A stretch of DNA of 64,000 nucleotides. Origin: Rossellomorea vietnamensis. GTDB lineage: Bacteria; Bacillota; Bacilli; Bacillales; Bacillaceae_B. The DNA is taken from the NCBI RefSeq assembly GCF_025398035.1, contig NZ_CP104558.1:3358001-3422000 (forward strand), written 5' to 3'. The position numbers were made by a program, and so were the translations under genes. Positions 1 through 64,000 of this stretch are shown piece after piece (positions within the stretch are counted from its first letter, which is position 1; each line of letters opens with the position of its first letter). Below the pieces are notes generated by a model that saw only the letters and a program-made list of their open reading frames with translations, ran no database searches and was not told where the DNA came from.

Positions 1-215
1 TGAACGGTGCTTGATGACTTCACCCCGATCAGAGGGATGGAGTGGATTTCTGCAGCTTCATGAATACGCAGATACAGATTATTGAGTGAGCCGTCGATCG
101 GGTTTGTCATTAACTGATTGATCATATTCTGTTTATGTGTGACGGTGAAAAGGTCACCGGTTTTTAAAAATTCCAATTGAAGATCCCCTGCTGTTACTTG
201 AACATGTGAATGCAT
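1..215 (-). CDS. GH94-type glycoside phosphorylase, N-terminal part (probably 1,2-beta-oligoglucan phosphorylase)
   Basis: Only the first 71 residues lie in the window; the gene runs off the left edge. The start is an ATG whose first base on the minus strand is 215, with GAGGGG six bases upstream. The visible protein has the pattern NQ..TNPIDGSLNNLYLR.H, which from memory resembles the N-terminal beta-sandwich of GH94 phosphorylases, in particular Listeria-type 1,2-beta-oligoglucan phosphorylase. Such enzymes release alpha-glucose 1-phosphate from sophoro-oligosaccharides in the cytoplasm. It lies 19 nt downstream of the GH3 gene and is almost certainly in the same transcript. A cellobiose or laminaribiose phosphorylase, or a GH36-like protein, cannot be excluded from this fragment. 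Confidence 0.55.
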   Translation of the reverse strand, partial: MHSHVQVTAGDLQLEFLKTGDLFTVTHKQNMINQLMTNPIDGSLNNLYLRIHEAAEIHSIPLIGVKSSSTV

Positions 216-234
216 CGTTTTCCCCTCGATTCTT

Positions 235-2394
235 CTATTTTGTCAGTGTGAATGTTTTCTCCGTGACCTCTTTGCTGTTTCTTCCGATAAAAACGGTAAA
301 CGTACCTGGATCGCTCGTATACTGGAGGTCTGAATGATGATATCTTAATTGCTCTTCCGAAATCGTAAACGTGACGTTTGTCGTTTCTCCCGGCTTCAGG
401 CTGATTTTTTTGAAAGCTTTCAATTCCTTTACTGGGCGAATGACTTCTCCACTGTGATCGCGGATATAGAGCTGTACGACTTCTTCACCTGCAACGGACC
501 CATCATTTGTGACCTGAATGGAAACATCCACGGACTGTGTATCACTCATCGTTTCCCGGGATAACGTCATGCCGGAATAGGTGAACGTGGTGTAGCTTAA
601 GCCGAACCCGAATGGCAGCAGCGGGTCGTTCGGGATGTCGAGGTATTGCGATACATAACGTTCCTGTGCATCTGGTGCCCCTTGAGGTCTGCCTGTATTG
701 AAATGATTATAATAAACAGGCACCTGTCCCACATGATAAGGGAAAGACATGGTTAAACGTCCTGAAGGATTCATGTCTCCATATAACAAATCGGCTACGG
801 CATTTCCGCCTTCCGTACCTGGATACCATGCTTCCAACACTGCGTCGGTTTGGTCCAAAACTCCGTGTAAGTCGAGGGGGCGTCCGTTAAACAGGACAGC
901 GACCATCGGCTTATCCAATGATTTCAGATGCTGTATGAGTTGTAATTGGGCAGAAGGGAGCTGGATATTCGCTCTGCAGCCGGCTTCACCGCTCATTTCC
1001 GAATCTTCCCCTAAGGCCAATACAATGACATCCGCGTCTTCGGCAGCTTTCATTGCTTCTTCCACTTGACTGTCAGTGATTGTTTCGATATCACAGCCTT
1101 TGGCGACGGATAGGTCGGTGGTTTTCCTTAAAATTCCCTCTTTTACCGTGACAGCTTCATCCTTTGAACCAAGCCACGACCATGGTCCCAATATGTCCCC
1201 GCTCTCTGCAAACGGGCCGATGAGGGCCACTTTTTGTTCCTTATGAATAGGGAGGATTTGTTCATTTTTCAATAGGACGGACGATTTGGCCGCGAGCTCC
1301 CGAGCGGCGTTTCGATGTTCTGCGCTCATGACGACTTCAGCTTCACGCTCCACGTTTGCTCCACGATACGGATTTTCAAACAAGCCCAGCTTTTCTTTTA
1401 ACTGTAAAATCCGTAAGACAGCTTCATCAATGATCGACTCATTCACCATTTTTTCCTCTACAAGCTCTTTTAAGTGATTCACATAGGCGGTTGTCATCAT
1501 TTCAATATCCACCCCTGCCGTGATCGCCTTATAAGCTGCTTCCTTTTCGTTCTCTGCGACACCGTGGGGGATCATTTCCTTCACGGCTCCCCAATCGGAA
1601 ATAAGCACGCCGTCAAATCCCATCTCTTTCCGGAGAAGATCCCGCATCAACCGTTTGTTTCCGGTTGCCGGGATACCGAAGACGGTGTTAAAGGCGGTCA
1701 TCACCATTTCACAGCCTTCTTCAAGGGCAGCCTGGTAGGCAGGCAGATAATTCTCACGAAGCTCTCTTTCAGACATATCGACAGTATTATAATCACGTCC
1801 GCCCTCAGGTGCGCCGTAAGCAGCAAAGTGCTTCACACACGCCGCCACCCGTTCGACTTCCGTCGTCAAATCCTGACCTTGGAAACCGCGGACGAAGGCC
1901 CGTGCGAATTCACTATTCAGAAAAGGATCTTCCCCCGTCGATTCCATCACTCTTCCCCAGCGAGGATCGCGGACAAGATCGACCATCGGGGCAAATGTGA
2001 CATGAACGCCTGAAACGGAAGCTTCCTTTGCCGCAATCTCAGCGCTCTTTTCGGTTAACTTCAGATCCCAGGAACATCCGATGGCGAGTGGGACAGGAAA
2101 AATCGTCTTAAATCCATGGACGATATCGGACATGAATAATAACGGGATCCCCAGCCGGTTTTCTTCCAGGTGCGTGCGCTGGATATTGATGATTTCATTC
2201 GCTCCCGATGCCCCGAGGACGGAACCGCTGTTTTGAACAACTTCCTCGGTCACACCCATTTCAGCCATAGGTCCGGTGATTTGGCCCTGTTCTTTCGCTC
2301 CTTTGAAAAAAGGTGTGGCCAACTGCATAAGCTGGGCGATTTTTTCATCCAATGTCATTTGATTCAATAGTGAAAGCAGCTTGTTTTCCCTCAT
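235..2394 (-). CDS. GH3 family beta-glucosidase
   Basis: This is a 719-aa cytoplasmic beta-glucosidase with no signal peptide. It has the full GH3 layout: a TIM-barrel domain (about 1-350), an alpha/beta sandwich (about 370-570) and a C-terminal fibronectin-III-like domain (about 600-719). The nucleophile is the Asp of VLISDWGAV (about residue 267), the KHF motif is near 190, and GEDSEMSGEAG supplies the likely acid/base loop. The start is the internal ATG at 2394, because ACGGAGGGT lies just in front of it; the longer reading from 2421 would bury that ribosome site in coding sequence. With the adjoining phosphorylase and importer, a role in cleaving sophorose or short beta-1,2-glucans is likely, but other beta-glucosides are possible. 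Confidence 0.9.
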   Translation of the reverse strand: MRENKLLSLLNQMTLDEKIAQLMQLATPFFKGAKEQGQITGPMAEMGVTEEVVQNSGSVLGASGANEIINIQRTHLEENRLGIPLLFMSDIVHGFKTIFPVPLAIGCSWDLKLTEKSAEIAAKEASVSGVHVTFAPMVDLVRDPRWGRVMESTGEDPFLNSEFARAFVRGFQGQDLTTEVERVAACVKHFAAYGAPEGGRDYNTVDMSERELRENYLPAYQAALEEGCEMVMTAFNTVFGIPATGNKRLMRDLLRKEMGFDGVLISDWGAVKEMIPHGVAENEKEAAYKAITAGVDIEMMTTAYVNHLKELVEEKMVNESIIDEAVLRILQLKEKLGLFENPYRGANVEREAEVVMSAEHRNAARELAAKSSVLLKNEQILPIHKEQKVALIGPFAESGDILGPWSWLGSKDEAVTVKEGILRKTTDLSVAKGCDIETITDSQVEEAMKAAEDADVIVLALGEDSEMSGEAGCRANIQLPSAQLQLIQHLKSLDKPMVAVLFNGRPLDLHGVLDQTDAVLEAWYPGTEGGNAVADLLYGDMNPSGRLTMSFPYHVGQVPVYYNHFNTGRPQGAPDAQERYVSQYLDIPNDPLLPFGFGLSYTTFTYSGMTLSRETMSDTQSVDVSIQVTNDGSVAGEEVVQLYIRDHSGEVIRPVKELKAFKKISLKPGETTNVTFTISEEQLRYHHSDLQYTSDPGTFTVFIGRNSKEVTEKTFTLTK

Positions 2395-2442
2395 TGATAG
2401 ACCCTCCGTATGACGATTCATTCGTTTATTTTTTGTCTTAAG

Positions 2443-2455
2443 TGAAACGTTTCGA
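2443..2455. promoter_or_regulatory. LacI-type operator, GH3 side
   Basis: TGAAACGTTTCGA contains the perfect palindrome GAAACGTTTC (2444-2453). It lies just downstream of the -10 of the leftward GH3 promoter, a repressing position. It is the exact reverse complement of the second operator at 2654-2666. The LacI-family gene at 7684 is the natural ligand-responsive repressor. Confidence 0.75.
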
Positions 2456-2471
2456 TAAACAATTGAGTTGA

Positions 2472-2500
2472 ATTATAAGCGGGTTTCAGTGGTTAGTCAA
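2472..2500 (-). promoter_or_regulatory. Sigma-A promoter for the GH3-GH94 transcript
   Basis: On the minus strand TTGACT (2500-2495) is separated by exactly 17 nt from TATAAT (2477-2472). It is followed by the operator at 2443-2455 and then the GH3 ribosome site. Confidence 0.8.
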
Positions 2501-2617
2501 CCCGTCCATCTATATCCATTAACTACCTTTTATTGCGATATACCAGTGTTTAACAGATGTAGAAGGTACCTTTGTCAGGCTGAAAATATGTTCTATCAAG
2601 TAATTTCTAAAAAAGAG

Positions 2618-2646
2618 TTGAAAGCGTATTCACGTTTGATTATAAT
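2618..2646 (+). promoter_or_regulatory. Sigma-A promoter with overlapping cre site for the ABC importer operon
   Basis: TTGAAA (2618-2623), 17 nt, TATAAT (2641-2646). The bases 2618-2632, TTGAAAGCGTATTCA, fit every fixed position of the cre consensus WTGNAANCGNWNNCW. CcpA would therefore cover the -35 and repress the operon on preferred sugars. Confidence 0.8.
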
Positions 2647-2653
2647 ATAGTCA

Positions 2654-2666
2654 TCGAAACGTTTCA
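2654..2666. promoter_or_regulatory. LacI-type operator, importer side
   Basis: TCGAAACGTTTCA begins 8 nt after the -10 of the rightward promoter, over the likely start point. It mirrors the operator at 2443-2455 about 210 bp away, so one repressor could close both divergent promoters, possibly by looping. Confidence 0.75.
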
Positions 2667-2759
2667 ATAACTTGAATGATTTTTCACAACAGATGAATCC
2701 ATTCAATGCGCTTTACCATTTTTAAAGGTGTCAAATCAAATGGAAATGGAGATGGGGAA

Positions 2760-3995
2760 ATGAAAAAGAAGATGTGGTCCTTACTACTAATCGGTATTTT
2801 GGCTTTATCCACGATTCTTACAGCCTGCGGAGGCAATGGTGAGTCGAAGGATGGAAAGAAAGAAATCACCGTGTGGGCGATGGGTGAAGAAGGTAAGAAG
2901 CTGAAGGAAATGGCTTCAAAATTTGAAGAGGAAAACAAAGATATTTCTGTCAAGATCCAAGCGATCCCTTGGGGGAATGCTCATGATAAGCTGCTTACGG
3001 CAGTCGCTTCAGGAAATGGCCCGGACGTCCTTCAATTAGGGACAACATGGGTACCGGAATTCGCAGATGCAGGTGCACTGCTTGACCTGACTCCATACTT
3101 GGATGACTATCCTGAATTCAAACCTGAAAATTACTTTGAGGGGTCCGTCACTTCTATGAAGTATGACGACAAAGTCATCGGTGTTCCTTGGTATATCGAT
3201 ACACGCGTACTGTACTACCGCACAGATTTATTGAAAGAAGTCGGTTACGACAAGGCTCCTGCTACTTGGGATGAACTGAAGGATGCGGCCGGTAAGCTGA
3301 ACGACCGGGGCGACGATGTGTATGGATTGGATATCGACCGCAATGACCAGATCACACCATTCATCTTTGCATGGCAGAATGGGTACGAATTTGAAGGTAA
3401 AGATAAGATGAACTTCGATTCTCCTGAATTCAAGGAAGCAATGGAGTATTACACAGACTTCTTTAAAGAAGGCATCAGTCCTACGACAGAAGGAATCGAT
3501 ATCGTACAGGCATTTAAAGATGGCGTGAAGCCAATGTTCTTCAGCGGCCCTTGGATGATCAACATCATCAACGACCAGGCACCTGACTTGAAGGACAAAT
3601 GGGCTGTAGCCGTGATGCCTAAGAAAGAAACGAACACATCAAGCATGGGTGGATCCAATCTATCTGTCTTCCATAATTCTGAGAATGTGGATGAATCCCT
3701 GAAATTCATCTCTTATATGAATAAAGTGGACACGCAAATGGAATGGCTGGATGTATCCAATACCCTTCCTTCACGCGTCGATGCATGGGAAGAGCCAAAG
3801 TTAAAAGAAGATCCAATGCTGTCTGTCTTCGGTAAACAACTGGAAGATACAAAAGCATCTCCGCAAATCAAGGAATTTGAAGTGATTGCCCAGGAGTTCC
3901 TTTCTACTATTGAAAAGGTCACGGTAGGCGGAGCGGATGTAGACAAAGAGCTCGAGAAATTCAACAAAAAAGCAAATGAAATCGTAGAGAAGTAA
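2760..3995 (+). CDS. ABC sugar-binding lipoprotein
   Basis: A 411-aa extracellular solute-binding protein of the type paired with MalF/MalG-like permeases. The start at 2760 was chosen because GGAGATGGGG precedes it and it gives a clean lipoprotein signal: a charged MKKK, a hydrophobic stretch and the lipobox LTAC with Cys near residue 22. The mature part has the usual two-lobed sugar-binder features, for example VLQLGTTWVPEFADAG and the conserved GPWMI near the hinge. It is followed by a hairpin and two permeases. No ATPase gene is present, so a shared MsmX-like ATPase probably drives the importer. The ligand is inferred to be a sophoro-oligosaccharide or another gluco-oligosaccharide. Confidence 0.9.
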   Translation: MKKKMWSLLLIGILALSTILTACGGNGESKDGKKEITVWAMGEEGKKLKEMASKFEEENKDISVKIQAIPWGNAHDKLLTAVASGNGPDVLQLGTTWVPEFADAGALLDLTPYLDDYPEFKPENYFEGSVTSMKYDDKVIGVPWYIDTRVLYYRTDLLKEVGYDKAPATWDELKDAAGKLNDRGDDVYGLDIDRNDQITPFIFAWQNGYEFEGKDKMNFDSPEFKEAMEYYTDFFKEGISPTTEGIDIVQAFKDGVKPMFFSGPWMINIINDQAPDLKDKWAVAVMPKKETNTSSMGGSNLSVFHNSENVDESLKFISYMNKVDTQMEWLDVSNTLPSRVDAWEEPKLKEDPMLSVFGKQLEDTKASPQIKEFEVIAQEFLSTIEKVTVGGADVDKELEKFNKKANEIVEK

Positions 3996-4030
3996 GAGAG
4001 ACTAAAAAAAACTGACGCTGGCATAAGAAT

Positions 4031-4069
4031 AAAATGGAGTTACAGGTGTGCAGCCTGAACTCCATTTTT
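4031..4069 (+). terminator. Intercistronic hairpin after the binding protein
   Basis: A stem of about 15 bp with a one-base bulge (AAAATGGAGTT..CAGG against CCTG..AACTCCATTTT) is followed by a short T run. At this place it probably stops part of the transcripts, so that binding protein is made in excess of permease. Confidence 0.75.
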
Positions 4070-4106
4070 AACATCATTTTGCGTACGTTTAGATAGGTGG
4101 GATATC

Positions 4107-5009
4107 ATGAGCAATGGATGGAAAAACAGTATGAGCAAAAATAAGCATCCCTATGTGTTTATCGCTCCTGCAGTGATCATTTTAACTGTTTTCAGTATTG
4201 TTCCTATTATAGTAGCTTTTTTGATCAGCTTCACAGACCTCGACTTAAAAGGACTTGCCGACTGGTCGAATGTCAGCTTCATCGGCATGGACAACTACTC
4301 AGCCTTACTTTCTGATGAATTGTTCCATAAGTCGATTTTCAACACATTGTTTTATGTGGTCATTGGCGTTCCTCTTGTCATTGTGTTCTCATTGGGAATC
4401 GCCCTGCTGCTGAATTATGGGACAAGCAAGCTGTTTACTGTATTCCGCGGAGTATACTACATGCCTTCGATCACGAACATCATTGCCGTTGCCGTGATAT
4501 GGGGATTCTTATACAATACCGAATACGGATTATTTAACTACTTACTCTCTTTACTCGATGTCGAGAAGATTCCTTGGTTAGGAGAGCCAACGATCGCCAA
4601 GCTATCGTTGATTGTGTTAGCCGTATGGAAAGGGATCGGGATCAATATGATTATTTTCCTTGCTGCCCTGCAGGGGATTCCAAAGTCTTATTACGAAGCG
4701 GCGGAAATGGATGGGGCGAACAGATGGCAGGTATTGCGGAATGTGACGATCCCGTTACTGCGCTACGCCACGTTCTTCGTCACGGTCACGACTCTCATCG
4801 GATGGCTGCAATTCTTCGAGGAGCCATTCGTCATGACAAACGGTGGACCCCTTGATGGAACGATTTCAATGGCGTTATTCATCTATCAACGAGGATTCCA
4901 GTTCAGTGAATTTGGTTATGCAGCAGCAGGTTCATTCATCCTGTTTGTCATCATCATTATCATCACGCTTGTTCAATTTAAATTAAGAAAATCTGATACA
5001 GAATATTAG
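4107..5009 (+). CDS. ABC sugar permease, MalF/UgpA type
   Basis: A 300-aa integral membrane protein with about six membrane helices. The ATPase-contacting EAA loop is clear: EAAEMDGANRWQVLRNVTIP. AGGTGGG precedes the ATG by six bases. It pairs with the MalG-type permease 33 nt downstream to form the channel of the importer served by the lipoprotein at 2760. Confidence 0.92.
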   Translation: MSNGWKNSMSKNKHPYVFIAPAVIILTVFSIVPIIVAFLISFTDLDLKGLADWSNVSFIGMDNYSALLSDELFHKSIFNTLFYVVIGVPLVIVFSLGIALLLNYGTSKLFTVFRGVYYMPSITNIIAVAVIWGFLYNTEYGLFNYLLSLLDVEKIPWLGEPTIAKLSLIVLAVWKGIGINMIIFLAALQGIPKSYYEAAEMDGANRWQVLRNVTIPLLRYATFFVTVTTLIGWLQFFEEPFVMTNGGPLDGTISMALFIYQRGFQFSEFGYAAAGSFILFVIIIIITLVQFKLRKSDTEY

Positions 5010-5042
5010 CAATGAAACTATACAGTATCGGGGCTGAATAAT

Positions 5043-5873
5043 ATGAAAAACAAAACAACGAAAAGTAAAGCGGAAAAGCTGTTGATCATCGTCTTGCTTG
5101 CTCTCGGCGGGATTATCGTATCCGTGCCTTTTATATGGATGATCTCAAGCTCGTTCAAGCCTGAAAGTGAAGTACTTCAAATACCGCCAAGCTTGATACC
5201 GGAAAATCCGACACTCGAAAACTACGTAAATTTATTTGAAAGCATGAATTTCGGAGTCTATTTACGTAATACGCTCATCATCGTGTTATTTTCTTTTGTC
5301 GGCCTATTCTTTAATGCCATGGCCGGTTATGGATTTGCTAAATATCAATTCAAAGGCAGGGAGAAAATCTTCTATATCGTGCTTGCCACGATGATGATTC
5401 CTGCACAGGTTACGATGATTCCTGTCTATTTGATCCTGAATGAAATGGGACTCACGAATACGATGACGGGGATTGTGCTGCCGGGACTGGCCGCTGCCTT
5501 CAGTATTTTCTTATTCAGGCAGTTCATGACGACGATCCCGACTGACCTGATTGAAGCAGCCAGACTTGACGGAGCAGGGGAATTCTATATTTTCTTCCGA
5601 TTGATCGTACCGATTGCGAAGCCGATCTTCGCCGTACAGGGAATTCTCACCTTCATCGGAGCCTGGAACAGCTTCCTGTGGCCGTTAATCATCGCCAACG
5701 ATGAAAGTCTTTACACCTTATCGGTCGGGCTGTCATTGCTGCAGGGGCAATATGCCAATAACTTCGGCCTGCAAATGGCCGGTGCTGCCTTCATGGTTGT
5801 ACCGATTATCATCATCTTCTCATTCTTCCAGAAATACATCGTCGAAGGTTTTACGATGTCAGGCATCAAATGA
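5043..5873 (+). CDS. ABC sugar permease, MalG type
   Basis: A 276-aa membrane protein, second half of the permease pair. It has an N-terminal membrane helix, a long periplasm-side loop with the SSFKPESEV motif typical of MalG-type permeases, and the EAA loop EAARLDGAGEFYIFFRLIVP. The gene follows the first permease in the same orientation with a GGGGC ribosome site. Its 3' end is followed by a palindrome of a dispersed type rather than a classical terminator. Confidence 0.92.
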   Translation: MKNKTTKSKAEKLLIIVLLALGGIIVSVPFIWMISSSFKPESEVLQIPPSLIPENPTLENYVNLFESMNFGVYLRNTLIIVLFSFVGLFFNAMAGYGFAKYQFKGREKIFYIVLATMMIPAQVTMIPVYLILNEMGLTNTMTGIVLPGLAAAFSIFLFRQFMTTIPTDLIEAARLDGAGEFYIFFRLIVPIAKPIFAVQGILTFIGAWNSFLWPLIIANDESLYTLSVGLSLLQGQYANNFGLQMAGAAFMVVPIIIIFSFFQKYIVEGFTMSGIK

Positions 5874-5879
5874 TTGACG

Positions 5880-5917
5880 TGTACCAGGTACAAAGCGGAA
5901 TGATTGTACCTGGTACA
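5880..5917. repeat. TGTACCAGGTACA inverted pair
   Basis: The 13-mer TGTACCAGGTACA (5880-5892) and its exact reverse complement (5905-5917) flank a 12-nt loop, followed by TTTCTTT. The same 13-mer occurs again at 47818-47830. The stem may act as a terminator or attenuator between the permease and the GH13 gene, but its recurrence marks it as a dispersed repeat. Confidence 0.8.
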
Positions 5918-5954
5918 TTTCTTTAGTTATACGTTAAAAAAGAGGTGAAACACG

Positions 5955-7592
5955 ATGGAAAAAGCATGGTGGCACAAATCCACTATTTATCAAATATACC
6001 CCCGAAGCTTCAATGATTCCAACGGGGACGGGATCGGGGACATTCCCGGCATCATCGAAAAGCTTGATTATCTCGAACTTCTCGGCATCGACATCATTTG
6101 GCTGAGCCCGGTCTATCAATCCCCGAATGACGATAACGGCTACGACATCAGCAATTATTATGAGATCATGCCTGATTTCGGTACCTTGGAAGACATGGAA
6201 AAACTCATAGAAGAAGCAAAGAAACGGGACATCCACATCATGATGGACCTCGTCATCAACCATACATCTGATGAGCACGCATGGTTTGAGGAATCGAGGA
6301 AATCGAAGGATAACCCTTATCGGGATTACTATATTTGGCGGGAGAGCGGGGACGGACCTCCAAGTGATATTCAATCCGTCTTCAGCGGGTCCGCATGGGA
6401 ATGGGATGAACAGACTGGTGAGTATTACTTTCATCTCTTCAGTAAAAAACAGCCTGACCTCAACCTTCATAACCCGGAAGTACGGGAACATTTATACAAA
6501 ATGATGAATTACTGGCTCGATAAAGGGGTCAGCGGTTTCCGTATGGATGTGATCGATCTGATCGGAAAAGAGATCGATGAAAAAGTACTGACCGATGGAC
6601 CAAGGCTCCATGAGTATTTACAGGAAATGAATGAAAAGGTTCTTTCTCATTATCCGACTGTGACGGTCGGTGAGACCCCATCTGCCACACCTGAAACGGC
6701 TAAGCTTTATACAGGGAAAGGGCGGAATGAATTGGACATGGTGTTCACCTTCCAACATATGTCCCTGGACGAGCGGGCAGGGGAAGGGAAGTGGGCTCTA
6801 AAAGAACTGGATTTCCCTGAATTGAAAAGAGTACTGAGCGAATGGCAGACCTCCCTGTTTCAGAAGGGTTGGAACAGTTTATACTGGAATAATCACGATC
6901 AGCCCCGTATCGTATCCAGGTGGGGGAACGATCAGGAGTACCGGATCGTTTCCGCCAAGATGCTCGCAACCGTTCTTCACATGATGCAGGGGACGCCTTT
7001 CGTCTATCAAGGAGAAGAAATCGGGATGACGAATAGTAATTGGGACGATATCACCCAATACCGTGACATTGAAACGATTAACTACTTTCATGAAAAGAAA
7101 ACAGAAGGCGTCCCAGAGGGTGAGATTATGAAATCGATCCGGACGAAGGGCAGGGACAATGCCAGGACACCGTTTCAATGGAATGACGATACTCATGGCG
7201 GTTTTACCGAAGGGAATCCGTGGATTGAAGTAAATTCAAATTACAAAAAAATCAACGCAAAACAGGCAATAAAGGATCAGGACTCTATCTTCCATCATTA
7301 TCAAAAGCTCATTGCACTGAGGAAGCGATTGGATATCCTGGTTTATGGGGAGTATGAGTTACTATTGGGGGATCATCCAGAAATCATGGCGTACACACGG
7401 AAATGGGAAGACCAAACCTTGTTGGTCGTGGCGAACTTCTACGGAGGCAATCCTGAATTCCATTTGCCTGAAGCAGCGGATGATTCTCATGCCAAAATGC
7501 TCATCAGCAACTATTCCGATACCAGTGAAAGACCATCAGACATCAACAGCCTTCGTCCCTACGAAGCGATCGTATACTTATTAGGAAAATAA
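5955..7592 (+). CDS. GH13 alpha-glucosidase (glucan 1,6-alpha-glucosidase / oligo-1,6-glucosidase type)
   Basis: A 545-aa cytoplasmic GH13 enzyme resembling DexB and oligo-1,6-glucosidases throughout. The (beta/alpha)8 barrel carries DLVINHTSDEH (about 99-108), nucleophile Asp198 in GFRMDVIDLIGK, acid/base Glu240 in TVGETPS and the NNHDQPR site with Asp315. The C-terminal beta domain is complete. It hydrolyses terminal alpha-glucosidic bonds, typically alpha-1,6 in isomalto-oligosaccharides. It lies between the importer and the LacI gene, yet the rest of the locus handles beta-glucosides, so either the importer takes more than one oligosaccharide or the gene is a passenger. Trehalose-6-phosphate hydrolase is less likely because no PTS gene is near. 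Confidence 0.9.
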   Translation: MEKAWWHKSTIYQIYPRSFNDSNGDGIGDIPGIIEKLDYLELLGIDIIWLSPVYQSPNDDNGYDISNYYEIMPDFGTLEDMEKLIEEAKKRDIHIMMDLVINHTSDEHAWFEESRKSKDNPYRDYYIWRESGDGPPSDIQSVFSGSAWEWDEQTGEYYFHLFSKKQPDLNLHNPEVREHLYKMMNYWLDKGVSGFRMDVIDLIGKEIDEKVLTDGPRLHEYLQEMNEKVLSHYPTVTVGETPSATPETAKLYTGKGRNELDMVFTFQHMSLDERAGEGKWALKELDFPELKRVLSEWQTSLFQKGWNSLYWNNHDQPRIVSRWGNDQEYRIVSAKMLATVLHMMQGTPFVYQGEEIGMTNSNWDDITQYRDIETINYFHEKKTEGVPEGEIMKSIRTKGRDNARTPFQWNDDTHGGFTEGNPWIEVNSNYKKINAKQAIKDQDSIFHHYQKLIALRKRLDILVYGEYELLLGDHPEIMAYTRKWEDQTLLVVANFYGGNPEFHLPEAADDSHAKMLISNYSDTSERPSDINSLRPYEAIVYLLGK

Positions 7593-7599
7593 CCCAATA

Positions 7600-7622
7600 C
7601 TTGAAGCGCTTTCATGTATAAT
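7600..7622 (+). promoter_or_regulatory. cre-like site and -10 element before the LacI gene
   Basis: 7600-7615 reads CTTGAAGCGCTTTCAT, a cre-type palindrome with one mismatch at a key G. It abuts TATAAT at 7617-7622. No good -35 was found at the right distance, so the promoter may need help or be weak. Confidence 0.5.
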
Positions 7623-7683
7623 GAACAGAAGAAATCAGTCAAGAAGGACGCCTTCATTTATTTAGCAATTAGGATGTGAACTT

Positions 7684-8673
7684 ATGGCAACCATCAAAGA
7701 TGTGGCTAAACTGTCCGGAGTCGCCGTTTCGACCGCTTCTTATGCATTAAACAACAGTAAGAAAGTCAGTGAAGAAACACGACAGAAAGTTTTAGCGGCA
7801 GCCAAACAATTGAATTACCAAAAAAACGGGCTTGCTTCCGATTTGAAGCGGACAAGCACGAATACAATCGCCTTGATCCTGAGCGATCTATCAGGACCTT
7901 ATTACTCCGAACTGATCAAGGGCGTACAGGATGTGACCTCCACGAATGGATATGATTTGATCGCCTGCAGTTCCATCGGTGGGGCACAGTCCACCGCCGT
8001 GAAATTTTTAAAAGAAAAAAGGGTCGATGGCGTCATCATCCTTGCCCATAATATCGATGACGAGACGATCCTGGAGTCGGCAAGGGAAGGTTTTCCCATC
8101 GTGGTCCTCGATCGGAGCATCAAAAGCGATTACGTCACCCAGATCGAAGTCGATAATGTTCACGGAGCGTTCGTGGCCACTGAGCACTTGATTGAGAGGG
8201 GGAGCCGTAACATCGCTTTTATCAGCGGACCTTACAACTCCCATGACAACGAGCTTCGTTTCCAGGGTTTCCGGAAAGCTTTGGACAAACACGGTATCGA
8301 CTATAAGTCGAAATGGAAAGTATCCGGGGGCTTCACTCGTGAAGGGGGCTACCAGGCGACCAAAATGCTGATTGCTCAACGGGATGTCCCGCAGGGCATT
8401 TTCTATGCCAATGATGAAATGGCCATCGGCGGCTTGCAGGCACTGAACGAAAAAAACATTTCTGTTCCAGGGGATATTTCCATCATGGGCTTTGACGACA
8501 TCCAACTGTCAGAATACGTATCCCCGCCACTGACAACCATGCGACAGCCGAAATATGAAGCCGGTGCACTGGCCGTTCATCTTATCTTTCAGATGCTCTT
8601 GAAGGAAGAGGTCGATTCGTATTACAAACTCACAACGGAGCTGATAGAGAGAGATTCGGTGAAAAGTCGTTGA
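7684..8673 (+). CDS. LacI-family transcriptional repressor
   Basis: A 329-aa LacI/GalR regulator. The N-terminal helix-turn-helix reads TIKDVAKLSGVAVSTASYAL, followed by the hinge helix and a periplasmic-binding-protein-like sugar domain (about 60-329) ending in a typical LIERDSV tail. The gene closes the sugar locus and is the evident partner of the two GAAACGTTTC operators at 2443 and 2654. A cre-like element before it suggests that it is itself under catabolite control. The effector is not visible from sequence; an oligosaccharide taken up by the neighbouring importer is the simplest guess. Confidence 0.93.
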   Translation: MATIKDVAKLSGVAVSTASYALNNSKKVSEETRQKVLAAAKQLNYQKNGLASDLKRTSTNTIALILSDLSGPYYSELIKGVQDVTSTNGYDLIACSSIGGAQSTAVKFLKEKRVDGVIILAHNIDDETILESAREGFPIVVLDRSIKSDYVTQIEVDNVHGAFVATEHLIERGSRNIAFISGPYNSHDNELRFQGFRKALDKHGIDYKSKWKVSGGFTREGGYQATKMLIAQRDVPQGIFYANDEMAIGGLQALNEKNISVPGDISIMGFDDIQLSEYVSPPLTTMRQPKYEAGALAVHLIFQMLLKEEVDSYYKLTTELIERDSVKSR

Positions 8674-8689
8674 CTTAGAGGAAGAGCCT

Positions 8690-8720
8690 GACCTTTCCTG
8701 TATGGGAGAGGTCGTTTTTT
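8690..8720 (+). terminator. Rho-independent terminator of the sugar locus
   Basis: GACCTTTCC pairs with GGGAGAGGTC around a TGTAT-type loop, followed by a run of seven T. Confidence 0.75.
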
Positions 8721-8754
8721 TATAAACAAAAATCTTTTGTTGCTACATCAATGA

Positions 8755-8769
8755 AGATAGCGCTTACAT
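8755..8769 (-). promoter_or_regulatory. cre site upstream of the metN promoter
   Basis: On the minus strand ATGTAAGCGCTATCT matches all fixed positions of WTGNAANCGNWNNCW. It lies about 25 nt upstream of the metN -35, a position from which CcpA more often activates than represses. Function is unproven. Confidence 0.5.
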
Positions 8770-8792
8770 AAAAACACTACCGAAATCCCCTA

Positions 8793-8821
8793 TTGACTTC
8801 CCGTTCCATACCCAGTATTAT
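8793..8821 (+). promoter_or_regulatory. Sigma-A promoter of metNPQ
   Basis: TTGACT (8793-8798), 17 nt, TATTAT (8816-8821). Transcription would begin about 30 nt before the riboswitch aptamer. Confidence 0.8.
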
Positions 8822-8858
8822 CCTCTATAAGATAAATTTTTGAAAATTACATACATTC

Positions 8859-9010
8859 AATTATCAAGAGTGACCGAGGGATCAGGCCCTATGACGTCCG
8901 GCAACCTCCAGAAATGGAACGGTGCTAATTCCTGCAGAATGATTTCATTCTGAGAGATAAGTCGAGATAAACAGGCGATGCTTCTTTCAGTTGAAAGAGG
9001 CATTTTTTAT
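8859..9010 (+). ncRNA. SAM-I (S-box) riboswitch with terminator
   Basis: The aptamer (8859-8963) shows the S-box core in order: TTATCAAGAG, GACCGAGGGATC, GGCAACC, GGTGCTAATTCCTGC and the closing GAGAGATAAG. It is followed at 8978-9010 by a hairpin (TGCTTCTTTCAG against TTGAAAGAGGCA) ending in six T. S-adenosylmethionine binding is expected to favour this terminator and shut off metNPQ. The three-gene methionine importer directly downstream agrees. Confidence 0.95.
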
Positions 9011-9032
9011 TGGAGAAAAAGGGGTGTGCACA

Positions 9033-10046
9033 TTGATCGAGATTCGGAATCTAGTAAAAACGTACAAAACGAAAAAGCAAACGGTGGTCGGTGTCGACAA
9101 CGTCTCTGTCACTATTAAAAAAGGGGAGATCTTCGGGATCGTCGGGTACAGCGGAGCGGGGAAGAGCTCACTCATTCGCTGCCTGAATCTATTAGAGACC
9201 CCGACATCAGGGGAAATCATCATCGATGGTCAGGATTTCACGAAGCTCACATCCAAGGAGTTAAGACTTGCCCGGCAAAAAACGAGCATGATCTTCCAGC
9301 ACTTTCACCTCATCAAATCGAAGACGGTGTTTGATAATCTCGCCTTTGCTTTGAAAGCGGCCCATGTACCGAAAGCGAAAATCAAACCGAGAGTCGTCGA
9401 GCTCTTGGAGATGGTCGGTCTTTCAGACAAAGCCGACTCCTACCCGGCACAGCTCAGCGGAGGACAGAAGCAGAGAGTCGGAATTGCGAGGGCACTTGCC
9501 AACAACCCATCGGTATTACTGTGTGATGAAGCGACATCGGCCCTGGATCCGAATACTACGAAATCGATCTTGAAGCTTTTGAAAAAAATCAACGAGGAAC
9601 TGGGATTGACAATTGTGCTCATCACCCATGAGATGGAAGTAGTAAAGGAAATCTGTGACAGGATGGCCGTGATGCAGGACGGGAAGATCGTGGAGGAAGG
9701 TCCCGTGTATGACCTGTTTGCCGAACCGAAGCAGCCTTTGACGAAGCAGTTCATCGAAACGATTCTCCAATTCGAACTGCCACAGCATCTGGTGGAATCG
9801 AGAAGGGGGAAGCTCATCAAGATTCAATTCAAAGGATCCATCGCCGAGGAAAGCGTCGTATCAGAGGTGTTTCAGCGGTACAAGGTGCGGGGGAATATCC
9901 TCCACGGTAAAATTGAATACATTCAGGATGTCCCACTTGGGATCTTCATCATGGAACTGATCGGATCAGCTGACGAAATCGAAGCGGCGATCCGTTATAT
10001 CACGGCCAAGACACAAAGCCTGGAGGTGCTTGAGGATGTTGCCTGA
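9033..10046 (+). CDS. metN: Methionine ABC transporter, ATP-binding protein
   Basis: A 337-aa ATPase with Walker A GYSGAGKSS, Q-loop, signature LSGGQKQRVGIARAL, Walker B VLLCDEATSALD and the H-loop ITHEM. The C-terminal 90 residues are the NIL/ACT-like methionine-sensing domain of MetN proteins, giving transinhibition. The chosen start is TTG at 9033, eight bases after AAGGGG; reading further upstream would run into the riboswitch terminator hairpin at 8978-9010, which cannot be coding. It overlaps metP by 11 nt. Confidence 0.95.
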   Translation: MIEIRNLVKTYKTKKQTVVGVDNVSVTIKKGEIFGIVGYSGAGKSSLIRCLNLLETPTSGEIIIDGQDFTKLTSKELRLARQKTSMIFQHFHLIKSKTVFDNLAFALKAAHVPKAKIKPRVVELLEMVGLSDKADSYPAQLSGGQKQRVGIARALANNPSVLLCDEATSALDPNTTKSILKLLKKINEELGLTIVLITHEMEVVKEICDRMAVMQDGKIVEEGPVYDLFAEPKQPLTKQFIETILQFELPQHLVESRRGKLIKIQFKGSIAEESVVSEVFQRYKVRGNILHGKIEYIQDVPLGIFIMELIGSADEIEAAIRYITAKTQSLEVLEDVA

Positions 10047-10701
10047 TTCATTGACTTCTATATTGCCAGAATTGAATAAAGCCTTTTTTGAAACGGTGTA
10101 TATGGTGGGGATCTCATTAGCCGTAGCGATTATAGTGGGATTGCCGCTGGGGATTCTGCTTTTCGTAACAGACAAGGGCTTATTTTTACAAAATAGTGTG
10201 ATTAAAAAAGTGGTAGGATTCGTCGTGAATATGGTCCGCTCGGTTCCTTTCATTATTCTATTAGTGGCCCTTTTACCATTAACCAAACTATTGACCGGGA
10301 CGACGATCGGACCGACGGCGGCATCGGTATCACTCTCGGTTGCGGGTATTCCGTTTTTTGCGAGAATGGTAGAAACGTCCCTCAGGGAGATTGATAAAGG
10401 GGTCATCGAAGCCTCGGTTTCAGTCGGGGCCAGTCCTTGGATGATCATCAAGGACGTGCTGTTACCGGAAGCGCGGCCGGCCGTCATTCAGGCGATCACG
10501 ATTACAACGATCAGTTTAGTCGCCTATTCCGCCATGGCCGGCATCGTCGGCGGAGGCGGAGTCGGGGACCTGGCGATTCGCTTCGGGTACTACCGTTATG
10601 ACAACACGGTGATGATCACGACCGTGGTCATTCTGATTTGTCTGGTTCAGCTCATCCAATACACGGGTGATATATTTGCACGATTAGTCGATAAACGATA
10701 A
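10036..10701 (+). CDS. metP: Methionine ABC transporter permease
   Basis: A 221-aa permease of the MetI type with five membrane helices and the coupling motif EASVSGASPWMII-like (residues about 115-130). ATG at 10036 was preferred over TTG at 10030 because GGAGG sits nine bases before it, inside the end of metN. Translational coupling with metN is likely. Confidence 0.94.
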   Translation: MLPDSLTSILPELNKAFFETVYMVGISLAVAIIVGLPLGILLFVTDKGLFLQNSVIKKVVGFVVNMVRSVPFIILLVALLPLTKLLTGTTIGPTAASVSLSVAGIPFFARMVETSLREIDKGVIEASVSVGASPWMIIKDVLLPEARPAVIQAITITTISLVAYSAMAGIVGGGGVGDLAIRFGYYRYDNTVMITTVVILICLVQLIQYTGDIFARLVDKR

Positions 10702-10721
10702 CAACTATAGGGGGAACAAAA

Positions 10722-11537
10722 GTGAAAAAGTGGATATTATTTGTAGCATTAGCGGTAACAGTAAGCTTACTGGCAGCATGCGGCGGAGAAGAGGCAAGCT
10801 CGGAAGATAAAAAAGAAGTGACCATTGGAGCGACATCCGGTCCATATAGTGATATGGTGACCAAAGCGATCAAGCCCGGTCTTGAAGAAAAAGGCTATAC
10901 GGTGGAAGTGAAGGAATTCAGTGACTACATACAGCCAAACAACGCACTGGCACAGGGAGACCTGGATGCGAACCTGTTCCAGCACAAGATCTATATGGAA
11001 ACCTTCGCGAAACAGCATAACATGGACCTATCCGAAGTCATTGTCGTACCGACGGCGCCGATGGGAATCTACTCACAGAAGTTTGATTCCATCAAGGACA
11101 TCAAAGAAGGCAGTGCCATCGCGATTCCGAACGATCCGACGAACGCCGCACGTGCATTTCAAATCCTTGAGGACGCCAAGCTGATCACGTTAAAGCCGGA
11201 CACGGATCCATTGACCGTATCCGAAAAAGACATTGATAAAAACGTGAAAAACCTGCAGTTCAAACCAATCGAAGCGGCACAGCTTCCAAGAGCTGTAGAC
11301 AGTGTCGATCTATCGGCAGTTCCTGGGAACTATGCACTGGCAGCAGACATGGACCTTCTCGATGCCCTGCAGCTGGAGGACATGCCCGACCAATACCGCA
11401 ACCGGGTAGTCATGAACACAAAAGACGTTGACTCACAACTCGCCAAAGACATCAAAGCCGTCGTCGAAGCAGACCAATTCGAAAAAACCATCGACCAAGA
11501 CTTCAAAGGCTTCGGCAAACCCGAGTGGATGGAGTAG
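10722..11537 (+). CDS. metQ: Methionine-binding lipoprotein
   Basis: A 271-aa NlpA/MetQ-family lipoprotein. It has a short signal with lipobox LLAAC (Cys near 20) and mature motifs typical of the family: TIGATSGPYSDM, QGDLDANLFQHK and AIPNDPTNAARA. It delivers D- or L-methionine to MetNP. The stop codon overlaps the first base of the palindromic element at 11537, which may also end the transcript. Confidence 0.95.
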   Translation: MKKWILFVALAVTVSLLAACGGEEASSEDKKEVTIGATSGPYSDMVTKAIKPGLEEKGYTVEVKEFSDYIQPNNALAQGDLDANLFQHKIYMETFAKQHNMDLSEVIVVPTAPMGIYSQKFDSIKDIKEGSAIAIPNDPTNAARAFQILEDAKLITLKPDTDPLTVSEKDIDKNVKNLQFKPIEAAQLPRAVDSVDLSAVPGNYALAADMDLLDALQLEDMPDQYRNRVVMNTKDVDSQLAKDIKAVVEADQFEKTIDQDFKGFGKPEWME

Positions 11538-11624
11538 AGGGACGGACCTCGATTTTCACCATAATTCAATAGTGAAACGTGATAGGGACGGGCTTCCGCA
11601 TGAAAATGCGGAGGTCCGTCCCTC
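11537..11624. repeat. 88-nt palindromic element, copy A
   Basis: Perfect 14-nt arms, GAGGGACGGACCTC (11537-11550) and GAGGTCCGTCCCTC (11611-11624), enclose 60 nt. The 3' half of the interior carries GTGATAG, GGGCTT and TGAAA in the same register as copy B at 12843-12930. An extra hairpin TCCGCAT-GAAA-ATGCGGA lies at 11595-11612. It overlaps the metQ stop and ends five bases before the SEC-C gene's stop. Confidence 0.85.
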
Positions 11625-11629
11625 ATCTA

Positions 11630-12784
11630 TTATAGGCAGCACTTCTTATATTTCTTCCCGCTTCCGCACGGGCAGGGGTCGTTGCGTCCGATTTTGTCGC
11701 CTGTTTGGACGGGTTGTGTAACGAGTAGTGGTTGTTCATCCAATGAATGCTTTTCCACTTCTTCGATGAGACTTTTCCACTGTGGAAGTTTCGGATGATC
11801 GATTCCGTTCATGACGCAGTTGACGTAAAGGGATTCTTCCAGACAAAGCATATTCTCATCATAGCCTTCTTCGATGAGTGCTTCGATTTTGGGAATCGAG
11901 TCCGCTGATAGCTGCTGACATAAATAATCCGCTATCAGTGTTTTAGCGGTAAGGTCATCTGTTTGATCAAATAATCGTAACAGTGCTTGTTCCGCCTCAG
12001 CGCTCTTTATTCTGCCTAATACATCCAGTGTATAGAAATAGGTGTTCCCATAGAGAGCTACTTTTTCAACCTCGCGTACCACCTGATCTGACCCTATCTT
12101 CACCAGGGCATTGGCCACTTCCTCCAACAACAAATCTTCTGCTCCCTCGTTCTTGAAGAGGTTCACCAACTGTGGGATCACGCTCTCTTTGCGGATTTCC
12201 CCAGCCATATATACTGTGTATACTAGATTGAAGCCGCCTAGCTCATCTTCCTCAATCTGTACCTCCCAGCTTTTCATTTCCCCTTTCTTAACCAGCTCGT
12301 GGACGATCCTTTTCCCGTGGTCAAAATACACCTGGTCATACTCATTCGTATCCAAGTAATGCATAACACCATCAAGCTCCATGAATAATTCCTCATCTTT
12401 TAAATACGGAAGCTTTGCGATTTTCTTCAGTTGCTCTTCATCTAGAAAAGGTTTTACTTCATCTCTGTATGAAATCAGTAAATCTGTATCGGCATTCGCT
12501 ATTAATTGAATGTAGAAGAGTACGTCGGCATCCTTTTTACTCAGGCTATTCAACCGATTGACTACCTCCGTCAGCCCTTCCTCATTCAACGGCATGTACA
12601 TTAAATAAGGAAGTATAGGGGAAGAGTATTCCGAAACCTGTCCACGGTCATGGGCCTTTAACCCGGTTAAAAATGTATCACCATCAACCAAATAAGAACC
12701 TTCCAACATTTCAATCGCATATCTCTGCACAAACGGGTCCTCACTCAAAAAATAAGGCTCGACACTTTCAACAAAACGCATCAT
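11630..12784 (-). CDS. HEAT-like repeat protein with C-terminal SEC-C motif
   Basis: A 384-aa, mostly alpha-helical acidic protein. The middle (about 170-300) looks like HEAT/Armadillo-type helical pairs ([22 protein letters not shown] and similar). The C-terminus is a canonical SEC-C zinc-binding motif, [16 protein letters not shown], as in SecA and YecA-like proteins. The start at 12784 follows AAAGGATGG; the GTG at 12802 would overlap that ribosome site. It is a lone gene convergent with metQ and flanked by the two 88-nt repeats in direct orientation. Function unknown; SEC-C motifs bind zinc and often mediate ribosome or protein contacts. Confidence 0.85.
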
Positions 12785-12842
12785 CCAACCATCCTTTATC
12801 ACGTATTTCCTTCAGTGTAATGGGTGAAAGGGGAAAAGGGAA

Positions 12843-12930
12843 GAGGGACGGACCTCAGTTATGTCAACTCCAGAAGGGAAAAGTGTGATAGACAAGGGCT
12901 TTCATTGAAATACCGAGAGGTCCGTCCCTC
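12843..12930. repeat. 88-nt palindromic element, copy B
   Basis: It has the same 14-nt arms as copy A (12843-12856 and 12917-12930), the same 60-nt interior length, and matching interior words GTGATAG, GGGCTT and TGAAA. It lies upstream of the SEC-C gene, so the two copies bracket that gene. Confidence 0.85.
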
Positions 12931-12995
12931 CCAGACTCCAAAACAAAAAACTTTCCCATTTTCAAAGGATTTCCCGTCTTGGTAGCGAATGTATA

Positions 12996-13028
12996 TATTA
13001 ACGGTATTATTAAGGAACTTTTCCTTAA
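12996..13028 (+). promoter_or_regulatory. Shared promoter/operator module of the AbgT locus, copy 1
   Basis: TATTAACGG (12996-13004) is followed, at a fixed distance of 16 nt between module starts, by the palindrome TTAAGGAA-CTT-TTCCTTAA (13010-13028). An equivalent module with identical spacing stands before the AbgT transporter at 18234. It is the likely binding site of the regulator encoded at 16811. Confidence 0.7.
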
Positions 13029-13059
13029 ATAATCATTCGACCGAAAAAGGAGATTTTTC

Positions 13060-14262
13060 ATGGATATAAAACAGCTTGTTCAATCATTAGAGAATGAAGT
13101 CATTGCCTTGCGGCGACATCTTCACCAGCATCCGGAAGTGAGTGGCGAGGAATTCGAAACGTCCAAGACGATTCAACAGAAGCTTTCGGAAGCTGGCATC
13201 CCTTATCAAACAGGCTTTGCCAAGACCGGAGTACTGGGAATCATCAAAGGGGAAAAGCCTGGAGGGACGGTAGCGCTCAGAGCGGACATCGATGCCCTGC
13301 CGATCCAGGAAGAAAACGACCTTCCATACACATCATCCGTCCCCGATAAAATGCATGCCTGCGGCCACGATGCCCATGCGGCAATGCTTATCGGGACAGG
13401 GAAAGTCCTCAATCAGTTGAAGTCGGACATAAAGGGAACGGTCCTCCTGGTCTTTCAACCTGCTGAAGAGAATGCCCCGATAGGAGGTTCCCAACAAATG
13501 ATGGAGGATGGGGTCTTCGACGAATTCACGCCTGACGTCATTTTTGGACAACATGTATGGCCGGATCTGCCTGAAGGGGAGGTCGGGGTGTTGCAAAACG
13601 AAATCATGGGTGCTTCAGACCGCTTCAAGATCACCGTCAAAGGTTCAGGCGGACATGCCAGCATGCCTCACCAAACCAATGATGCGATCATCATCGCCAA
13701 TAACCTCATCACCCAGCTCCAGACCATCGTTAGCCGAAATACCGATCCCATTGATTCCGCGGTTGTCACCATCGGTAAAATCGAAGGTGGATACCGCTAT
13801 AATGTCATCGCGGATAGCGTGACCCTGGAAGGAACGATCCGAACGTTCAAACCGGAAGTGAAAGAAATGGTGAAGAGCCGCTTTTATTCCATCATAGAAG
13901 GAGTCGGAAAAAGCTTTGATGCACACATGACCATTGACTATTTGGATGGATATCCGGCAACGGTCAACTCCCCGGAATGGGCTGAGGAAGTAAGGAATGC
14001 TGCTCAGAAGGTGCTTGGGGAAAACGGAACACCAACCGTATCGCCATCCCTTGGAGGGGAGGATTTCTCCCGGTTCCTTCAGAAATATCCCGGAGCCTTC
14101 TACTGGCTAGGAACGTCAGTGAAAGAGACGGAACCTCAATATCCCCTCCATGACCCCCGTTTTAAATTGAATGAACACGCGTTAAACAAAGGGGTGGAAG
14201 TAATGGTTCAGCTTACGTTGGATGCCTTGGGAAGACTGGAAAAAGAGGTGACCAGCGCATGA
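13060..14262 (+). CDS. M20 family amidohydrolase (N-acyl-amino-acid / hippurate hydrolase type)
   Basis: A 400-aa metallopeptidase-like amidohydrolase without signal peptide. Metal-site motifs are RADIDALPI, MHACGHDAH (about 103-111), PAEENAPIGG, FGQHVWP and the closing GGEDFSRFL. The dimerisation domain sits at about 185-295. The family removes acyl groups from amino acids or short peptides. AAGGAG precedes the ATG. It is the first gene of a run of overlapping hydrolase genes, behind the shared promoter module. With an AbgT transporter downstream, an aminobenzoyl-glutamate-like or other N-acyl amino acid substrate is plausible, not shown. Confidence 0.9.
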   Translation: MDIKQLVQSLENEVIALRRHLHQHPEVSGEEFETSKTIQQKLSEAGIPYQTGFAKTGVLGIIKGEKPGGTVALRADIDALPIQEENDLPYTSSVPDKMHACGHDAHAAMLIGTGKVLNQLKSDIKGTVLLVFQPAEENAPIGGSQQMMEDGVFDEFTPDVIFGQHVWPDLPEGEVGVLQNEIMGASDRFKITVKGSGGHASMPHQTNDAIIIANNLITQLQTIVSRNTDPIDSAVVTIGKIEGGYRYNVIADSVTLEGTIRTFKPEVKEMVKSRFYSIIEGVGKSFDAHMTIDYLDGYPATVNSPEWAEEVRNAAQKVLGENGTPTVSPSLGGEDFSRFLQKYPGAFYWLGTSVKETEPQYPLHDPRFKLNEHALNKGVEVMVQLTLDALGRLEKEVTSA

Positions 14263-15578
14263 AATCACTCGAACAGTTTATGGAAGAAATAGCCCCGGTT
14301 CTCACTGCTTTCAGGCGTACCTTACATCAAAAGCCGGAACTCGGCTTCACGGAATATGTCACTACCTATCTTCTTGGGAAAAAATTGACGGATCTCGGAT
14401 TCACGATCCACATGGGAAAAGAAGCCTTGGAATCGAGGGACCGAATGGGAGTCCCTCCAAATGAATTCCTTCATCTACAAGAGGAGCGTTCCAGACTGGA
14501 AGGGGTGGAGGAAAGTTGGCTGGATAAAATGCGAGGGGGGCATACAGGGCTGGTCGCCACATTGGATACGGGTCAGCCCGGTCCTCATATGGCGTTCCGG
14601 TTCGATATCGATGCTTTGCCCATCAGGGAGTCTACTGACCCGGAACATTTTCCTGCAAAAGGGAATTTCAGCTCTTCCCATGATGGCGTCATGCATGCCT
14701 GCGGCCATGACGGACACGCGGCAATCGGCCTCGGTGTCGCCACTTTTTTAACTCAATACAAAGACCAGCTTTCCGGGAAGTTCACACTCCTCTTTCAACC
14801 GGCAGAGGAAGGAGGACGGGGAGCCAAGGCCATGGTGAAAAAAGGCTGGCTCCACCAAGTCGATTATTTTGCAAGCGGTCATATCGGGATCCGGAACACA
14901 AAGCTCGGTCACGTCTACGCGACAACAAACTCATTTCTGGCTTCTTCCAAAATCAATGTCACCTATAAAGGGAAAGCGGCACATGCCGGCCTCGAGCCTG
15001 AAAAAGGAAAAAATGCACTGCTTGCAGCAGCTGCTGCAAGCATTCATCTCTATACCATCCCGCGTCATTCCGATGGGGCATCAAGAATCAATGTCGGGAA
15101 GCTTCTAGCAGGAGCAGGACGAAACATCATTGCCGATGAAGCTCAGCTTGAAATGGAAACAAGGGGAGAAACGACAACAATCAATCAGTATATGTTGAAT
15201 GAAGCACTGCGAATCCTCCGGGCATCCGGTGAACTGTATGGGGTGGAAACCGTCATCGATGTAGTAGGGGATACGGTGGAAGCAGAATGTAACAGAGACT
15301 GGATCCAGTGGCTGAACGAAGCTGCGGAGGCAAGCCCGTTCATCTCGGAAGTTCATGATGTCTTACCTTTAAAAGCATCAGAGGATGTCACGTACATGAT
15401 CAACGAAGTACAGAAGCAGGGTGGAAGCGCAACGTTCATGGTGTTCGGGACAGAGTTGAAAAACGGCCATCATCATCACGCCTTCGATTTCGAAGAAGGG
15501 GTCCTGCAGGTGGCGGTCGATGCCTTCGCCCGTCTTATATTAAAACGATCTCACCAAAAAGAGGAGGGTACACGTTGA
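14259..15578 (+). CDS. AbgA-like M20 aminobenzoyl-glutamate hydrolase subunit
   Basis: A 439-aa M20 amidohydrolase that keeps the features separating AbgA from ordinary hippurate hydrolases: the insert after residue 55 with DRMGVPP, GGHTGLVATLDTG, HACGHDGHAAIGLG, FQPAEEGGRGAKAMV and the late GHHHHAFDFEEGVL. Length and order fit AbgA, a subunit of p-aminobenzoyl-glutamate hydrolase. The ATG overlaps the previous stop by four bases (ATGA), which implies translational coupling and perhaps a complex with the neighbour. In E. coli AbgA works with AbgB; here the 13060 product may fill that place. Confidence 0.85.
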   Translation: MKSLEQFMEEIAPVLTAFRRTLHQKPELGFTEYVTTYLLGKKLTDLGFTIHMGKEALESRDRMGVPPNEFLHLQEERSRLEGVEESWLDKMRGGHTGLVATLDTGQPGPHMAFRFDIDALPIRESTDPEHFPAKGNFSSSHDGVMHACGHDGHAAIGLGVATFLTQYKDQLSGKFTLLFQPAEEGGRGAKAMVKKGWLHQVDYFASGHIGIRNTKLGHVYATTNSFLASSKINVTYKGKAAHAGLEPEKGKNALLAAAAASIHLYTIPRHSDGASRINVGKLLAGAGRNIIADEAQLEMETRGETTTINQYMLNEALRILRASGELYGVETVIDVVGDTVEAECNRDWIQWLNEAAEASPFISEVHDVLPLKASEDVTYMINEVQKQGGSATFMVFGTELKNGHHHHAFDFEEGVLQVAVDAFARLILKRSHQKEEGTR

Positions 15579-16807
15579 AAGAATGGCTTGATACTACAAT
15601 AAAGGCGTTGAACCTTGTTGATTCGATGAATCAGCCGGACGGATTTACAAGGTTAGGATATTCAGAGGAAGAATTGGAAGCCATGAACGTATTCCGAAAC
15701 GTGGCAGAAAGCTTAGGATTAACTGTCCGGAGAGACCAGGCAGGAAACCTATTTGCCAGATGGGATGGGGAGACGGATCACGTCGTTATGACGGGATCTC
15801 ATCTCGACACGGTTGAGAATGGAGGAGGGTACGACGGGGCAGCAGGTATCCTCTGCAGTTTGGGTGCCGTAAAAACCCTGAAAGATCATGGGTTCAGTCC
15901 GCACCATAGCATAGAAGTGGTCTGCTTTGCCTCGGAAGAATCAGCCCGTTTCGGTGTGTCCACCATTGGAAGTAAGAGCGTCGCGGGAATTCTTGATAAA
16001 ACCATTGAAAAAGTAACGGACCGCCATGGTACTTCGGTTAAAGAAGCGGTAGAATCCACTATCCTGAACTGGTCAACGGTCCAACATGCCGAACGATCCC
16101 AAGACGACATCCTTTCTTTCATCGAGCTCCATATCGAACAAGGTACCCAAATCGAAGACCATGGAGCACGATTCGGAATCGTCAGGGGCGTCGCCTGCCC
16201 GATCCGCTTGAAGGTGAAAGTGGAAGGAATGGCGGGGCACACGGGAACGACCCCGATGGGAAAACGGACTGACGCCCTTGTGGCGATCGCTCCCCTTATT
16301 TCATTCGTTTCCGAGAAGGCGGAGGAGTTCTCCCGTCAATCCCCGAAACCACTTGTGGCAACCGTCAGCACCCTGAACGTAAAGCCGGATGTCATGAACG
16401 TCATCCCCGGTTACGTGGAAGCGGGCATCGATATCCGCTCCGTCGACGATGACCTGAAGAGATTGATGAGTGATAAAATAATCGAAAAATGCCGAAGCTT
16501 AGAGAATGACTTTAATGTTACAATCAAAGTGGAAACTCTTGTAGATAATCCTTCCATTCTATTGGATGGAGAGCTGACAGCGAGGGTAAAGGGAGCCGGG
16601 GAAAGCCTCGGGTACCCATCCCATGAAATGGACAGCGGGGCAGGGCATGATGTCATGAATATGGCAGCGAAATGGCCATCCGCTTTGGTCTTCATTCCTT
16701 GTGAAAAGGGGATCAGCCACCATCCGATGGAGCATAGCACGCTTAAGGACCTATCTATGGGAGTCGAGATTCTAGCTGAAGTATTGAAGCAAGAAGCAGG
16801 TGAATAA
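15575..16807 (+). CDS. M20 Zn-dependent hydrolase, hydantoinase/carbamoylase subfamily (AllC-like)
   Basis: A 410-aa enzyme of the branch that includes allantoate amidohydrolase, N-carbamoyl-L-amino-acid hydrolase and beta-ureidopropionase. Typical blocks are TGSHLDTVENGGGYDGAAG, FASEESARFG, ELHIEQG, GMAGHTGTTPMGKR, SGAGHDVMNMA and GISHHPMEHS. The TTG start overlaps the previous stop (TTGA) with GAGGAGG upstream. The chemistry is hydrolysis of an N-carbamoyl or similar amide with ammonia or CO2 release; the true substrate cannot be read from sequence. Its place after two AbgA-type hydrolases suggests sequential breakdown of one imported compound. Confidence 0.88.
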   Translation: MKEWLDTTIKALNLVDSMNQPDGFTRLGYSEEELEAMNVFRNVAESLGLTVRRDQAGNLFARWDGETDHVVMTGSHLDTVENGGGYDGAAGILCSLGAVKTLKDHGFSPHHSIEVVCFASEESARFGVSTIGSKSVAGILDKTIEKVTDRHGTSVKEAVESTILNWSTVQHAERSQDDILSFIELHIEQGTQIEDHGARFGIVRGVACPIRLKVKVEGMAGHTGTTPMGKRTDALVAIAPLISFVSEKAEEFSRQSPKPLVATVSTLNVKPDVMNVIPGYVEAGIDIRSVDDDLKRLMSDKIIEKCRSLENDFNVTIKVETLVDNPSILLDGELTARVKGAGESLGYPSHEMDSGAGHDVMNMAAKWPSALVFIPCEKGISHHPMEHSTLKDLSMGVEILAEVLKQEAGE

Positions 16808-16810
16808 TCA

Positions 16811-18118
16811 TTGTTGATTAAAATTGGTGTCATCGGTCCCGATGATTCGATCAAACGGATCAATCATGTGGCAACGTATTTTGACCGTATTGAACTCGTG
16901 AATTTTCCCTATCATCAGATAGATGAGATCGAACACATCCTGAAGAAGAATCGCGGTCTTGTCGATCAATGGTTCTTTTCAGGGCAGTCCCCATTCTACT
17001 ATGCCCTTGAAAAAGGGTGGATCACAGATAAAGAGGGAAGCTTTCCCCCCTTACATGGATCCAGCTTTTTCGGTGCATTATTGGAAGCACAAATGAAAGA
17101 ACAGACGCTTTTTAAGAAAATCAGCATCGACACGATTTCAAAGCAGGAAATTGAAACGGCCGTCAAGTTCCATTCTTTTGATGGGATCGACATCGCAAGC
17201 TATCCTTATGAAGGATACCGGAGTGCCGAGCAGCTCATCGAGTATCACCGTTCCCTTTATGAAAAAGGTGAAATCGAGGCGGCCATCACGTGCATTCAAA
17301 GTGTGCAAAAGAGCCTGACGGAAATGGGCATTCCTTGCTACCGTGTCGTACCGACGAATTTATCGATCCGGATGATCCTGCAATATTTACTGGAAAGGGC
17401 ACAATCCAGAAAATATCGGAAATCCCAGATCGCCATCGTGGGAATTGAAGTGATCTACTCGACTCAGACCCTCGACGAATCCCATTTTTCTTATAAAATG
17501 AAGCATCAGGAACTGGATCTGAAACGGAACCTCCTTCATATTGCCCAGAAGATCAATGGATCCATGGTTCAATTGGGAGATGGACTATTTTTTGTGTATA
17601 CAACGAGAGGGGAACTGGATCTTCAGGAGGAGGAGTCGATTTTCTCTACCCTGACTCAGGAAGTGAAGGCTCATACCGATTTGGATATACGCGTCGGGCT
17701 CGGATTCGGTGTGACCGTGTTGGAAGCGGAACACCATGTCCGTCTTGCTTTTCAGCACGCGAGAAAGCACGAGTCCTCCATTGTCGTAAGCGTGAATGAA
17801 GATAAGACCGTCACGGAAATCCTCCCATCATCAAAACCCGTCACCTACTCACTGAACAACCTGGGTGAGGAATGGAAGGCGGCCTTCACCGAGGCAACGG
17901 TCAGCTCTGCGATTGTCTCGAAAATCCTGTCTCTTTCCCGCCATTATGATAAGGAAGAGATTACCTCCCAGGACCTATCCCGCTGGCTCAAGAGCACGGA
18001 ACGGAACGGCAGGAGGATCCTGACGGAAATGGAGCGCATAGGGATTGTGGCAATCAGTGGTGAAGAACAAAGCGGGGGCAGGGGAAGACCCCGAAAATTA
18101 TATCGTTTTCAGCTATAA
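16811..18118 (+). CDS. Transcriptional regulator with cyclase-like middle domain and C-terminal winged helix
   Basis: A 435-aa protein of a family I cannot name. Residues 1-185 look like an alpha/beta sensor region. Residues about 205-330 resemble a degenerate GGDEF / GTP-cyclohydrolase-III-like fold (IAIVGIEVIYS, then RVGLGFGVTVLEAE.HVRLAFQHA). Residues about 355-433 look like a winged helix ending in the basic SGGRGRPRKLYRF, a wing usual in DNA-binding proteins. TTG at 16811 is used, with AGGTGA seven bases upstream. It is the last gene of the hydrolase operon and is followed by a strong terminator. It most likely controls the operon and the AbgT gene through the shared palindrome. Confidence 0.7.
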   Translation: MLIKIGVIGPDDSIKRINHVATYFDRIELVNFPYHQIDEIEHILKKNRGLVDQWFFSGQSPFYYALEKGWITDKEGSFPPLHGSSFFGALLEAQMKEQTLFKKISIDTISKQEIETAVKFHSFDGIDIASYPYEGYRSAEQLIEYHRSLYEKGEIEAAITCIQSVQKSLTEMGIPCYRVVPTNLSIRMILQYLLERAQSRKYRKSQIAIVGIEVIYSTQTLDESHFSYKMKHQELDLKRNLLHIAQKINGSMVQLGDGLFFVYTTRGELDLQEEESIFSTLTQEVKAHTDLDIRVGLGFGVTVLEAEHHVRLAFQHARKHESSIVVSVNEDKTVTEILPSSKPVTYSLNNLGEEWKAAFTEATVSSAIVSKILSLSRHYDKEEITSQDLSRWLKSTERNGRRILTEMERIGIVAISGEEQSGGRGRPRKLYRFQL

Positions 18119-18121
18119 GAG

Positions 18122-18157
18122 AAAGATCTCATTCGAATCAAGGATGAGATCTTTTTT
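18122..18157 (+). terminator. Terminator of the M20-regulator operon
   Basis: An 11-bp perfect stem, AAAGATCTCAT with ATGAGATCTTT, followed by a T run. Confidence 0.9.
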
Positions 18158-18233
18158 CGTAATCAATAAATTAAAAATTTTCTAATAAATTTTATAAAAT
18201 AAAAAGGAATCAGACGTTCTATATCGAAATACT

Positions 18234-18266
18234 TATTAACGGAAGTAAAAAGGAATTATTCCTTAA
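18234..18266 (+). promoter_or_regulatory. Shared promoter/operator module of the AbgT locus, copy 2
   Basis: TATTAACGG (18234-18242) and the palindrome AAGGAA-TTA-TTCCTT (18250-18264) followed by AA repeat the arrangement at 12996-13028 with identical spacing. The AbgT transporter starts 25 nt downstream. Confidence 0.7.
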
Positions 18267-18290
18267 AACATTAAACGAAGGAGTGACCTC

Positions 18291-19820
18291 ATGACAAACC
18301 CGAATCTAGAAACGAATCCACCTCAAAAGGAGAAGGGATTTCTTCGCTTCTTAGGCGGAATTGAAAAGGTAGGGAATAAACTCCCCGACCCATTTATGCT
18401 TTTTGTGTACTTATCTGTTTTCATTGTATTATTCTCATGGTTTATATCGAGTTTAGGCGTTACGGTCGTACACCCGAAAAACGGGGAAGTACTGGCGATC
18501 AAGAGCCTGGTATCCGGAGAGGGTCTACAGTACATACTCACCTCCATGCTCGATAATTTCACCGGATTCGCACCGCTCGGCCTCGTACTTGCCATGATGC
18601 TTGGTATTGGACTTGCTGAAAAAGTGGGACTGCTTGAAACGGCCATCAAGAAAACCGTACTGAATGCTCCAAAAGGATTGATTACATATGCGGTCATCAT
18701 GGTGGGGATCATGGGGAACCTGGCGTCGGATGCGGCGTTTGTCATTATCCCGCCACTTGCTGCCATGATTTTCTATACAGTGGGAAGACATCCACTGGCA
18801 GGACTTGCCGCAGGATTCTCAGGGGTAGGGGCCGGATTCACGGCAAACTTCATCATCACCGGAACCGATGCCCTCCTTGCAGGGATTTCAACCGAAGCGG
18901 CTAAAGCCTTCGATGTCACCGTGACCCCGGTGGATAACTGGTATTTCATGATTACATCCGTCGTGTTCCTGACCGTCGTTGGTGCATTTGTCACGGAGAA
19001 AATCGTGGAACCGAGACTCGGGACGTACAAAGGAAAAGTCGACAAAGTACTGGAAGAAGAAAGTCCATTAGAAGGGAAGGCGCTGCGCAACGCAACGCTT
19101 TCTGGACTGGCGTTTATCGTCTTGTTGGTGGTTTCCGTCGCCTGGCCGGATTCCCCGATGAGGAATGAAGATGGCGGACTCATCCCGTCTACCTTCTTAT
19201 CAGGTATCATTCCAATCACTCTACTATTCTTCATCATTATCGGTGTCGCATACGGAGTGACAGTGAAGAAGATCCAATCGACAAGAGACATACCGAAGTA
19301 TATGACGGAAGCCATGAAAGACATGGGCGGCTATATCGTCCTGATCTTTGCGGCAGCGCAATTCATTGCCTACTTTGATTGGACGAACCTTGGAACCTGG
19401 GTGGCCGTCAGCGGAGCGAACTTCCTTGAATCCATCCACATGACGGGGCTTGCCGGTATCATCGGGTTTGTCCTGTTGACGGCATTACTCAATCTATTAA
19501 TCTTTAGCGGCTCGGCACAATGGGCATTGGAAGCCCCGATCTTCATCCCGATGTTTGCCACCCTTGGATATAATCCTGCGTTCGTTCAAGCGGCATACCG
19601 AATTGCCGATTCATCCACGAATATCATCACGCCGATGAACCCTTATATCATCGTGATTCTCGCCTTTATGAAGGAATACGATAAGAAAGCGGGGCTCGGA
19701 ACCCTGATTTCCCTCATGCTGCCTTATACGATTGCCTTCTTATCGGTTTGGATCGTACTGCTTTTGGCGTTTGCGTTGTTGGGGATCCCATTTGGACCAG
19801 GGGTAGGGGTGTATTTGTAG
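18291..19820 (+). CDS. AbgT family transporter
   Basis: A 509-aa polytopic membrane protein of the AbgT family (aminobenzoyl-glutamate importers and some antimetabolite exporters). About a dozen hydrophobic segments, the GNLASDAAFVIIPPLAA block and the late SGSAQWALEAPIFIPMF and NPYIIVILAFM blocks are characteristic. GGAGTG precedes the ATG. The gene is separated from the hydrolase operon by a terminator but carries the same promoter module, so importer and hydrolases should be co-induced. Whether it imports aminobenzoyl-glutamate or another acyl amino acid is open. Confidence 0.92.
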   Translation: MTNPNLETNPPQKEKGFLRFLGGIEKVGNKLPDPFMLFVYLSVFIVLFSWFISSLGVTVVHPKNGEVLAIKSLVSGEGLQYILTSMLDNFTGFAPLGLVLAMMLGIGLAEKVGLLETAIKKTVLNAPKGLITYAVIMVGIMGNLASDAAFVIIPPLAAMIFYTVGRHPLAGLAAGFSGVGAGFTANFIITGTDALLAGISTEAAKAFDVTVTPVDNWYFMITSVVFLTVVGAFVTEKIVEPRLGTYKGKVDKVLEEESPLEGKALRNATLSGLAFIVLLVVSVAWPDSPMRNEDGGLIPSTFLSGIIPITLLFFIIIGVAYGVTVKKIQSTRDIPKYMTEAMKDMGGYIVLIFAAAQFIAYFDWTNLGTWVAVSGANFLESIHMTGLAGIIGFVLLTALLNLLIFSGSAQWALEAPIFIPMFATLGYNPAFVQAAYRIADSSTNIITPMNPYIIVILAFMKEYDKKAGLGTLISLMLPYTIAFLSVWIVLLLAFALLGIPFGPGVGVYL

Positions 19821-19859
19821 GACAAGAGTCACCACTATTTTACTAGAAAAAAATATCTT

Positions 19860-19903
19860 GCCCATTGGTGAGTCACATAAGTGGCTTACCAATGGGCTTT
19901 ATT
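19860..19903 (+). terminator. Terminator after the AbgT transporter
   Basis: GCCCATTGGT pairs with ACCAATGGGC, with a further inner stem (GAGTCAC / GTGGCTT) around ATAA and a T-rich tail. Confidence 0.88.
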
Positions 19904-19935
19904 CATTTTCTATCGATCCAATTTACTTAGATTTT

Positions 19936-19950
19936 ATGAAAGCGCTAACA
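19936..19950 (+). promoter_or_regulatory. cre site upstream of the nuclease gene
   Basis: ATGAAAGCGCTAACA matches all fixed bases of WTGNAANCGNWNNCW. It stands 14 nt before the first PhoP box, so carbon and phosphate signals could meet at one promoter. Confidence 0.65.
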
Positions 19951-19963
19951 AAAAATACGATAA

Positions 19964-20007
19964 TTTACCCTATTTTTACACTATTATGACAAATCCTGTT
20001 GTATACT
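19964..20007 (+). promoter_or_regulatory. PhoP boxes and -10 element of the nuclease promoter
   Basis: Three hexamers with an exact 11-nt period, TTTACC (19964), TTTACA (19975) and ATGACA (19986), each followed by five bases, fit the TT(A/T/C)ACA-N5 repeats bound by phosphorylated PhoP. TATACT at 20002-20007 is a suitable -10, and no -35 is needed in such promoters. The boxes fall about -50 to -23 from the expected start, the usual place in activated Pho promoters. Confidence 0.75.
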
Positions 20008-20060
20008 GGTAGATGGTGGCGAAACTGTCACTTTATAAAACTATGAACAGGGGGAAGAAT

Positions 20061-23000
20061 ATGAACGGGAAAACAATGAAGCGCCAACTGTTAAGCGTAA
20101 CAGTTGCTTCCAGTATGGCTTTAAGCTTGTTTGCTCCTCCTCTATCTCAGCATGTATCCGCTGCAGATGAGGCATTTCAGGATTTAATCATTTCGGAATA
20201 TATAGAAGGGTCCAGTTACAATAAAGCAATTGAACTTTATAATGGCACTGGTGAACCCATTGATCTATCGAATTACTCCTTGGAATTACATACAAATGGT
20301 ATCGAAACGACGGACAAGACTATGACTTTATCAGGTGTTCTTAATGCGGGAGAAACGTTTGTCCTTGCCCACAAGCAAGCTGTTCAGGACATTCTTGACC
20401 AAGCGGATATCTTAGACAGCAATGTCATTAATTTCAACGGAAATGATCCCATTACCTTAAAGAAGAATGGCACAGTGATCGATTCCATCGGACAGGTTGG
20501 TTCGGATGCGGATTTCGCAAAAGACGTTTCAATCGTCCGTCATGATACCGTTAAGACAGGGGATACAGTTGTAACAGATGCATTTGACCTTAATGTTGAA
20601 TGGACAGACCAGGGCAAAGATGTATTCAGTGACCTCGGAACCCATCTATCAGACGATCCAGCCCCAGACCCAACGCCAATCGAATTATCCACTATAGCAG
20701 ATGCCCGTACAGCCCCTAAAGGAACGACCGTGAAAGTCCAGGGTACAGCAACCGCAGCATTCGAAGCAGGCGGTCAGATAAACCTGTTCATCCAGGACGG
20801 GACAGCCGGTGTCATCGTCCGTGCAAGTGGACTTACTGCCGAGCCGGGGGATGAAGTCATCGCGGAAGGTAAACTCGGAGACTACTATGGAATGCAGCAA
20901 ATCGAAGCAACGGCATCAAGCGTTGAAATCACAGAAGAAGACAAAGGAGTCCCATCACCAGCTTCCCTGACATCTACAGACCTCTCAGCGGAGAATGGTG
21001 AAGAGCACGAAGGGATGTTTGTGGAATTCACGGATGTGACTGTGAAATCCAAAGACAGTAACGGTAACTTCACCGCAGCAGACAGCAAAGGTGAGTTCGT
21101 CATTAAACCAAATGATGGCACAGTGCTTGAAGTTGGGAAAACGTACGAAATCCTTCGTGGAGTGGTTGACTATAATTTTGACGAATACAAACTGGTCCCT
21201 CGAAATTCAGCAGATGTCATTGAAACGGCCTTCTCTGTAACGGCTGATCCTGCTTCGGGTTCTGTAGTCGAAGGGACGAAGGTGACACTTCAAACAGCAA
21301 CGGAAGGTGGAACTATTCACTATACAACGGATGGAACCGATCCTACATCAGCCAGTCCAACGTACACAGCGCCGTTAGAACTTACTACAGATGTGACCAT
21401 TAAAGCAGTGGTTGTTAAAGACGGCAAAACAAGCGATGTGTCCACTTATACTTATAAAATGCTTAAATCTGCAGATGGCTTAAGCATCCATGATATCCAG
21501 GGAGAATCCCATACATCTCCTTACGAAAACATGACCGTTTCAAACGTGGAAGGGATTGTGACAGCGAAGGCCGGTTCCAATGCATTCTACATGCAGGAAG
21601 AGACGCCTGACGATAACGTAGCGACTTCTGAAGGAATCTATGTTTATGCGAAAGGAAGTTCCGTAAACGTAGGGGACAAAGTCAATGTGGCTGGACAAGT
21701 GAAAGAGTGGAGGGAAGACGGCTATTCCGATGCCAAGGATCTTCTGACGACTCAAATTACGGCATCGGCTGTATCGGTAGAATCCTCAGGTAACACTGTC
21801 CCTGCGGCCGTTGTGATGGGTGAGGACCGCGTTCCGCCTACTGAAGTGGTAGAAGACGATGAAATGAAAACATTCGATCCCGAAACAGATGGCTTGGACT
21901 TTTATGAAAGTCTTGAAGGAATGCTGATTGAAATTCCTGATGCCACCATCACAGGTCCTGTGAAATATGATGAATTGCCTGTCGTGGTGAACACAAGCGA
22001 TGATCAACTTCGTACACGAGCAGGAGGCGTATTGATTTCCCCTGAAGACTACAATCCAGAGAGAATGTTGATAGACGTCGATGGGATCGATATCAATGTC
22101 AAAACAGGTGATACCCTTAATGGATCTGTTACTGGAAACGTGAGCTACGATTACAGTAATTTCAAAATCCGTCCAACAGGTGATTTTCCTGAAGTCATGG
22201 ACGGAGGGACAGTCCGTGAAGTGACGGGCATCACACCGGTAAAAGAAGACTTGACGATCGCTTCTTATAATATCGAAAACTTCTACGCCGGAATCGACCA
22301 AAGTAAAGTGGATAAGATTGCAGAGTCAATCGTTAAGAATCTAAAAACCCCTGATATCGTCGGCCTTGTCGAAGTTCAGGATAATAACGGTCCAACGGAT
22401 GATGGAACGACCGATGCAAGTGCTTCGTATGAAGCCATCATCAAAGCGATTGAAGAAGCCGGCGGTCCGACATACGAATTCACTGATATTGCCCCTGCCG
22501 ACAAAGTGGACGGCGGGCAGCCGGGCGGGAATATCCGTGTCGGATTCATCTATAATCCGGATCGCGTTCAAATGACAGATAAAGAAGCTGGAGATGCTGT
22601 CACAGCGGTTGATGTCGATGAAAACGGACTTACTCAAAACCCTGGACGCGTTGAACCGTTGAACGAAGCGTTTGACGATTCCCGTAAGCCACTCGCTGCC
22701 GAGTTCATGTTCAATGGTGAAAAAGTCATCGTCGTAGCGAATCACTTCAACTCCAAAGGGGGAGACGGCGCATTATTCGGTGCGGAACATCCGGTTATCC
22801 TTGGAAGCGAAGTACAGCGTGTAAAACAGGCAGAAATCATCAATAACTTCGTAAAAGACGTAAACGAGAACGTTGATGACGCGAATGTTGTGGTTTTGGG
22901 TGACCTGAACGACTTTGAATTCTCAAACCCTCTTAAGACGCTTAAAGGCGATGTTTTAACCGATATGATGGAGAAGCTTCCTTCAGAGCAGCGTTACTCT

Positions 23001-24032
23001 TATATCTATCAAGGAAACTCTCAAGTCCTTGATCATATTTTAGTCACAAACAATCTGGCTGATCATACAGACATTGACAGTGTGAACATCAACTCTGATT
23101 TCAGCGAGGAAGACGGACGCGCGAGTGACCACGATCCAGTGTTGGCAAAAATTCAATTCAGCAACAAGGTAGAGCGCATCTCTGGTGACGATCGTTACGA
23201 AACAGCCATCGAGATCTCCAAAAAAGGCTGGGAATCAGCTGACACAGTCGTGATTGCCCGAGGAGATATGTTCCCGGATGCCCTTGCAGGAGCTCCACTT
23301 GCTTACAAACATGATGCACCGATTTTATTAACAGATCAGAACTATCTGAATCCTAAAGTACAAGCAGAAATCAAACGCCTTGGTGCCAAGAAAGCTATCA
23401 TCCTTGGAGGAGAAGGGGCACTATCCAAGTATGTTCAGTATCAACTGAAAGGTTTAGGGCTTAAGACTGATCGTATCTCAGGGGATGACCGATTCGAAAC
23501 GGCTGCAAATATCGCTGCCAGATTGGATGGGAATCCTGAAAAGGCCGTTGTAGCAAATGCCTATCAATTTGCAGACGCTCTTTCCGTGGCATCCTATGCA
23601 GCTCAAAATGGATATCCGATCGTATTATCTGCTCAAGACACTTTATCAAAAGCTTCCAGCAAAGTGCTGAAAGACATTGATGAAAAGATCGTCGTGGGTG
23701 GAGAAAATGCGATCAGCACAGACATTTTTGAAAGCTTTGATGAGGCGACCCGTTATAGTGGATTGGACCGCTATGAAACGTCAGCTGAAATCGCCAAGCA
23801 CTTAACTCCACAAACAAATCGTGCAATCGTCGCTACAGGAGCCAATTTTGCCGATGCATTGGCAGGTTCTGTTCTGGCGGCCAAAGAAGGCGCTGAAATC
23901 CTGCTAGTGAAGAAGGATGAAGTTCCGGAGGATATCATGGAAGCGATTGAAATGGACCATATTAATAACTTCCATGTTGTAGGTGGCAAGAATGCCGTCA
24001 ATGAAGATGTTCTAAATAAACTGAAGAAATGA
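20061..24032 (+). CDS. Secreted multidomain endonuclease (ExeM/NucH type) with CWB2 wall anchor
   Basis: A 1323-aa exported protein. The start at 20061 follows AGGGGGAAG and gives a clean Sec signal with cleavage after VSA (about residue 34). Domains in order: lamin-tail-like domain (about 38-185, IISEYIEGSSYNKAIELYNG), OB-fold (about 210-335), chitobiase-like beta domain (about 392-466, TIHYTTDGTDPTSASP), a second OB-like region (about 470-715), endonuclease/exonuclease/phosphatase domain (about 730-1030, SYNIENFYAG, VGLVEVQDN, GDLNDFEF, SDHDPVLAK) and three CWB2 repeats (about 1036-1323). It probably degrades extracellular DNA at the cell wall to supply phosphate. The next gene encodes a 5'-nucleotidase with the same anchor. 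Confidence 0.88.
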   Translation: MNGKTMKRQLLSVTVASSMALSLFAPPLSQHVSAADEAFQDLIISEYIEGSSYNKAIELYNGTGEPIDLSNYSLELHTNGIETTDKTMTLSGVLNAGETFVLAHKQAVQDILDQADILDSNVINFNGNDPITLKKNGTVIDSIGQVGSDADFAKDVSIVRHDTVKTGDTVVTDAFDLNVEWTDQGKDVFSDLGTHLSDDPAPDPTPIELSTIADARTAPKGTTVKVQGTATAAFEAGGQINLFIQDGTAGVIVRASGLTAEPGDEVIAEGKLGDYYGMQQIEATASSVEITEEDKGVPSPASLTSTDLSAENGEEHEGMFVEFTDVTVKSKDSNGNFTAADSKGEFVIKPNDGTVLEVGKTYEILRGVVDYNFDEYKLVPRNSADVIETAFSVTADPASGSVVEGTKVTLQTATEGGTIHYTTDGTDPTSASPTYTAPLELTTDVTIKAVVVKDGKTSDVSTYTYKMLKSADGLSIHDIQGESHTSPYENMTVSNVEGIVTAKAGSNAFYMQEETPDDNVATSEGIYVYAKGSSVNVGDKVNVAGQVKEWREDGYSDAKDLLTTQITASAVSVESSGNTVPAAVVMGEDRVPPTEVVEDDEMKTFDPETDGLDFYESLEGMLIEIPDATITGPVKYDELPVVVNTSDDQLRTRAGGVLISPEDYNPERMLIDVDGIDINVKTGDTLNGSVTGNVSYDYSNFKIRPTGDFPEVMDGGTVREVTGITPVKEDLTIASYNIENFYAGIDQSKVDKIAESIVKNLKTPDIVGLVEVQDNNGPTDDGTTDASASYEAIIKAIEEAGGPTYEFTDIAPADKVDGGQPGGNIRVGFIYNPDRVQMTDKEAGDAVTAVDVDENGLTQNPGRVEPLNEAFDDSRKPLAAEFMFNGEKVIVVANHFNSKGGDGALFGAEHPVILGSEVQRVKQAEIINNFVKDVNENVDDANVVVLGDLNDFEFSNPLKTLKGDVLTDMMEKLPSEQRYSYIYQGNSQVLDHILVTNNLADHTDIDSVNINSDFSEEDGRASDHDPVLAKIQFSNKVERISGDDRYETAIEISKKGWESADTVVIARGDMFPDALAGAPLAYKHDAPILLTDQNYLNPKVQAEIKRLGAKKAIILGGEGALSKYVQYQLKGLGLKTDRISGDDRFETAANIAARLDGNPEKAVVANAYQFADALSVASYAAQNGYPIVLSAQDTLSKASSKVLKDIDEKIVVGGENAISTDIFESFDEATRYSGLDRYETSAEIAKHLTPQTNRAIVATGANFADALAGSVLAAKEGAEILLVKKDEVPEDIMEAIEMDHINNFHVVGGKNAVNEDVLNKLKK

Positions 24033-24192
24033 AAGTAAATCAGTCGGGGGATCTTTCCCCCTCTGGCTGTGTAAATGGATCTATATTTTTATTATAATAT
24101 TTAGTAAATTAAGTACATTGCACATCGAAACTACTATATAATGGGTATTGTGGATGAAATTCCGACAAAAACCTACATATGAAAAGGATGGG

Positions 24193-26655
24193 ATGAACCA
24201 GATGAATATTAAGAAGCCTTTATATGGCGTGTTGTCTACAGCAGCACTGGCCGCTGCCATTTTTGCCGTATCTCCGACGATTTCAGCTTCAGCAGAAGGG
24301 GGAGATTTCGATTTAACGATCATGCATACGAACGATTCGCATGCTCATGTTGAAGGGTACCCTCGCCTGGTTACGGCAGTGAATGAGCTTAGAACGGAAA
24401 AAGCGAATTCCTTGTTATTGGATGCCGGAGATGTCTTCTCTGGAACCTTATATTTCAGACAATATCTCGGACAAGCTGATCTTCATTTTATGAATGAGCT
24501 TGGCTATGATGCTATGACTCTTGGAAACCATGAATTTGATAAAGACTCTAAGACTCTTGCTGATTTCATAAAGAAAATGAATTTCCCGATGGTATCTTCA
24601 AATGTGAAGGTAACAGGGGATAAAGACCTGGAACCATTATTTAAAAATGAGATTGGTATGTCTGCTGAAGGTGGGAATGTGTATCCTGCCGTGATTAAAG
24701 AAGTAGATGGGGAGAAAATCGGAATCTACGGTTTGACCACTCCTGATACAGCCTTTATTTCAAATCCTGGTGAAAATATCGTATTTGAAGATGCGGTGGA
24801 AAAGTCGAACTCTACAATCAAAATGCTTAAGGACAAAGGCGTTAACAAAATCGTCGTCCTTTCTCATCTTGGATATTCCCATGATTTAGAATTGGCAGAA
24901 GCTGTGGACGGCCTTGATATCATTGTTGGCGGTCACTCCCATACGACTCTGGAAAAACCAGTAGTGATCGATAAGGAAGAGCCGACTGTCATTGTTCAAG
25001 CTGGAGAATACTTAAACTTACTTGGATTGTTGGATGTAACATTTGATGAAAATGGCGTTGTAACCGGCAATAATGGTGAGGTTTTAGATCTTAAAAACTA
25101 TGAAGCAAATGCTGAGGCACTTGCAAAGGTTGAAGAATTCAAGGCACCTCTTGACGAGTTGAAGAGTGAAGTGGTCGGTAAGACGGAAGTAGCTTTGAAT
25201 GGTGAACGTGCAGATGTGCGCAGAAAAGAAACAAATTTAGGAAATCTGATTGCCGATGGTATGGTAGCGAAAGCGAATGAGTTTGTCAAAACCCATATCG
25301 CTGTTCAAAACGGTGGAGGGATCCGTGCTTCAATCGATGCCGGTGATGTCACTCTTGGAGAAGTATTGACAACTCTGCCATTTGGGAATCAGCTAGTCAC
25401 ACTTGATTTGACTGGACAGGAAATCGTTGATGCCCTTGAGCACAGTGTAGCCAAAGTAGAAGGCGAAGATGCACCGGGAGAATTCCTTCAGGTATCAGGT
25501 ATCCATTATAAGTATGATGTAACAAAAGCGGCTGGTGAGCGGGTATGGCGTGTCGAAGTCATGACGGATAATGGATTTGAAGAAATTGATCCTGACATGA
25601 TGTATAGAGTCGCTACCAATGCGTTCACGGCAAATGGTGGAGACGGTTATACAATGTTCAAAGACGCGAAAGAAGACGGTCGTCAAACCGATTTATTCAT
25701 TTCCGATTTTGAAGTATTCTCGTCTTATCTTGAAAACAACAATCCTATCTCACCAGTTGTGGAAGATAGAATCGTTCAAGAAGAAGCTCCGGAAGTAGCA
25801 CGTTTCACGGGAGATACACGCTATGAGACGGCGGTTGAAATCTCTAAAAAAGGTTGGGAAAACGCGGACACGGTCATCCTGGCCCGTGGAGATTCATTCC
25901 CTGACGCTTTAGCAGGAGCACCTCTTGCTTATAAGCATGATGCACCGATTTTATTAACTGAACAAGGTACACTTAATAAAGCCGCAAAAGATGAAATCAA
26001 GCGTCTTGGTGCTAAGAATGTCATCATTCTTGGTGGTAAGGGTGCTGTAAGTAACTATGTTAAATATCAGCTTGAAGGAATGGGACTTGATGTTGATCGT
26101 ATTGGAGGGGACGACCGCTGGGAGACAGCTGTAAATATTGCTGCAAGCCTTGGTGGTTCACCAGAGAAAGCGGTAGTTGCCAACGGTAAGAATTTCCCTG
26201 ATGCATTAGCCGTTGCTTCTTATGCAGCAAGTAAGGGATATCCAATCCTATTAACGGATAAAGATATGCTGCCATCTGAAACGACTAAAGCTCTAAAAGG
26301 CATCGACAGCACCATCGTAGTTGGTGGTGAAGGTGTGATTGGCAAGAAAGTATATGATTCACTTCCAGATGCAACCCGTTACTTTGGACTTGATCGATAC
26401 AGCACAGCAGCCAAAATCGCTACTGAACTGAATCCTTCTACTGAAGTATATGTGGCAACAGGAAAGAACTTTGCTGATGCACTTGCTGGTTCTGTCCTTG
26501 CAGCTAAAGAAAATGCGTCCATGCTTTTAGTACAGCCGAATGATCTTCCAACCGTTACTTCTGATGCAATCGAAGAAATGAAAGCTAAGCATTTCAATGT
26601 TCTTGGTGGAGAAAATGCTGTCAGTGACGTTGTTGTAGAAAAATTAATGAAATAA
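24193..26655 (+). CDS. Secreted 5'-nucleotidase with CWB2 wall anchor
   Basis: An 820-aa UshA/YfkN-type enzyme. Start at 24193 with AAAGGATGG just before; Sec signal ending SAS-A (about residue 33). The metallophosphatase domain shows the dimetal motifs MHTNDSHAH, DAGDVFSGT, GNHEFD, LSHLGY and GGHSHT. The 5'-nucleotidase C domain follows (about 340-500, NGGGIRASI and NAFTANGGDGY). Three CWB2 repeats (about 535-820) end the protein and are very similar to those of the upstream nuclease, which points to duplication of a wall-binding cassette. It should convert nucleotides to nucleoside and phosphate outside the membrane. No clear PhoP box was found in front of this gene; TATAAT at 24137 may be its own -10. 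Confidence 0.92.
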   Translation: MNQMNIKKPLYGVLSTAALAAAIFAVSPTISASAEGGDFDLTIMHTNDSHAHVEGYPRLVTAVNELRTEKANSLLLDAGDVFSGTLYFRQYLGQADLHFMNELGYDAMTLGNHEFDKDSKTLADFIKKMNFPMVSSNVKVTGDKDLEPLFKNEIGMSAEGGNVYPAVIKEVDGEKIGIYGLTTPDTAFISNPGENIVFEDAVEKSNSTIKMLKDKGVNKIVVLSHLGYSHDLELAEAVDGLDIIVGGHSHTTLEKPVVIDKEEPTVIVQAGEYLNLLGLLDVTFDENGVVTGNNGEVLDLKNYEANAEALAKVEEFKAPLDELKSEVVGKTEVALNGERADVRRKETNLGNLIADGMVAKANEFVKTHIAVQNGGGIRASIDAGDVTLGEVLTTLPFGNQLVTLDLTGQEIVDALEHSVAKVEGEDAPGEFLQVSGIHYKYDVTKAAGERVWRVEVMTDNGFEEIDPDMMYRVATNAFTANGGDGYTMFKDAKEDGRQTDLFISDFEVFSSYLENNNPISPVVEDRIVQEEAPEVARFTGDTRYETAVEISKKGWENADTVILARGDSFPDALAGAPLAYKHDAPILLTEQGTLNKAAKDEIKRLGAKNVIILGGKGAVSNYVKYQLEGMGLDVDRIGGDDRWETAVNIAASLGGSPEKAVVANGKNFPDALAVASYAASKGYPILLTDKDMLPSETTKALKGIDSTIVVGGEGVIGKKVYDSLPDATRYFGLDRYSTAAKIATELNPSTEVYVATGKNFADALAGSVLAAKENASMLLVQPNDLPTVTSDAIEEMKAKHFNVLGGENAVSDVVVEKLMK

Positions 26656-26666
26656 AACCTGTATGT

Positions 26667-26700
26667 AAAAAGCTATCGAATCCGTTCGATAGCTTTTTCT
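26667..26700 (+). terminator. Terminator after the 5'-nucleotidase
   Basis: AAAAAGCTATCGAA-TCCG-TTCGATAGCTTTTT is a perfect 14-bp stem with tetraloop and T tail. Confidence 0.95.
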
Positions 26701-26764
26701 TTTACCCTGAACCTTTTAAAGTCGCTTGGAACTGTCAACCCTATTCTCAAGGAGAGTGATAGGG

Positions 26765-27202
26765 TTGCGTGTTTTAGTTGCTGTCAGTTATGGCATGTTA
26801 ATTTTCATCCTTACATGTACAAAGAGCTTAACGAACCTTGTAGTAGAGGGACGCCCTGTTTTTGAGTGGAATCCCCACCCGGATATTGTGAGTTTCTTTA
26901 CTGTGAGCTCTTTTCCGTTTCAAAGCAGTGCTTACATCATACAAAAGGCCGGACATGCAGCTGCGTTTTTTTTACTGGGATTAGTGGTTCACTCAGTTGT
27001 TAAGAAAGCATTGATGGGTTTTGTAATTGCATCGATTATCGGGTTATGCACAGAAATCGCTCAGCTCTTTTTTTCAAGAACAGGATGTTTGCTGGATGTA
27101 GGGTATGATGTCGCGGGCATCACCATATATTTTGCAGCTTACTTCATTATCAGGGCACTTCATTATCATCCATCAAGCATTCGCAGAAGTGGCGAAATAT
27201 AG
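26765..27202 (+). CDS. VanZ-like membrane protein
   Basis: A 145-aa protein with about four membrane segments and the VanZ-family features KAGHAAAFFLLG (residues about 60-71), an acidic TEIAQLFF helix and LLDVGYDVAG near the end. TTG at 26765 is taken as start because GGAGAG lies eight bases before it; the extended reading from 26726 has no ribosome site. The family is named after teicoplanin resistance, but most members have unknown roles in the envelope. It faces trhO tail to tail. Confidence 0.8.
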   Translation: MRVLVAVSYGMLIFILTCTKSLTNLVVEGRPVFEWNPHPDIVSFFTVSSFPFQSSAYIIQKAGHAAAFFLLGLVVHSVVKKALMGFVIASIIGLCTEIAQLFFSRTGCLLDVGYDVAGITIYFAAYFIIRALHYHPSSIRRSGEI

Positions 27203-27216
27203 AGAATTGCCATAAG

Positions 27217-27251
27217 AAAAGAGCACCCAGTCGAAGCTGGATGCTCTTTTT
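27217..27251. terminator. Bidirectional terminator between vanZ-like gene and trhO
   Basis: AAAAGAGCACCCAG pairs with CTGGATGCTCTTTTT around TCGA-AG; A runs and T runs on the two sides allow use in both directions. Confidence 0.88.
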
Positions 27252-27259
27252 GAAATATA

Positions 27260-28225
27260 TTAGATATTCGCCGTTTCCTTTTCATTCTCAATCACTGCCA
27301 AACGCTCTGCCACTTCTTCCTCCGTCAAACCGTGTTCCATAACATAGCGGTTCTCAGGACTCGTGCGGCACTCATGTGAGCAGCTTCTCATATATTTATG
27401 CTCATTTTCCTCAGAGCAAAGAATCTTTCGGTTACAAGGCGGGTGTGCACAGTTTACGTAGCGCTCACAAGGTTCCCCTGTGTAGAAATCTTTCCCTACG
27501 ACAACGTGCTCGGTCTGGTTGACAGGAACACCGATGCGCTCGTCGAATACGTAAAGCTGACCGTCCCACAGTTGACCTTTTACTTCAGGGTCTTTTCCAT
27601 AAGTAGCGATTCCGCCGTGCAGCTGAGCCACATTCTCAAAGCCTTCTTTCACTAACCAGCCTGAGAATTTTTCGCAGCGGATCCCACCTGTACAATACGT
27701 GATGATTTTCTTGCCTTCCAGTATATCTTTATTGTCGCGGACCCAGTTCGGAAGATCGCGGAAGTTCTTGATATCCGGCTTCACGGCTCCTCTGAAGTGC
27801 CCAAGCTCATATTCATAGTCGTTACGTGCATCAAGAAGGATCGTATCTTCCCGTTGGATTTGTTCAAAGAAATCCTTTGGCTCAAGGTATTCACCAGTAA
27901 GCTCATTTGGATTCACGTCATCTTCAAGACGGAGAGTTACAAGCTCTGGACGGTGCTTCACTTTCAACTTCTTGAACGCATGCTCGTCTGCTTCGTCGAT
28001 CTTGAATACAGTATCCTTGAAATGTGGATCCTGTCTCATCGCTTCCATATACGCATCCGTCTGCTCGATCGTACCGGAACATGTCCCGTTAATTCCTTCA
28101 GACGAAATCAGGATCCGCCCCATAAGGCCGATGTCCGCACACAGTTGCTTGTGCTGGGCAGTGACTTCCTCTGGGTTCTCAATGTCAACATAGTTGTAAT
28201 ACAGTAATACGCGATAATCTTTCAT
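27260..28225 (-). CDS. trhO: tRNA uridine-34 hydroxylase, rhodanese-type
   Basis: A 321-aa rhodanese-family protein of the YbfQ/TrhO type, which makes 5-hydroxyuridine at the wobble position of certain tRNAs. The N-terminal acylphosphatase-like domain (about 1-100) is followed by the rhodanese domain with active-site loop [11 protein letters not shown] (Cys near 185) and a C-terminal cysteine-rich segment ([21 protein letters not shown]). ATG at 28225 has AGGTGG eight bases upstream; the GTG at 28237 lies inside that ribosome site. Monocistronic, with its own extended -10 promoter. Confidence 0.93.
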
Positions 28226-28302
28226 GTTTATTTCCACCTATCGATTTATATTTGCAAGATATAATCTTAGGATTCAGTTCCTTATTACTCTTACGATGTA
28301 CT

Positions 28303-28311
28303 ATTATAACA
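28303..28311 (-). promoter_or_regulatory. Extended -10 promoter of trhO
   Basis: On the minus strand TGTTATAAT forms an extended -10 element about 78 nt before the trhO start. The matching -35 is poor. Confidence 0.5.
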
Positions 28312-28477
28312 AATTTTTACGAAATTGCATCATGTGAGAGTGAGAAATACTGGGGATTGTGAGGAAAAGGTGGTGGAAATTGGGTTTAGAATATAAAATA
28401 TAAATACATTAAATTTGTAAATCTGGATACGATTTGAAACAATGAAGATAAGAATAAATAAGGGGTTGTCACTACAT

Positions 28478-30484
28478 ATGATCAAAAAAATCATGCTGCT
28501 TTGTACCTTCGCCGCTCTCAGCCTACTGTTCGCAGGATGTCAGGAAAAGGCCCAGCCGGATGATCGCCTGCAGGAATACGTGGATCTTTGGAATAAAGGG
28601 AAGTTCGATAAAATGTTCTCAGACTATGCAAACTCCTCTACCAAAGAAACATTCAAAAAAGAAGATTTCGTCACAAGATACAAAGATATCTATAAGGACC
28701 TGGAAGTGAAGGATGTCAAAGTATCTTTTAAAAAGCCGGACAAAGAAGTGGAATGGGATAAAAAATCGAAAGCAGAGTTTCCCATGACCATTTCATTTAA
28801 CACCCTTGCCGGTGAGGTTTCATATAAAAAAGATGTCACGCTGACAAAAGAAAAAAAGGACGACGATGAAAACTGGTTCGTGGATTGGGACCCTTCGTTC
28901 ATCCTGCCTGAAATGGAAAAGGATGATAAAGTCGGAGTGGAAAGCATCTCTGCCAAGCGCGGGGAAATCCTTGACCGTAATCAGCAACCCCTTGCTGTCA
29001 ACGGGGAGGCCTTTGAACTCGGGATTGTCCCGAAAGAGTTCAATGAAAATGACTTGAGCAAGCTGTCATCCTTACTCGATCTATCACCAGAACAAATAAA
29101 AAGTAAATTGGACGCAAGCTGGGTGAAGCCTGACTATTTCGTCCCGATTAAAAAAATCGCCTTAACAGAGCGTCCTCTCGCACTGGACGTAATTGAACTG
29201 GACGGACTTTACTCCAAGCGGGTACCTGCAAGGGAATACCCGTACGGAGAAGCCACTGCCCATCTGACCGGTTATATCGGAAAGTTGACAGCAGAGAGAT
29301 TGGAGAAGCTGAAAGACAAAGGCTATACTGCCCAATCCTTGATGGGTTTAAGCGGAGCAGAGGAAGTCTATGAAGATGAACTGAGGGGTAAAGACGGACA
29401 GCGTATCTATCTGAAGCAACAAGATTCAGAAGACACCTTCACCGTGGCCGAGCAACCGGTTGAGGACGGAAAGAATATTACACTCACCATCGATGCCGAG
29501 ATGCAAAAGAAGATATACGCACAGATGAAGGATGAGGCGGGAACGGCAGCGGCCATCAATCCGCAAACGGGAGAAGCGCTCGCCCTTGTAAGCACCCCTG
29601 CCTATGATCCGAATGAATTCGTATTAGGAATGTCTTCAGAGAAATATAAGAAGCTGGCGGACGATCCCCAAAAGCCGCTCCGAAACCGATTCCAGCTTGC
29701 CTATTCACCGGGATCCACAATGAAGGGCATCACAGCATCCGTCGGTCTGAAATCCGGTAAGCTGGACCCCAAAAAAATCTATGATATCCCGGGAAAGAAG
29801 TGGCAAAAGGATGAATCTTGGGGGAATTATAAAGTGGTCCGTGTTTTCGACAATGAGAGCAAAGTGGATCTGGAAAGCGCCCTTAAATTCTCGGATAACA
29901 TCTATTTTGCACGGGTCGGGCTGGATATGGGTGCCGAGACGTTCATTGCCGGCTTGAAGGATTTCGGCTTTGGCGAAGAGATCCCTATGTCTTACCCGAT
30001 CTATAAATCACAGGTTTCCAACGACGGGGAAATCTCCAAAGAAGTCCAGCTGGCCGATTCCGCTTTCGGTCAAGGGGAAGTGCTGATGAGTATCGTTCAC
30101 ATCGCAAGTGCCTACGGCGGGATCATCAACGATGGCACGATGATGGAACCAAAACTCCTGAAGGATGAAGAACAAAAAGTGTGGAAGAAAGACCTTCTTT
30201 CAAAAGAACAGGCAGACATGATGAAAACGGATTTTCGAAAAGTGGTCACAGAAGGCATCGCCGGAAAAGCGAGTGTAGAAGGTAAAGCGATCGCCGGTAA
30301 GACCGGAACGGCAGAAATCAAATCGGAGCAGGGAACGAAAGGTAAGGAAAATGGAGTGTTCGTTTCCTATGATCAGAATGACCCGTCCATGGTCCTTGCC
30401 ATGCTCCTAGAAGATGTACAGGATGCCGGGGGAAGTACCCATACCGTCCAAGTGGCCAAGAAGTTTTATGATACTTGGAAATAA
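28478..30484 (+). CDS. pbpC: Class B penicillin-binding protein 3-type transpeptidase (lipoprotein)
   Basis: A 668-aa PBP, the same length as B. subtilis PbpC as I recall it. The lipoprotein signal ends in LFAGC (Cys about 20). An NTF2-like MecA-N domain (about 25-150) precedes the dimerisation domain (about 165-330) and the transpeptidase domain with SPGSTMKG (catalytic Ser about 411), SDN (about 472) and KTGTAE (about 608). It crosslinks peptidoglycan outside the membrane; this subfamily tends to have low beta-lactam affinity. ATG at 28478 was chosen over the ORF start at 28442 because it gives the standard short lipoprotein signal, although AAGGGG is 12 bases away. Confidence 0.92.
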   Translation: MIKKIMLLCTFAALSLLFAGCQEKAQPDDRLQEYVDLWNKGKFDKMFSDYANSSTKETFKKEDFVTRYKDIYKDLEVKDVKVSFKKPDKEVEWDKKSKAEFPMTISFNTLAGEVSYKKDVTLTKEKKDDDENWFVDWDPSFILPEMEKDDKVGVESISAKRGEILDRNQQPLAVNGEAFELGIVPKEFNENDLSKLSSLLDLSPEQIKSKLDASWVKPDYFVPIKKIALTERPLALDVIELDGLYSKRVPAREYPYGEATAHLTGYIGKLTAERLEKLKDKGYTAQSLMGLSGAEEVYEDELRGKDGQRIYLKQQDSEDTFTVAEQPVEDGKNITLTIDAEMQKKIYAQMKDEAGTAAAINPQTGEALALVSTPAYDPNEFVLGMSSEKYKKLADDPQKPLRNRFQLAYSPGSTMKGITASVGLKSGKLDPKKIYDIPGKKWQKDESWGNYKVVRVFDNESKVDLESALKFSDNIYFARVGLDMGAETFIAGLKDFGFGEEIPMSYPIYKSQVSNDGEISKEVQLADSAFGQGEVLMSIVHIASAYGGIINDGTMMEPKLLKDEEQKVWKKDLLSKEQADMMKTDFRKVVTEGIAGKASVEGKAIAGKTGTAEIKSEQGTKGKENGVFVSYDQNDPSMVLAMLLEDVQDAGGSTHTVQVAKKFYDTWK

Positions 30485-30490
30485 AGAGAG

Positions 30491-30518
30491 AGAGAGGGGC
30501 AGATGCTCCTCTCTTTTT
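30491..30518 (+). terminator. Terminator of pbpC
   Basis: AGAGAGGGGC-AGAT-GCTCCTCTCT followed by five T. Confidence 0.88.
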
Positions 30519-30524
30519 CAATGC

Positions 30525-30557
30525 GAAAAAAATCCCCAAAAACCTCCTTTGGGGATT
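30525..30557 (-). terminator. Terminator of the SDR/TRAP operon
   Basis: On the minus strand AATCCCCAAA pairs with TTTGGGGATT and is followed by a T run. Confidence 0.85.
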
Positions 30558-30564
30558 AAAGTGT

Positions 30565-31356
30565 TTATAATGCAGTGACCATTCCACCATCCACGACCAA
30601 TGATTGCCCGGTTAAATAGGTATTGGCATCTGAAACGAGGAAGGTAATCACTTTGGCAAACTCATCCGGTTCACCATAGCGTCCTATAGGAATCGCTTTC
30701 TCACTCATACTTCTCAGCTCGTCCACGGTCATATTCCGTTTCTCAGCGTTTAGTTGATCCAGCTCCGCCACCCGGTCCGTTGCAATTCTTCCGGGACCGA
30801 CCGTGTTGATGAGAATATGATCCTGGGCGAGTTCCCTTGATAAGCTTTTTGATAACCCGACCATCCCAGTCCTGAACGTATTGGAAAGAATCAGGCCGTC
30901 AATGGCTTGCTTCGTGGAAGAAGAGGCGATATTTACGATCCGCCCACCATTATTCCTTTTCATATGAGGAATAACCTCCCTGATCGTTCGAATATAGCTG
31001 AGCAGGTTCAATTCAAAGGCATACTGCCAGTCGTCATCCTCGAACTTTTGAAATCCTCCCGCCGGCGGACCGCCAGTATTATTGACGAGAATATCCACCC
31101 CATCAAGTTTCGAGACCGCTGTTTCAACAAGGGACCGGATATCCTCCGGGTTCGTCATATCACATGTCGTGTAATGAATGTCCTGATTGCCCGTTAAGTC
31201 CATGATCTCATTTGCAGTCTTCTGAAGCTCTTCTTCATTTCTGCTGGAAATAAGCACGCGGGCTCCTTCTTTTGCCAGTTCCAGTGCCGTGGCTTTTCCT
31301 AAACCTTTACTTGATGCGGTCACGATGACTGCTTTATCTTTTAATCCGAAATCCAT
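30565..31356 (-). CDS. Short-chain dehydrogenase/reductase (YvrD-like)
   Basis: A 263-aa classical SDR. The cofactor loop reads TASSKGLGKA (about 12-21), followed by NNTGG, the catalytic Ser in SSSTKQA and a C-terminal TGQSLVVDGGM. The usual YxxxK tyrosine is not evident: after SSS the sequence runs LILSNTFRTGMVGLSKSL, so the Tyr/Lys pair appears replaced, which raises doubt about normal redox activity. ATG at 31356 is used because GAGGTGG lies six bases before it. It is the last gene of the TAXI-TRAP operon, 15 nt after the permease, and may act on the imported acid. Confidence 0.8.
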   Translation of the reverse strand: MDFGLKDKAVIVTASSKGLGKATALELAKEGARVLISSRNEEELQKTANEIMDLTGNQDIHYTTCDMTNPEDIRSLVETAVSKLDGVDILVNNTGGPPAGGFQKFEDDDWQYAFELNLLSYIRTIREVIPHMKRNNGGRIVNIASSSTKQAIDGLILSNTFRTGMVGLSKSLSRELAQDHILINTVGPGRIATDRVAELDQLNAEKRNMTVDELRSMSEKAIPIGRYGEPDEFAKVITFLVSDANTYLTGQSLVVDGGMVTAL

Positions 31357-31371
31357 TTCCATCCACCTCAT

Positions 31372-33537
31372 TTAATTGGGAATATTGATCTCTTTGTTCA
31401 TCGGTTTACCCTTTCCCTGGTAGTTCCAAAACAGAACAAAGACGAATACGGCAAAACCGATGATGTCTGTGATCCAGCCTGGATAAATCAGGAGAAAGGC
31501 TGCAACGGCACTGATGAGACGCAGGTTGATAGGGAACTTTTTCTTGAAATAGCCTTCAATGGCCACGGATAACAGAAATACGCCGATCACAGATGTAACG
31601 GTGAGCGTGATGATGCTTGTAACCGTAGCGTCGACCATGAGCATTTCATGGGAAAACACAAACATAAATGGAACGATGAATCCGGCTATGGCGAGCCTCA
31701 TCGCCTGGAATCCGGTCTTCGTCGGGTCACCGCCGCTGATTCCCGCTCCGGCAAAGGCTGCCAATGCGACAGGAGGAGTGATGTTCGCGAAGATCCCGAA
31801 GTAGAACACAAACATATGGGCGACAAACACGGCCGTTTCCGTCGAGCCGGCCAATTCACGGAACAGGGGCAGTTGTAATAGAATCGGTGCTGCCATCGTA
31901 CTCGTGATGATGTAGGTCGGGATACTCGGCAGGCCCATTCCCAATACGATGGACGTCACCATGGTCAATAATAATGTGATGACGAGCTGCAGAAGAGGAC
32001 TGTCGATCATTTCACCGATCCCGACGATACTGTTGGCGAGTTCAAGGGCCACCCCTGTCAGTGAAGCCACTCCTACCACAATCCCGACAGCACCGCAGGC
32101 AACGGCGACGGGGATCGTTGTTTTCGCGCCTTCTTCCAATGCCTGAACGCAGTCCTTCAATCCGATTTCTTCAGCTTTCAAGTTTCTGGATTTTCTAAAT
32201 AGGTTGATCAGTAAAGGAATCACCACAACCAACAGGAGCTCCCACCATCCGTTTTTCAAAGGAGGCATCCCTTCACCGGAAAGGAGACCGTTCACTTGTG
32301 GTTGAAACACAAAGAATACCCCGAGCAGGGTCGATAAGGTGAGAACCTGCTTTGATCCCGATATGATGATCGTGGCTAAAATGGACCAGAAGGCGGCGTA
32401 GAATGGTGTTTTTCCTGAGAATAATAAGTACAGGAGAATCACCATCGGGATGATTAAGTGTCCGCGCTCTGCCAGAACGGCTTTCACGGATGGAAGTTCT
32501 GATTTCGGAACTCCATTCAGCCCACGCTTGGATGCTCTGAAGTGCACTTGAAGCAGGATCCCGATGTAGAATAAGAGGGCAGGGATGATACCTGCCAGAA
32601 TCACCTTCGTATAAGGGATGTTAAGATTCTCAGCCATAATGAAGGCTGCGGCACCCATGATCGGCGGGAGGATCTGTCCACCCACACTGGCTGCTGATTC
32701 GACGGCTCCTGCAAATTCTTTCTTATAGCCGATCTTTTTCATCAAGGGAATCGTAAAGGCACCTGTCGTCACGACATTGGCAACGGCTGATCCGTTAATG
32801 GAACCGAGAAAACCGCTGGCAATGACGGCAACTTTAGCGGGACCGCCTTTCGTATGACCGGCAACGGCCAAGGCAAGGTCGTTAAATAATTTCCCCATTC
32901 CTGACCGGCTTAAGAATGCGCCGAACAGGATAAAAAGAATGATGTAACTGGCAGATACACCAATCGCCGTACCGAGGATCCCTTCCGTAATATAAACAAG
33001 TTGTGAAATCATCTTTTTGGTAACGGTCAGCGTGATCTGCGAATTCAATTCAGGATAGATCGACAGTTTCACATAGAGACCGTAAAGTAAGAATCCGAGC
33101 GCCAGGAGGGTCAATCCCCAGCCGGTCACACGTCTCGTCAGTTCCAGAAGCAGGACGATGACAAGGATTCCGACGTAGAAATCCATATCGTTGATCTGCC
33201 CGCCTGTACGGATGATGCGTTCTGCACTGAATAACATATAAATGCCGACGATCAAGGATAATCCACTTAAGATATAATCATAAAATGGAACCGATTGATC
33301 TTTCTTTTTACTCACAAAGGGGTATAGGATGAAGCCGATTGCCATCAGTCCATATAAGTGAATGCTTCGCTGTTTTACATCGACCAGTGCCCCGGCGTAG
33401 GACGTGTAAAGATGGAAAAGGGCAATCCCGGCCGCCAGTACCAATAGGAATAAACCGATGATTTTAGGATACTTGCTCCTCGTATTGCCTTCCCGGTCCA
33501 ACTCTTCCACAGATGTATTCTTCTCGTTTTTCATCAT
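31372..33537 (-). CDS. TRAP transporter permease, fused 4TM/12TM type
   Basis: A 721-aa fused TRAP permease of the kind that works with TAXI binding proteins. The N-terminal small-subunit region (about 20-150) is joined to the large 12-helix DctM-like region (about 150-600), with family blocks GSINGSAVANVVTTGAFTIP and LGMGLPSIPTYI, plus extra C-terminal helices. It is sodium- or proton-coupled uptake of an organic acid; TAXI systems often carry glutamate, 2-oxoglutarate or related acids. GAGGTGA precedes the tandem ATGATG start. It is preceded by a DUF1850 gene, which is typical of fused TAXI operons. Confidence 0.93.
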   Translation of the reverse strand: MMKNEKNTSVEELDREGNTRSKYPKIIGLFLLVLAAGIALFHLYTSYAGALVDVKQRSIHLYGLMAIGFILYPFVSKKKDQSVPFYDYILSGLSLIVGIYMLFSAERIIRTGGQINDMDFYVGILVIVLLLELTRRVTGWGLTLLALGFLLYGLYVKLSIYPELNSQITLTVTKKMISQLVYITEGILGTAIGVSASYIILFILFGAFLSRSGMGKLFNDLALAVAGHTKGGPAKVAVIASGFLGSINGSAVANVVTTGAFTIPLMKKIGYKKEFAGAVESAASVGGQILPPIMGAAAFIMAENLNIPYTKVILAGIIPALLFYIGILLQVHFRASKRGLNGVPKSELPSVKAVLAERGHLIIPMVILLYLLFSGKTPFYAAFWSILATIIISGSKQVLTLSTLLGVFFVFQPQVNGLLSGEGMPPLKNGWWELLLVVVIPLLINLFRKSRNLKAEEIGLKDCVQALEEGAKTTIPVAVACGAVGIVVGVASLTGVALELANSIVGIGEMIDSPLLQLVITLLLTMVTSIVLGMGLPSIPTYIITSTMAAPILLQLPLFRELAGSTETAVFVAHMFVFYFGIFANITPPVALAAFAGAGISGGDPTKTGFQAMRLAIAGFIVPFMFVFSHEMLMVDATVTSIITLTVTSVIGVFLLSVAIEGYFKKKFPINLRLISAVAAFLLIYPGWITDIIGFAVFVFVLFWNYQGKGKPMNKEINIPN

Positions 33538-33549
33538 GAGTCACCTCGC

Positions 33550-34023
33550 TTAATCTTTAACAATCATATAAATCATTTTATACAGGGGGACGGACCTCAC
33601 CGATAATTGGTAGGACACTTGGGGATCAAGGGAAATGGTCCGTCCGTCCAATCGAACCCGGTGATTCGTCCCCTTGCCTGTTTGAAAACGCAATGAGCTT
33701 CCGATCGTTTGATGGATGCCGGTCATATACACCCAGCCATCTTTGATATACGTATCTTCTCCTGCGTGATCAGGGACGCCTGCTCCGAACGTTTTGAAAC
33801 GGGTCGAAGTCAGCAGGATGGTTCCTTTTTGAATATGAAAGAATTCTTCCCAATCTTCTTTTTCAACCGAATGGGTCCAGCGTATGGAAACGTCCTTCTC
33901 TTCTAAAAAGGGCTGAACGATTGTGTTTTGATTTTCATAGGATAAGATCAATGTGTTCATCGGGACGAAGGCAGAAAGGGAGAGAAGGAAAAGAATAACG
34001 ATAACCAGTATTCTTTTTTTCAT
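33550..34023 (-). CDS. DUF1850 protein of TAXI-TRAP operon
   Basis: A 157-aa protein with an N-terminal signal anchor (LVIVILFLLSLSAFVP-like) and DUF1850 features: IRWTHSVEKEDWEE (about 48-61) and the late VPLYK motif. DUF1850 genes are regular companions of fused TAXI-TRAP permeases, but no biochemical role is known to me. The 3' end of the gene contains GGACGGACC and GGTCCGTCC arms (33588-33596, 33637-33645), the core of the dispersed palindrome found elsewhere in this window. Confidence 0.85.
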   Translation of the reverse strand: MKKRILVIVILFLLSLSAFVPMNTLILSYENQNTIVQPFLEEKDVSIRWTHSVEKEDWEEFFHIQKGTILLTSTRFKTFGAGVPDHAGEDTYIKDGWVYMTGIHQTIGSSLRFQTGKGTNHRVRLDGRTISLDPQVSYQLSVRSVPLYKMIYMIVKD

Positions 34024-34036
34024 AGATAGAAAGAAG

Positions 34037-34057
34037 AGGGCACCAGGATTGATGCCC
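34037..34057 (-). terminator. Attenuating hairpin after the TAXI binding protein
   Basis: On the minus strand AGGGCA pairs with TGCCCT, followed only by CTTCTTTC. It is a weak stem at the binding-protein/permease junction, like the one at 4031, and fits lower expression of downstream genes. Confidence 0.5.
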
Positions 34058-34065
34058 TTTCCGAT

Positions 34066-35064
34066 TTATTCCAGTAATCCTTTTTCTTCATAAAACTTTT
34101 TCGCCCCTGGGTGAAGGGGAGCTATGAGGCCCTTCGCCATCTCGTCCCGGTCGACTTCCTTAAGGGGAGCGACTGCCACTGCATCCGTCCCTAAGTAATC
34201 ATAGTAGCGCTTTGTCAGATCGAATACGGTGTCTTCGCTTAAATCTTTTGATACGATCAGCATATTTTGAATCCCGACGGTTTCTACTTTTGAATCCAGG
34301 TTGTATTTCGCTTCGTCACCTGAATCAATGGTGAAGGTTTTGTAGAAAGGATATTTCTCCATCAGCTTATCAGCAAGATCACCTTTGATTTCAACAAACG
34401 ATACATCATTTTGCTGCATCAGGTCTGTAATATTACTGTTTGGTACTCCCGAGGTGAAGAAGGCAGCATCCAGCGTGCCGTTCTTCATTTCCTGCACCGA
34501 ATCCGCATAGCCGGTGTGAGTCACTTTTTCAAGGTCATCATACGTAAGGCCGGCAGCTTCCAATACCTTCTTTGCGCTCTGTTCCACACCGGAACCTACC
34601 TGTCCGACACCGACTTTCTTACCCTTTAAATCTTCAATACTCTTAATTCCGCTATCAGACATCGCGACTACCTGCACCACGTTCTGGTACATGCCTGCCA
34701 TTGCTTGAACGTCTACTTTATTGCCTTCGAACTGTCCTTTTCCTTCAACGGCATCATAAGCCACGTCACTCATCACGATGGCCATTTGATTCAAGCCATC
34801 CGTGATGTTCTGGATGTTGGCAACAGATGCGCCAGTCGATTCTACCGTTACATTTCCGATGGAATCACTTTCTTCGAAAATGGGTTTTAACGATCCCCCG
34901 ATTGCATAATAAGCACCGGATGTTCCACCTGTCCCAAATACGACTGATTGGCTGGAAGAATCACCGCCACTTGAATCGTCTCCACTTGCCCCGTCACTGC
35001 CGCATGCTGCCAGTAGAATGGAGACGATGGCTATCATTGAAATCCACTTTAATTTTTTCATCAT
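34066..35064 (-). CDS. TAXI family TRAP solute-binding lipoprotein
   Basis: A 332-aa TAXI-type binding protein with signal and lipobox LLAAC (Cys about 21). Family blocks are VFGTGGTSGAYYAIGG, VESTGASVANIQNI, KGKKVGVGQVGSGVEQSA and the C-terminal LHPGAKKFYEEKG. AAGGAGG stands before ATGATG; the second ATG (35061) has the better spacing. It leads an operon with DUF1850, the fused permease and the SDR. A cre site and a pair of direct repeats lie upstream, next to the gene for a DctR-type regulator, so induction by an external organic acid with catabolite repression is expected. Confidence 0.93.
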   Translation of the reverse strand: MMKKLKWISMIAIVSILLAACGSDGASGDDSSGGDSSSQSVVFGTGGTSGAYYAIGGSLKPIFEESDSIGNVTVESTGASVANIQNITDGLNQMAIVMSDVAYDAVEGKGQFEGNKVDVQAMAGMYQNVVQVVAMSDSGIKSIEDLKGKKVGVGQVGSGVEQSAKKVLEAAGLTYDDLEKVTHTGYADSVQEMKNGTLDAAFFTSGVPNSNITDLMQQNDVSFVEIKGDLADKLMEKYPFYKTFTIDSGDEAKYNLDSKVETVGIQNMLIVSKDLSEDTVFDLTKRYYDYLGTDAVAVAPLKEVDRDEMAKGLIAPLHPGAKKFYEEKGLLE

Positions 35065-35094
35065 TTCGTCCTCCTTTTAGTTACCTATTTAGTA

Positions 35095-35109
35095 TGGTAA
35101 CGCTTACAT
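35095..35109 (-). promoter_or_regulatory. cre site before the TAXI-TRAP operon
   Basis: ATGTAAGCGTTACCA on the minus strand fits all fixed bases of WTGNAANCGNWNNCW. It lies about 30 nt before the start codon, a repressing position. Confidence 0.7.
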
Positions 35110-35143
35110 ATTAAAATTAGAATATTTAGAACTTAAAGGACGT

Positions 35144-35159
35144 TTTGGTCTTTTTGGTC
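35144..35159 (-). promoter_or_regulatory. Direct repeats, possible DctR binding site
   Basis: On the minus strand GACCAAA occurs twice with a 9-nt period, within AAAAAGACC-type repeats, upstream of the TAXI-TRAP promoter region and directly after the dctR terminator. Direct repeats are usual targets of such response regulators; the assignment is by position only. Confidence 0.4.
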
Positions 35160-35172
35160 TTTTTTAATCTGA

Positions 35173-35208
35173 ACAAAAAAACGGATAAGGCCAAGTGCCT
35201 TATCCGTT
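35173..35208 (-). terminator. Terminator of dctSR
   Basis: On the minus strand AACGGATAAGGC-ACTT-GGCCTTATCCGTT is followed by seven T. It overlaps the dctR stop codon. Confidence 0.92.
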
Positions 35209-35895
35209 CTTCCACTGATAGCGATTGACCGGTCTCCCGATCCCGCCATATTCGATCAAGATCTGAACCTGTTCTGATTTCAGGAGATAATCTAAGTATC
35301 TACGGGCTGTCACCCTCGCAATCCCGATTCCTTCCGCCGTCTCTTCAGCGGAAAGGGGGCTGGATTGGCCGGAAAGATATTGAACGATTTGCTGAAGGGT
35401 TTGCGCGTTCAGCCCTTTCGGCAAATCCACATGATGGTTGTCAGCCCCAGAGGGAGAAGGTCCTCCTTGGAGCTGATCGATCTCCTGCTGTCCAATGATT
35501 CCTTCTCCTGATATCTGTTGTTTAAATGCCCGATATTTTTCGAGAGCCTGCTTCAACCGCTCGAACTTGAAAGGCTTGATGATGTAATCAACGACTCCCA
35601 ACCTCATCATATCCCGGATGGTTCCTTTATCCTGTGCGGCAGATATGACAATGACATCCACGTCCGTGCCCTGCTGCCGAAAAGCCTGTAATGTTTCGAT
35701 CCCGGTCTGTCGGGGCATGAAATTATCAAGGAGAACAAGATCGGGCTGGTAGGAAGAGACCTTTTCTGCGCCTTCCTGACCGTTTCCGGCAATGGCGCAC
35801 ACGGTAAATCCCGGCACCCGTTCAATGAACATCCGATTCACCTCTTGAACCATCGGGTCATCTTCAATGAGCAGGACGTTAATTGGTTTCGTCAT
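35200..35895 (-). CDS. dctR: Response regulator, DctR/CitB type
   Basis: A 231-aa response regulator. The receiver domain has IEDD (acidic pocket), phospho-acceptor Asp57 in LLDNFMP and Lys in IIKPF. The C-terminal part (about 165-225) is a CitT/DctR-type helix-turn-helix (AEETAEGIGIARVTARRYL). ATG at 35895 has GGAGGG seven bases upstream and overlaps the end of the kinase gene by 17 nt. In Bacillus DctR answers to DctS and activates a C4-dicarboxylate transporter gene; here the nearest target is the TAXI-TRAP operon immediately downstream. Confidence 0.88.
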   Translation of the reverse strand: MTKPINVLLIEDDPMVQEVNRMFIERVPGFTVCAIAGNGQEGAEKVSSYQPDLVLLDNFMPRQTGIETLQAFRQQGTDVDVIVISAAQDKGTIRDMMRLGVVDYIIKPFKFERLKQALEKYRAFKQQISGEGIIGQQEIDQLQGGPSPSGADNHHVDLPKGLNAQTLQQIVQYLSGQSSPLSAEETAEGIGIARVTARRYLDYLLKSEQVQILIEYGGIGRPVNRYQWKNG

Positions 35896-37489
35896 ACGTG
35901 TTCCCTCCATTCATGGGGAAGGTAAGCTGAAATAGCGTCCCTTCCCCAGGGGTTGATCTTACTTGTATATGGCCGTTCGATTTCTCTATGATTCTGTGAA
36001 TCAAGTAGAGCCCGATCCCTGATCCGTCTTTTCCTTTGGTTGTGTAACCCTGATGAAATAACTGCGGCATCTGGTCTTCTGATATCCCGATTCCGTTGTC
36101 TTCTATCTCGATATGGAAAGTATCCGGATCTTCTTTCAAATAAATATGGACCGATTTCGATTCTTCAGCTGTGTCCTTTAACGCGTATAAACTATTTTCG
36201 ATCAGATTTCCCAAGAGTATGACAAAATCATGTTCATCCAGTAGGGAAGGGAGGGAGGTCAGATAACTATCGGTATCGAGCTGAACCTCTATTCCGAGTT
36301 CCCGTCCACGCCTGATTTTACCCAACAGCAGCCCGGTCAACCGATCAAGCTTGATTCGCTCGGTTAAGAAGGCGGAGAGATCCTCCTCTTCCCTGGAAGA
36401 GTGGAAGATATAATCGAGGGCCTTCTCATTTTCTTCAAGTTGAATCAGTCCGGCGACGGTATGTAATGCATTCTGATGTTCATGGTTTTGTACCCGTAAT
36501 GCCTCGACGAATTCCTTGACTCCCGTCAGCTCTTCTGCAAGCTTGGTCATTTCTGTCCGATCCTGGAACACGGCAACCGCCCCTGCAATCTTGCCATCTA
36601 TTAAAATCGGAACCCTTGAATGAAGGATGATCCTGTTGTTTAATGTCATCTCTTCATGATAGACAGGTTCCCTGGTTCTCAGAACGTCCGGCAGCTTAAA
36701 AGATGGGAGGACCTCATGAATGGACTTTCCGGTCGGATTCCCCTTAATGAATACTATTTCTTTCGCCTTTTCATTAAAAACGGTTAGTCTCTGTTGGTTA
36801 TCAATGGCGATGATTCCTTCATTCATGGCTTGGAATGTTGCCGTACGTTCCACCAGGAGCCTGCCAATTTCATGGGGCTCGAGCTGAAAGGTGTCTTTCT
36901 TGATTTGTCCCGCTAACAACCAGGAACCCATCATGCCGAATAAAAGGGTGATCGCCCCGATGATGATCAATTCATTCTTTAGATTGCTCATAATATCAAA
37001 GGTGGAAGGGAGGAGGATGCCTACAACGACTACACCGATTTGTTGATGTTCAGGGTTCATGACTGGCACGAATCCCCTCACTGCCACTCCAAGCTCTCCT
37101 TTTGCCGTCGAGACATAACTATGTTCCGCAAAGGCAGGACCTTCATCCTTCCCTGCGGATATGGTGCCGAGCTGCTCTTCTGATGGATGGGAATAGCGGA
37201 TGCGATTCATATTGAGTACGACAACATAGTCCGATCCATTTACGGTACGGATGTTTTCAACGACCGGCTGAATGTCCTTCCATCCCAGGGAGTCTTCCAG
37301 GTGACTTTGAACGGTGGGGAGGTTGGCTACGGTCCTCGCCGTAATAAGGGCCTGATTCCCTAATTCCTCTTTCTTCATCTCGATTGCTTTTCCGACAAAA
37401 ATAATAAATCCGATAATCAGGGCGAATAAGACAACCCCGAAGGATAATATCGTCATTTTCCAGCGAATGGGCATTTGTTTTCGGTTCAT
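35879..37489 (-). CDS. dctS: Sensor histidine kinase, DctS/CitA type
   Basis: A 536-aa membrane kinase. TM1 (about 12-32) and TM2 (about 165-185) enclose an extracytoplasmic Cache/PDC domain; then come a PAS domain (about 205-310, MNEGIIAIDNQQRLTVFN), an SpoOB-type H-box QNHEHQNALHT, the N-box GNLIENSLYAL and G-boxes DNGIGI and GSGIGLYLI. ATG at 37489 is preceded by GAGGAAGG; the 49 residues further upstream in frame have no ribosome site and run into the divergent dctB start. It reads an external carboxylate, probably together with DctB. Confidence 0.9.
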   Translation of the reverse strand: MNRKQMPIRWKMTILSFGVVLFALIIGFIIFVGKAIEMKKEELGNQALITARTVANLPTVQSHLEDSLGWKDIQPVVENIRTVNGSDYVVVLNMNRIRYSHPSEEQLGTISAGKDEGPAFAEHSYVSTAKGELGVAVRGFVPVMNPEHQQIGVVVVGILLPSTFDIMSNLKNELIIIGAITLLFGMMGSWLLAGQIKKDTFQLEPHEIGRLLVERTATFQAMNEGIIAIDNQQRLTVFNEKAKEIVFIKGNPTGKSIHEVLPSFKLPDVLRTREPVYHEEMTLNNRIILHSRVPILIDGKIAGAVAVFQDRTEMTKLAEELTGVKEFVEALRVQNHEHQNALHTVAGLIQLEENEKALDYIFHSSREEEDLSAFLTERIKLDRLTGLLLGKIRRGRELGIEVQLDTDSYLTSLPSLLDEHDFVILLGNLIENSLYALKDTAEESKSVHIYLKEDPDTFHIEIEDNGIGISEDQMPQLFHQGYTTKGKDGSGIGLYLIHRIIEKSNGHIQVRSTPGEGTLFQLTFPMNGGNTYDETN

Positions 37490-37564
37490 TCTGAATATTC
37501 CTTCCTCTTTGTTCAAAGTTATTGTACCATTTTTAATAGAATCTGAAAGAGGAGGGTTCCGCTG

Positions 37565-38620
37565 ATGAGAACCTTTTTGTTCATTGGCCTCTTTATCCTG
37601 ACAGGGATGGTGACCGCCTATGTGGTGGGATTTCAATCACGGGATGGATTTTCTGGAGAATATGATGACGATCAGGAAAAGATGAGGGATCAAATCGTGA
37701 TCAAGGTGAGTCATGTCGTGTCGGAAAACACCCCTAAAGGAAAGGCAGTCCGGCGATTTCAAGCGCTTGTAGAAGAAAGTACAAAGGGAAAAGTGAAGGT
37801 GGAAATCTACCCGAACGGCTCACTGTATTCGGATATCAGTGAGTGGGAGGCCCTTAAGAATAATAATGTGCAGATGATCATTCCGGCCACCTCGAAAGTA
37901 TCTCAGTATGTTCCTGAGTTCGGACTATTTGATTTACCTTTTGCCTTCGATAGCTACAGCCAGGTTCAGCAAGCTTTTGAAGGAAGGATTGGAGAGATTT
38001 TACTGGAAAAAGCAGAAAAGCGTGAACATGTAAAAGGTGTCACCTTTTGGTATAACGGGTTTAAACAAATAACGAATAATCAGCGCCCTTTACTAACCCC
38101 TGCTGATTTTAATCGATTGCATTTTCGAACCATGCCAAGTGAAGTCATAAAGAAACAATATCAAATGATGGGGGCGGCTGTGAGTGACCTACCCTTTAAT
38201 AAAACCTATGAAAACCTGGAGGTCGGCTTCATTGATGGGCAGGAGAATACGATTTCCAATATATATTCCAAAAAGCTCTATGATCATCAATCCTACCTCA
38301 CTGTCAGCAACCATTCGTACCTGGGTTATGTGGTATTAGTGAACGAAGAGTTTTGGAATGAGTTACCCGAAGAGTACCAGGTGGAAATCAATGAGGCGAT
38401 GATTCAAACCACAGACTGGATCCGACGGCACTCCATCGAAATGAATGATGAGCAAATGCGGGAGTTGAAGCGAGACACCGATATGGATATTCATATTCTG
38501 CTGAATTCAGAGAAAGAGGAGTGGAGAGAGAAATTGGCTCCTCTGTATGATGAATATGAAGATGTTTTTGGAAAGGAATTGATGGGGGAGATTGGTGAAA
38601 TAAACGGGAGACGTCGGTAA
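37565..38620 (+). CDS. dctB: DctP-family binding protein / co-sensor DctB
   Basis: A 351-aa extracytoplasmic protein with an uncleaved or signal N-terminus (FLFIGLFILTGMVTAYVVGF) and no lipobox Cys. It shares with B. subtilis DctB, as recalled, the blocks SHVVSENTPKG, PNGSLYSDI, NGFKQITNNQ and GQENTISNIYSKK. In B. subtilis DctB serves the sensor DctS rather than a permease. Here too no DctP-type permease is beside it; the nearby transporter uses a different (TAXI) binding protein. It is divergent from dctS with a 75-bp shared control region; GGAGGG precedes the ATG. Confidence 0.88.
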   Translation: MRTFLFIGLFILTGMVTAYVVGFQSRDGFSGEYDDDQEKMRDQIVIKVSHVVSENTPKGKAVRRFQALVEESTKGKVKVEIYPNGSLYSDISEWEALKNNNVQMIIPATSKVSQYVPEFGLFDLPFAFDSYSQVQQAFEGRIGEILLEKAEKREHVKGVTFWYNGFKQITNNQRPLLTPADFNRLHFRTMPSEVIKKQYQMMGAAVSDLPFNKTYENLEVGFIDGQENTISNIYSKKLYDHQSYLTVSNHSYLGYVVLVNEEFWNELPEEYQVEINEAMIQTTDWIRRHSIEMNDEQMRELKRDTDMDIHILLNSEKEEWREKLAPLYDEYEDVFGKELMGEIGEINGRRR

Positions 38621-38764
38621 GTACAGAATCTGGGAATATTCCCTTCACAATCACTGGAAAAAATCTTATCCGGACATACGGTTTTGCTTTTAAATATGGT
38701 AATATAAGAAAATGTAAAGAGAGATAACAAAGAACCACATTACATAGAGATAGGAGAATGATCA

Positions 38765-39691
38765 ATGAGTAAAACACTAATTTTCGGACACAAAAACCCG
38801 GACACAGATACGATCACATCAGCACTTGTTTATGCAGATTTGAAATCAAAAATTGGGATGGACGTGGAGCCGGTCCGTCTGGGTGAAGTGAACGGCGAAA
38901 CGCAATATGCCCTTGACTACTTTAAAGTCGATGCACCACGTTTGGTAGAAAAGGTTGCCGCTGAGACGGATACGGTCATCCTCGTTGACCATAACGAGCG
39001 CCAGCAAAGTGCCGAGGACATCGAGGAAGTACGCGTTCTTGAAGTCATCGATCATCACCGCATCGCGAACTTTGAAACGGCTGATCCCCTGTACTACCGT
39101 GCTGAGCCGGTTGGTTGTACGGCAACGATCTTAAACAAGATCTACAAGGAAAAGGGAGTAGAAGTGACGAAGGAAATGGCTGGATTGATGCTTTCCGCTA
39201 TCATCTCTGATTCCCTATTATTCAAATCTCCGACCTGCACAGAAGAAGATGTAGCAGCAGCAAATGAACTGGCTGACATCGCAGGGGTAGACCCGCAAGT
39301 GTACGGATTGGAAATGCTGAAAGCCGGAGCGAATATGAGCACGAAATCAGTCGCTGAACTTGTGACCCTTGATGCGAAAGAATTCTCCATGGGTAACGCG
39401 AAAGTGGAAGTGGCTCAAATCAACGTTGTGGATGTGAATGACGTATTCGGACGTCAGGCAGAAGTTGAAGCGGCAATGGAAACGATGATCAAGGAAAAAA
39501 GTCTGGATCTGTTCCTTCTTGTCGTGACAGACATCCTGGAAAACGACTCGACGGCTCTTGCCCTTGGAAGCAAGTCGGCTGAAGTGGAAAAGGCGTTCAA
39601 CGTCACACTTCAAAACAACACGGCCCTATTAAAAGGCGTGGTCTCCCGTAAGAAGCAGATCGTACCTGTGTTGACGGATGCAATGAAATAA
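38765..39691 (+). CDS. ppaC: Manganese-dependent inorganic pyrophosphatase
   Basis: A 308-aa family II pyrophosphatase of the DHH superfamily, cytoplasmic. Metal ligands are visible in [10 protein letters not shown] (His9, Asp13, Asp15), LVDHNE and IDHHRIANF. The DHHA2 domain occupies the last third, with SRKKQIVP near the C-terminus. It removes pyrophosphate from biosynthesis. Length agrees with B. subtilis PpaC (YybQ). Own terminator downstream. Confidence 0.96.
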
Positions 39692-39701
39692 GGAAAAATT
39701 G

Positions 39702-39735
39702 GAAGGGGCAGTCTTTTGGCTGCTTCTTTTTTTAT
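39702..39735 (+). terminator. Terminator of ppaC
   Basis: GAAGGGGCAGTC-TTTT-GGCTGCTTC and a T run. It ends about 7 nt before the ribosome site of the next gene. Confidence 0.85.
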
Positions 39736-39758
39736 ACCAACAAAGGAGGAAGTCCAAC

Positions 39759-40145
39759 ATGAACTTCAAAAAAATCCACCATATCGCTATCATCTGCTCA
39801 GATTACAACAAATCGAAAGACTTTTACGTCAACAAACTGGGGTTGGATATAAAGCAGGAGATTTACAGGGAAGAAAGGGATTCATTCAAGCTCGACCTTG
39901 CGTTAAACGGTGAATATATCATCGAACTCTTCTCATTCCCTAAAGCCCCGGCGCGGCCGAGTTATCCCGAAGCACAAGGGCTGCGCCATTTAGCCTTTGA
40001 AGTGGAGGATATCGGTGAGGCGGTAAAGGAGTTAAATCAAAAAGGGATTGAAGCAGAAGAAATAAGGATAGATCCGTATACTCATAAACGTTTCACGTTT
40101 TTTGAAGATCCGGATGGACTGCCGCTGGAGCTTTATGAAATCTGA
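39759..40145 (+). CDS. VOC family protein, YaeR-like
   Basis: A 128-aa glyoxalase-fold protein of the YaeR / SMU1112c group: IHHIAIICSDY, FYVNKLG, ELFSFPKAPARPSYPEA, GLRHLAFEVED and FFEDPDGLPLELYE. His and Glu metal ligands of the VOC fold are in place. ATG at 39759 has AAAGGAGGA upstream; the longer reading from 39699 overlaps the ppaC terminator. The substrate of this group is not established to my knowledge. Confidence 0.9.
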   Translation: MNFKKIHHIAIICSDYNKSKDFYVNKLGLDIKQEIYREERDSFKLDLALNGEYIIELFSFPKAPARPSYPEAQGLRHLAFEVEDIGEAVKELNQKGIEAEEIRIDPYTHKRFTFFEDPDGLPLELYEI

Positions 40146-40147
40146 TA

Positions 40148-40161
40148 GAGGTCCGTCCCTC
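40148..40161. repeat. Solo arm of the 88-nt palindrome family
   Basis: GAGGTCCGTCCCTC, identical to the right arms at 11611 and 12917, lies two bases after the stop of the VOC gene with no opposite arm nearby. Confidence 0.8.
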
Positions 40162-40547
40162 AAAAAAAGAGCACTTCCCATAAAGAGAAGTGCTGTCCAA
40201 AGGTATTGTAATTTGTCGTTAGATTCATTTAAACATATATCGATTTTTGAAGGATTGAGGATATGGCACGATTATCATGGAAAAACAGTGCGGTTCCTAG
40301 GGAATATCAGTTGTTTTATACATTAATATAAAAATATTAATATTTTCTTTAAGTAAAAAAAAGAGCACTTCCCACCAGGAGAAGCACTATCAAAAGGTAT
40401 TGTAATTTGTCGTTAAGATTATTAAAACATAGATTCAGAATGCATGTATTGGCGGCATAGGTTCCTGAGAAAGAATAGATGAGGATTATCCTAAAAAAAC
40501 TGCCTGTTTTCTGATAAAATATTAAAATATTAATATTTTGAAGGAGG
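40162..40547. repeat. Diverged tandem duplication, 193-bp period, upstream of the HTH-TPR regulator
   Basis: Two units (40162-40354 and 40355-40547) share three landmarks all displaced by 193 bp: an A-run plus hairpin AGCACTTC..GAAGTGCT, the 24-nt stretch beginning AAAGGTATTGTAATTTGTCG, and the 16-bp perfect palindrome AAAATATTAATATTTT (40331-40346 and 40524-40539). The middles have diverged. On the minus strand each hairpin is followed by seven or eight T, so both read as leftward terminators. The second palindrome sits directly before the ribosome site of the regulator. Apart from these I see no gene in this 410-bp gap. Confidence 0.75.
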
Positions 40548-40554
40548 TGGACTT

Positions 40555-41451
40555 GTGGACTATTCAGTCATCGGAAAAAAGATAAAGGAATTGAGAAAAG
40601 TCGTCGGTTTGACTCAGGGAGAACTGGCAGACGGAATATGTACCCAGGCTCTGATCAGCCGGATAGAGAAGGGGGATATCTATCCGAGCGCCACGTCTCT
40701 CTATCAAATTTCAAAGAAGCTCGGCGTCGATGTAAACTACTTTTTTGAGATTGGGTTGACTCCCCGGCTGGATTATGTGAGAGAGGTTGAGCGGCAACTA
40801 AAGAAGCTGAGAGTGAAATTGAAATATGATGAAATCCTTGAGATTGTCAAAACCGAAGAGAAGAATCCGTTATTTCTAAAAGACGAAACCAATCTTCAAC
40901 TTCTCTACTGGCATAAAGGAATCTATGTGAATGAGGTCGAAAAAAATAAAGACGAAGCTCTGAGTATATTAGAGAGGGCCCTCTCACTGACGTATAACAA
41001 GAAAAAGGCGATGTCAGAACGTGAAATGAATATTATGATCAGTATGGGAATCCTGGAATTCAGCCGTCGCAATCATGAACGGGCGTTAGAAATTTACGAA
41101 GACGTCAATGCCGCTTTGACTTATAATGACCAGCTTAGCGATAAGTCCATCAAAACACGACTGTTGTATAATATCGCCAGGGTTCTGACGAGACTTGGAA
41201 AATATCACGAATCCACCAGGTACTGCGAAGAAGGCATTCGTTGGATCATAGAAGAAGAAAATTTATATGGTTTCGCTCAATTGAATTATCATATTGGATA
41301 TAACCTTGAACTGGAAGAGAAATACGGGGAAGCATTACCTTATCTCATTAAAGCGGCCATGTTGTTTGACATTCAATACAATACAACGTTATCCGCTTTT
41401 ATCGAAGGGAAGATAGAAGAACTGAAAGAAAAGATGAGTCATACAACGTGA
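40555..41451 (+). CDS. XRE-family regulator with TPR domain (PlcR/NprR-like, RNPP type)
   Basis: A 298-aa protein: helix-turn-helix (about 5-60, IKELRKVVGLTQGELADGIC) followed by five or so tetratricopeptide-like helical pairs (about 75-295). This layout is that of RNPP regulators, whose TPR domain binds an imported signalling peptide. GTG at 40555 with GGAGGTGG upstream. The two AT palindromes ahead are probable self-binding sites. No convincing Phr/PapR-like precursor gene of the usual 40-50 aa is next to it, although a 15-codon reading frame lies downstream at 41555. Some members with this architecture have no peptide partner. Confidence 0.85.
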   Translation: MDYSVIGKKIKELRKVVGLTQGELADGICTQALISRIEKGDIYPSATSLYQISKKLGVDVNYFFEIGLTPRLDYVREVERQLKKLRVKLKYDEILEIVKTEEKNPLFLKDETNLQLLYWHKGIYVNEVEKNKDEALSILERALSLTYNKKKAMSEREMNIMISMGILEFSRRNHERALEIYEDVNAALTYNDQLSDKSIKTRLLYNIARVLTRLGKYHESTRYCEEGIRWIIEEENLYGFAQLNYHIGYNLELEEKYGEALPYLIKAAMLFDIQYNTTLSAFIEGKIEELKEKMSHTT

Positions 41452-41631
41452 ACCAATCCATATCTTATATTGATAAATCCAGATTATCGGTTGAATCACT
41501 TAAAAATCAAGTTCACATTGAAATTTTAACGAAGAAAAAGGAATCATCTTAAAAATGAATGTATTGAGATTCTCGTTCATACATTCAGCATGTCCCTCAT
41601 AAGATGAACTGTAGGTGAGGGGTGTGGATGT

Positions 41632-42093
41632 ATGAGAAGGAAAAGCCCGGTTCCCCTGATGATCGGTGCAGTCGGGGCAATCATCCTGTTGGTGGCTCTG
41701 TTCACGTTTATCGGAAAAACCCAGGAACCAGATACACCTGAAGAAGTAATCAAGGAGTTTTATGACTTCGAAAAAGATGGGGACTTCGGAAATGCGTGGG
41801 AGCTATTTCACTCGGAAATGAAAAACAAGTTTCCCAAATCCTCCTATATCCAGACGAAGAATCATGTATTCATGGGGCATATGGGGGTAGATGAGTTCGA
41901 TGTGGAAATAGGGAGCATAGAAAAGGTGAAGGAGTTTACGTTTAACGACGAAGGGCTACAGTTCAAAAATGTGAGGAAAGCGGAAGTGAACATGTATTTC
42001 GATAGCCAATTCGGAGAGCTGATGATTACTCAAACGTGTTATGTGGCGATTGAAGAAGACGATTGGAGGATACTGTGGAATTATAATTTCTGA
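41632..42093 (+). CDS. Membrane-anchored NTF2-like hypothetical protein
   Basis: A 153-aa protein with one N-terminal membrane helix (MIGAVGAIILLVALFTFIG) and an outside domain of about 120 aa. That domain begins TPEEVIKEFYDFEKDGDFGNAWELF, a pattern of NTF2-like/MecA-N-type domains also seen in the PbpC of this window. AGGTGAGGGG precedes the start. No enzyme motif seen; function unknown. Confidence 0.75.
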   Translation: MRRKSPVPLMIGAVGAIILLVALFTFIGKTQEPDTPEEVIKEFYDFEKDGDFGNAWELFHSEMKNKFPKSSYIQTKNHVFMGHMGVDEFDVEIGSIEKVKEFTFNDEGLQFKNVRKAEVNMYFDSQFGELMITQTCYVAIEEDDWRILWNYNF

Positions 42094-42121
42094 GCGGAGA
42101 AAAAAATTTTTAATGGAATTG

Positions 42122-42146
42122 GTTTTATCCCCTGTGTTCCGGGTAA
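42122..42146 (+). promoter_or_regulatory. Probable sigma-B promoter
   Basis: GTTTTA (42122-42127), 13 nt, GGGTAA (42141-42146), close to the GTTTAA-N12-15-GGGTAT sigma-B pattern. It stands 36 nt before the 42-aa gene. Confidence 0.6.
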
Positions 42147-42182
42147 TAAGAAACTAATTATGGATAAAGGAGGGCATTAGCT

Positions 42183-42311
42183 TTGTCATTGCTCTATTTT
42201 AAGGCTCGTGAAGCCTATGAACTGGATGCGAAAGTATCTCAATCCCAGATTACAAGATTGAGGGAATACCGCAGAACCAAGCCCGCTCCTGTTGCTAAAA
42301 AGAATAGCTAA
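42183..42311 (+). CDS. Small basic protein of 42 aa
   Basis: A short gene with a strong ribosome site, AAAGGAGGG eight bases before the TTG start, a sigma-B-like promoter and its own terminator. The product begins MSLLYFKAREAYELDAKV and ends in a basic tail (RLREYRRTKPAPVAKKNS). It has an amphipathic helical look and no cysteine. I do not recognise a family. A general-stress role is inferred from the promoter only. Confidence 0.7.
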   Translation: MSLLYFKAREAYELDAKVSQSQITRLREYRRTKPAPVAKKNS

Positions 42312-42338
42312 TGGATCCTTTTGAAAAGAGACCCTGCT

Positions 42339-42369
42339 CAGTCTAAATCCGTTTAGGCTGTTTTTTTTA
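42339..42369 (+). terminator. Terminator of the 42-aa gene
   Basis: CAGTCTAAA-TCCG-TTTAGGCTG followed by eight T. Confidence 0.9.
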
Positions 42370-42380
42370 TATGAAAAAGT

Positions 42381-42415
42381 GAAAAAGCCGGAAATCCACT
42401 GATTCCCGACTTTTC
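42381..42415 (-). terminator. Terminator of murB
   Basis: On the minus strand AAAAGTCGGGAATC pairs with GATTTCCGGCTTTTTC with two mismatches; T-rich tail. Confidence 0.7.
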
Positions 42416-42416
42416 A

Positions 42417-43337
42417 TTATTCCAAGTCTTCCCCGATGATGCGGACTTCCCGCTCAAGCTCTACATCAAACTTTTCTTTCACCGTCTTCTGGACATGTTC
42501 AATCAGTGAAATATAATCAGATGCCGTTGCGTTGTCTTTATTCACGATGAAGCCGGCATGTTTGGTTGATACTTCTGCCCCGCCGAAGTTCGTACCTTGA
42601 AGCTCACTGTCCTGAATCAATTTACCTGCGAAATATCCAGGAGGACGTTTAAAGACACTTCCACATGATGGGTATTCAAGCGGCTGCTTCGACTCCCGTT
42701 TGTCCGTCAAATCGTCCATGATGGCCTTGATGTCTTCATAGACCCCGGGCTGCAGACTGAACGTCGCCTCCAGGACGATATCCCCTTTTTCAGAGATATT
42801 ACTGTGTCGATAATCAAGCTCAAGTTCTGCTGCTGTTCGTTTCACAAGGTTGCCTTCACGATCGACGACATGGCAGTAATCAAGGACATCCTTGATCTCT
42901 CCACCGTACGCCCCTGCGTTCATGAACAGGGCGCCGCCTACCGTACCCGGAATCCCGCATGCGAACTCCAGTCCCGATAACTGTTCGGCTAAAGCCCGTC
43001 TGGACACATCGATGATGGCCGCGCCGCTTTGAGCGACGATCAGCTGATCGGTAGCTTTAATGTCCTTGAAGTTCTTTAAGTGAAGGACGATGCCGCGGAT
43101 CCCGCCATCCTTCACGATCAAATTCGAGCCGTTTCCAAGTAGCGTAAAAGGCACATCGACTTTATTCGAAAGCTTCACGATGTTTTGAACTTCTTCATAA
43201 GTCGTCGGGGTAAGGAAGAAGTCTGCTCTTCCCCCAAGCTTTGTATACAAATGATCCCTTAACAGTTCGTCACGCTTAATATTGTCAGAGTGCATGACCT
43301 TCGTTAATTCTTCAAACACTTTTTCTTTATTGTACAT
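42417..43337 (-). CDS. murB: UDP-N-acetylenolpyruvoylglucosamine reductase
   Basis: A 306-aa FAD enzyme of peptidoglycan precursor synthesis, reducing enolpyruvyl-UDP-GlcNAc to UDP-MurNAc. The FAD-binding motif [10 protein letters not shown], the block [21 protein letters not shown] (shown across about 130-150), the catalytic Ser region [11 protein letters not shown] and a C-terminal EREVRIIGE are all present. It stands alone rather than in the mur cluster, which is common in Bacillus relatives. The ribosome site (AGGA) is modest. Confidence 0.96.
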
Positions 43338-43489
43338 TCTATATCAGTCCTATAAAGTAATTTTCATCTCTTCACTATTCAATCCTACCCCACCATTATA
43401 TGACGAAAACCCATGAAAGTTAAATGGTTTCAGTTGGGAGTGAGTAATATCAGCCTATTGGAGGAAGATCCCACTCCATACATAAGAAA

Positions 43490-43514
43490 AAGAACCCCCG
43501 AATTGGAGGTTCTT
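43490..43514 (-). terminator. Terminator of the cyclic phosphodiesterase gene
   Basis: On the minus strand AAGAACCTCC pairs with GGGGTTCTT around AATTCG, then five T. Confidence 0.85.
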
Positions 43515-43525
43515 GGAATTGCCTA

Positions 43526-45586
43526 TTATTTTAAGAAATTAGCTACACTCGAGATGAGGTTTGTGATGAAACCGCGGTTTTCTTTCTTTTCCTGTCCGGG
43601 ATTCGTTCCATCGCTTTCTTTCAGTTTGATCGAGTACTTCCCAAACCCACTTTCCTGCTCTCCGAGGAACTTATACTTTCTTGCATCCTTGATGTAATTC
43701 TGAGCTTTCAGGGACGTTTCGAAAACGATATTCGTATTTCCTTTCACAGGAGTAAAGGACCAGTTCCCATCCGCTTTTGGATCGATGGTCTTTTTCTCCA
43801 TGATGTAATCAATGATCACATTTCGATTCTCATCCGGTGATTTGACGATGATTTCTGAGTTCTTTACGCCAGGGAATTTACCGCTTGCACGATAGTTATT
43901 GGTTGCCACGATGAATTTCTGGTTCGGATCGATGGCTTTTCCATTAAACTTCAGGTTTTTGATGCGGCTTGAGTCCTTATTCACCAGTACGCCTTCAGCA
44001 TCGTATTTAGAAGGCTGGGTCACATCGATTTCATAGGTAACGCCGTCAATCACGTCAAAGTTATAGGAGCGGTAGTCACCGTTCACAAGATTTTGTTCTT
44101 CTGATGTAGAAGGGTCGATTTGATTGAACTGACCCGCAGACATTTCAAGCCATTCCTTCACGTCGGCTCCTGTAAGCAGCACGGCTTGAAGCGTGTTTGG
44201 ATAAAGGTATAGGTCAGATACATTCTTAATCGCGATTTCACCTGCCGGGATGTCTGTATAATAATCAGGATTTGCTCGTGTACCCGCTTTGAACGGGGCA
44301 CCTGCAGACAGAACCGGGATGTCTGCATATTCAGTCCCTTGGATATACTTTTCAACATACCATTTCTGTGCGTTTGTCACGATTTGAACGGACGGATCAT
44401 CACTCACCAATGCAAAGTAACTGTTGATTGGTGAAGTTGTCTCACCGACTGCACTGCGGACCCATTCAATCGTCGCTTCATGCTCTTCTTTCACTGCGTC
44501 GAGGATGCTTTGGTCTGCCTCAACAGCAGGCGTTCCGTCGGGATTCAGGATTGAACGGGTGGAAGTTTGCGTATTCGTCACATCCCATTTCCCGTCTTTC
44601 AACTCAAGTTCAAGGTCAACGAGTCCGAGGTGATCTCCCCAGGAACCAGGCATAACCGATCCGACGCCATTGATCGTTCCTTTCTTCACGTCCACCCCTT
44701 CAATCCCGCTGTACGAATCAGAAGGGAAGACCCCGTGTGAATGGCCAAACAAGATCGCGTTGATTCCATCTACTTTAGAAAGGTCATACGTTGCGTTCTC
44801 CTCCATGCCTTCCTGTGTGACGTTACCGATACCGGAGTGAGGGATCGCGACAATCACATCAGCACCTTCAGCCTTCATTTGAGGGACGAACTTGTTCGCC
44901 GTCTCGATGATGTCTTTTGCAACGACTTTCCCTTCAAGATTCCCTTTATCCCACTGCATGATCTGGGGAGGGACGAAACCGATGACGCCGACTTTGATTG
45001 CATGCTCTTCACCGTCTTCATCGACCACGGTGCGATCAAGGATTTCGTACGGTTTAAAATAGTTCTTGTCATTGTCGGGATTCCCGTCTTGATCATCTAC
45101 GTATACGTTGGCGTTCACGTATGGAAAGTTGGAGCCCTTTAATGATGTACCGAGGAAATCAAGACCATAGTTGAACTCATGATTCCCGACGTTCCCGGCA
45201 TCATAATCCAACAGATTCATCGCTTTGTAGACAGGGTGGATTTCCCCATCTTGAAGCGGGTCTTCTTTTGCTACATAATCTCCAAGTGGATTTCCCTGAA
45301 TCAGATCACCGTTATCGAATAATAAAGAGTTCTTCGATTCCGCTCGAGCCTGTTTGATCAGGGTGGCCGTTTTGGCGAGTCCGTATTTATCTGTCACTGT
45401 ATCTTGATAGTAATCATAGTTTGCGAGGTTCACGTGGATGTCGGTTGTTTCAAGTATACGAAGCTTTACAATATCTTTGTCCATGACGTCTGCATAAGTA
45501 ATGGAAGGAGTGGCTTGAGGAATCAGAAGGCCAAGGGCCAACGCGCTGCCGGCAATGACTTTTTTCTTATTGGATGTTTTTTTCAA
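43526..45586 (-). CDS. Secreted 2',3'-cyclic-nucleotide 2'-phosphodiesterase / 3'-nucleotidase (CpdB type)
   Basis: A 686-aa exported enzyme with a Sec signal (cleavage about ITYA-D, residue 32). The metallophosphatase domain carries LETTDIHVN, DNGDLIQGN, GNHEFNYG, AIPHSG and GHSHGVFP. The 5'-nucleotidase C domain follows (about 390-620) with NNYRASGKFPG. The tail ends in a lysine- and glycine-rich stretch without LPXTG or CWB2, so it is probably released. It would recover phosphate and nucleosides from RNA breakdown products. TTTACA repeats upstream suggest PhoP control. Confidence 0.9.
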   Translation of the reverse strand: MKKTSNKKKVIAGSALALGLLIPQATPSITYADVMDKDIVKLRILETTDIHVNLANYDYYQDTVTDKYGLAKTATLIKQARAESKNSLLFDNGDLIQGNPLGDYVAKEDPLQDGEIHPVYKAMNLLDYDAGNVGNHEFNYGLDFLGTSLKGSNFPYVNANVYVDDQDGNPDNDKNYFKPYEILDRTVVDEDGEEHAIKVGVIGFVPPQIMQWDKGNLEGKVVAKDIIETANKFVPQMKAEGADVIVAIPHSGIGNVTQEGMEENATYDLSKVDGINAILFGHSHGVFPSDSYSGIEGVDVKKGTINGVGSVMPGSWGDHLGLVDLELELKDGKWDVTNTQTSTRSILNPDGTPAVEADQSILDAVKEEHEATIEWVRSAVGETTSPINSYFALVSDDPSVQIVTNAQKWYVEKYIQGTEYADIPVLSAGAPFKAGTRANPDYYTDIPAGEIAIKNVSDLYLYPNTLQAVLLTGADVKEWLEMSAGQFNQIDPSTSEEQNLVNGDYRSYNFDVIDGVTYEIDVTQPSKYDAEGVLVNKDSSRIKNLKFNGKAIDPNQKFIVATNNYRASGKFPGVKNSEIIVKSPDENRNVIIDYIMEKKTIDPKADGNWSFTPVKGNTNIVFETSLKAQNYIKDARKYKFLGEQESGFGKYSIKLKESDGTNPGQEKKENRGFITNLISSVANFLK

Positions 45587-45685
45587 AAGAATCGCTCCTA
45601 TATATGTAGTTAATTGTCAAACAATTACATGCTAGCATATCAACATGAAATAAAAATGGTGTAAAAGTATGATTTATTTGAAAAA

Positions 45686-45702
45686 TGTAAAACTTTTGTA
45701 AA
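45686..45702 (-). promoter_or_regulatory. PhoP box pair upstream of the CpdB-type gene
   Basis: On the minus strand TTTACA-N5-TTTACA with an exact 11-nt period, about 100 nt before the start codon. Further boxes and the -10 are unclear. Confidence 0.55.
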
Positions 45703-45839
45703 GGGATGGTCCTGGGTAAATTGTTTTGTTTATTTTTAAGAGGCAATAAGATAGGATGGAACATATAAAAAAATATGCTATAACATCTATTCATCTACTA
45801 AAATATACTTTTGGGTAACAAAAGAGAGGAGGGAGCCAG

Positions 45840-46742
45840 TTGGCACGACTATACACGGCCCTAATTGGCTTAAGCCTGATCTGGGGCATGTCTTTCGTCT
45901 TTATCAAATGGTTGGTGGAACCTGCAGGGGTGTGGGGGACGGTGTTTTTACGGTGCCTGGCAGGGGCACTCGTTCTTCTTCCGATCTTTTTCATACAGAG
46001 GAAACGAGAAGGGAAGAAACCACTTCCCCTATGGAAACTCCTGGTTGTGGGGATCGGGAACGCTGCCCTTCCCTGGACCCTGATCGCCTTAAGTGAAACG
46101 CAAATCAACAGCAATACGGCTTCCATCCTGAATGCGACCACTCCGATTTGGACGGGACTGGTTGGTTTTTTATTCTTCTCTGTTGTATTGACGGGGTTTC
46201 AATGGATCGGGATTGCGGTCGGCTTCATCGGCATCCTCGTGCTGATGAACTTTGAAGTGAGCGGCATCTTCTCGTCTGATTTTGTCGGGGTGGGAACGAT
46301 GATCTTGGCCACGATGAGCTACGCGTTTGCTTCCCAGTTCACGAAAAAATACCTGGCAGGAACCAGTGTAGTGGTCATCTCGACCTTTCAGTTGTTGATC
46401 GGGGCTGCGTTCGGGTTTGTCGGAATGATGATTACGGATCCCATCTCTGTCGGTGATTTAGCATCAGGAGAGGTCATCCTCGGCATTCTTGGCCTGGGCT
46501 GCCTCGGGTCTGGTGTGGCGACGCTTCTGTATTTCTATATCATGACCAACGGGAGCCCCGAATTTGCCTCGACTGTGACGTACCTGATTCCGGGTACGGC
46601 GATGATCTGGGGATTCGTGCTTCTAAGGGAACCCGTGACCCACAATCTCATCCTAGGCCTGCTGATCATATTCGCAGGGGTATTCCTATCGTCCAGAAAA
46701 TCAAAGAAAATCATCACATCCCTGCCGGCAGGGACAAGGTAA
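45840..46742 (+). CDS. EamA/DMT family permease
   Basis: A 300-aa membrane protein with about ten hydrophobic segments arranged as two EamA repeats (about 5-138 and 150-288). The first opens with LIGLSLIWGMSFVFIK and contains ETQINSNTASILNATTPIWT, the second ends LREPVTHNLILGLLIIFAGV. The family exports or imports small metabolites such as amino acids and nucleosides; the substrate here is unknown. TTG start at 45840 with GAGGAGGG upstream. Confidence 0.9.
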   Translation: MARLYTALIGLSLIWGMSFVFIKWLVEPAGVWGTVFLRCLAGALVLLPIFFIQRKREGKKPLPLWKLLVVGIGNAALPWTLIALSETQINSNTASILNATTPIWTGLVGFLFFSVVLTGFQWIGIAVGFIGILVLMNFEVSGIFSSDFVGVGTMILATMSYAFASQFTKKYLAGTSVVVISTFQLLIGAAFGFVGMMITDPISVGDLASGEVILGILGLGCLGSGVATLLYFYIMTNGSPEFASTVTYLIPGTAMIWGFVLLREPVTHNLILGLLIIFAGVFLSSRKSKKIITSLPAGTR

Positions 46743-46750
46743 GACCTTTA

Positions 46751-46822
46751 AACAAACGTTTGATTAGTATGTTGAATCCCTTGTCTCCCAAGGGGTGATC
46801 GCACTAGTCAAACGTTTGTTTA
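46751..46822. promoter_or_regulatory. Nested inverted repeat with CAAACGTTTG operators
   Basis: Arms AAACAAACGTTTGATTAGT (46751-46769) and ACTAGTCAAACGTTTGTTT (46804-46822) are reverse complements with one mismatch. Each arm holds its own palindrome CAAACGTTTG, a TetR-type operator shape. A smaller stem CCCTTG/CAAGGG lies between. No TetR gene is in the neighbourhood. The DegV gene starts 134 nt downstream. Confidence 0.6.
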
Positions 46823-46955
46823 GTTTCAGGTCATCGAAACTCCCCGGAAATTAATGCAAACCAACTTATTTTCATATAAAATGAGTAAGATACATAAGGT
46901 AGACTAACGCATAGCACATGCTATTAAAAATAAAACATAAGGATGGTAATTCTAT

Positions 46956-47807
46956 ATGAAAACGGCAATTGTAACGGATAGTACCGCCTACATCCCGAAA
47001 GAATTGCGTGATCGACTCAACATACATATGATCCCTCTCAGCGTCATTTTCGGAGGAGAAACCTATCAAGAAGAAGTTGATATTACGGCAAGTGAATTTT
47101 ACGAAGAAGTCAGTATCCAGGAAAAACTTCCTACCACTTCGCAGCCCCCGGTCGGAAAGTTCGTCGAGCTGTTCGAAAAACTTTCCAAAGACTACGATGC
47201 CGTCATCTCCATTCACCTATCCAGCGGAATCAGCGGGACATACCAAGGGGCCGTGCAGGCAGGTGAAATGGTCCAGAGCATTAAAGTATACCCATACGAC
47301 TCAGAGATCAGCTGCATGATCCAAGGCTTTTACGCCATCGAAGGGGCAAAGCTTGCCCGTGAAGGAAAAACACCAGATGAAATCGTTGGCTTATTGGACG
47401 AAATGAAAGAATCGGTGCAGGCCTACTTCATGGTGGACGATCTTGCCCACCTGCAACGCGGAGGACGGTTATCCCAAGCACAGGCCATCATCGGAAGCCT
47501 GCTGCAGGTTAAACCATTGCTTCACTTCGTGGATAAAGTCATTGTCCCGTTTGAAAAAATCCGCACGAAAAAGAAAGCGTTGAAGCGGGTGGAAGGAATC
47601 CTCGAAGAAGCGGTAGCGTCAGGCGAAGCCTATCAAGCTTCCATCATCCACGCCAATCGGGAAGACGAAGCGATTGAGTGGAAAAGCGAGCTACAGGAGA
47701 AGTATCCGAACGTGGAATTCAATGTGAGCTACTTCGGTCCGGTCATCGGGACTCATTTAGGTGAGGGTTCGATGGGGATGGGCTGGGCAAGGAAGATGAG
47801 TAGGTAG
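46956..47807 (+). CDS. DegV family fatty-acid-binding protein
   Basis: A 283-aa DegV/FakB-type protein. Typical are AIVTDSTAYIPKEL at the N-terminus, TSQPPVGKF, SSGISGTYQGAV, DDLAHLQRGGRL, the KPLL segment and GPVIGTHLGEGSMGMGW at the C-terminus. Such proteins bind a fatty acid for phosphorylation by a FakA kinase, which is not in this window. AAGGATGG precedes the ATG. Possible operator repeats lie upstream. Confidence 0.93.
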   Translation: MKTAIVTDSTAYIPKELRDRLNIHMIPLSVIFGGETYQEEVDITASEFYEEVSIQEKLPTTSQPPVGKFVELFEKLSKDYDAVISIHLSSGISGTYQGAVQAGEMVQSIKVYPYDSEISCMIQGFYAIEGAKLAREGKTPDEIVGLLDEMKESVQAYFMVDDLAHLQRGGRLSQAQAIIGSLLQVKPLLHFVDKVIVPFEKIRTKKKALKRVEGILEEAVASGEAYQASIIHANREDEAIEWKSELQEKYPNVEFNVSYFGPVIGTHLGEGSMGMGWARKMSR

Positions 47808-47817
47808 ATTTCTGACT

Positions 47818-47890
47818 TGTACCAGGTACACACTCCAACACTCACTAACGGTGCCAGGCACAACACGATCGTTTCGTGCCTGGCACCGTT
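47818..47890. repeat. TGTACCAGGTACA and GGTGCCAGGCACC-type palindromes
   Basis: The 13-mer TGTACCAGGTACA (47818-47830) is identical to the one at 5880. It is followed by a perfect 15-bp hairpin, AACGGTGCCAGGCAC (47847-47861) with GTGCCTGGCACCGTT (47876-47890). Together they fill the gap between the DegV gene and comFA. The hairpin may terminate transcription, although its T tail is short. Confidence 0.75.
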
Positions 47891-47958
47891 ATTTAGTAGG
47901 AAGGATTTTCAATCTCAAATGTAGAATACAACACTATCCAACAAAAGGAGTGATGCAG

Positions 47959-49443
47959 TTGCGTTTTGCTTTAATGGATCACAGCTTAATCCCTGAACCT
48001 CTTTTAAAAGAACCACACCCCCTTCTCCAAAAAATCTCAGAATTCACTACCAATCCAAGTCAACCAATCAATCCATCCTTTCAACTTTCCTCAGAACTGC
48101 AATCCTATCTAAGTGGAAGGTCATTATTAGTAGACGAGCTCCCATTTTCAATCCATACCCTGCACGAACACTATATGAATGGCTATATTTTATATGAACA
48201 GGGTGTCAACAAAGGTCAATGTCATCGCTGTGGAAATAACAAACCTCATCTATTTGCCACCTTCCATTGTTCCAGATGCCACACCGGATGCACCTACTGC
48301 CGGAACTGCATCATGATGGGCAGGGTGTCTGAGTGCACGCCTCTCATAAGGTGGAATGGTCCAGAACCGGATTCTCCACCGGGAACGTTCGACTGGACCG
48401 GAACCCTTTCAGAAGCGCAAAAAGCAGCCTCGGAACAAATGATATCTGCCGTTAAAGCCAACAACGACCTTCTCGTCTGGGCCGTATGCGGAGCCGGAAA
48501 GACGGAGGTTCTTTTCGAAGGGATAGATGAAGCCCTTCGGCAAAACAAGAGAGTCTGTATTGCCGCACCCCGTACCGATGTCATCCTGGAACTGTCTCCC
48601 CGCCTCAAAAAAGTCTTTCCTCAAACAAAGGTCACCACCCTGTACGGGGGTTCCGAGGAACGACACAGCTATGGTCAACTTGTTCTCTCTACTACCCATC
48701 AACTCTACAGGTACAAAGAAGCCTTCGATGTCATGATCATAGACGAGGTCGACGCCTTTCCCTATTCCTACGATTCCTCCCTGCAAGGGGCAGTAGAAAA
48801 AGCCCGGAAGCCCCAATCGTCCATCATATACCTGACAGCAACCCCGGATCAGAAAACGCAACAGGAATGTGCCCGGGGAAAAAGAAACTTCATTGGAATC
48901 CCGGCCCGCTTCCATCGTCATCCAATCCCACTTCCCAAGTTTGTCTGGTGTGACCTCTGGAAAAAATCCCTGAAGAAAAATCGAATCCCCCTCGCACTGA
49001 AAAAATGGGTTTCAATAAGGCTCCAGCAATCGAAACAAGCCCTGATTTTCTTTCCCACAGTCGACCTTATGGAAAAGGCCCTGCCTCTATTTCAAGACAT
49101 GCATCCCCTCATTGAATCGGTTCACGCCGAAGATCCCAAACGAAAAGAAAAAGTAATGAAGATGAGACAGGGAGAAATTCCGATTCTACTCACGACGACC
49201 ATTCTAGAACGGGGAGTGACGATCCCGAACATCGATGTGGCCGTCCTTGGGGCAGAAGAAAAGATTTTCACCGAAAGTGCCCTCGTTCAGATCGCCGGCA
49301 GGGTGGGAAGGAGCGCTGACTATCCAACGGGGGATATTGTGTATTTCCATTACGGCCGCACAAGGGAGATGATCAAGGCGCTCCTCCATATCGATCAAAT
49401 GAATAAGGAAGCGGAGAAAAGGGGATTGCTTCATGGTCATTAA
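47959..49443 (+). CDS. comFA: Competence ATPase ComFA
   Basis: A 494-aa DEAD-like ATPase that powers entry of transforming DNA at the membrane. The N-terminal four-cysteine zinc region (CHRCG, CSRCHTGCTYCRNC, about 87-117) is followed by Walker A AVCGAGKTE (about 173), Walker B MIIDEVDAF (about 260), LTATP, TTILERGVTIP and QIAGRVGRS. TTG at 47959 sits eight bases after AAAAGGAG; ATG at 47953 is only two bases away from it and ATG at 47974 is a further option. The in-frame stretch before it runs through the palindrome and is not coding. Confidence 0.92.
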   Translation: MRFALMDHSLIPEPLLKEPHPLLQKISEFTTNPSQPINPSFQLSSELQSYLSGRSLLVDELPFSIHTLHEHYMNGYILYEQGVNKGQCHRCGNNKPHLFATFHCSRCHTGCTYCRNCIMMGRVSECTPLIRWNGPEPDSPPGTFDWTGTLSEAQKAASEQMISAVKANNDLLVWAVCGAGKTEVLFEGIDEALRQNKRVCIAAPRTDVILELSPRLKKVFPQTKVTTLYGGSEERHSYGQLVLSTTHQLYRYKEAFDVMIIDEVDAFPYSYDSSLQGAVEKARKPQSSIIYLTATPDQKTQQECARGKRNFIGIPARFHRHPIPLPKFVWCDLWKKSLKKNRIPLALKKWVSIRLQQSKQALIFFPTVDLMEKALPLFQDMHPLIESVHAEDPKRKEKVMKMRQGEIPILLTTTILERGVTIPNIDVAVLGAEEKIFTESALVQIAGRVGRSADYPTGDIVYFHYGRTREMIKALLHIDQMNKEAEKRGLLHGH

Positions 49444-50134
49444 CTGTTTGAATTGTAATAGCGAAGTGGAAGAAGTATGGTCGTGGAGAGGGTTATTCTA
49501 CAGGGAACCCCAATTTCTGTGTCAGGAATGTGAGAGTCAGTTGGAGAAGATAGAAGGAGTGCGCTGCTGGGGGTGCTCCCGTTCACTGGAGCCCCTGCCA
49601 TTGAGTCTCGTGAAAGGAGAGATCTGCTTGGACTGTCATCGATGGGAATTGGATCCGGAGTGGAAGGGAATTCTCCATAAAAACGATTCATTGTACCACT
49701 ATAATGATTTTCTGAAATTGTATTTGGCCAGATACAAATACCGGGGGGATCACGCGTTGGCCAAAGCCTTCTCGCATACTATTAAATCTTTTCTTACAAA
49801 AATAGAATATGACCTTATCATCCCCATTCCCCTAAGTAGTGAACGACTCTATGAAAGAGGGTTCAATCAATCTACCGCTCTACTCGAAGAATCAGAGGTC
49901 CGTCCCTCACATATCCTCACACGTTTGCATTCTGAAAAGCAGTCGAAGAAGACTCGCGCTGAGCGTCTTCGCCAGGTGCAGGTTTTTCAGTTGGCAGAGT
50001 GTGATGTGAAAGGCAAATCGATTCTGCTGTTTGATGATATTTATACGACGGGGACGACGTTGAGGCAGGCGGCGAAGTTACTGAAGGAAGCAGGGGCTGA
50101 CGAGGTTTCTTCACTGACTCTCGCGAGGGGTTAA
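49433..50134 (+). CDS. comFC: Competence protein ComFC, phosphoribosyltransferase-like
   Basis: A 233-aa protein overlapping comFA by 11 nt, so no comFB lies between as it does in B. subtilis. Two zinc-type CxxC pairs open the protein (CLNC, CQEC, CWGC, CLDC). The phosphoribosyltransferase core has PIPLSSERLYERGFNQS (about 141) and LLFDDIYTTGTTLRQA (about 196-211). It assists transformation with ComFA. Residues 155-159 (EVRPS) are encoded by a perfect copy of the 14-nt arm of the dispersed palindrome, in a stretch that varies between homologues. Confidence 0.92.
   Translation: MVINCLNCNSEVEEVWSWRGLFYREPQFLCQECESQLEKIEGVRCWGCSRSLEPLPLSLVKGEICLDCHRWELDPEWKGILHKNDSLYHYNDFLKLYLARYKYRGDHALAKAFSHTIKSFLTKIEYDLIIPIPLSSERLYERGFNQSTALLEESEVRPSHILTRLHSEKQSKKTRAERLRQVQVFQLAECDVKGKSILLFDDIYTTGTTLRQAAKLLKEAGADEVSSLTLARG
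49895..49908. repeat. Arm of the 88-nt palindrome family inside comFC
   Basis: GAGGTCCGTCCCTC, identical to the arms at 11611, 12917 and 40148, read in frame as Glu-Val-Arg-Pro-Ser. No opposite arm is seen nearby. Confidence 0.8.
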
Positions 50135-50194
50135 AGCAATGCTCCTTTCTGCCGATATAAGGGATAAGAGAAACTTGACCGGGAGGGAAACATT

Positions 50195-50611
50195 ATGTCA
50201 GAAGTCATCAACTGTCCACGCTGCAACGCGATTTTTATGCAAAATAAATTCCGTGATGTGTGTGACAAGTGTTATAGAGAAGAAGAGAACATGTATGAGA
50301 CCGTCTACCAATTTTTGAAGAAGCGGGAGAACCGCGCGGCGACCATGGATCGGGTCATTGAAGTGACGGGAGTAGACGAGGAACTTCTATATAAATGGGT
50401 GAAAAAAGGCCGTATCCAGACGAGGCAATTTCCCAATATGGGTTATCCTTGTGATAAATGTGGAAAGATTATTGGGACGGGACGGATTTGCGGTGATTGT
50501 TCTTCTGAACTTGCCAGTGATCTGAAAAAATTTGAAACGGAACAGGAATGGAAGAAAAAATCCCAGGAATCGGGTCAGAGAACCTATTACACGATGAGAG
50601 ATAAGAACTAG
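50195..50611 (+). CDS. yvyF: Flagellar-region zinc-ribbon protein YvyF
   Basis: A 138-aa protein of the flagellar-region family found before flgM in Bacillus. Zinc knuckles are CPRCNAIF..CDKCYRE at the start and CDKCGKIIGTGRICGDC near 90-107. The middle resembles a MerR-like helix-turn-helix (DRVIEVTGVDEELLYKWVKKG). It is thought to act as a regulator of late flagellar genes, but its mechanism is poorly known. GGGAGGG precedes the ATG. Confidence 0.9.
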   Translation: MSEVINCPRCNAIFMQNKFRDVCDKCYREEENMYETVYQFLKKRENRAATMDRVIEVTGVDEELLYKWVKKGRIQTRQFPNMGYPCDKCGKIIGTGRICGDCSSELASDLKKFETEQEWKKKSQESGQRTYYTMRDKN

Positions 50612-50655
50612 TCGTAAGGAATGGAATTCAGGAAGAACTAACCAGTCCTTGACAC

Positions 50656-50682
50656 TAAACAAAACCTGTTTCCATCCGATAT
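50656..50682 (+). promoter_or_regulatory. Sigma-D promoter of the flgM operon
   Basis: TAAA (50656-50659), 15 nt, TCCGATAT (50675-50682), against the TAAA-N15-GCCGATAT consensus. Confidence 0.8.
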
Positions 50683-50724
50683 ACTAGGTAGAAACCATGT
50701 ACGTGAAGAAAGCGAGGGAAAATG

Positions 50725-50991
50725 ATGAAGATTAACTCTATCGGAAATCAGAACATCAATCCTTACAAACGCAACCAGAACAAAATGGATGAGATCGGGA
50801 AAGCGGGCAAACCGGCAGCAGACAAAATCGAAATTTCTTCTGCTGCCAAAGAGATGCAGGAGGTTTCCAAACTCGGCAAAGAACGCCAGGCGCGAGTAGA
50901 GTCTCTAAAAGATCAGGTTCAGAGCGGGAACTACACCATCGATCCGAAAGCCATTGCTAAAGGATTAAAGAATTTTTATAACGGACAATAA
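50725..50991 (+). CDS. flgM: Anti-sigma-D factor FlgM
   Basis: An 88-aa anti-sigma factor that holds SigD inactive until the hook is complete and it is exported or removed. The sigma-binding half carries DKIEISSAAKEMQEVSKL (about 35-52) and the C-terminal helix ends IDPKAIAKGLKNFYNG. The second ATG (50725) has better spacing to GAGGG than the first (50722). It heads flgM-flgN-flgK-flgL. Confidence 0.94.
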   Translation: MKINSIGNQNINPYKRNQNKMDEIGKAGKPAADKIEISSAAKEMQEVSKLGKERQARVESLKDQVQSGNYTIDPKAIAKGLKNFYNGQ

Positions 50992-51008
50992 AGAAGGAGC
51001 GAACAAAC

Positions 51009-51503
51009 ATGTCAGCAACCAATCTAATCGCAACTCTTGAAAAACTATATAAGCTGCACAAAAGTTTGTTCGGTCTTTCAGTTAGTAAAACGGATGTCAT
51101 CAAAAAAGGTGATATGAGTGAACTTGATCGTGTATTGATGGATGAGCAGAAGCATTTGGCCGCCATCAATACGGTGGAAGCTGAGCGACAGCGGGAATCC
51201 AGCCACTATCTTCAATCACGGGGAGTGCCTTTCAACGAGGCACCAACGATATCTCACTGTATCGAGCACAGCGCACCCCAAGACCAAGAAACGCTTGCCC
51301 ATTGGCAGGGAAAACTGCTCGGTATCATCGGAGAATTGAAAGATCAAAACGAGCTAAATCAAAAGCTTGTCTATCAATCTCTTCAATTCGTGAATATGAA
51401 TCTATCCATGACGCAACCGCAGCCGGAACAATCCAATTATTCACGACCGAACGGTGAAAAGAAAGCACAAACAAGTCGATCCATCTTTGATTCGAAAGCA
51501 TAG
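51009..51503 (+). CDS. flgN: Flagellar export chaperone FlgN
   Basis: A 164-aa helical protein in the YvyG position. The FlgN family pattern is present: LIATLEKLYKLHKSLFGLSVSKTDVI at the N-terminus (two halves of one long helix), EQKHLAAINTVE and a long C-terminal helix LNQKLVYQSLQFVNMNL. It guards the hook-associated proteins FlgK and FlgL before export. GAAGGAGCG precedes the ATG. Confidence 0.92.
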   Translation: MSATNLIATLEKLYKLHKSLFGLSVSKTDVIKKGDMSELDRVLMDEQKHLAAINTVEAERQRESSHYLQSRGVPFNEAPTISHCIEHSAPQDQETLAHWQGKLLGIIGELKDQNELNQKLVYQSLQFVNMNLSMTQPQPEQSNYSRPNGEKKAQTSRSIFDSKA

Positions 51504-51532
51504 CACTTACTAATTGAAACGGAGGCAACACC

Positions 51533-53110
51533 ATGCGATCCACTTTTATGGGCCTGGAAACGGCAAAACGAGGCATGTACACCCAGCAGGGCGCCCTTTA
51601 TACAACCGGCCACAACATCTCCAACGCCAATACCCCTGGATATACCCGTCAACGAGTCAACTTTGAACAAACGACACCTTATCCTTCCCCAGCCATGAAC
51701 CGTCCGCAAATCCCAGGCCAAATCGGAACGGGAGTCGAAGCCGGTTCGATTCAACGTGTGCGTGATTCATTCCTGGACATGCAGTACAGAGGCGAAAACC
51801 AAAAGCTAGGCTACTGGGAAACAAAAATGGAAGCGATGAAGAAGATGGAAGAAGTCATGAACGAACCATCCGATTCTGGCTTATCAAAAACGATGGATAT
51901 GTTCTGGCAGTCCCTTCAAGATCTAGCCGTTAACCCTTCCAACTCAGGTGCACGATCAGTCGTCGTCGAAAGAGGAAAAGCGGTTGCAGAAACATTCAAC
52001 TACTTATCGTCATCTCTAACTAGTGTCAGAGGCGATCTGAAAAATGAGCTGTCTGTCTCTGAAAAGCAAATCAATTCCCTGTCCAGACAAATCGATAACA
52101 TCAATAAACAAATAGCCGATGTTGAACCACATGGCTATCTTCCAAATGATCTATACGATGAGCGTGACCGCTTGATTGATGAACTTTCACAGCATGTTTC
52201 CATCCAAACAAGTTACCAGTCCAATGGGGGAGCGTCGTCGCCGATTGCAGAAGGTGCGGTCACTGTCACATTGGTTGGTAAGGATGGAAACCTGGCCGTC
52301 AATCTGGTCGGGCAAGGTGGAGTCAATGAACTTAAGCTTACCTATGATGGGCCACAAAGTTCGGTGGATTCCGTCTCAATTGGTCAGCAAATACTTGATA
52401 TAAAAGCCTTCTTATCACAAGGCGAAGGAAAGTTGAGAGCCCTTGTTGATACATACGGATATAAAAATAATGACGGTGAAGCAGAAGGCTCATACATTAG
52501 TATGCTAGATGAACTGGACAGCATGGCGTATGAATTCGCCAAAGCATTCAATGACCAACATCAACAAGGATTCACACCTGAGCAGATGAACGATCCAAAC
52601 TTCAATCCTGACACTGATACTCCGGATACACCGAAGTTCTTCCAGGATGCAAAGAATGCATCAGTAGATCTGGATGGTGTTTCAAAAGAAGGATTCGCCC
52701 AAAGAATGCAGGTAGCCGATGAAATGAGCAACCTTGATAACATCGCGACAGCAGGTGCAGATAATCCGACCCTCGGAGACGCATCAAACGTTCTCGCACT
52801 TGCCGACATCATCACTACGACTAAACTGCCTTACGGTGAAAAAGAAGCCTCATTCCAAAGTCATTATGAATCCGTGATCGGAAAAATGGCCGTAGAATCA
52901 CAAGAATCTGTCCGCCTCGCTAGCAACTCTGATGTACTAAGAGGCGCAGTGGACGAACGTCGGATGTCAGTAAGTGGAGTCTCGCTGGACGAAGAAATGA
53001 CGGACATGATCAAATTCCAGCATGCTTACAACGCCTCTGCCAGAATGATCACACTGCAGGACGAAATGCTCGATAAAATCATCAACGGCATGGGGACCGT
53101 TGGAAGATAG
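51533..53110 (+). CDS. flgK: Flagellar hook-associated protein FlgK
   Basis: A 525-aa hook-filament junction protein, exported by the flagellar type III route. N-terminal D0/D1 features are ETAKRGMYTQQGALYTTGHN and NANTPGYTRQRV; the C-terminal D0 helix is GVSLDEEMTDMIKFQHAYNA followed by RMITLQDEMLDKIINGMG. The length is typical of Bacillus FlgK. GGAGG ribosome site; 14 nt before flgL. Confidence 0.96.
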   Translation: MRSTFMGLETAKRGMYTQQGALYTTGHNISNANTPGYTRQRVNFEQTTPYPSPAMNRPQIPGQIGTGVEAGSIQRVRDSFLDMQYRGENQKLGYWETKMEAMKKMEEVMNEPSDSGLSKTMDMFWQSLQDLAVNPSNSGARSVVVERGKAVAETFNYLSSSLTSVRGDLKNELSVSEKQINSLSRQIDNINKQIADVEPHGYLPNDLYDERDRLIDELSQHVSIQTSYQSNGGASSPIAEGAVTVTLVGKDGNLAVNLVGQGGVNELKLTYDGPQSSVDSVSIGQQILDIKAFLSQGEGKLRALVDTYGYKNNDGEAEGSYISMLDELDSMAYEFAKAFNDQHQQGFTPEQMNDPNFNPDTDTPDTPKFFQDAKNASVDLDGVSKEGFAQRMQVADEMSNLDNIATAGADNPTLGDASNVLALADIITTTKLPYGEKEASFQSHYESVIGKMAVESQESVRLASNSDVLRGAVDERRMSVSGVSLDEEMTDMIKFQHAYNASARMITLQDEMLDKIINGMGTVGR

Positions 53111-53124
53111 GTAGGTGAAATAAT

Positions 53125-54030
53125 ATGCGTGTAACACAAAGTATGCTGACAGCGAACTCGATGAGAAACCTCAGTTCTTCCTATGGACGAATGGGGCAAT
53201 TGCAGGACCAGTTGGCGACAGGAAAGAAAATCACGAAGCCTTCGGATGATCCCGTTGTTGCGATGAAAGGGATGTTTTATCGTTCGAACCTGACTGGGAT
53301 TGAACAGTATAAGAGGAATCTTTCTGAGCTTTACCTATGGATGGAAAACTCGGAGTCCGGAATCGATCAGGCAAATCAAGGTTTACAGCGTGTTCGGGAG
53401 TTGACGCTTCAAGGGAAAAATGGAACGTTAAGCCCGGAAGATCGGAAGGCAGTTGCTGTTGAAATAGAGCAAATTAAAAATGACCTTGTCAGTGTTGCTG
53501 AAACGAAAGTGGCAGGGAGATATATTTTTCATGGAACGGATGTTGGTAATTCACCGATCAAGGATGGGAAACCCGCAGACGGAAGTGCCCCGCAGGTTGC
53601 TGACAATTTAGGCAGCAATGCCATCGATGCTTATCCCGTAGAGGTGTCACAAGGCGTTTCTTTAAAAGCCAACGTTAATCCAAGTAAGGTCTTTAATCAG
53701 AAATTATTTGATACAGTACACAACATCCAAAAGGCATTGGAATCTGGAGACGTTTCTGCTCTTGATGGCGAGCTTGGGGAGTTAGATAGCGTCATGAGCA
53801 CATTATCAGCAGAACGTTCTGAACTCGGTGCCAGGTACAATCGGCTTGAAATGGTCGACGACCGGCTGTCCCAGCAGGAAGTAACGGCCAATCGAATTCT
53901 TTCAGATAACGAGGATGCCGACATCGAACGCGTCATCACAGATTTGAAAACCCAGGAAAGTGTCCACAGAGCGGCACTCAGCGTCGGTGCCAGAATCATT
54001 CAGCCGACATTAATGGATTTTCTACGATAA
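53125..54030 (+). CDS. flgL: Flagellar hook-associated protein FlgL
   Basis: A 301-aa flagellin-like junction protein. The N-terminal helix shows RVTQSMLTANSMRNL and QLATGKKITKPSDDP, and the C-terminal helix AALSVGARIIQPTLMDFLR. It follows flgK in one transcript and is followed by a terminator whose stem contains the dispersed GGGACGGACC-like core. Confidence 0.95.
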   Translation: MRVTQSMLTANSMRNLSSSYGRMGQLQDQLATGKKITKPSDDPVVAMKGMFYRSNLTGIEQYKRNLSELYLWMENSESGIDQANQGLQRVRELTLQGKNGTLSPEDRKAVAVEIEQIKNDLVSVAETKVAGRYIFHGTDVGNSPIKDGKPADGSAPQVADNLGSNAIDAYPVEVSQGVSLKANVNPSKVFNQKLFDTVHNIQKALESGDVSALDGELGELDSVMSTLSAERSELGARYNRLEMVDDRLSQQEVTANRILSDNEDADIERVITDLKTQESVHRAALSVGARIIQPTLMDFLR

Positions 54031-54034
54031 AAGC

Positions 54035-54086
54035 AAGGGGACTGACCCTTTAAGGTGTTTCGTCACCTTAGGGTCCGTCCCTTTTT
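54035..54086 (+). terminator. Terminator of flgL built on the dispersed repeat core
   Basis: AAGGGGACTGACCCTTTAAGGTG pairs with CACCTTAGGGTCCGTCCCTT around TTTCGT, followed by five T. The right arm holds GGGTCCGTCCCT, the core of the 88-nt family. Confidence 0.85.
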
Positions 54087-54104
54087 ACATGGAGGTGAGT
54101 ATGT

Positions 54105-54695
54105 GTGAACGTTCCACAAATAAGATTGCAGTCCACATCAGCAGCCCTGAGCATCCGGACGACTCCAGGGCGGATGGACATCGAACAACCACCGGCAGTA
54201 CTGGATATCCAGCAACCGCTTGCAAAGATGGAGATTGAACGGACGCCCTCCAAGCTGACCATCGATCAAACCGAGGCAAGGGCCGATATGGACTTGAAAT
54301 CGGCGCGCCGCAGGATTGAAGAATTTTCTCAACAAGGCTACGAAGACTGGCTGACGGGACTTGCCCGGGTAGCCCAGGACGGGGACGAGCTGATGATGAT
54401 CGAGAACGGCGGTAATGCAATCGCCGCTCAGGCGAAGCGGAACAGTGAAGATCAAATGTATGAGTTCAACATAGGATGGATTCCTTCGGCAGGGAGCGTC
54501 AAAATTGGATACACTCCCGGAAGCGTAAAAGTGGATGTTGAACCACAAAGGGTGATCAACAATTCTCGTCCACAAAAGCCGAACATCCAGTATACACCTG
54601 CCAACGTGGATGTCAGCTTGAAGCGCTACGCCGACTTGCAAATTGATTTTGCGAATTTGAAGCATGTAGGGATCAACTACGAACAAGAAATATAG
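54105..54695 (+). CDS. yviE: YviE-like flagellar-region protein
   Basis: A 196-aa DUF6470-type protein (YviE of B. subtilis). It has short repeated units of the kind IEQPPAVLDIQQPLAKMEIE (about 23-42) and later ADMDLKSARRRIEEF and YNIGWIPS-like FNIGWIPSAGSVKIGYTPG. No signal peptide or enzyme motif. It regularly lies between flgL and fliW; function unknown. GTG at 54105 with GGAGGTGAG upstream. Confidence 0.9.
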   Translation: MNVPQIRLQSTSAALSIRTTPGRMDIEQPPAVLDIQQPLAKMEIERTPSKLTIDQTEARADMDLKSARRRIEEFSQQGYEDWLTGLARVAQDGDELMMIENGGNAIAAQAKRNSEDQMYEFNIGWIPSAGSVKIGYTPGSVKVDVEPQRVINNSRPQKPNIQYTPANVDVSLKRYADLQIDFANLKHVGINYEQEI

Positions 54696-54713
54696 AATGA
54701 AGGAATGAAGCGG

Positions 54714-55157
54714 ATGAAAATTAATACGAAATATCATGGAGAAATAGAAGTGAAGTCAGAAGATGTTCTGACATTTGAACACGGGATCCCCGGGTTTGGG
54801 GAAGAGAAGCAGTTTGTATTATTGCCTTTTCCGGAGAATGAGTGGTTTCATATATTGCAATCGGTGAAAACTCCTGAGCTTGGGTTTGTCGTAACGGATC
54901 CATTTATGTTCTTTAAAGAATATGACTTTGAATTGGATAAGGCGAGTGTAGAATTACTGGATAATCCTTCTGAAAAAGAAGTGCAGGTCCTTTCTATTCT
55001 AACTGTTCGCGAAACACTCCATGAATCAACAGCAAATCTACAAGCTCCAATCATTATCAATCTGGCAAATCGTAAAGGCAAACAAGTCATTCTAACCAAC
55101 ACAGATTACCAAACCAATCACCTGATCTTTGCTCAGCCTGCAGGAAAGAAGGGATGA
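54714..55157 (+). CDS. fliW: Flagellar assembly factor FliW
   Basis: A 147-aa protein with the FliW pattern: [20 protein letters not shown]-like block (about 17-38), [13 protein letters not shown] and a C-terminal half ending in [13 protein letters not shown]. It binds flagellin or CsrA and so relieves CsrA repression of hag. ATG at 54714 is preferred because AAGGAA lies eight bases before it. Its stop is four bases from the csrA start. Confidence 0.94.
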
Positions 55158-55161
55158 GGGA

Positions 55162-55383
55162 ATGTTAGTACTGACCAGGAAAACTGGAGAGAGTATTCAG
55201 ATTGGGGATGACATCGAGCTAACGGTTATTTCTGTAAAAGGGGATCAGGTAAAATTGGGAATCAACGCACCAAAGAACGTGGATATTCATAGAAAAGAAG
55301 TTTATCTCTCTATCCAGGAAGAAAACACCGAAGCTTCCAAAGGAATCGACAACCTCTTTACCCTTTTGCCAAAAAATGATTAA
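55162..55383 (+). CDS. csrA: Translational repressor CsrA
   Basis: A 73-aa RNA-binding protein: [20 protein letters not shown] at the N-terminus, [19 protein letters not shown] in the middle. It blocks ribosome access on mRNAs with GGA motifs, here the hag leader. The longer reading from 55129 overlaps fliW; ATG at 55162 with GATGAGGGA is the normal CsrA start. Confidence 0.96.
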
Positions 55384-55401
55384 TTATTTTTCTCAAACTA
55401 T

Positions 55402-55427
55402 TAAACACTAGTAGAAACGTCCGATAT
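55402..55427 (+). promoter_or_regulatory. Sigma-D promoter of hag
   Basis: TAAA (55402-55405), 14 nt, TCCGATAT (55420-55427). Confidence 0.8.
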
Positions 55428-55503
55428 TAGTATTGTAGGTAATGAGGAGAAGGGCGGCCGACCTTTGTGACTCGTTGCAAACTAATAAAATGATATGGTT
55501 CAC

Positions 55504-55531
55504 AAGGATGTGGACTTACTTTCAAGGAGGA
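55504..55531 (+). promoter_or_regulatory. CsrA-binding region of the hag leader
   Basis: Three GGA motifs, at 55506, 55512 and within the ribosome site AAGGAGGA (55525-55531), lie in a leader of about 110 nt. This matches the CsrA sites known in B. subtilis hag, where one site covers the ribosome site. Confidence 0.65.
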
Positions 55532-55541
55532 AATTATTGTT

Positions 55542-56357
55542 ATGAGAATTAATCATAATATTGCTGCGTTGAATACTTACCGTCAGTTGAATAGTGCTTC
55601 AAATGCACAGTCTAAGTCTATGGAGAAATTATCATCCGGTCTTCGTATTAACAAAGCTGGGGATGACGCAGCAGGGTTATCTATTTCAGAAAAAATGCGT
55701 GGACAAATTCGAGGGTTAGAACAAGCTTCTCGAAATGCCCAGGATGGAATCTCGCTAATTCAAACTGCAGAGGGTGCACTAAGCGAAACACACTCTATTT
55801 TACAACGTATGAGAGAACTAGCGGTTCAAGCGTCTAATGACACTAATGTGACTGCTGACCGTGTATCAATTTCAGATGAGTTAACAGAATTGAAAGCAGA
55901 AATCACTCGTATTTCTGATGAAACTGAATTTAATACTCAAAAGCTTATTAAAGCTTCAGGAACATATAACTTCCAAGTTGGTGCAAATTCAGGACAAGTC
56001 ATTGCACTTTCTATTACTACAATGAGTGCAACGGCTTTAGGTTTAACTGCAGGCGCAATTACTGTTGGTAGTAATGGAGCTGCAAATACTGCTATTTCGA
56101 ACATTAATGATGCAATTGAATCTGTTTCCACTATGAGATCGAAGTTTGGTGCAGTTCAAAATCGTTTAGAACATACTATCAATAACCTTAATACGGGCTC
56201 TGAAAACTTAACGGCGGCAGAATCTCGAATCCGTGATGTGGATATGGCCCAAGAGATGATGGCACAAACGAAAAACTCAATTCTTTCACAAGCTGCTCAA
56301 GCGATGCTTGCTCAAGCAAACCAACAACCTCAAGGGGTTTTACAGTTACTTCGTTAA
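55542..56357 (+). CDS. hag: Flagellin
   Basis: A 271-aa flagellin, short because the variable D2/D3 part is nearly absent. D0/D1 helices are MRINHNIAALNTYRQLN, SSGLRINKAGDDAAGL and RNAQDGISLIQTAEGAL at the N-terminus and VDMAQEMMAQTKNSIL..QQPQGVLQLLR at the C-terminus. The surface segment (about 140-190) is rich in Thr, Ser and Asn, possible O-glycosylation sites for the Maf-type enzymes encoded just downstream. The gene is clearly more AT-rich than the flagellar genes upstream. Confidence 0.97.
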   Translation: MRINHNIAALNTYRQLNSASNAQSKSMEKLSSGLRINKAGDDAAGLSISEKMRGQIRGLEQASRNAQDGISLIQTAEGALSETHSILQRMRELAVQASNDTNVTADRVSISDELTELKAEITRISDETEFNTQKLIKASGTYNFQVGANSGQVIALSITTMSATALGLTAGAITVGSNGAANTAISNINDAIESVSTMRSKFGAVQNRLEHTINNLNTGSENLTAAESRIRDVDMAQEMMAQTKNSILSQAAQAMLAQANQQPQGVLQLLR

Positions 56358-56375
56358 TTAGCTTAAATATTCAAT

Positions 56376-56405
56376 AAGGCAACCAATTTATTGGTTGCCT
56401 TTTTA
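56376..56405 (+). terminator. Terminator of hag
   Basis: AAGGCAACCAAT-TT-ATTGGTTGCCTT is a perfect 12-bp stem followed by T. Confidence 0.95.
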
Positions 56406-56420
56406 AAAGGATGCATGTAA

Positions 56421-58196
56421 ATGGTTTTAGTACAAGAGAAGTATAAAATTGAAACACTCGATAGTAAAAGTGGTATAAAAAGTTTGAGAATTAACAGTTT
56501 ACTGGTTCACAGCAAATATGCCCCTATAGAAGAAGCTAAGAAAATAGTGAACTCTTCATATAAAAAGAATCATTTACATATTTTGTTTGGTATTGGACTT
56601 GGATATTTAGCAGATTCTATTATTGAAAAAATGAGCGAATCTGATAGGTTAATAATAATTGAGCCTGATGAAGAGGTATATGAGCTAGCTTTCAAATTTA
56701 ATAAACTCTCTATTACTTCTTGTCCTAATGTTAGCATTTGCTTAGGCAAGGATTTAACTTTATTCGAATCTCTCTTGAACTCAGGATTTCAAGAGTACAT
56801 GGGTAGGTTTACAATAATTGAAACACCCAATTATCAAAAGTTGTATCCGGCTCTATATAAAAAATGCTTAGAAATTTCCAAAGATCAGCTCCTGATGGAA
56901 GTTATCAATAATAATACTCGCCACATATTTTCTCAGAAATGGCAAGAAAACTATACTTCAAATTTATATTCTGCATTCACCTCCCACAATATTGAAGATT
57001 TAACAGGGAAGCTGAATTGCCCGATTGTGATTGCTTCAGGTGGCCCCTCTTTAACTAAACAACTTCCATTATTAAAGGTGAATTGCGATAAAGTATTTCT
57101 CATTTGCGCTGGATCTACTATTAATTCATTGTTAAATGAAGGTATTACACCTAATCTTGTCGTAACAGTAGATGGCGGTGAACCAAACTATACTCATTTT
57201 GAAGATATTGACATTTCTCATATTCCTATGGCATATCCGCTCATTGTTCATAAAAAAATCCCTGCCCTTCATAATGGAAAACAGTTTACATTTAACATTT
57301 CGGATCATACACTCATGAATAAATGGACAAATAAATTACTTCAGCGAGAAAATGGATTTATCCAAACTGGTCATTCAGTAGCCAATTTTTCCTTGGATAT
57401 TGCAATGAAGTTAACTACTGCTCCCGTTGCATTAATCGGACAGGATCTCGCATATACAAACAATCAAACCCATGCTTCTGGGAATAAAGGAAAATACGGT
57501 ATTGATAAAGAAAAAGAAAAACAAAGAAAAATGTATTACACGGAAGGTTACAATGGAGAAAAGGTTTTAACGGATTATGTGTTTAATGGTATGCAAAAGG
57601 GATTTGAGCAATATGTAAACATGGTTGGTGGTCAGAAACATCGGCTATTCAATTGTACTGAAGGTGGAGTGAAAATTAGCGGATTTCAGCAGGTCCCTTT
57701 TAAACAGTTTTTAGATAGTTATTGTAAGGTTTCAAAAAAAACCACTTTGATTGATGCACTTCCAGATATAAATGAACGTTCTAATGAAGAATGGAACCAA
57801 TTTAGAATTGAAGTTGAAGAGTTATTGTGTATTCATGAGGAGATAATACACCTTACTGATGAAGTTAATACAATATTAGCTGAAATCAAAGAAAATAATT
57901 TCTTGTTTGATACAATTAGTAACGAAAGGCTTTCCCAATACGAAAATGAATTGAAGGAATACTTGCATAATGAATTTCTATTTTATATTTTGAGGCCAGT
58001 TATCTTTAAAGTACAGCATAGTTATTTAGAACAAGACAATGAATCCTTTGAAGATAGTAATAAACGAGTTTATAACAAGACAAGTTTGCTTTTTGAAGGA
58101 ATTAAGGAATCTACAAAAATTAGTCATTCATTTTTATTGGAATTACTGGACAAATTAAGTGAAAATGAAAAAAAGAGGGATAAAAATGTCACATAA
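56421..58196 (+). CDS. Maf-type flagellin glycosyltransferase (motility-associated factor)
   Basis: A 591-aa Maf (DUF115) protein. An N-terminal module has HSKYAPIEEA and GIGLGYL (about 31-63) followed by IIEPDEEVYELAF. The central Maf domain (about 200-420) has ASGGPSLTKQLP, AGSTINSLL, VTVDGGEPNY, TGHSVANFSLDIA and IGQDLAYTNNQTHASG. A helical C-terminal part completes it. Maf proteins transfer nonulosonic acids such as pseudaminic acid to flagellin Ser/Thr. It lies directly after hag and before pse genes. AAAAGGATG precedes the ATG. Confidence 0.9.
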   Translation: MVLVQEKYKIETLDSKSGIKSLRINSLLVHSKYAPIEEAKKIVNSSYKKNHLHILFGIGLGYLADSIIEKMSESDRLIIIEPDEEVYELAFKFNKLSITSCPNVSICLGKDLTLFESLLNSGFQEYMGRFTIIETPNYQKLYPALYKKCLEISKDQLLMEVINNNTRHIFSQKWQENYTSNLYSAFTSHNIEDLTGKLNCPIVIASGGPSLTKQLPLLKVNCDKVFLICAGSTINSLLNEGITPNLVVTVDGGEPNYTHFEDIDISHIPMAYPLIVHKKIPALHNGKQFTFNISDHTLMNKWTNKLLQRENGFIQTGHSVANFSLDIAMKLTTAPVALIGQDLAYTNNQTHASGNKGKYGIDKEKEKQRKMYYTEGYNGEKVLTDYVFNGMQKGFEQYVNMVGGQKHRLFNCTEGGVKISGFQQVPFKQFLDSYCKVSKKTTLIDALPDINERSNEEWNQFRIEVEELLCIHEEIIHLTDEVNTILAEIKENNFLFDTISNERLSQYENELKEYLHNEFLFYILRPVIFKVQHSYLEQDNESFEDSNKRVYNKTSLLFEGIKESTKISHSFLLELLDKLSENEKKRDKNVT

Positions 58197-58539
58197 TGAG
58201 TTAGTCTTGGAAACGATTGAGAGCCTAGAGGAATACCTGCCGAAAGTAGCAAATGAGGCTATTATTATTGCAGAATTGCTTAGAAAAGATAAAGAATCAG
58301 AAGCTATGGACAGAATTCAAAAGGTTATTAGTGCAATTGAATGGGTAGTTAGTGCTATTAATGGAATTAAAGGAGTAGATTTTCCTCTGAATATAGATAC
58401 ATATGAAATAAACGAATACCTATTTGAAATTCAAGATGGGTTACATTTTAATGATACAGTCTTAATAGCAGATATTTTCGAATATGAGATCAATCCTGCA
58501 ATGCTTAAGTGGTTAGAGAGACTTGAAAAGGATAAGTGA
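58186..58539 (+). CDS. Small helical protein between two Maf genes
   Basis: A 117-aa acidic, helical protein (SHNELVLETIESLEEYLP, IAELLRKDKESEAMDRIQKV, MLKWLERLEKDK). It has no cysteine, signal or membrane helix. It overlaps the upstream gene by 11 nt and the downstream gene by 17 nt, so it is tightly coupled to both. I do not recognise the family. The helical make-up would suit a chaperone or adaptor for the glycosyltransferases or flagellin, which is only an inference. ATG at 58186 with GAGGG upstream. Confidence 0.8.
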   Translation: MSHNELVLETIESLEEYLPKVANEAIIIAELLRKDKESEAMDRIQKVISAIEWVVSAINGIKGVDFPLNIDTYEINEYLFEIQDGLHFNDTVLIADIFEYEINPAMLKWLERLEKDK

Positions 58540-59785
58540 AGAGAAGTTGAACTGGGAATTAGTGAAAACTAAAGGACACAAAACAGTTAAGGTGAATCAT
58601 GACGGGAAAGAATATTATTTGCATAGTAGGTATAATCCAATAAAGGAAGCATCTTCATGGGTCAATGGGCTCCCAAGAATACTGCAAGATGAAATCATCG
58701 TCATTGGATTAGGCTTGGGGTACCATATTGCAGAATTAAAAAAGATGTATCCCGATATAACAATTCACGTTTTTGAATTTAACACAAAATATGTTCATTG
58801 GCTGATTGAACACAGGTTAATTGTGGAGGATCTTTTAAATGAACAAGTTGTCTTGCATTTTAACCAAAATAGTATCTTTAACGAGATAAGGCAAATGCTT
58901 AATGAAACTAAAGAAAACTTTTTTATCTATAAACCTTCCTTAGAGCTTATTGAGAACGAAGATCTGAAAAGGTCTTTGGAATCTTTTCATTTATATAATA
59001 GAACGATCTTAGAACAGTCTGGGAATTTAATAGAGAATTTTAATCTTAACATTACCTTAAGAGATAAAGAAATCAGTAATGAACTATTCAATTTCCATGA
59101 TCATACTTGTATTTTGGTATCCGCAGGCCCCTCACTAACAAAACAATTAAGTATGCTAAAGCGAGTGAGTCTTGATGGGAAATTTAAAATAATTTGTGTT
59201 GGTACCGCTGTAATACCACTACTTGCAGAGAATATCAAACCAGATTTAATTATGATATCCGACCCTAAAGATAATATATTTAAACAACTAGAGGGGATAA
59301 ATACGACAGGTATTCCTTTGGTTTATTTGAGTACAGCAAATCATTTAACAGTTAAGAGTTATTCGGGACAAAGGTTTATTGCTTGGCAAAAAGGTTTTCA
59401 ACAAGCAGAAATAAATGCTCAGAGTAATTCGATTCTCTTAGAAACAGGTGGCTCAGTAGCAACATGTCTACTGGATATGCTTGTGAAATTAGGTTGTAAA
59501 CGCATAGGATTAGTAGGACAAGACCTTTCATTTACAGAGAATTTTTCACATGCTGCAAATGCTCATGCGCAAAAAGTAATTCAAGAAAACTATAAGTACA
59601 TAGAAGTGAAAGATTTTTATGGGACTGGTAAGGTAAAAACCTCCAAAAACCTATATGCTTATTTAAAATGGTTTGAAAGATATGCCAGGACTCATCAAGA
59701 ATTAGAATTGTGTAATTGTACTGAAGGTGGAGCATTTATTAAGGGATGGAAACATATGTCCCTGAGAGAATTTCTAAAATTGTAA
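58523..59785 (+). CDS. Second Maf-type (DUF115) protein
   Basis: A 420-aa Maf-family protein without the long C-terminal extension of the first. N-terminal module: LHSRYNPIKEASSWVNG and VIGLGLGYHIAELKK (about 32-72). Maf domain (about 190-415): SAGPSLTKQLSML, VGTAVIPLL, ISDPKDNIFKQ, TGGSVATCLLDM, GLVGQDLSFTENFSHAAN and CNCTEGGAFIKGW. TTG at 58523 is the only start that keeps the conserved N-terminus; the ribosome site is weak, so coupling to the gene before is likely. It may modify a second site or sugar on flagellin. Confidence 0.88.
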   Translation: MKRISEEKLNWELVKTKGHKTVKVNHDGKEYYLHSRYNPIKEASSWVNGLPRILQDEIIVIGLGLGYHIAELKKMYPDITIHVFEFNTKYVHWLIEHRLIVEDLLNEQVVLHFNQNSIFNEIRQMLNETKENFFIYKPSLELIENEDLKRSLESFHLYNRTILEQSGNLIENFNLNITLRDKEISNELFNFHDHTCILVSAGPSLTKQLSMLKRVSLDGKFKIICVGTAVIPLLAENIKPDLIMISDPKDNIFKQLEGINTTGIPLVYLSTANHLTVKSYSGQRFIAWQKGFQQAEINAQSNSILLETGGSVATCLLDMLVKLGCKRIGLVGQDLSFTENFSHAANAHAQKVIQENYKYIEVKDFYGTGKVKTSKNLYAYLKWFERYARTHQELELCNCTEGGAFIKGWKHMSLREFLKL

Positions 59786-59802
59786 TAGCTCGGAGTTGTA
59801 AT

Positions 59803-61404
59803 ATGCAAAAAAAGGTATATGTGGAAGAAGCCAAAAATGGGAAATACACCTGCAAATATTTAATTGAAGGAAAATGGAAGTATTTGTATTCAAAGTATAG
59901 ACCAGAAGAGAACATTAAAGACATTCCTTTAGATCCTGAAGCAGAATGTTATATTGTCTTGGGGTTGGGAATGGGATATGAACTAGATAAAATTAGTAAA
60001 CAAACTTCAAAACCTATTATTGTTATAGAATATGAAATTGCTTTTTTAGATGAGTTATTGAGAATAAAACGAGATGAAGTAAATACATTTTCTACCAAGG
60101 TGGATTTTTACTTTGGTATTGATTATAAACAAATTAATCCATCTCAACATAGAGTGCAAGTGATAATAAATGAAAACCTTATACAATGTAATTTAACATA
60201 CTATAATAATGTAATAAAATATTTCTCAAGTTTGAAAAGAACTTTATCGAAGGTAGTATGTGCCTTTGAACACCCAACTATCATAAAGGATTGTATTGAT
60301 GCGTTTGAACAATTGAATTATAAAGTTCATGAAATGCCTTGGAATAGTATTGAACTGATGAAGAAACAAGTGGCACTTATTAATCCCGACATCATATTTA
60401 GCATAAACTATAGTGATAAAATTGCAAAAATTAGTGACACATTAGATATCCCTTATGTTTCTTGGACAGTAGATACCCCTGCATATTCTCTTTATAAACC
60501 TGAAAATATTTCAAGAGATAAGAGTTATTATTTTGTCTACGATGAAAGAGTGGTTGAACACTTAAAAAAATCAGGAGTTAGACAAGTCTTCTATTTACCT
60601 GTTGCTGCTAACGTGGAAAGGCTAGAAAGAGTTGTATTAAATACTATCGACCTAAACAAATACTCTACTCAGGTATCTTTTGTGGGAAGTAGTGGTCTTT
60701 ATAATGAATTTTCGTCTTTTATTAAACCGAAGCTCTCAAAAGAAATTCTTTCTGAAATTAATCGAATTCTAAATATTCAATCCAAAAGTGAAGAATACAT
60801 ATTAAGTGAATTACTGGACATTACTTTGTTAAATAAGATAGAACAGGTTTCACAATATAAAATTAATACTGTTCAACACACTCTTCTTTCGCCATTAGAT
60901 AAACTTGGTTTTATTTTAGGAAGGTATCACACCTATATTGAACGCATTGCTATACTTTGGGAATTACACAAAAGATTTGATCTGCGGATTTACGGAGATG
61001 AGAGCTGGCTCACACAAGGTAATAAGTTCAATGGTGTTTTTAAAGGTTTAGTAGAACACTATGAGGAAATGCCCAAAGTGTTTAAACGATCAAAGATAAA
61101 TATTAATATTACAAGATGTTTTGTTGAAAGCGGATTGCCAATGAGAGTATTTGACGTATTAGGGTCGAAGGGTTTTCTCATTTCAAATTATAAAGACGAC
61201 ATTTCCAGATTATTTAACGATGGTAAGGATTTAGTGGTTTACCGAGATAGAAAAGATTTAATAGACCAAATTAATTATTATTTAATTAACGATAAAGAAA
61301 GACAAAGAATTAAATACCAAGGATTTGAAACAGTAACGAAGTATCATACTTACATAGAGAGAATAAAGAAAATGATGGATATTCTTTCAGACCATCCTAG
61401 ATAG
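59803..61404 (+). CDS. Maf-like N-terminal module fused to a CgeB-type glycosyltransferase
   Basis: A 533-aa protein. Residues about 25-80 repeat the N-terminal module of the two Maf proteins (YSKYRPEENIKD, then VLGLGMGYELDKIS). From about 165 on it becomes a CgeB-type GT-B glycosyltransferase: HEMPWNSIELMKKQVALIN, PYVSWTVDTPAYS, LPVAANVERL, VSFVGSSGLYN, RIYGDESWL, NINITRCFVESGLPMRVFDV and GFLISNYKDDI. The start at 59803 has GGAG seven bases upstream; an in-frame reading from 59746 overlaps the previous gene. It probably adds a sugar to flagellin or to its glycan. Confidence 0.82.
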   Translation: MQKKVYVEEAKNGKYTCKYLIEGKWKYLYSKYRPEENIKDIPLDPEAECYIVLGLGMGYELDKISKQTSKPIIVIEYEIAFLDELLRIKRDEVNTFSTKVDFYFGIDYKQINPSQHRVQVIINENLIQCNLTYYNNVIKYFSSLKRTLSKVVCAFEHPTIIKDCIDAFEQLNYKVHEMPWNSIELMKKQVALINPDIIFSINYSDKIAKISDTLDIPYVSWTVDTPAYSLYKPENISRDKSYYFVYDERVVEHLKKSGVRQVFYLPVAANVERLERVVLNTIDLNKYSTQVSFVGSSGLYNEFSSFIKPKLSKEILSEINRILNIQSKSEEYILSELLDITLLNKIEQVSQYKINTVQHTLLSPLDKLGFILGRYHTYIERIAILWELHKRFDLRIYGDESWLTQGNKFNGVFKGLVEHYEEMPKVFKRSKININITRCFVESGLPMRVFDVLGSKGFLISNYKDDISRLFNDGKDLVVYRDRKDLIDQINYYLINDKERQRIKYQGFETVTKYHTYIERIKKMMDILSDHPR

Positions 61405-61427
61405 AGAGACTTTTTATAAATTATGAT

Positions 61428-61453
61428 GCTGGCATAGCCAGCTTTTATTTTTT
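61428..61453 (+). terminator. Terminator after the Maf/CgeB gene
   Basis: GCTGGC-ATA-GCCAGC followed by TTTTATTTTTT. Confidence 0.85.
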
Positions 61454-61578
61454 GTAATATTAATTCTGGTTTAAATTTCCACGTTAAAATCGTAGGGAAG
61501 TCCTTATAAAATAGATAATAATTCCGATAAAAGACAATGAGGAAGTTTATAAAATTTCATTAGAAATGAGAGATTTAA

Positions 61579-62571
<993 letters not shown>

Positions 62572-62587
62572 ATGGGAGCAATCAATT

Positions 62588-63754
62588 ATGTCTAAAATTA
62601 GAGAAACGTATCTTCCTTATGGGAAGCAGTGGATTGATCAAGAAGATATTGAAGAGGTAATAAAAATCTTAAAGAGCGATTATCTCACTACCGGACCTGC
62701 GGTATTAAAATTTGAAGAAGCAATCGCGAATTATGTTGGCTCTGCCTATGCAGTAGCATTTTGTAATGGAACTGCTGCCTTACATGGGGCTTGTTTCGCT
62801 GCGGGCATTTCAGAGGGGGATGAAGTAATAACAACTCCCCTTACATTCGCAGCGAGTTCCAATTGTGTGCTGTATCAAGGTGGCGTACCAGTATTTGCTG
62901 ATATTGATCCCCATACATATAATATTGATCCTGAAGAAATTGAAAGAAAAATCACTTCGAAGACAAAAGCAATCATACCAGTTGATTTTACTGGCCAGCC
63001 TGTGAATTTGGATAAAATCATAGAAATTGCCGATAAACATGATCTTGTAGTCATTGAAGATGCAGCACATGCCCTTGGAGCTACTTATAAAGGACAAAAA
63101 GTCGGTTCTATAAGTGATATGACGATGTTTAGTTTTCACCCGGTAAAACATATTACTTCAGGTGAAGGTGGCATCATCACTACAGATAACAAAGAATATT
63201 ATGAGAAATTGATGCAGTTCCGTTCACATGGTATTACAAGAGATAAAGTAAAGCTAAAAGAAGACCATGGACCTTGGTATTATGAGATGCAGTTTTTAGG
63301 ATATAATTACCGGATGACTGATATTCAGGCTGCGCTTGGGACTAGTCAATTGAAAAAAATTGATAAATTTATAGACTTAAGAAGAAAAATTGTTACAGCT
63401 TACAACGAAGGTTTTAAGGAGATAGAAGAGATAAACATTCCATATCAAGACAATAATGGAGAATCTAGCTGGCACCTTTACATAGTTAAATTGTCTTTAG
63501 AAAAATTAAAAGTTAGAAAAAAAGAAATTTTTGAAGCATTACTCTCCGAAAATATTGGGGTGAATGTACATTATATCCCAGTTCATTTACAGCCTTATTA
63601 TTCCCAACTAGGATACAAGAGGGGAATTTGCCCAAAGGCGGAAAAATTGTATGAGGAAATTATCACTTTACCACTTTTTCCTGCTATGTCTATGGATGAT
63701 GTATACGATGTTATCTCTGCAGTAAATAAAGTAATAAATTATTATCGAAAGTAG
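62588..63754 (+). CDS. pseC: UDP-4-amino-4,6-dideoxy-N-acetyl-L-altrosamine transaminase
   Basis: A 388-aa PLP aminotransferase of the DegT/DnrJ/EryC1 family, second step of the pseudaminic acid route. It shows YGKQWIDQEDIEEV, SDYLTTGPAVLKFEEAIA, CNGTAALHGACFAAG, DFTGQPVNLD, EDAAHALGATYKG and the PLP lysine in FSFHPVKHITSGEGG. It begins 17 nt after pseB. GGGAGCAA precedes the ATG. Confidence 0.94.
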   Translation: MSKIRETYLPYGKQWIDQEDIEEVIKILKSDYLTTGPAVLKFEEAIANYVGSAYAVAFCNGTAALHGACFAAGISEGDEVITTPLTFAASSNCVLYQGGVPVFADIDPHTYNIDPEEIERKITSKTKAIIPVDFTGQPVNLDKIIEIADKHDLVVIEDAAHALGATYKGQKVGSISDMTMFSFHPVKHITSGEGGIITTDNKEYYEKLMQFRSHGITRDKVKLKEDHGPWYYEMQFLGYNYRMTDIQAALGTSQLKKIDKFIDLRRKIVTAYNEGFKEIEEINIPYQDNNGESSWHLYIVKLSLEKLKVRKKEIFEALLSENIGVNVHYIPVHLQPYYSQLGYKRGICPKAEKLYEEIITLPLFPAMSMDDVYDVISAVNKVINYYRK

Positions 63755-63761
63755 GGTAATG

Positions 63762-64000
63762 ATGAAAATTGCAGCTATTATCCAAGCAAGAATGGGTTCA
63801 ACAAGGCTTTCAGGAAAAGTCATGAAAGAATTAGAGGGAAAAACAGTTTTATCTCATGTGATTGAACGAGTAAGACAATCGAAGTTAATCCAAGATATTA
63901 TAATAGCAACAACAACTCATGAGCGAGACAACATTATTGAAACGGAAGCAATATATTGCGGTAGTAAGGTCTATCGGGGTAGTGAAGATGATGTCCTTAG
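63762..64000 (+). CDS. pseF: Cytidylyltransferase-type protein, N-terminal part (PseF/SpsF type)
   Basis: About 79 residues are visible before the right edge cuts the gene. The nucleotidyltransferase signature is IIQARMGSTRLSGKVMKELEGK-type (AIIQARMGSTRL, then GKVM) with ATTTHERDN and RGSEDDVL following, as in SpsF and in the CMP-pseudaminate synthetases of Bacillus pse clusters. It starts at the second of two ATGs (63759, 63762), a few bases after pseC. The nucleotide sugar it makes cannot be told from SpsF on this fragment alone. Confidence 0.75.
   Translation, partial: MKIAAIIQARMGSTRLSGKVMKELEGKTVLSHVIERVRQSKLIQDIIIATTTHERDNIIETEAIYCGSKVYRGSEDDVL

Follow-up and report, generated by a model that had tools for sequence, protein, structure and literature searches.

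Maf enzymes, flagellin glycosyltransferases such as those of Magnetospirillum magneticum (structure 5mu5) and Clostridium botulinum, are encoded in the neighbourhood of flagellin and pse genes, and their N-terminal domain is accompanied by a central sialyltransferase-like domain (PF01973) and a C-terminal helical domain. The solved N-terminal domain is described as a degenerated Rossmann-like fold whose function is unclear (PMC11339370), and the Maf N-terminus had been labelled 'Methyltransferase' in an earlier study (PMC4000134). In the Maf-2/GlfM tripartite system (Unay, Kint and Viollier 2024, as summarized in PMC13317340), a short Maf is encoded directly 3′ of a small GlfM protein. Enzymes of the CgeB/GT4-type GT-B family (DUF3880 plus Glyco_trans_1_2; folds of PimA, BshA and HepE) are complete glycosyltransferases whose ordinary members, of about 320–400 aa, have no N-terminal Maf domain. 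The idea of a modular flagellin glycosyltransferase is also found in the description of FlmG from Caulobacter (PMC7591256), although this is a different system.

We analysed a window of 64,000 nt from Rossellomorea vietnamensis that contains two Maf genes and a gene coding for a fusion of both kinds of enzyme. The fusion shares with Maf enzymes a homologous N-terminal domain of the same fold, as well as the flagellin and pse gene neighbourhood, but it lacks the PF01973 and C-terminal helical domains and carries instead a CgeB-type GT-B enzyme. As in the Maf-2/GlfM system, a short Maf gene is situated directly 3′ of the gene for a small GlfM-like protein; in contrast to the summary of that system, a third, catalytically non-Maf protein has the Maf N-terminal domain, and Myxococcota with the fusion, in which no Maf is present, carry the GlfM-like part as an extension of a UDP-xylose synthase.

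Gene content of the locus

All features described here are on the forward strand. A flagellin gene (ORF 55542–56357, 271 aa) lies directly 5′ of the cluster, the same position occupied by orthologous flagellins in Metabacillus, Mesobacillus and Domibacillus. The gap between this gene and maf1 contains a terminator-like hairpin (GGCAACCAA-TTTA-TTGGTTGCC-TTTTT, 56378–56404), which was read directly from the sequence and is absent from the hairpin scan list. Maf1 (56421–58196, 591 aa) is a long form with PF01973 at residues 177–347 (E = 1.4e-39) and a match to 5mu5 (E = 0.0015). Its Maf-type N-terminal domain (56421–56915; SKYAP, GIGLGY) was recognized by motif and profile comparison, and its C-terminal extension of about 155 aa (57723–58193) is missing from Maf2 and would be, by analogy, the counterpart of the flagellin-binding TPR domain region of characterised Maf-1 (PMC13317340). 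Maf2 (58523–59785) is a short form without this extension, of 420 or 412 aa depending on whether it starts at TTG 58523 or TTG 58547, with PF01973 at residues 171–339 (E = 1.4e-38) and a Maf-type N-terminal domain (58523–59017; SRYNP, GLGLGY) identified by BLASTP and profile comparison. Both Mafs exceeded the PF01973 cut-off of 34.6 bits (136.1 bits for Maf1 and 132.8 bits for Maf2).

An earlier note on this DNA described the genes for the two Mafs and the CgeB-type protein as consecutive; they are located as it stated, except that a small gene (58186–58539, 117 aa) lies between those for Maf1 and Maf2. GlfM is reportedly a helical bundle with an invariant aspartate, and the alignment of the small protein and its relatives, which defines the motif D-x-VLIADIFEYE, contains two invariant Asp, D90 and D96. 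The setting fits GlfM, the small protein being encoded directly 5′ of a short Maf without C-terminal domain; we designate it GlfM-like, the name resting on context and on the summary in PMC13317340.

The fusion gene follows (59746–61404; ORF of 552 aa; weak PF20157 match, PF12996 with E = 8.6e-15, PF13524 with E = 3.3e-27). Translation likely starts at ATG 59803 (residue 20), giving a product of 533 aa, because an SD-like CGGAG precedes this ATG, orthologs begin there and residues 1–21 are disordered in the model. The hairpin scan identified a terminator-like structure 3′ of the gene (GCTGGC-ATA-GCCAGC plus a T run, 61428–61450). Further downstream are pseB (61579–62571; TIGR03589 above cut-off, E = 6e-164), pseC (62588–63754; TIGR03588 above cut-off, E = 2e-154) and the 5′ part of a pseF-like CMP-sugar synthase gene (ORF 63759–63998), which extends beyond the window end. 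Outside the window, 3′ of the latter, there are pseG-like, pseI-like and fliD-like genes.

A Maf-type N-terminal domain followed by different catalytic domains

The comparisons confirmed that Maf1, Maf2 and the fusion begin with homologous domains, each about 145 residues long. The signature S[KR]YxP...GxGxGY occurred exactly three times among the 182 window ORFs of at least 60 aa, once in each of these proteins, and in none of 54,600 shuffled ORFs. In pairwise BLASTP, the N-terminus of the fusion matched those of Maf2 (E = 8e-5) and Maf1 (E = 1e-4), the two Mafs matching each other across the full Maf length (E = 7e-31), and profile–profile comparison related the fusion module to the N-termini of Maf1 (probability 98.3 %, E = 1.4e-14) and Maf2 (99.1 %, E = 1.4e-18). 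The landmarks in the fusion are SKYRP (residues 49–53), GLGMGY (73–78) and the acidic end of the next strand (residue 95); the GxGxG loop and this acidic end were each found in 16 of 16 fusions and are near-invariant in Mafs. The earlier observation of a G-(I/L)-G-(L/M)-GY loop and an acidic strand in the three N-termini is confirmed. The accompanying S-(K/R)-Y-x-P-x-E pattern stands only as S-[KR]-Y-x-P, without 'x-E', since Glu at P+3 is conserved in the Mafs but not in the fusion.

The module is neither new nor unnamed: it is the domain already known from the N-terminus of Maf (Pfam PF20157, Maf_flag10_N). The window fusion module scored 18.9 bits with PF20157, below the cut-off of 23.5 bits; all 16 fusion modules matched it (best E = 3.3e-12), with orthologs L086 (26.0 bits), L113 (23.8) and L117 (24.3) passing the cut-off. 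Additionally, a profile made from fusions only retrieved 5mu5 first from the PDB (E = 3.5e-6), the next match having an E value of 0.013. The N-terminus was folded separately, from fusion sequences only, because the Foldseek list for the whole chain contained only GT-B enzymes and was uninformative on this part. In the resulting model (residues 22–166, 59809–60243; pLDDT 88.6, m2428fedfee19), the predicted structure is that of the Maf N-terminal domain: 5mu5 ranked first with VIA-align (Z 9.9, rmsd 3.6, 136/148 residues, chain residues 33–235) and was missing among the top 50 Foldseek matches, the next-nearest folds after Maf being SAM methyltransferases and spermidine synthases. Structure prediction covered the fusion, the N-termini of the window Maf1 and Maf2 being tied to the module by sequence homology.

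Beyond this common domain the proteins part, as anticipated, into different catalytic domains: PF01973 in Maf1 and Maf2, and a GT-B enzyme in the fusion, which gave no match to PF01973 and in which the GT-B part occupies its place. The CgeB-type protein does not align end to end with ordinary CgeB enzymes, its GT-B part starting as late as residue 167. By its Pfam matches (DUF3880, 55.2 bits, cut-off 25.2; Glyco_trans_1_2, 95.7 bits, cut-off 25) and its predicted fold, the stretch of residues 167–552 (60244–61401) is a complete CgeB-type GT-B glycosyltransferase, the model aligning with PimA (2gej, Z 23.0) and BshA (2jjm, Z 22.3) right from the N-terminus of each. The presence of the Maf N-terminal domain before another catalytic fold, even without Maf in Myxococcota, indicates that it is separable from Maf catalysis, and makes the fusion a direct handle on the role of a domain with solved structure and unclear function.

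Gene company and proposed role of the fusion family

The scan of genome contigs with a single-protein query produced no matches, and an alignment query recovered fusions. We found the Maf_N-CgeB fusion at four loci in Myxococcota and, within Bacillota, in no fewer than 12 genomes; its frequency was 4/299 genomes of the order and 5/398 of the phylum, to which individually named genomes are added. The combination had been thought new; full-length fusions in other Bacillota and in Myxococcota show that it is not unique to the window and that it is an old, conserved family, for which a literature search found no published description.

The order flagellin – Maf1 – GlfM-like – Maf2 – fusion recurs in Metabacillus litoralis, M. 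crassostreae and Mesobacillus subterraneus, and in Domibacillus and Clostridium bovifaecis the fusion is immediately preceded by the GlfM-like gene. Each of the 15 fusion genomes that were searched has genes for flagellin and for a GlfM-like protein or domain. Across the order as a whole, the GlfM-like gene was detected in 59 genomes out of 299; these counts come from related genomes and are not independent. Maf is also present in 53 of those 59 genomes, and within the order the GlfM-like gene occurs in 21/21 short-Maf genomes versus 32/44 long-Maf-only genomes. No PF01973 match was found in the three Myxococcota fusion genomes searched; the sole GlfM-like match in each is the gene adjoining the fusion, which codes for a UDP-xylose synthase carrying a GlfM-like domain at its C-terminus, and the same pair exists at a fourth Myxococcota locus. 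Among Myxococcota CgeB proteins, this neighbour accompanies 4/4 with the SxYxP/GxGxGY signature and 0/12 aligned ones without it.

With homology, fold, a complete GT-B part, conservation and gene company established by computation, we consider it an evenly balanced proposition that 59746–61404 codes for a two-domain flagellin-modifying glycosyltransferase, recruited by a targeting part made up of its Maf-type domain and the GlfM-like protein. The Maf-type Rossmann domain and the complete CgeB GT-B would form one cytoplasmic enzyme. Its likely acceptor is the product of the upstream flagellin gene, on which Maf1 and the Maf2/GlfM pair would act as well. GlfM would bind the N-terminal domain of the fusion, and both would constitute the part that brings the transferase to flagellin. 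This part would be combined in Maf2 with the sialyltransferase-like domain and CMP-pseudaminic acid, and in the fusion with the GT-B domain, whose donor is probably a UDP- or GDP-sugar. In Myxococcota, where the fusion and the GlfM-like part would function without any Maf, the attachment of the latter to UDP-xylose synthase makes a pentose the likely donor. The docking of flagellin proposed earlier for the module is putative and agrees with the genomic context, flagellin being encoded in all fusion genomes tested and a GlfM-like adaptor being a constant companion. More tentatively, the Maf N-terminal domain and the GlfM-like adaptor may be a transferable flagellin-targeting cassette on unrelated glycosyltransferases (Maf-type and CgeB GT-B), with donor synthesis, adaptor and transferase forming in Myxococcota a flagellin pentosylation system without Maf. 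Such a cassette would account for the recruitment of new sugars by flagellin glycosylation systems, and would be a portable part to steer glycosyltransferases to a protein.

Several observations count against targeting. Conservation within the domain is highest in the glycine loop and the acidic strand, whose residues resemble a ligand site more than a docking surface. They would suit a domain with a nucleotide or a SAM-like molecule as its ligand, serving as a sensor or providing a second, perhaps methyltransferase-like, activity. This alternative, which we consider unlikely, would be in line with the constancy of both elements, with the SAM methyltransferases and spermidine synthases among the nearest folds, with the match of the Maf plus fusion module profile to rRNA methyltransferases (E = 7e-4) and with the label in PMC4000134, although the solved domain is a degenerated Rossmann-like fold (PMC11339370) and the constant GlfM-like company would be left unexplained.

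GlfM-like genes also adjoin long Mafs and, in B. methanolicus and some MAGs, lie in the genome without adjoining the fusion. In B. methanolicus, 14 kb separate the GlfM-like gene from the fusion gene, which lies 3′ of a second flagellin gene of its own; together with flagellin in all fusion genomes tested, this would fit direct docking of flagellin by the domain, the GlfM-like protein serving Maf2 only. We regard this as improbable, given that Myxococcota without Maf still keep a GlfM-like domain adjoining the fusion and that described Mafs bind flagellin via a C-terminal TPR domain or GlfM (PMC13317340). Also counting against targeting, module-free CgeB relatives are found near flagellin genes in another Bacillota genome, so the module is unnecessary for such a location, and Myxococcota contain more divergent, related N-terminal Rossmann-CgeB proteins without GlfM neighbour. 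That the CgeB part modifies another acceptor, e.g. a surface glycan, the domain being only a structural or dimerisation part, is very improbable: those Myxococcota proteins, two Bacillota fusions distant from flagellar genes and the abundance of CgeB-type enzymes outside flagellar loci favour it, but most Bacillota fusions are flanked by Maf genes on one side and by pse or fliD genes on the other, and no fusion genome searched lacks flagellin or a GlfM-like protein.

Origin of the fusion

In Bacillota the fusion modules group in a separate clade (96/88) that excludes the Maf modules, which speaks against a recent duplication of the head of Maf2 and indicates that the fusion is old. For Bacillota and Myxococcota together, the tree of the catalytic part does not support one common fusion event: module-free CgeB from Lachnospiraceae are nearer in it to the Bacillota fusions, and either loss or two origins may account for this. 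A tblastn search for the domain on plasmids found none. In the 299 genomes, the domain gave 97 matches, 84 of them followed by PF01973 and four corresponding to fusions; the remainder comprise a Maf with an offset match (G039), a contig-edge fragment (G203) and weak matches in short ORFs. One genome (G468) appeared to contain a natural split into a module gene and a CgeB gene, but a transposase gene lies between both halves, and it is an interrupted fusion.

The shared N-terminal domain

Maf1 (56421–58196), Maf2 (58523–59785) and a CgeB-type glycosyltransferase (59746–61404) are encoded on the forward strand of the window, at the positions given in an earlier note. The motif S[KR]YxP followed by GxGxGY occurs exactly three times among the 182 window ORFs, once in each of these genes, and in none of 54,600 shuffled ORFs; the longer form proposed in that note, S-(K/R)-Y-x-P-x-E, holds as far as S[KR]YxP, its final x-E not being common to the three genes. 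The N-terminus of the CgeB-type protein matched Maf2 and Maf1 by BLASTP (E 8e-5 and 1e-4, respectively), and profile comparison of N-termini from seven fusion sequences with those of five Maf1 and six Maf2 sequences gave probabilities of 98.3–99.1% (E 1e-14 to 1e-18). Judged by sequence similarity, the three N-termini are homologous.

This domain (residues 22–166 of the CgeB-type protein, hereafter the fusion) is the Maf N-terminal domain. Pfam family Maf_flag10_N was matched by 16/16 fusion modules, being the sole family recurring in more than two members; the window module scored below the Pfam cut-off and three orthologs above it. A profile built only from fusion modules retrieved the Maf structure 5mu5 first among PDB entries (E 3.5e-6), followed by rRNA methyltransferases (0.013). 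A model of the isolated domain, built from fusion sequences only (pLDDT 88.6, pTM 0.82), likewise matched 5mu5 best (residues 33–235; Z 9.9, rmsd 3.6, 136/148 residues), and then a methyltransferase and spermidine synthases (Z 8.7 and lower). According to PMC11339370, the Maf N-terminal domain is a degenerated Rossmann-like fold whose function is unclear; an earlier survey (PMC4000134) labelled it methyltransferase.

Architecture and distribution of the fusion

Residues 167–552 of the fusion match GT-B enzymes from their first residues (PimA, Z 23.0; BshA, Z 22.3), and DUF3880 and Glyco_trans_1_2 both exceed their Pfam cut-offs. This part is a complete GT-B enzyme and, therefore, the Maf-type domain is an addition lying outside the CgeB fold. 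The Maf-type domain, the transferase class and GlfM are each already known; the combination of Maf domain and CgeB, its spread and its Maf-free form in Myxococcota were not found in the literature searched.

A search of 299 genomes from the order gave 97 matches to the domain, 84 preceding the Maf catalytic domain PF01973 and four preceding CgeB; the remainder were one offset Maf match, one contig-edge fragment and weak matches. Full-length fusions occur in Metabacillus litoralis, M. crassostreae, Domibacillus iocasae, Mesobacillus subterraneus, Bacillus methanolicus PB1 and Clostridium bovifaecis, and in Bacillota MAGs of Cellulosilyticum, Peptostreptococcaceae and Thermincola; fusions cut by contig ends were found in a Eubacteriaceae MAG and an unplaced Bacillota MAG. 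Three Myxococcota MAGs also contain full-length fusions, and a further fusion was found at a fourth locus from a later search. The modules of the Bacillota fusions form a single supported clade separate from Maf modules (96/88), and so do their catalytic parts (99/92); the fusion is thus of ancient origin rather than a local chimera. One fusion gene, distant from flagellar genes, is split by an opposite-strand transposase gene (genome G468; L077:7628–10965).

Association with a GlfM-like protein

Between Maf1 and Maf2 lies a gene (58186–58539) for a 117-aa protein that we call GlfM-like by its context and by the summary, in PMC13317340, of the 2024 work of Unay, Kint and Viollier on GlfM. The window order flagellin (55542–56357), Maf1, small protein, Maf2, fusion is also present in two Metabacillus species and Mesobacillus, and in Domibacillus and C. 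bovifaecis a GlfM-like gene immediately precedes the fusion. Within the order, 59 genomes encode a GlfM-like protein, 53 of them with Maf, which occurs in 65/299 genomes (Fisher p 5e-40, kinship ignored); it is present in 21/21 genomes with a short Maf (without the C-terminal extension) versus 32/44 with long Mafs only (p 0.006, kinship ignored). These proteins come in two sizes, of about 120 aa and, with an N-terminal extension, about 205 aa, the larger mostly upstream of long Mafs. In C. bovifaecis (L090:4645–6547), the long Maf 5′ of the GlfM-like gene is apparently broken into ORFs of 180 and 367 aa. In B. methanolicus PB1 (L040:7761–10225), a second flagellin gene is divergent in sequence (44% identity) and is accompanied by a separate fusion gene, 14 kb away from the main flagellin-Maf1-GlfM-Maf2 cluster.

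Each of the 15 fusion genomes searched has genes for flagellin and for a GlfM-like protein or domain, and no PF01973 was found in the three from Myxococcota. In each of these three, the sole GlfM-like match genome-wide (E 1.6e-8, 9.8e-8 and 2.0e-7; motif IADLLEYE) is the C-terminus of the product of a gene adjoining the fusion and convergent with it. The product of this adjoining gene in locus L113 (2129–3484, minus strand) matches human UDP-glucuronate decarboxylase (UDP-xylose synthase) over its first 320 residues (about 1e-89). The same kind of epimerase is encoded beside the fusion in L117 (8526–9995, minus strand) and, at the fourth locus where the pair recurs, L215 (6517–7857, plus strand); the copy in L116 (3953–4606, minus strand) is cut by the contig end. 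Twelve further aligned Myxococcota CgeB-type proteins lacking SxYxP, their N-terminal domain more divergent or undetected, had no GlfM-like neighbour within the fetched stretches, some of them short. Thus, the GlfM-like part tracks the Maf-type N-terminal domain and not the Maf catalytic domain, which is the main new result of this analysis. A second Myxococcota CgeB-type class (L216–L230) has a divergent Rossmann N-terminal domain, mostly with GxGxG and without SxYxP, and no GlfM neighbour.

Possible roles of the domain

Conserved in Mafs and fusions alike are the serine and proline of SxYxP, the GxGxGY loop and, at the end of the following strand, an acidic residue; these look like vestiges of a Rossmann ligand site. 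The chief alternative to a targeting role is ligand binding by the domain, a function that the conserved glycine loop and acid would suit; both could be true. The analysis shows homology, fold, a complete GT-B part, conservation and gene company; from there we infer acceptor, docking and donor of the fusion system as follows. The Maf-type domain and the GlfM-like adaptor would form a flagellin-targeting unit able to carry either a Maf or a CgeB transferase. Pseudaminic acid from the neighbouring sugar genes would supply the Mafs, and the GT-B part of the fusion would take a different nucleotide sugar. In the window, pseB and pseC score over the cut-off; pseF-, pseG- and pseI-like genes follow pseC, mostly beyond the window, and then fliD. 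CgeB-type enzymes also occur in flagellar loci without a Maf domain, since a Bacillota locus (L081:8207–16466) has module-free CgeB-type genes within a few kb of a pair of flagellin genes.
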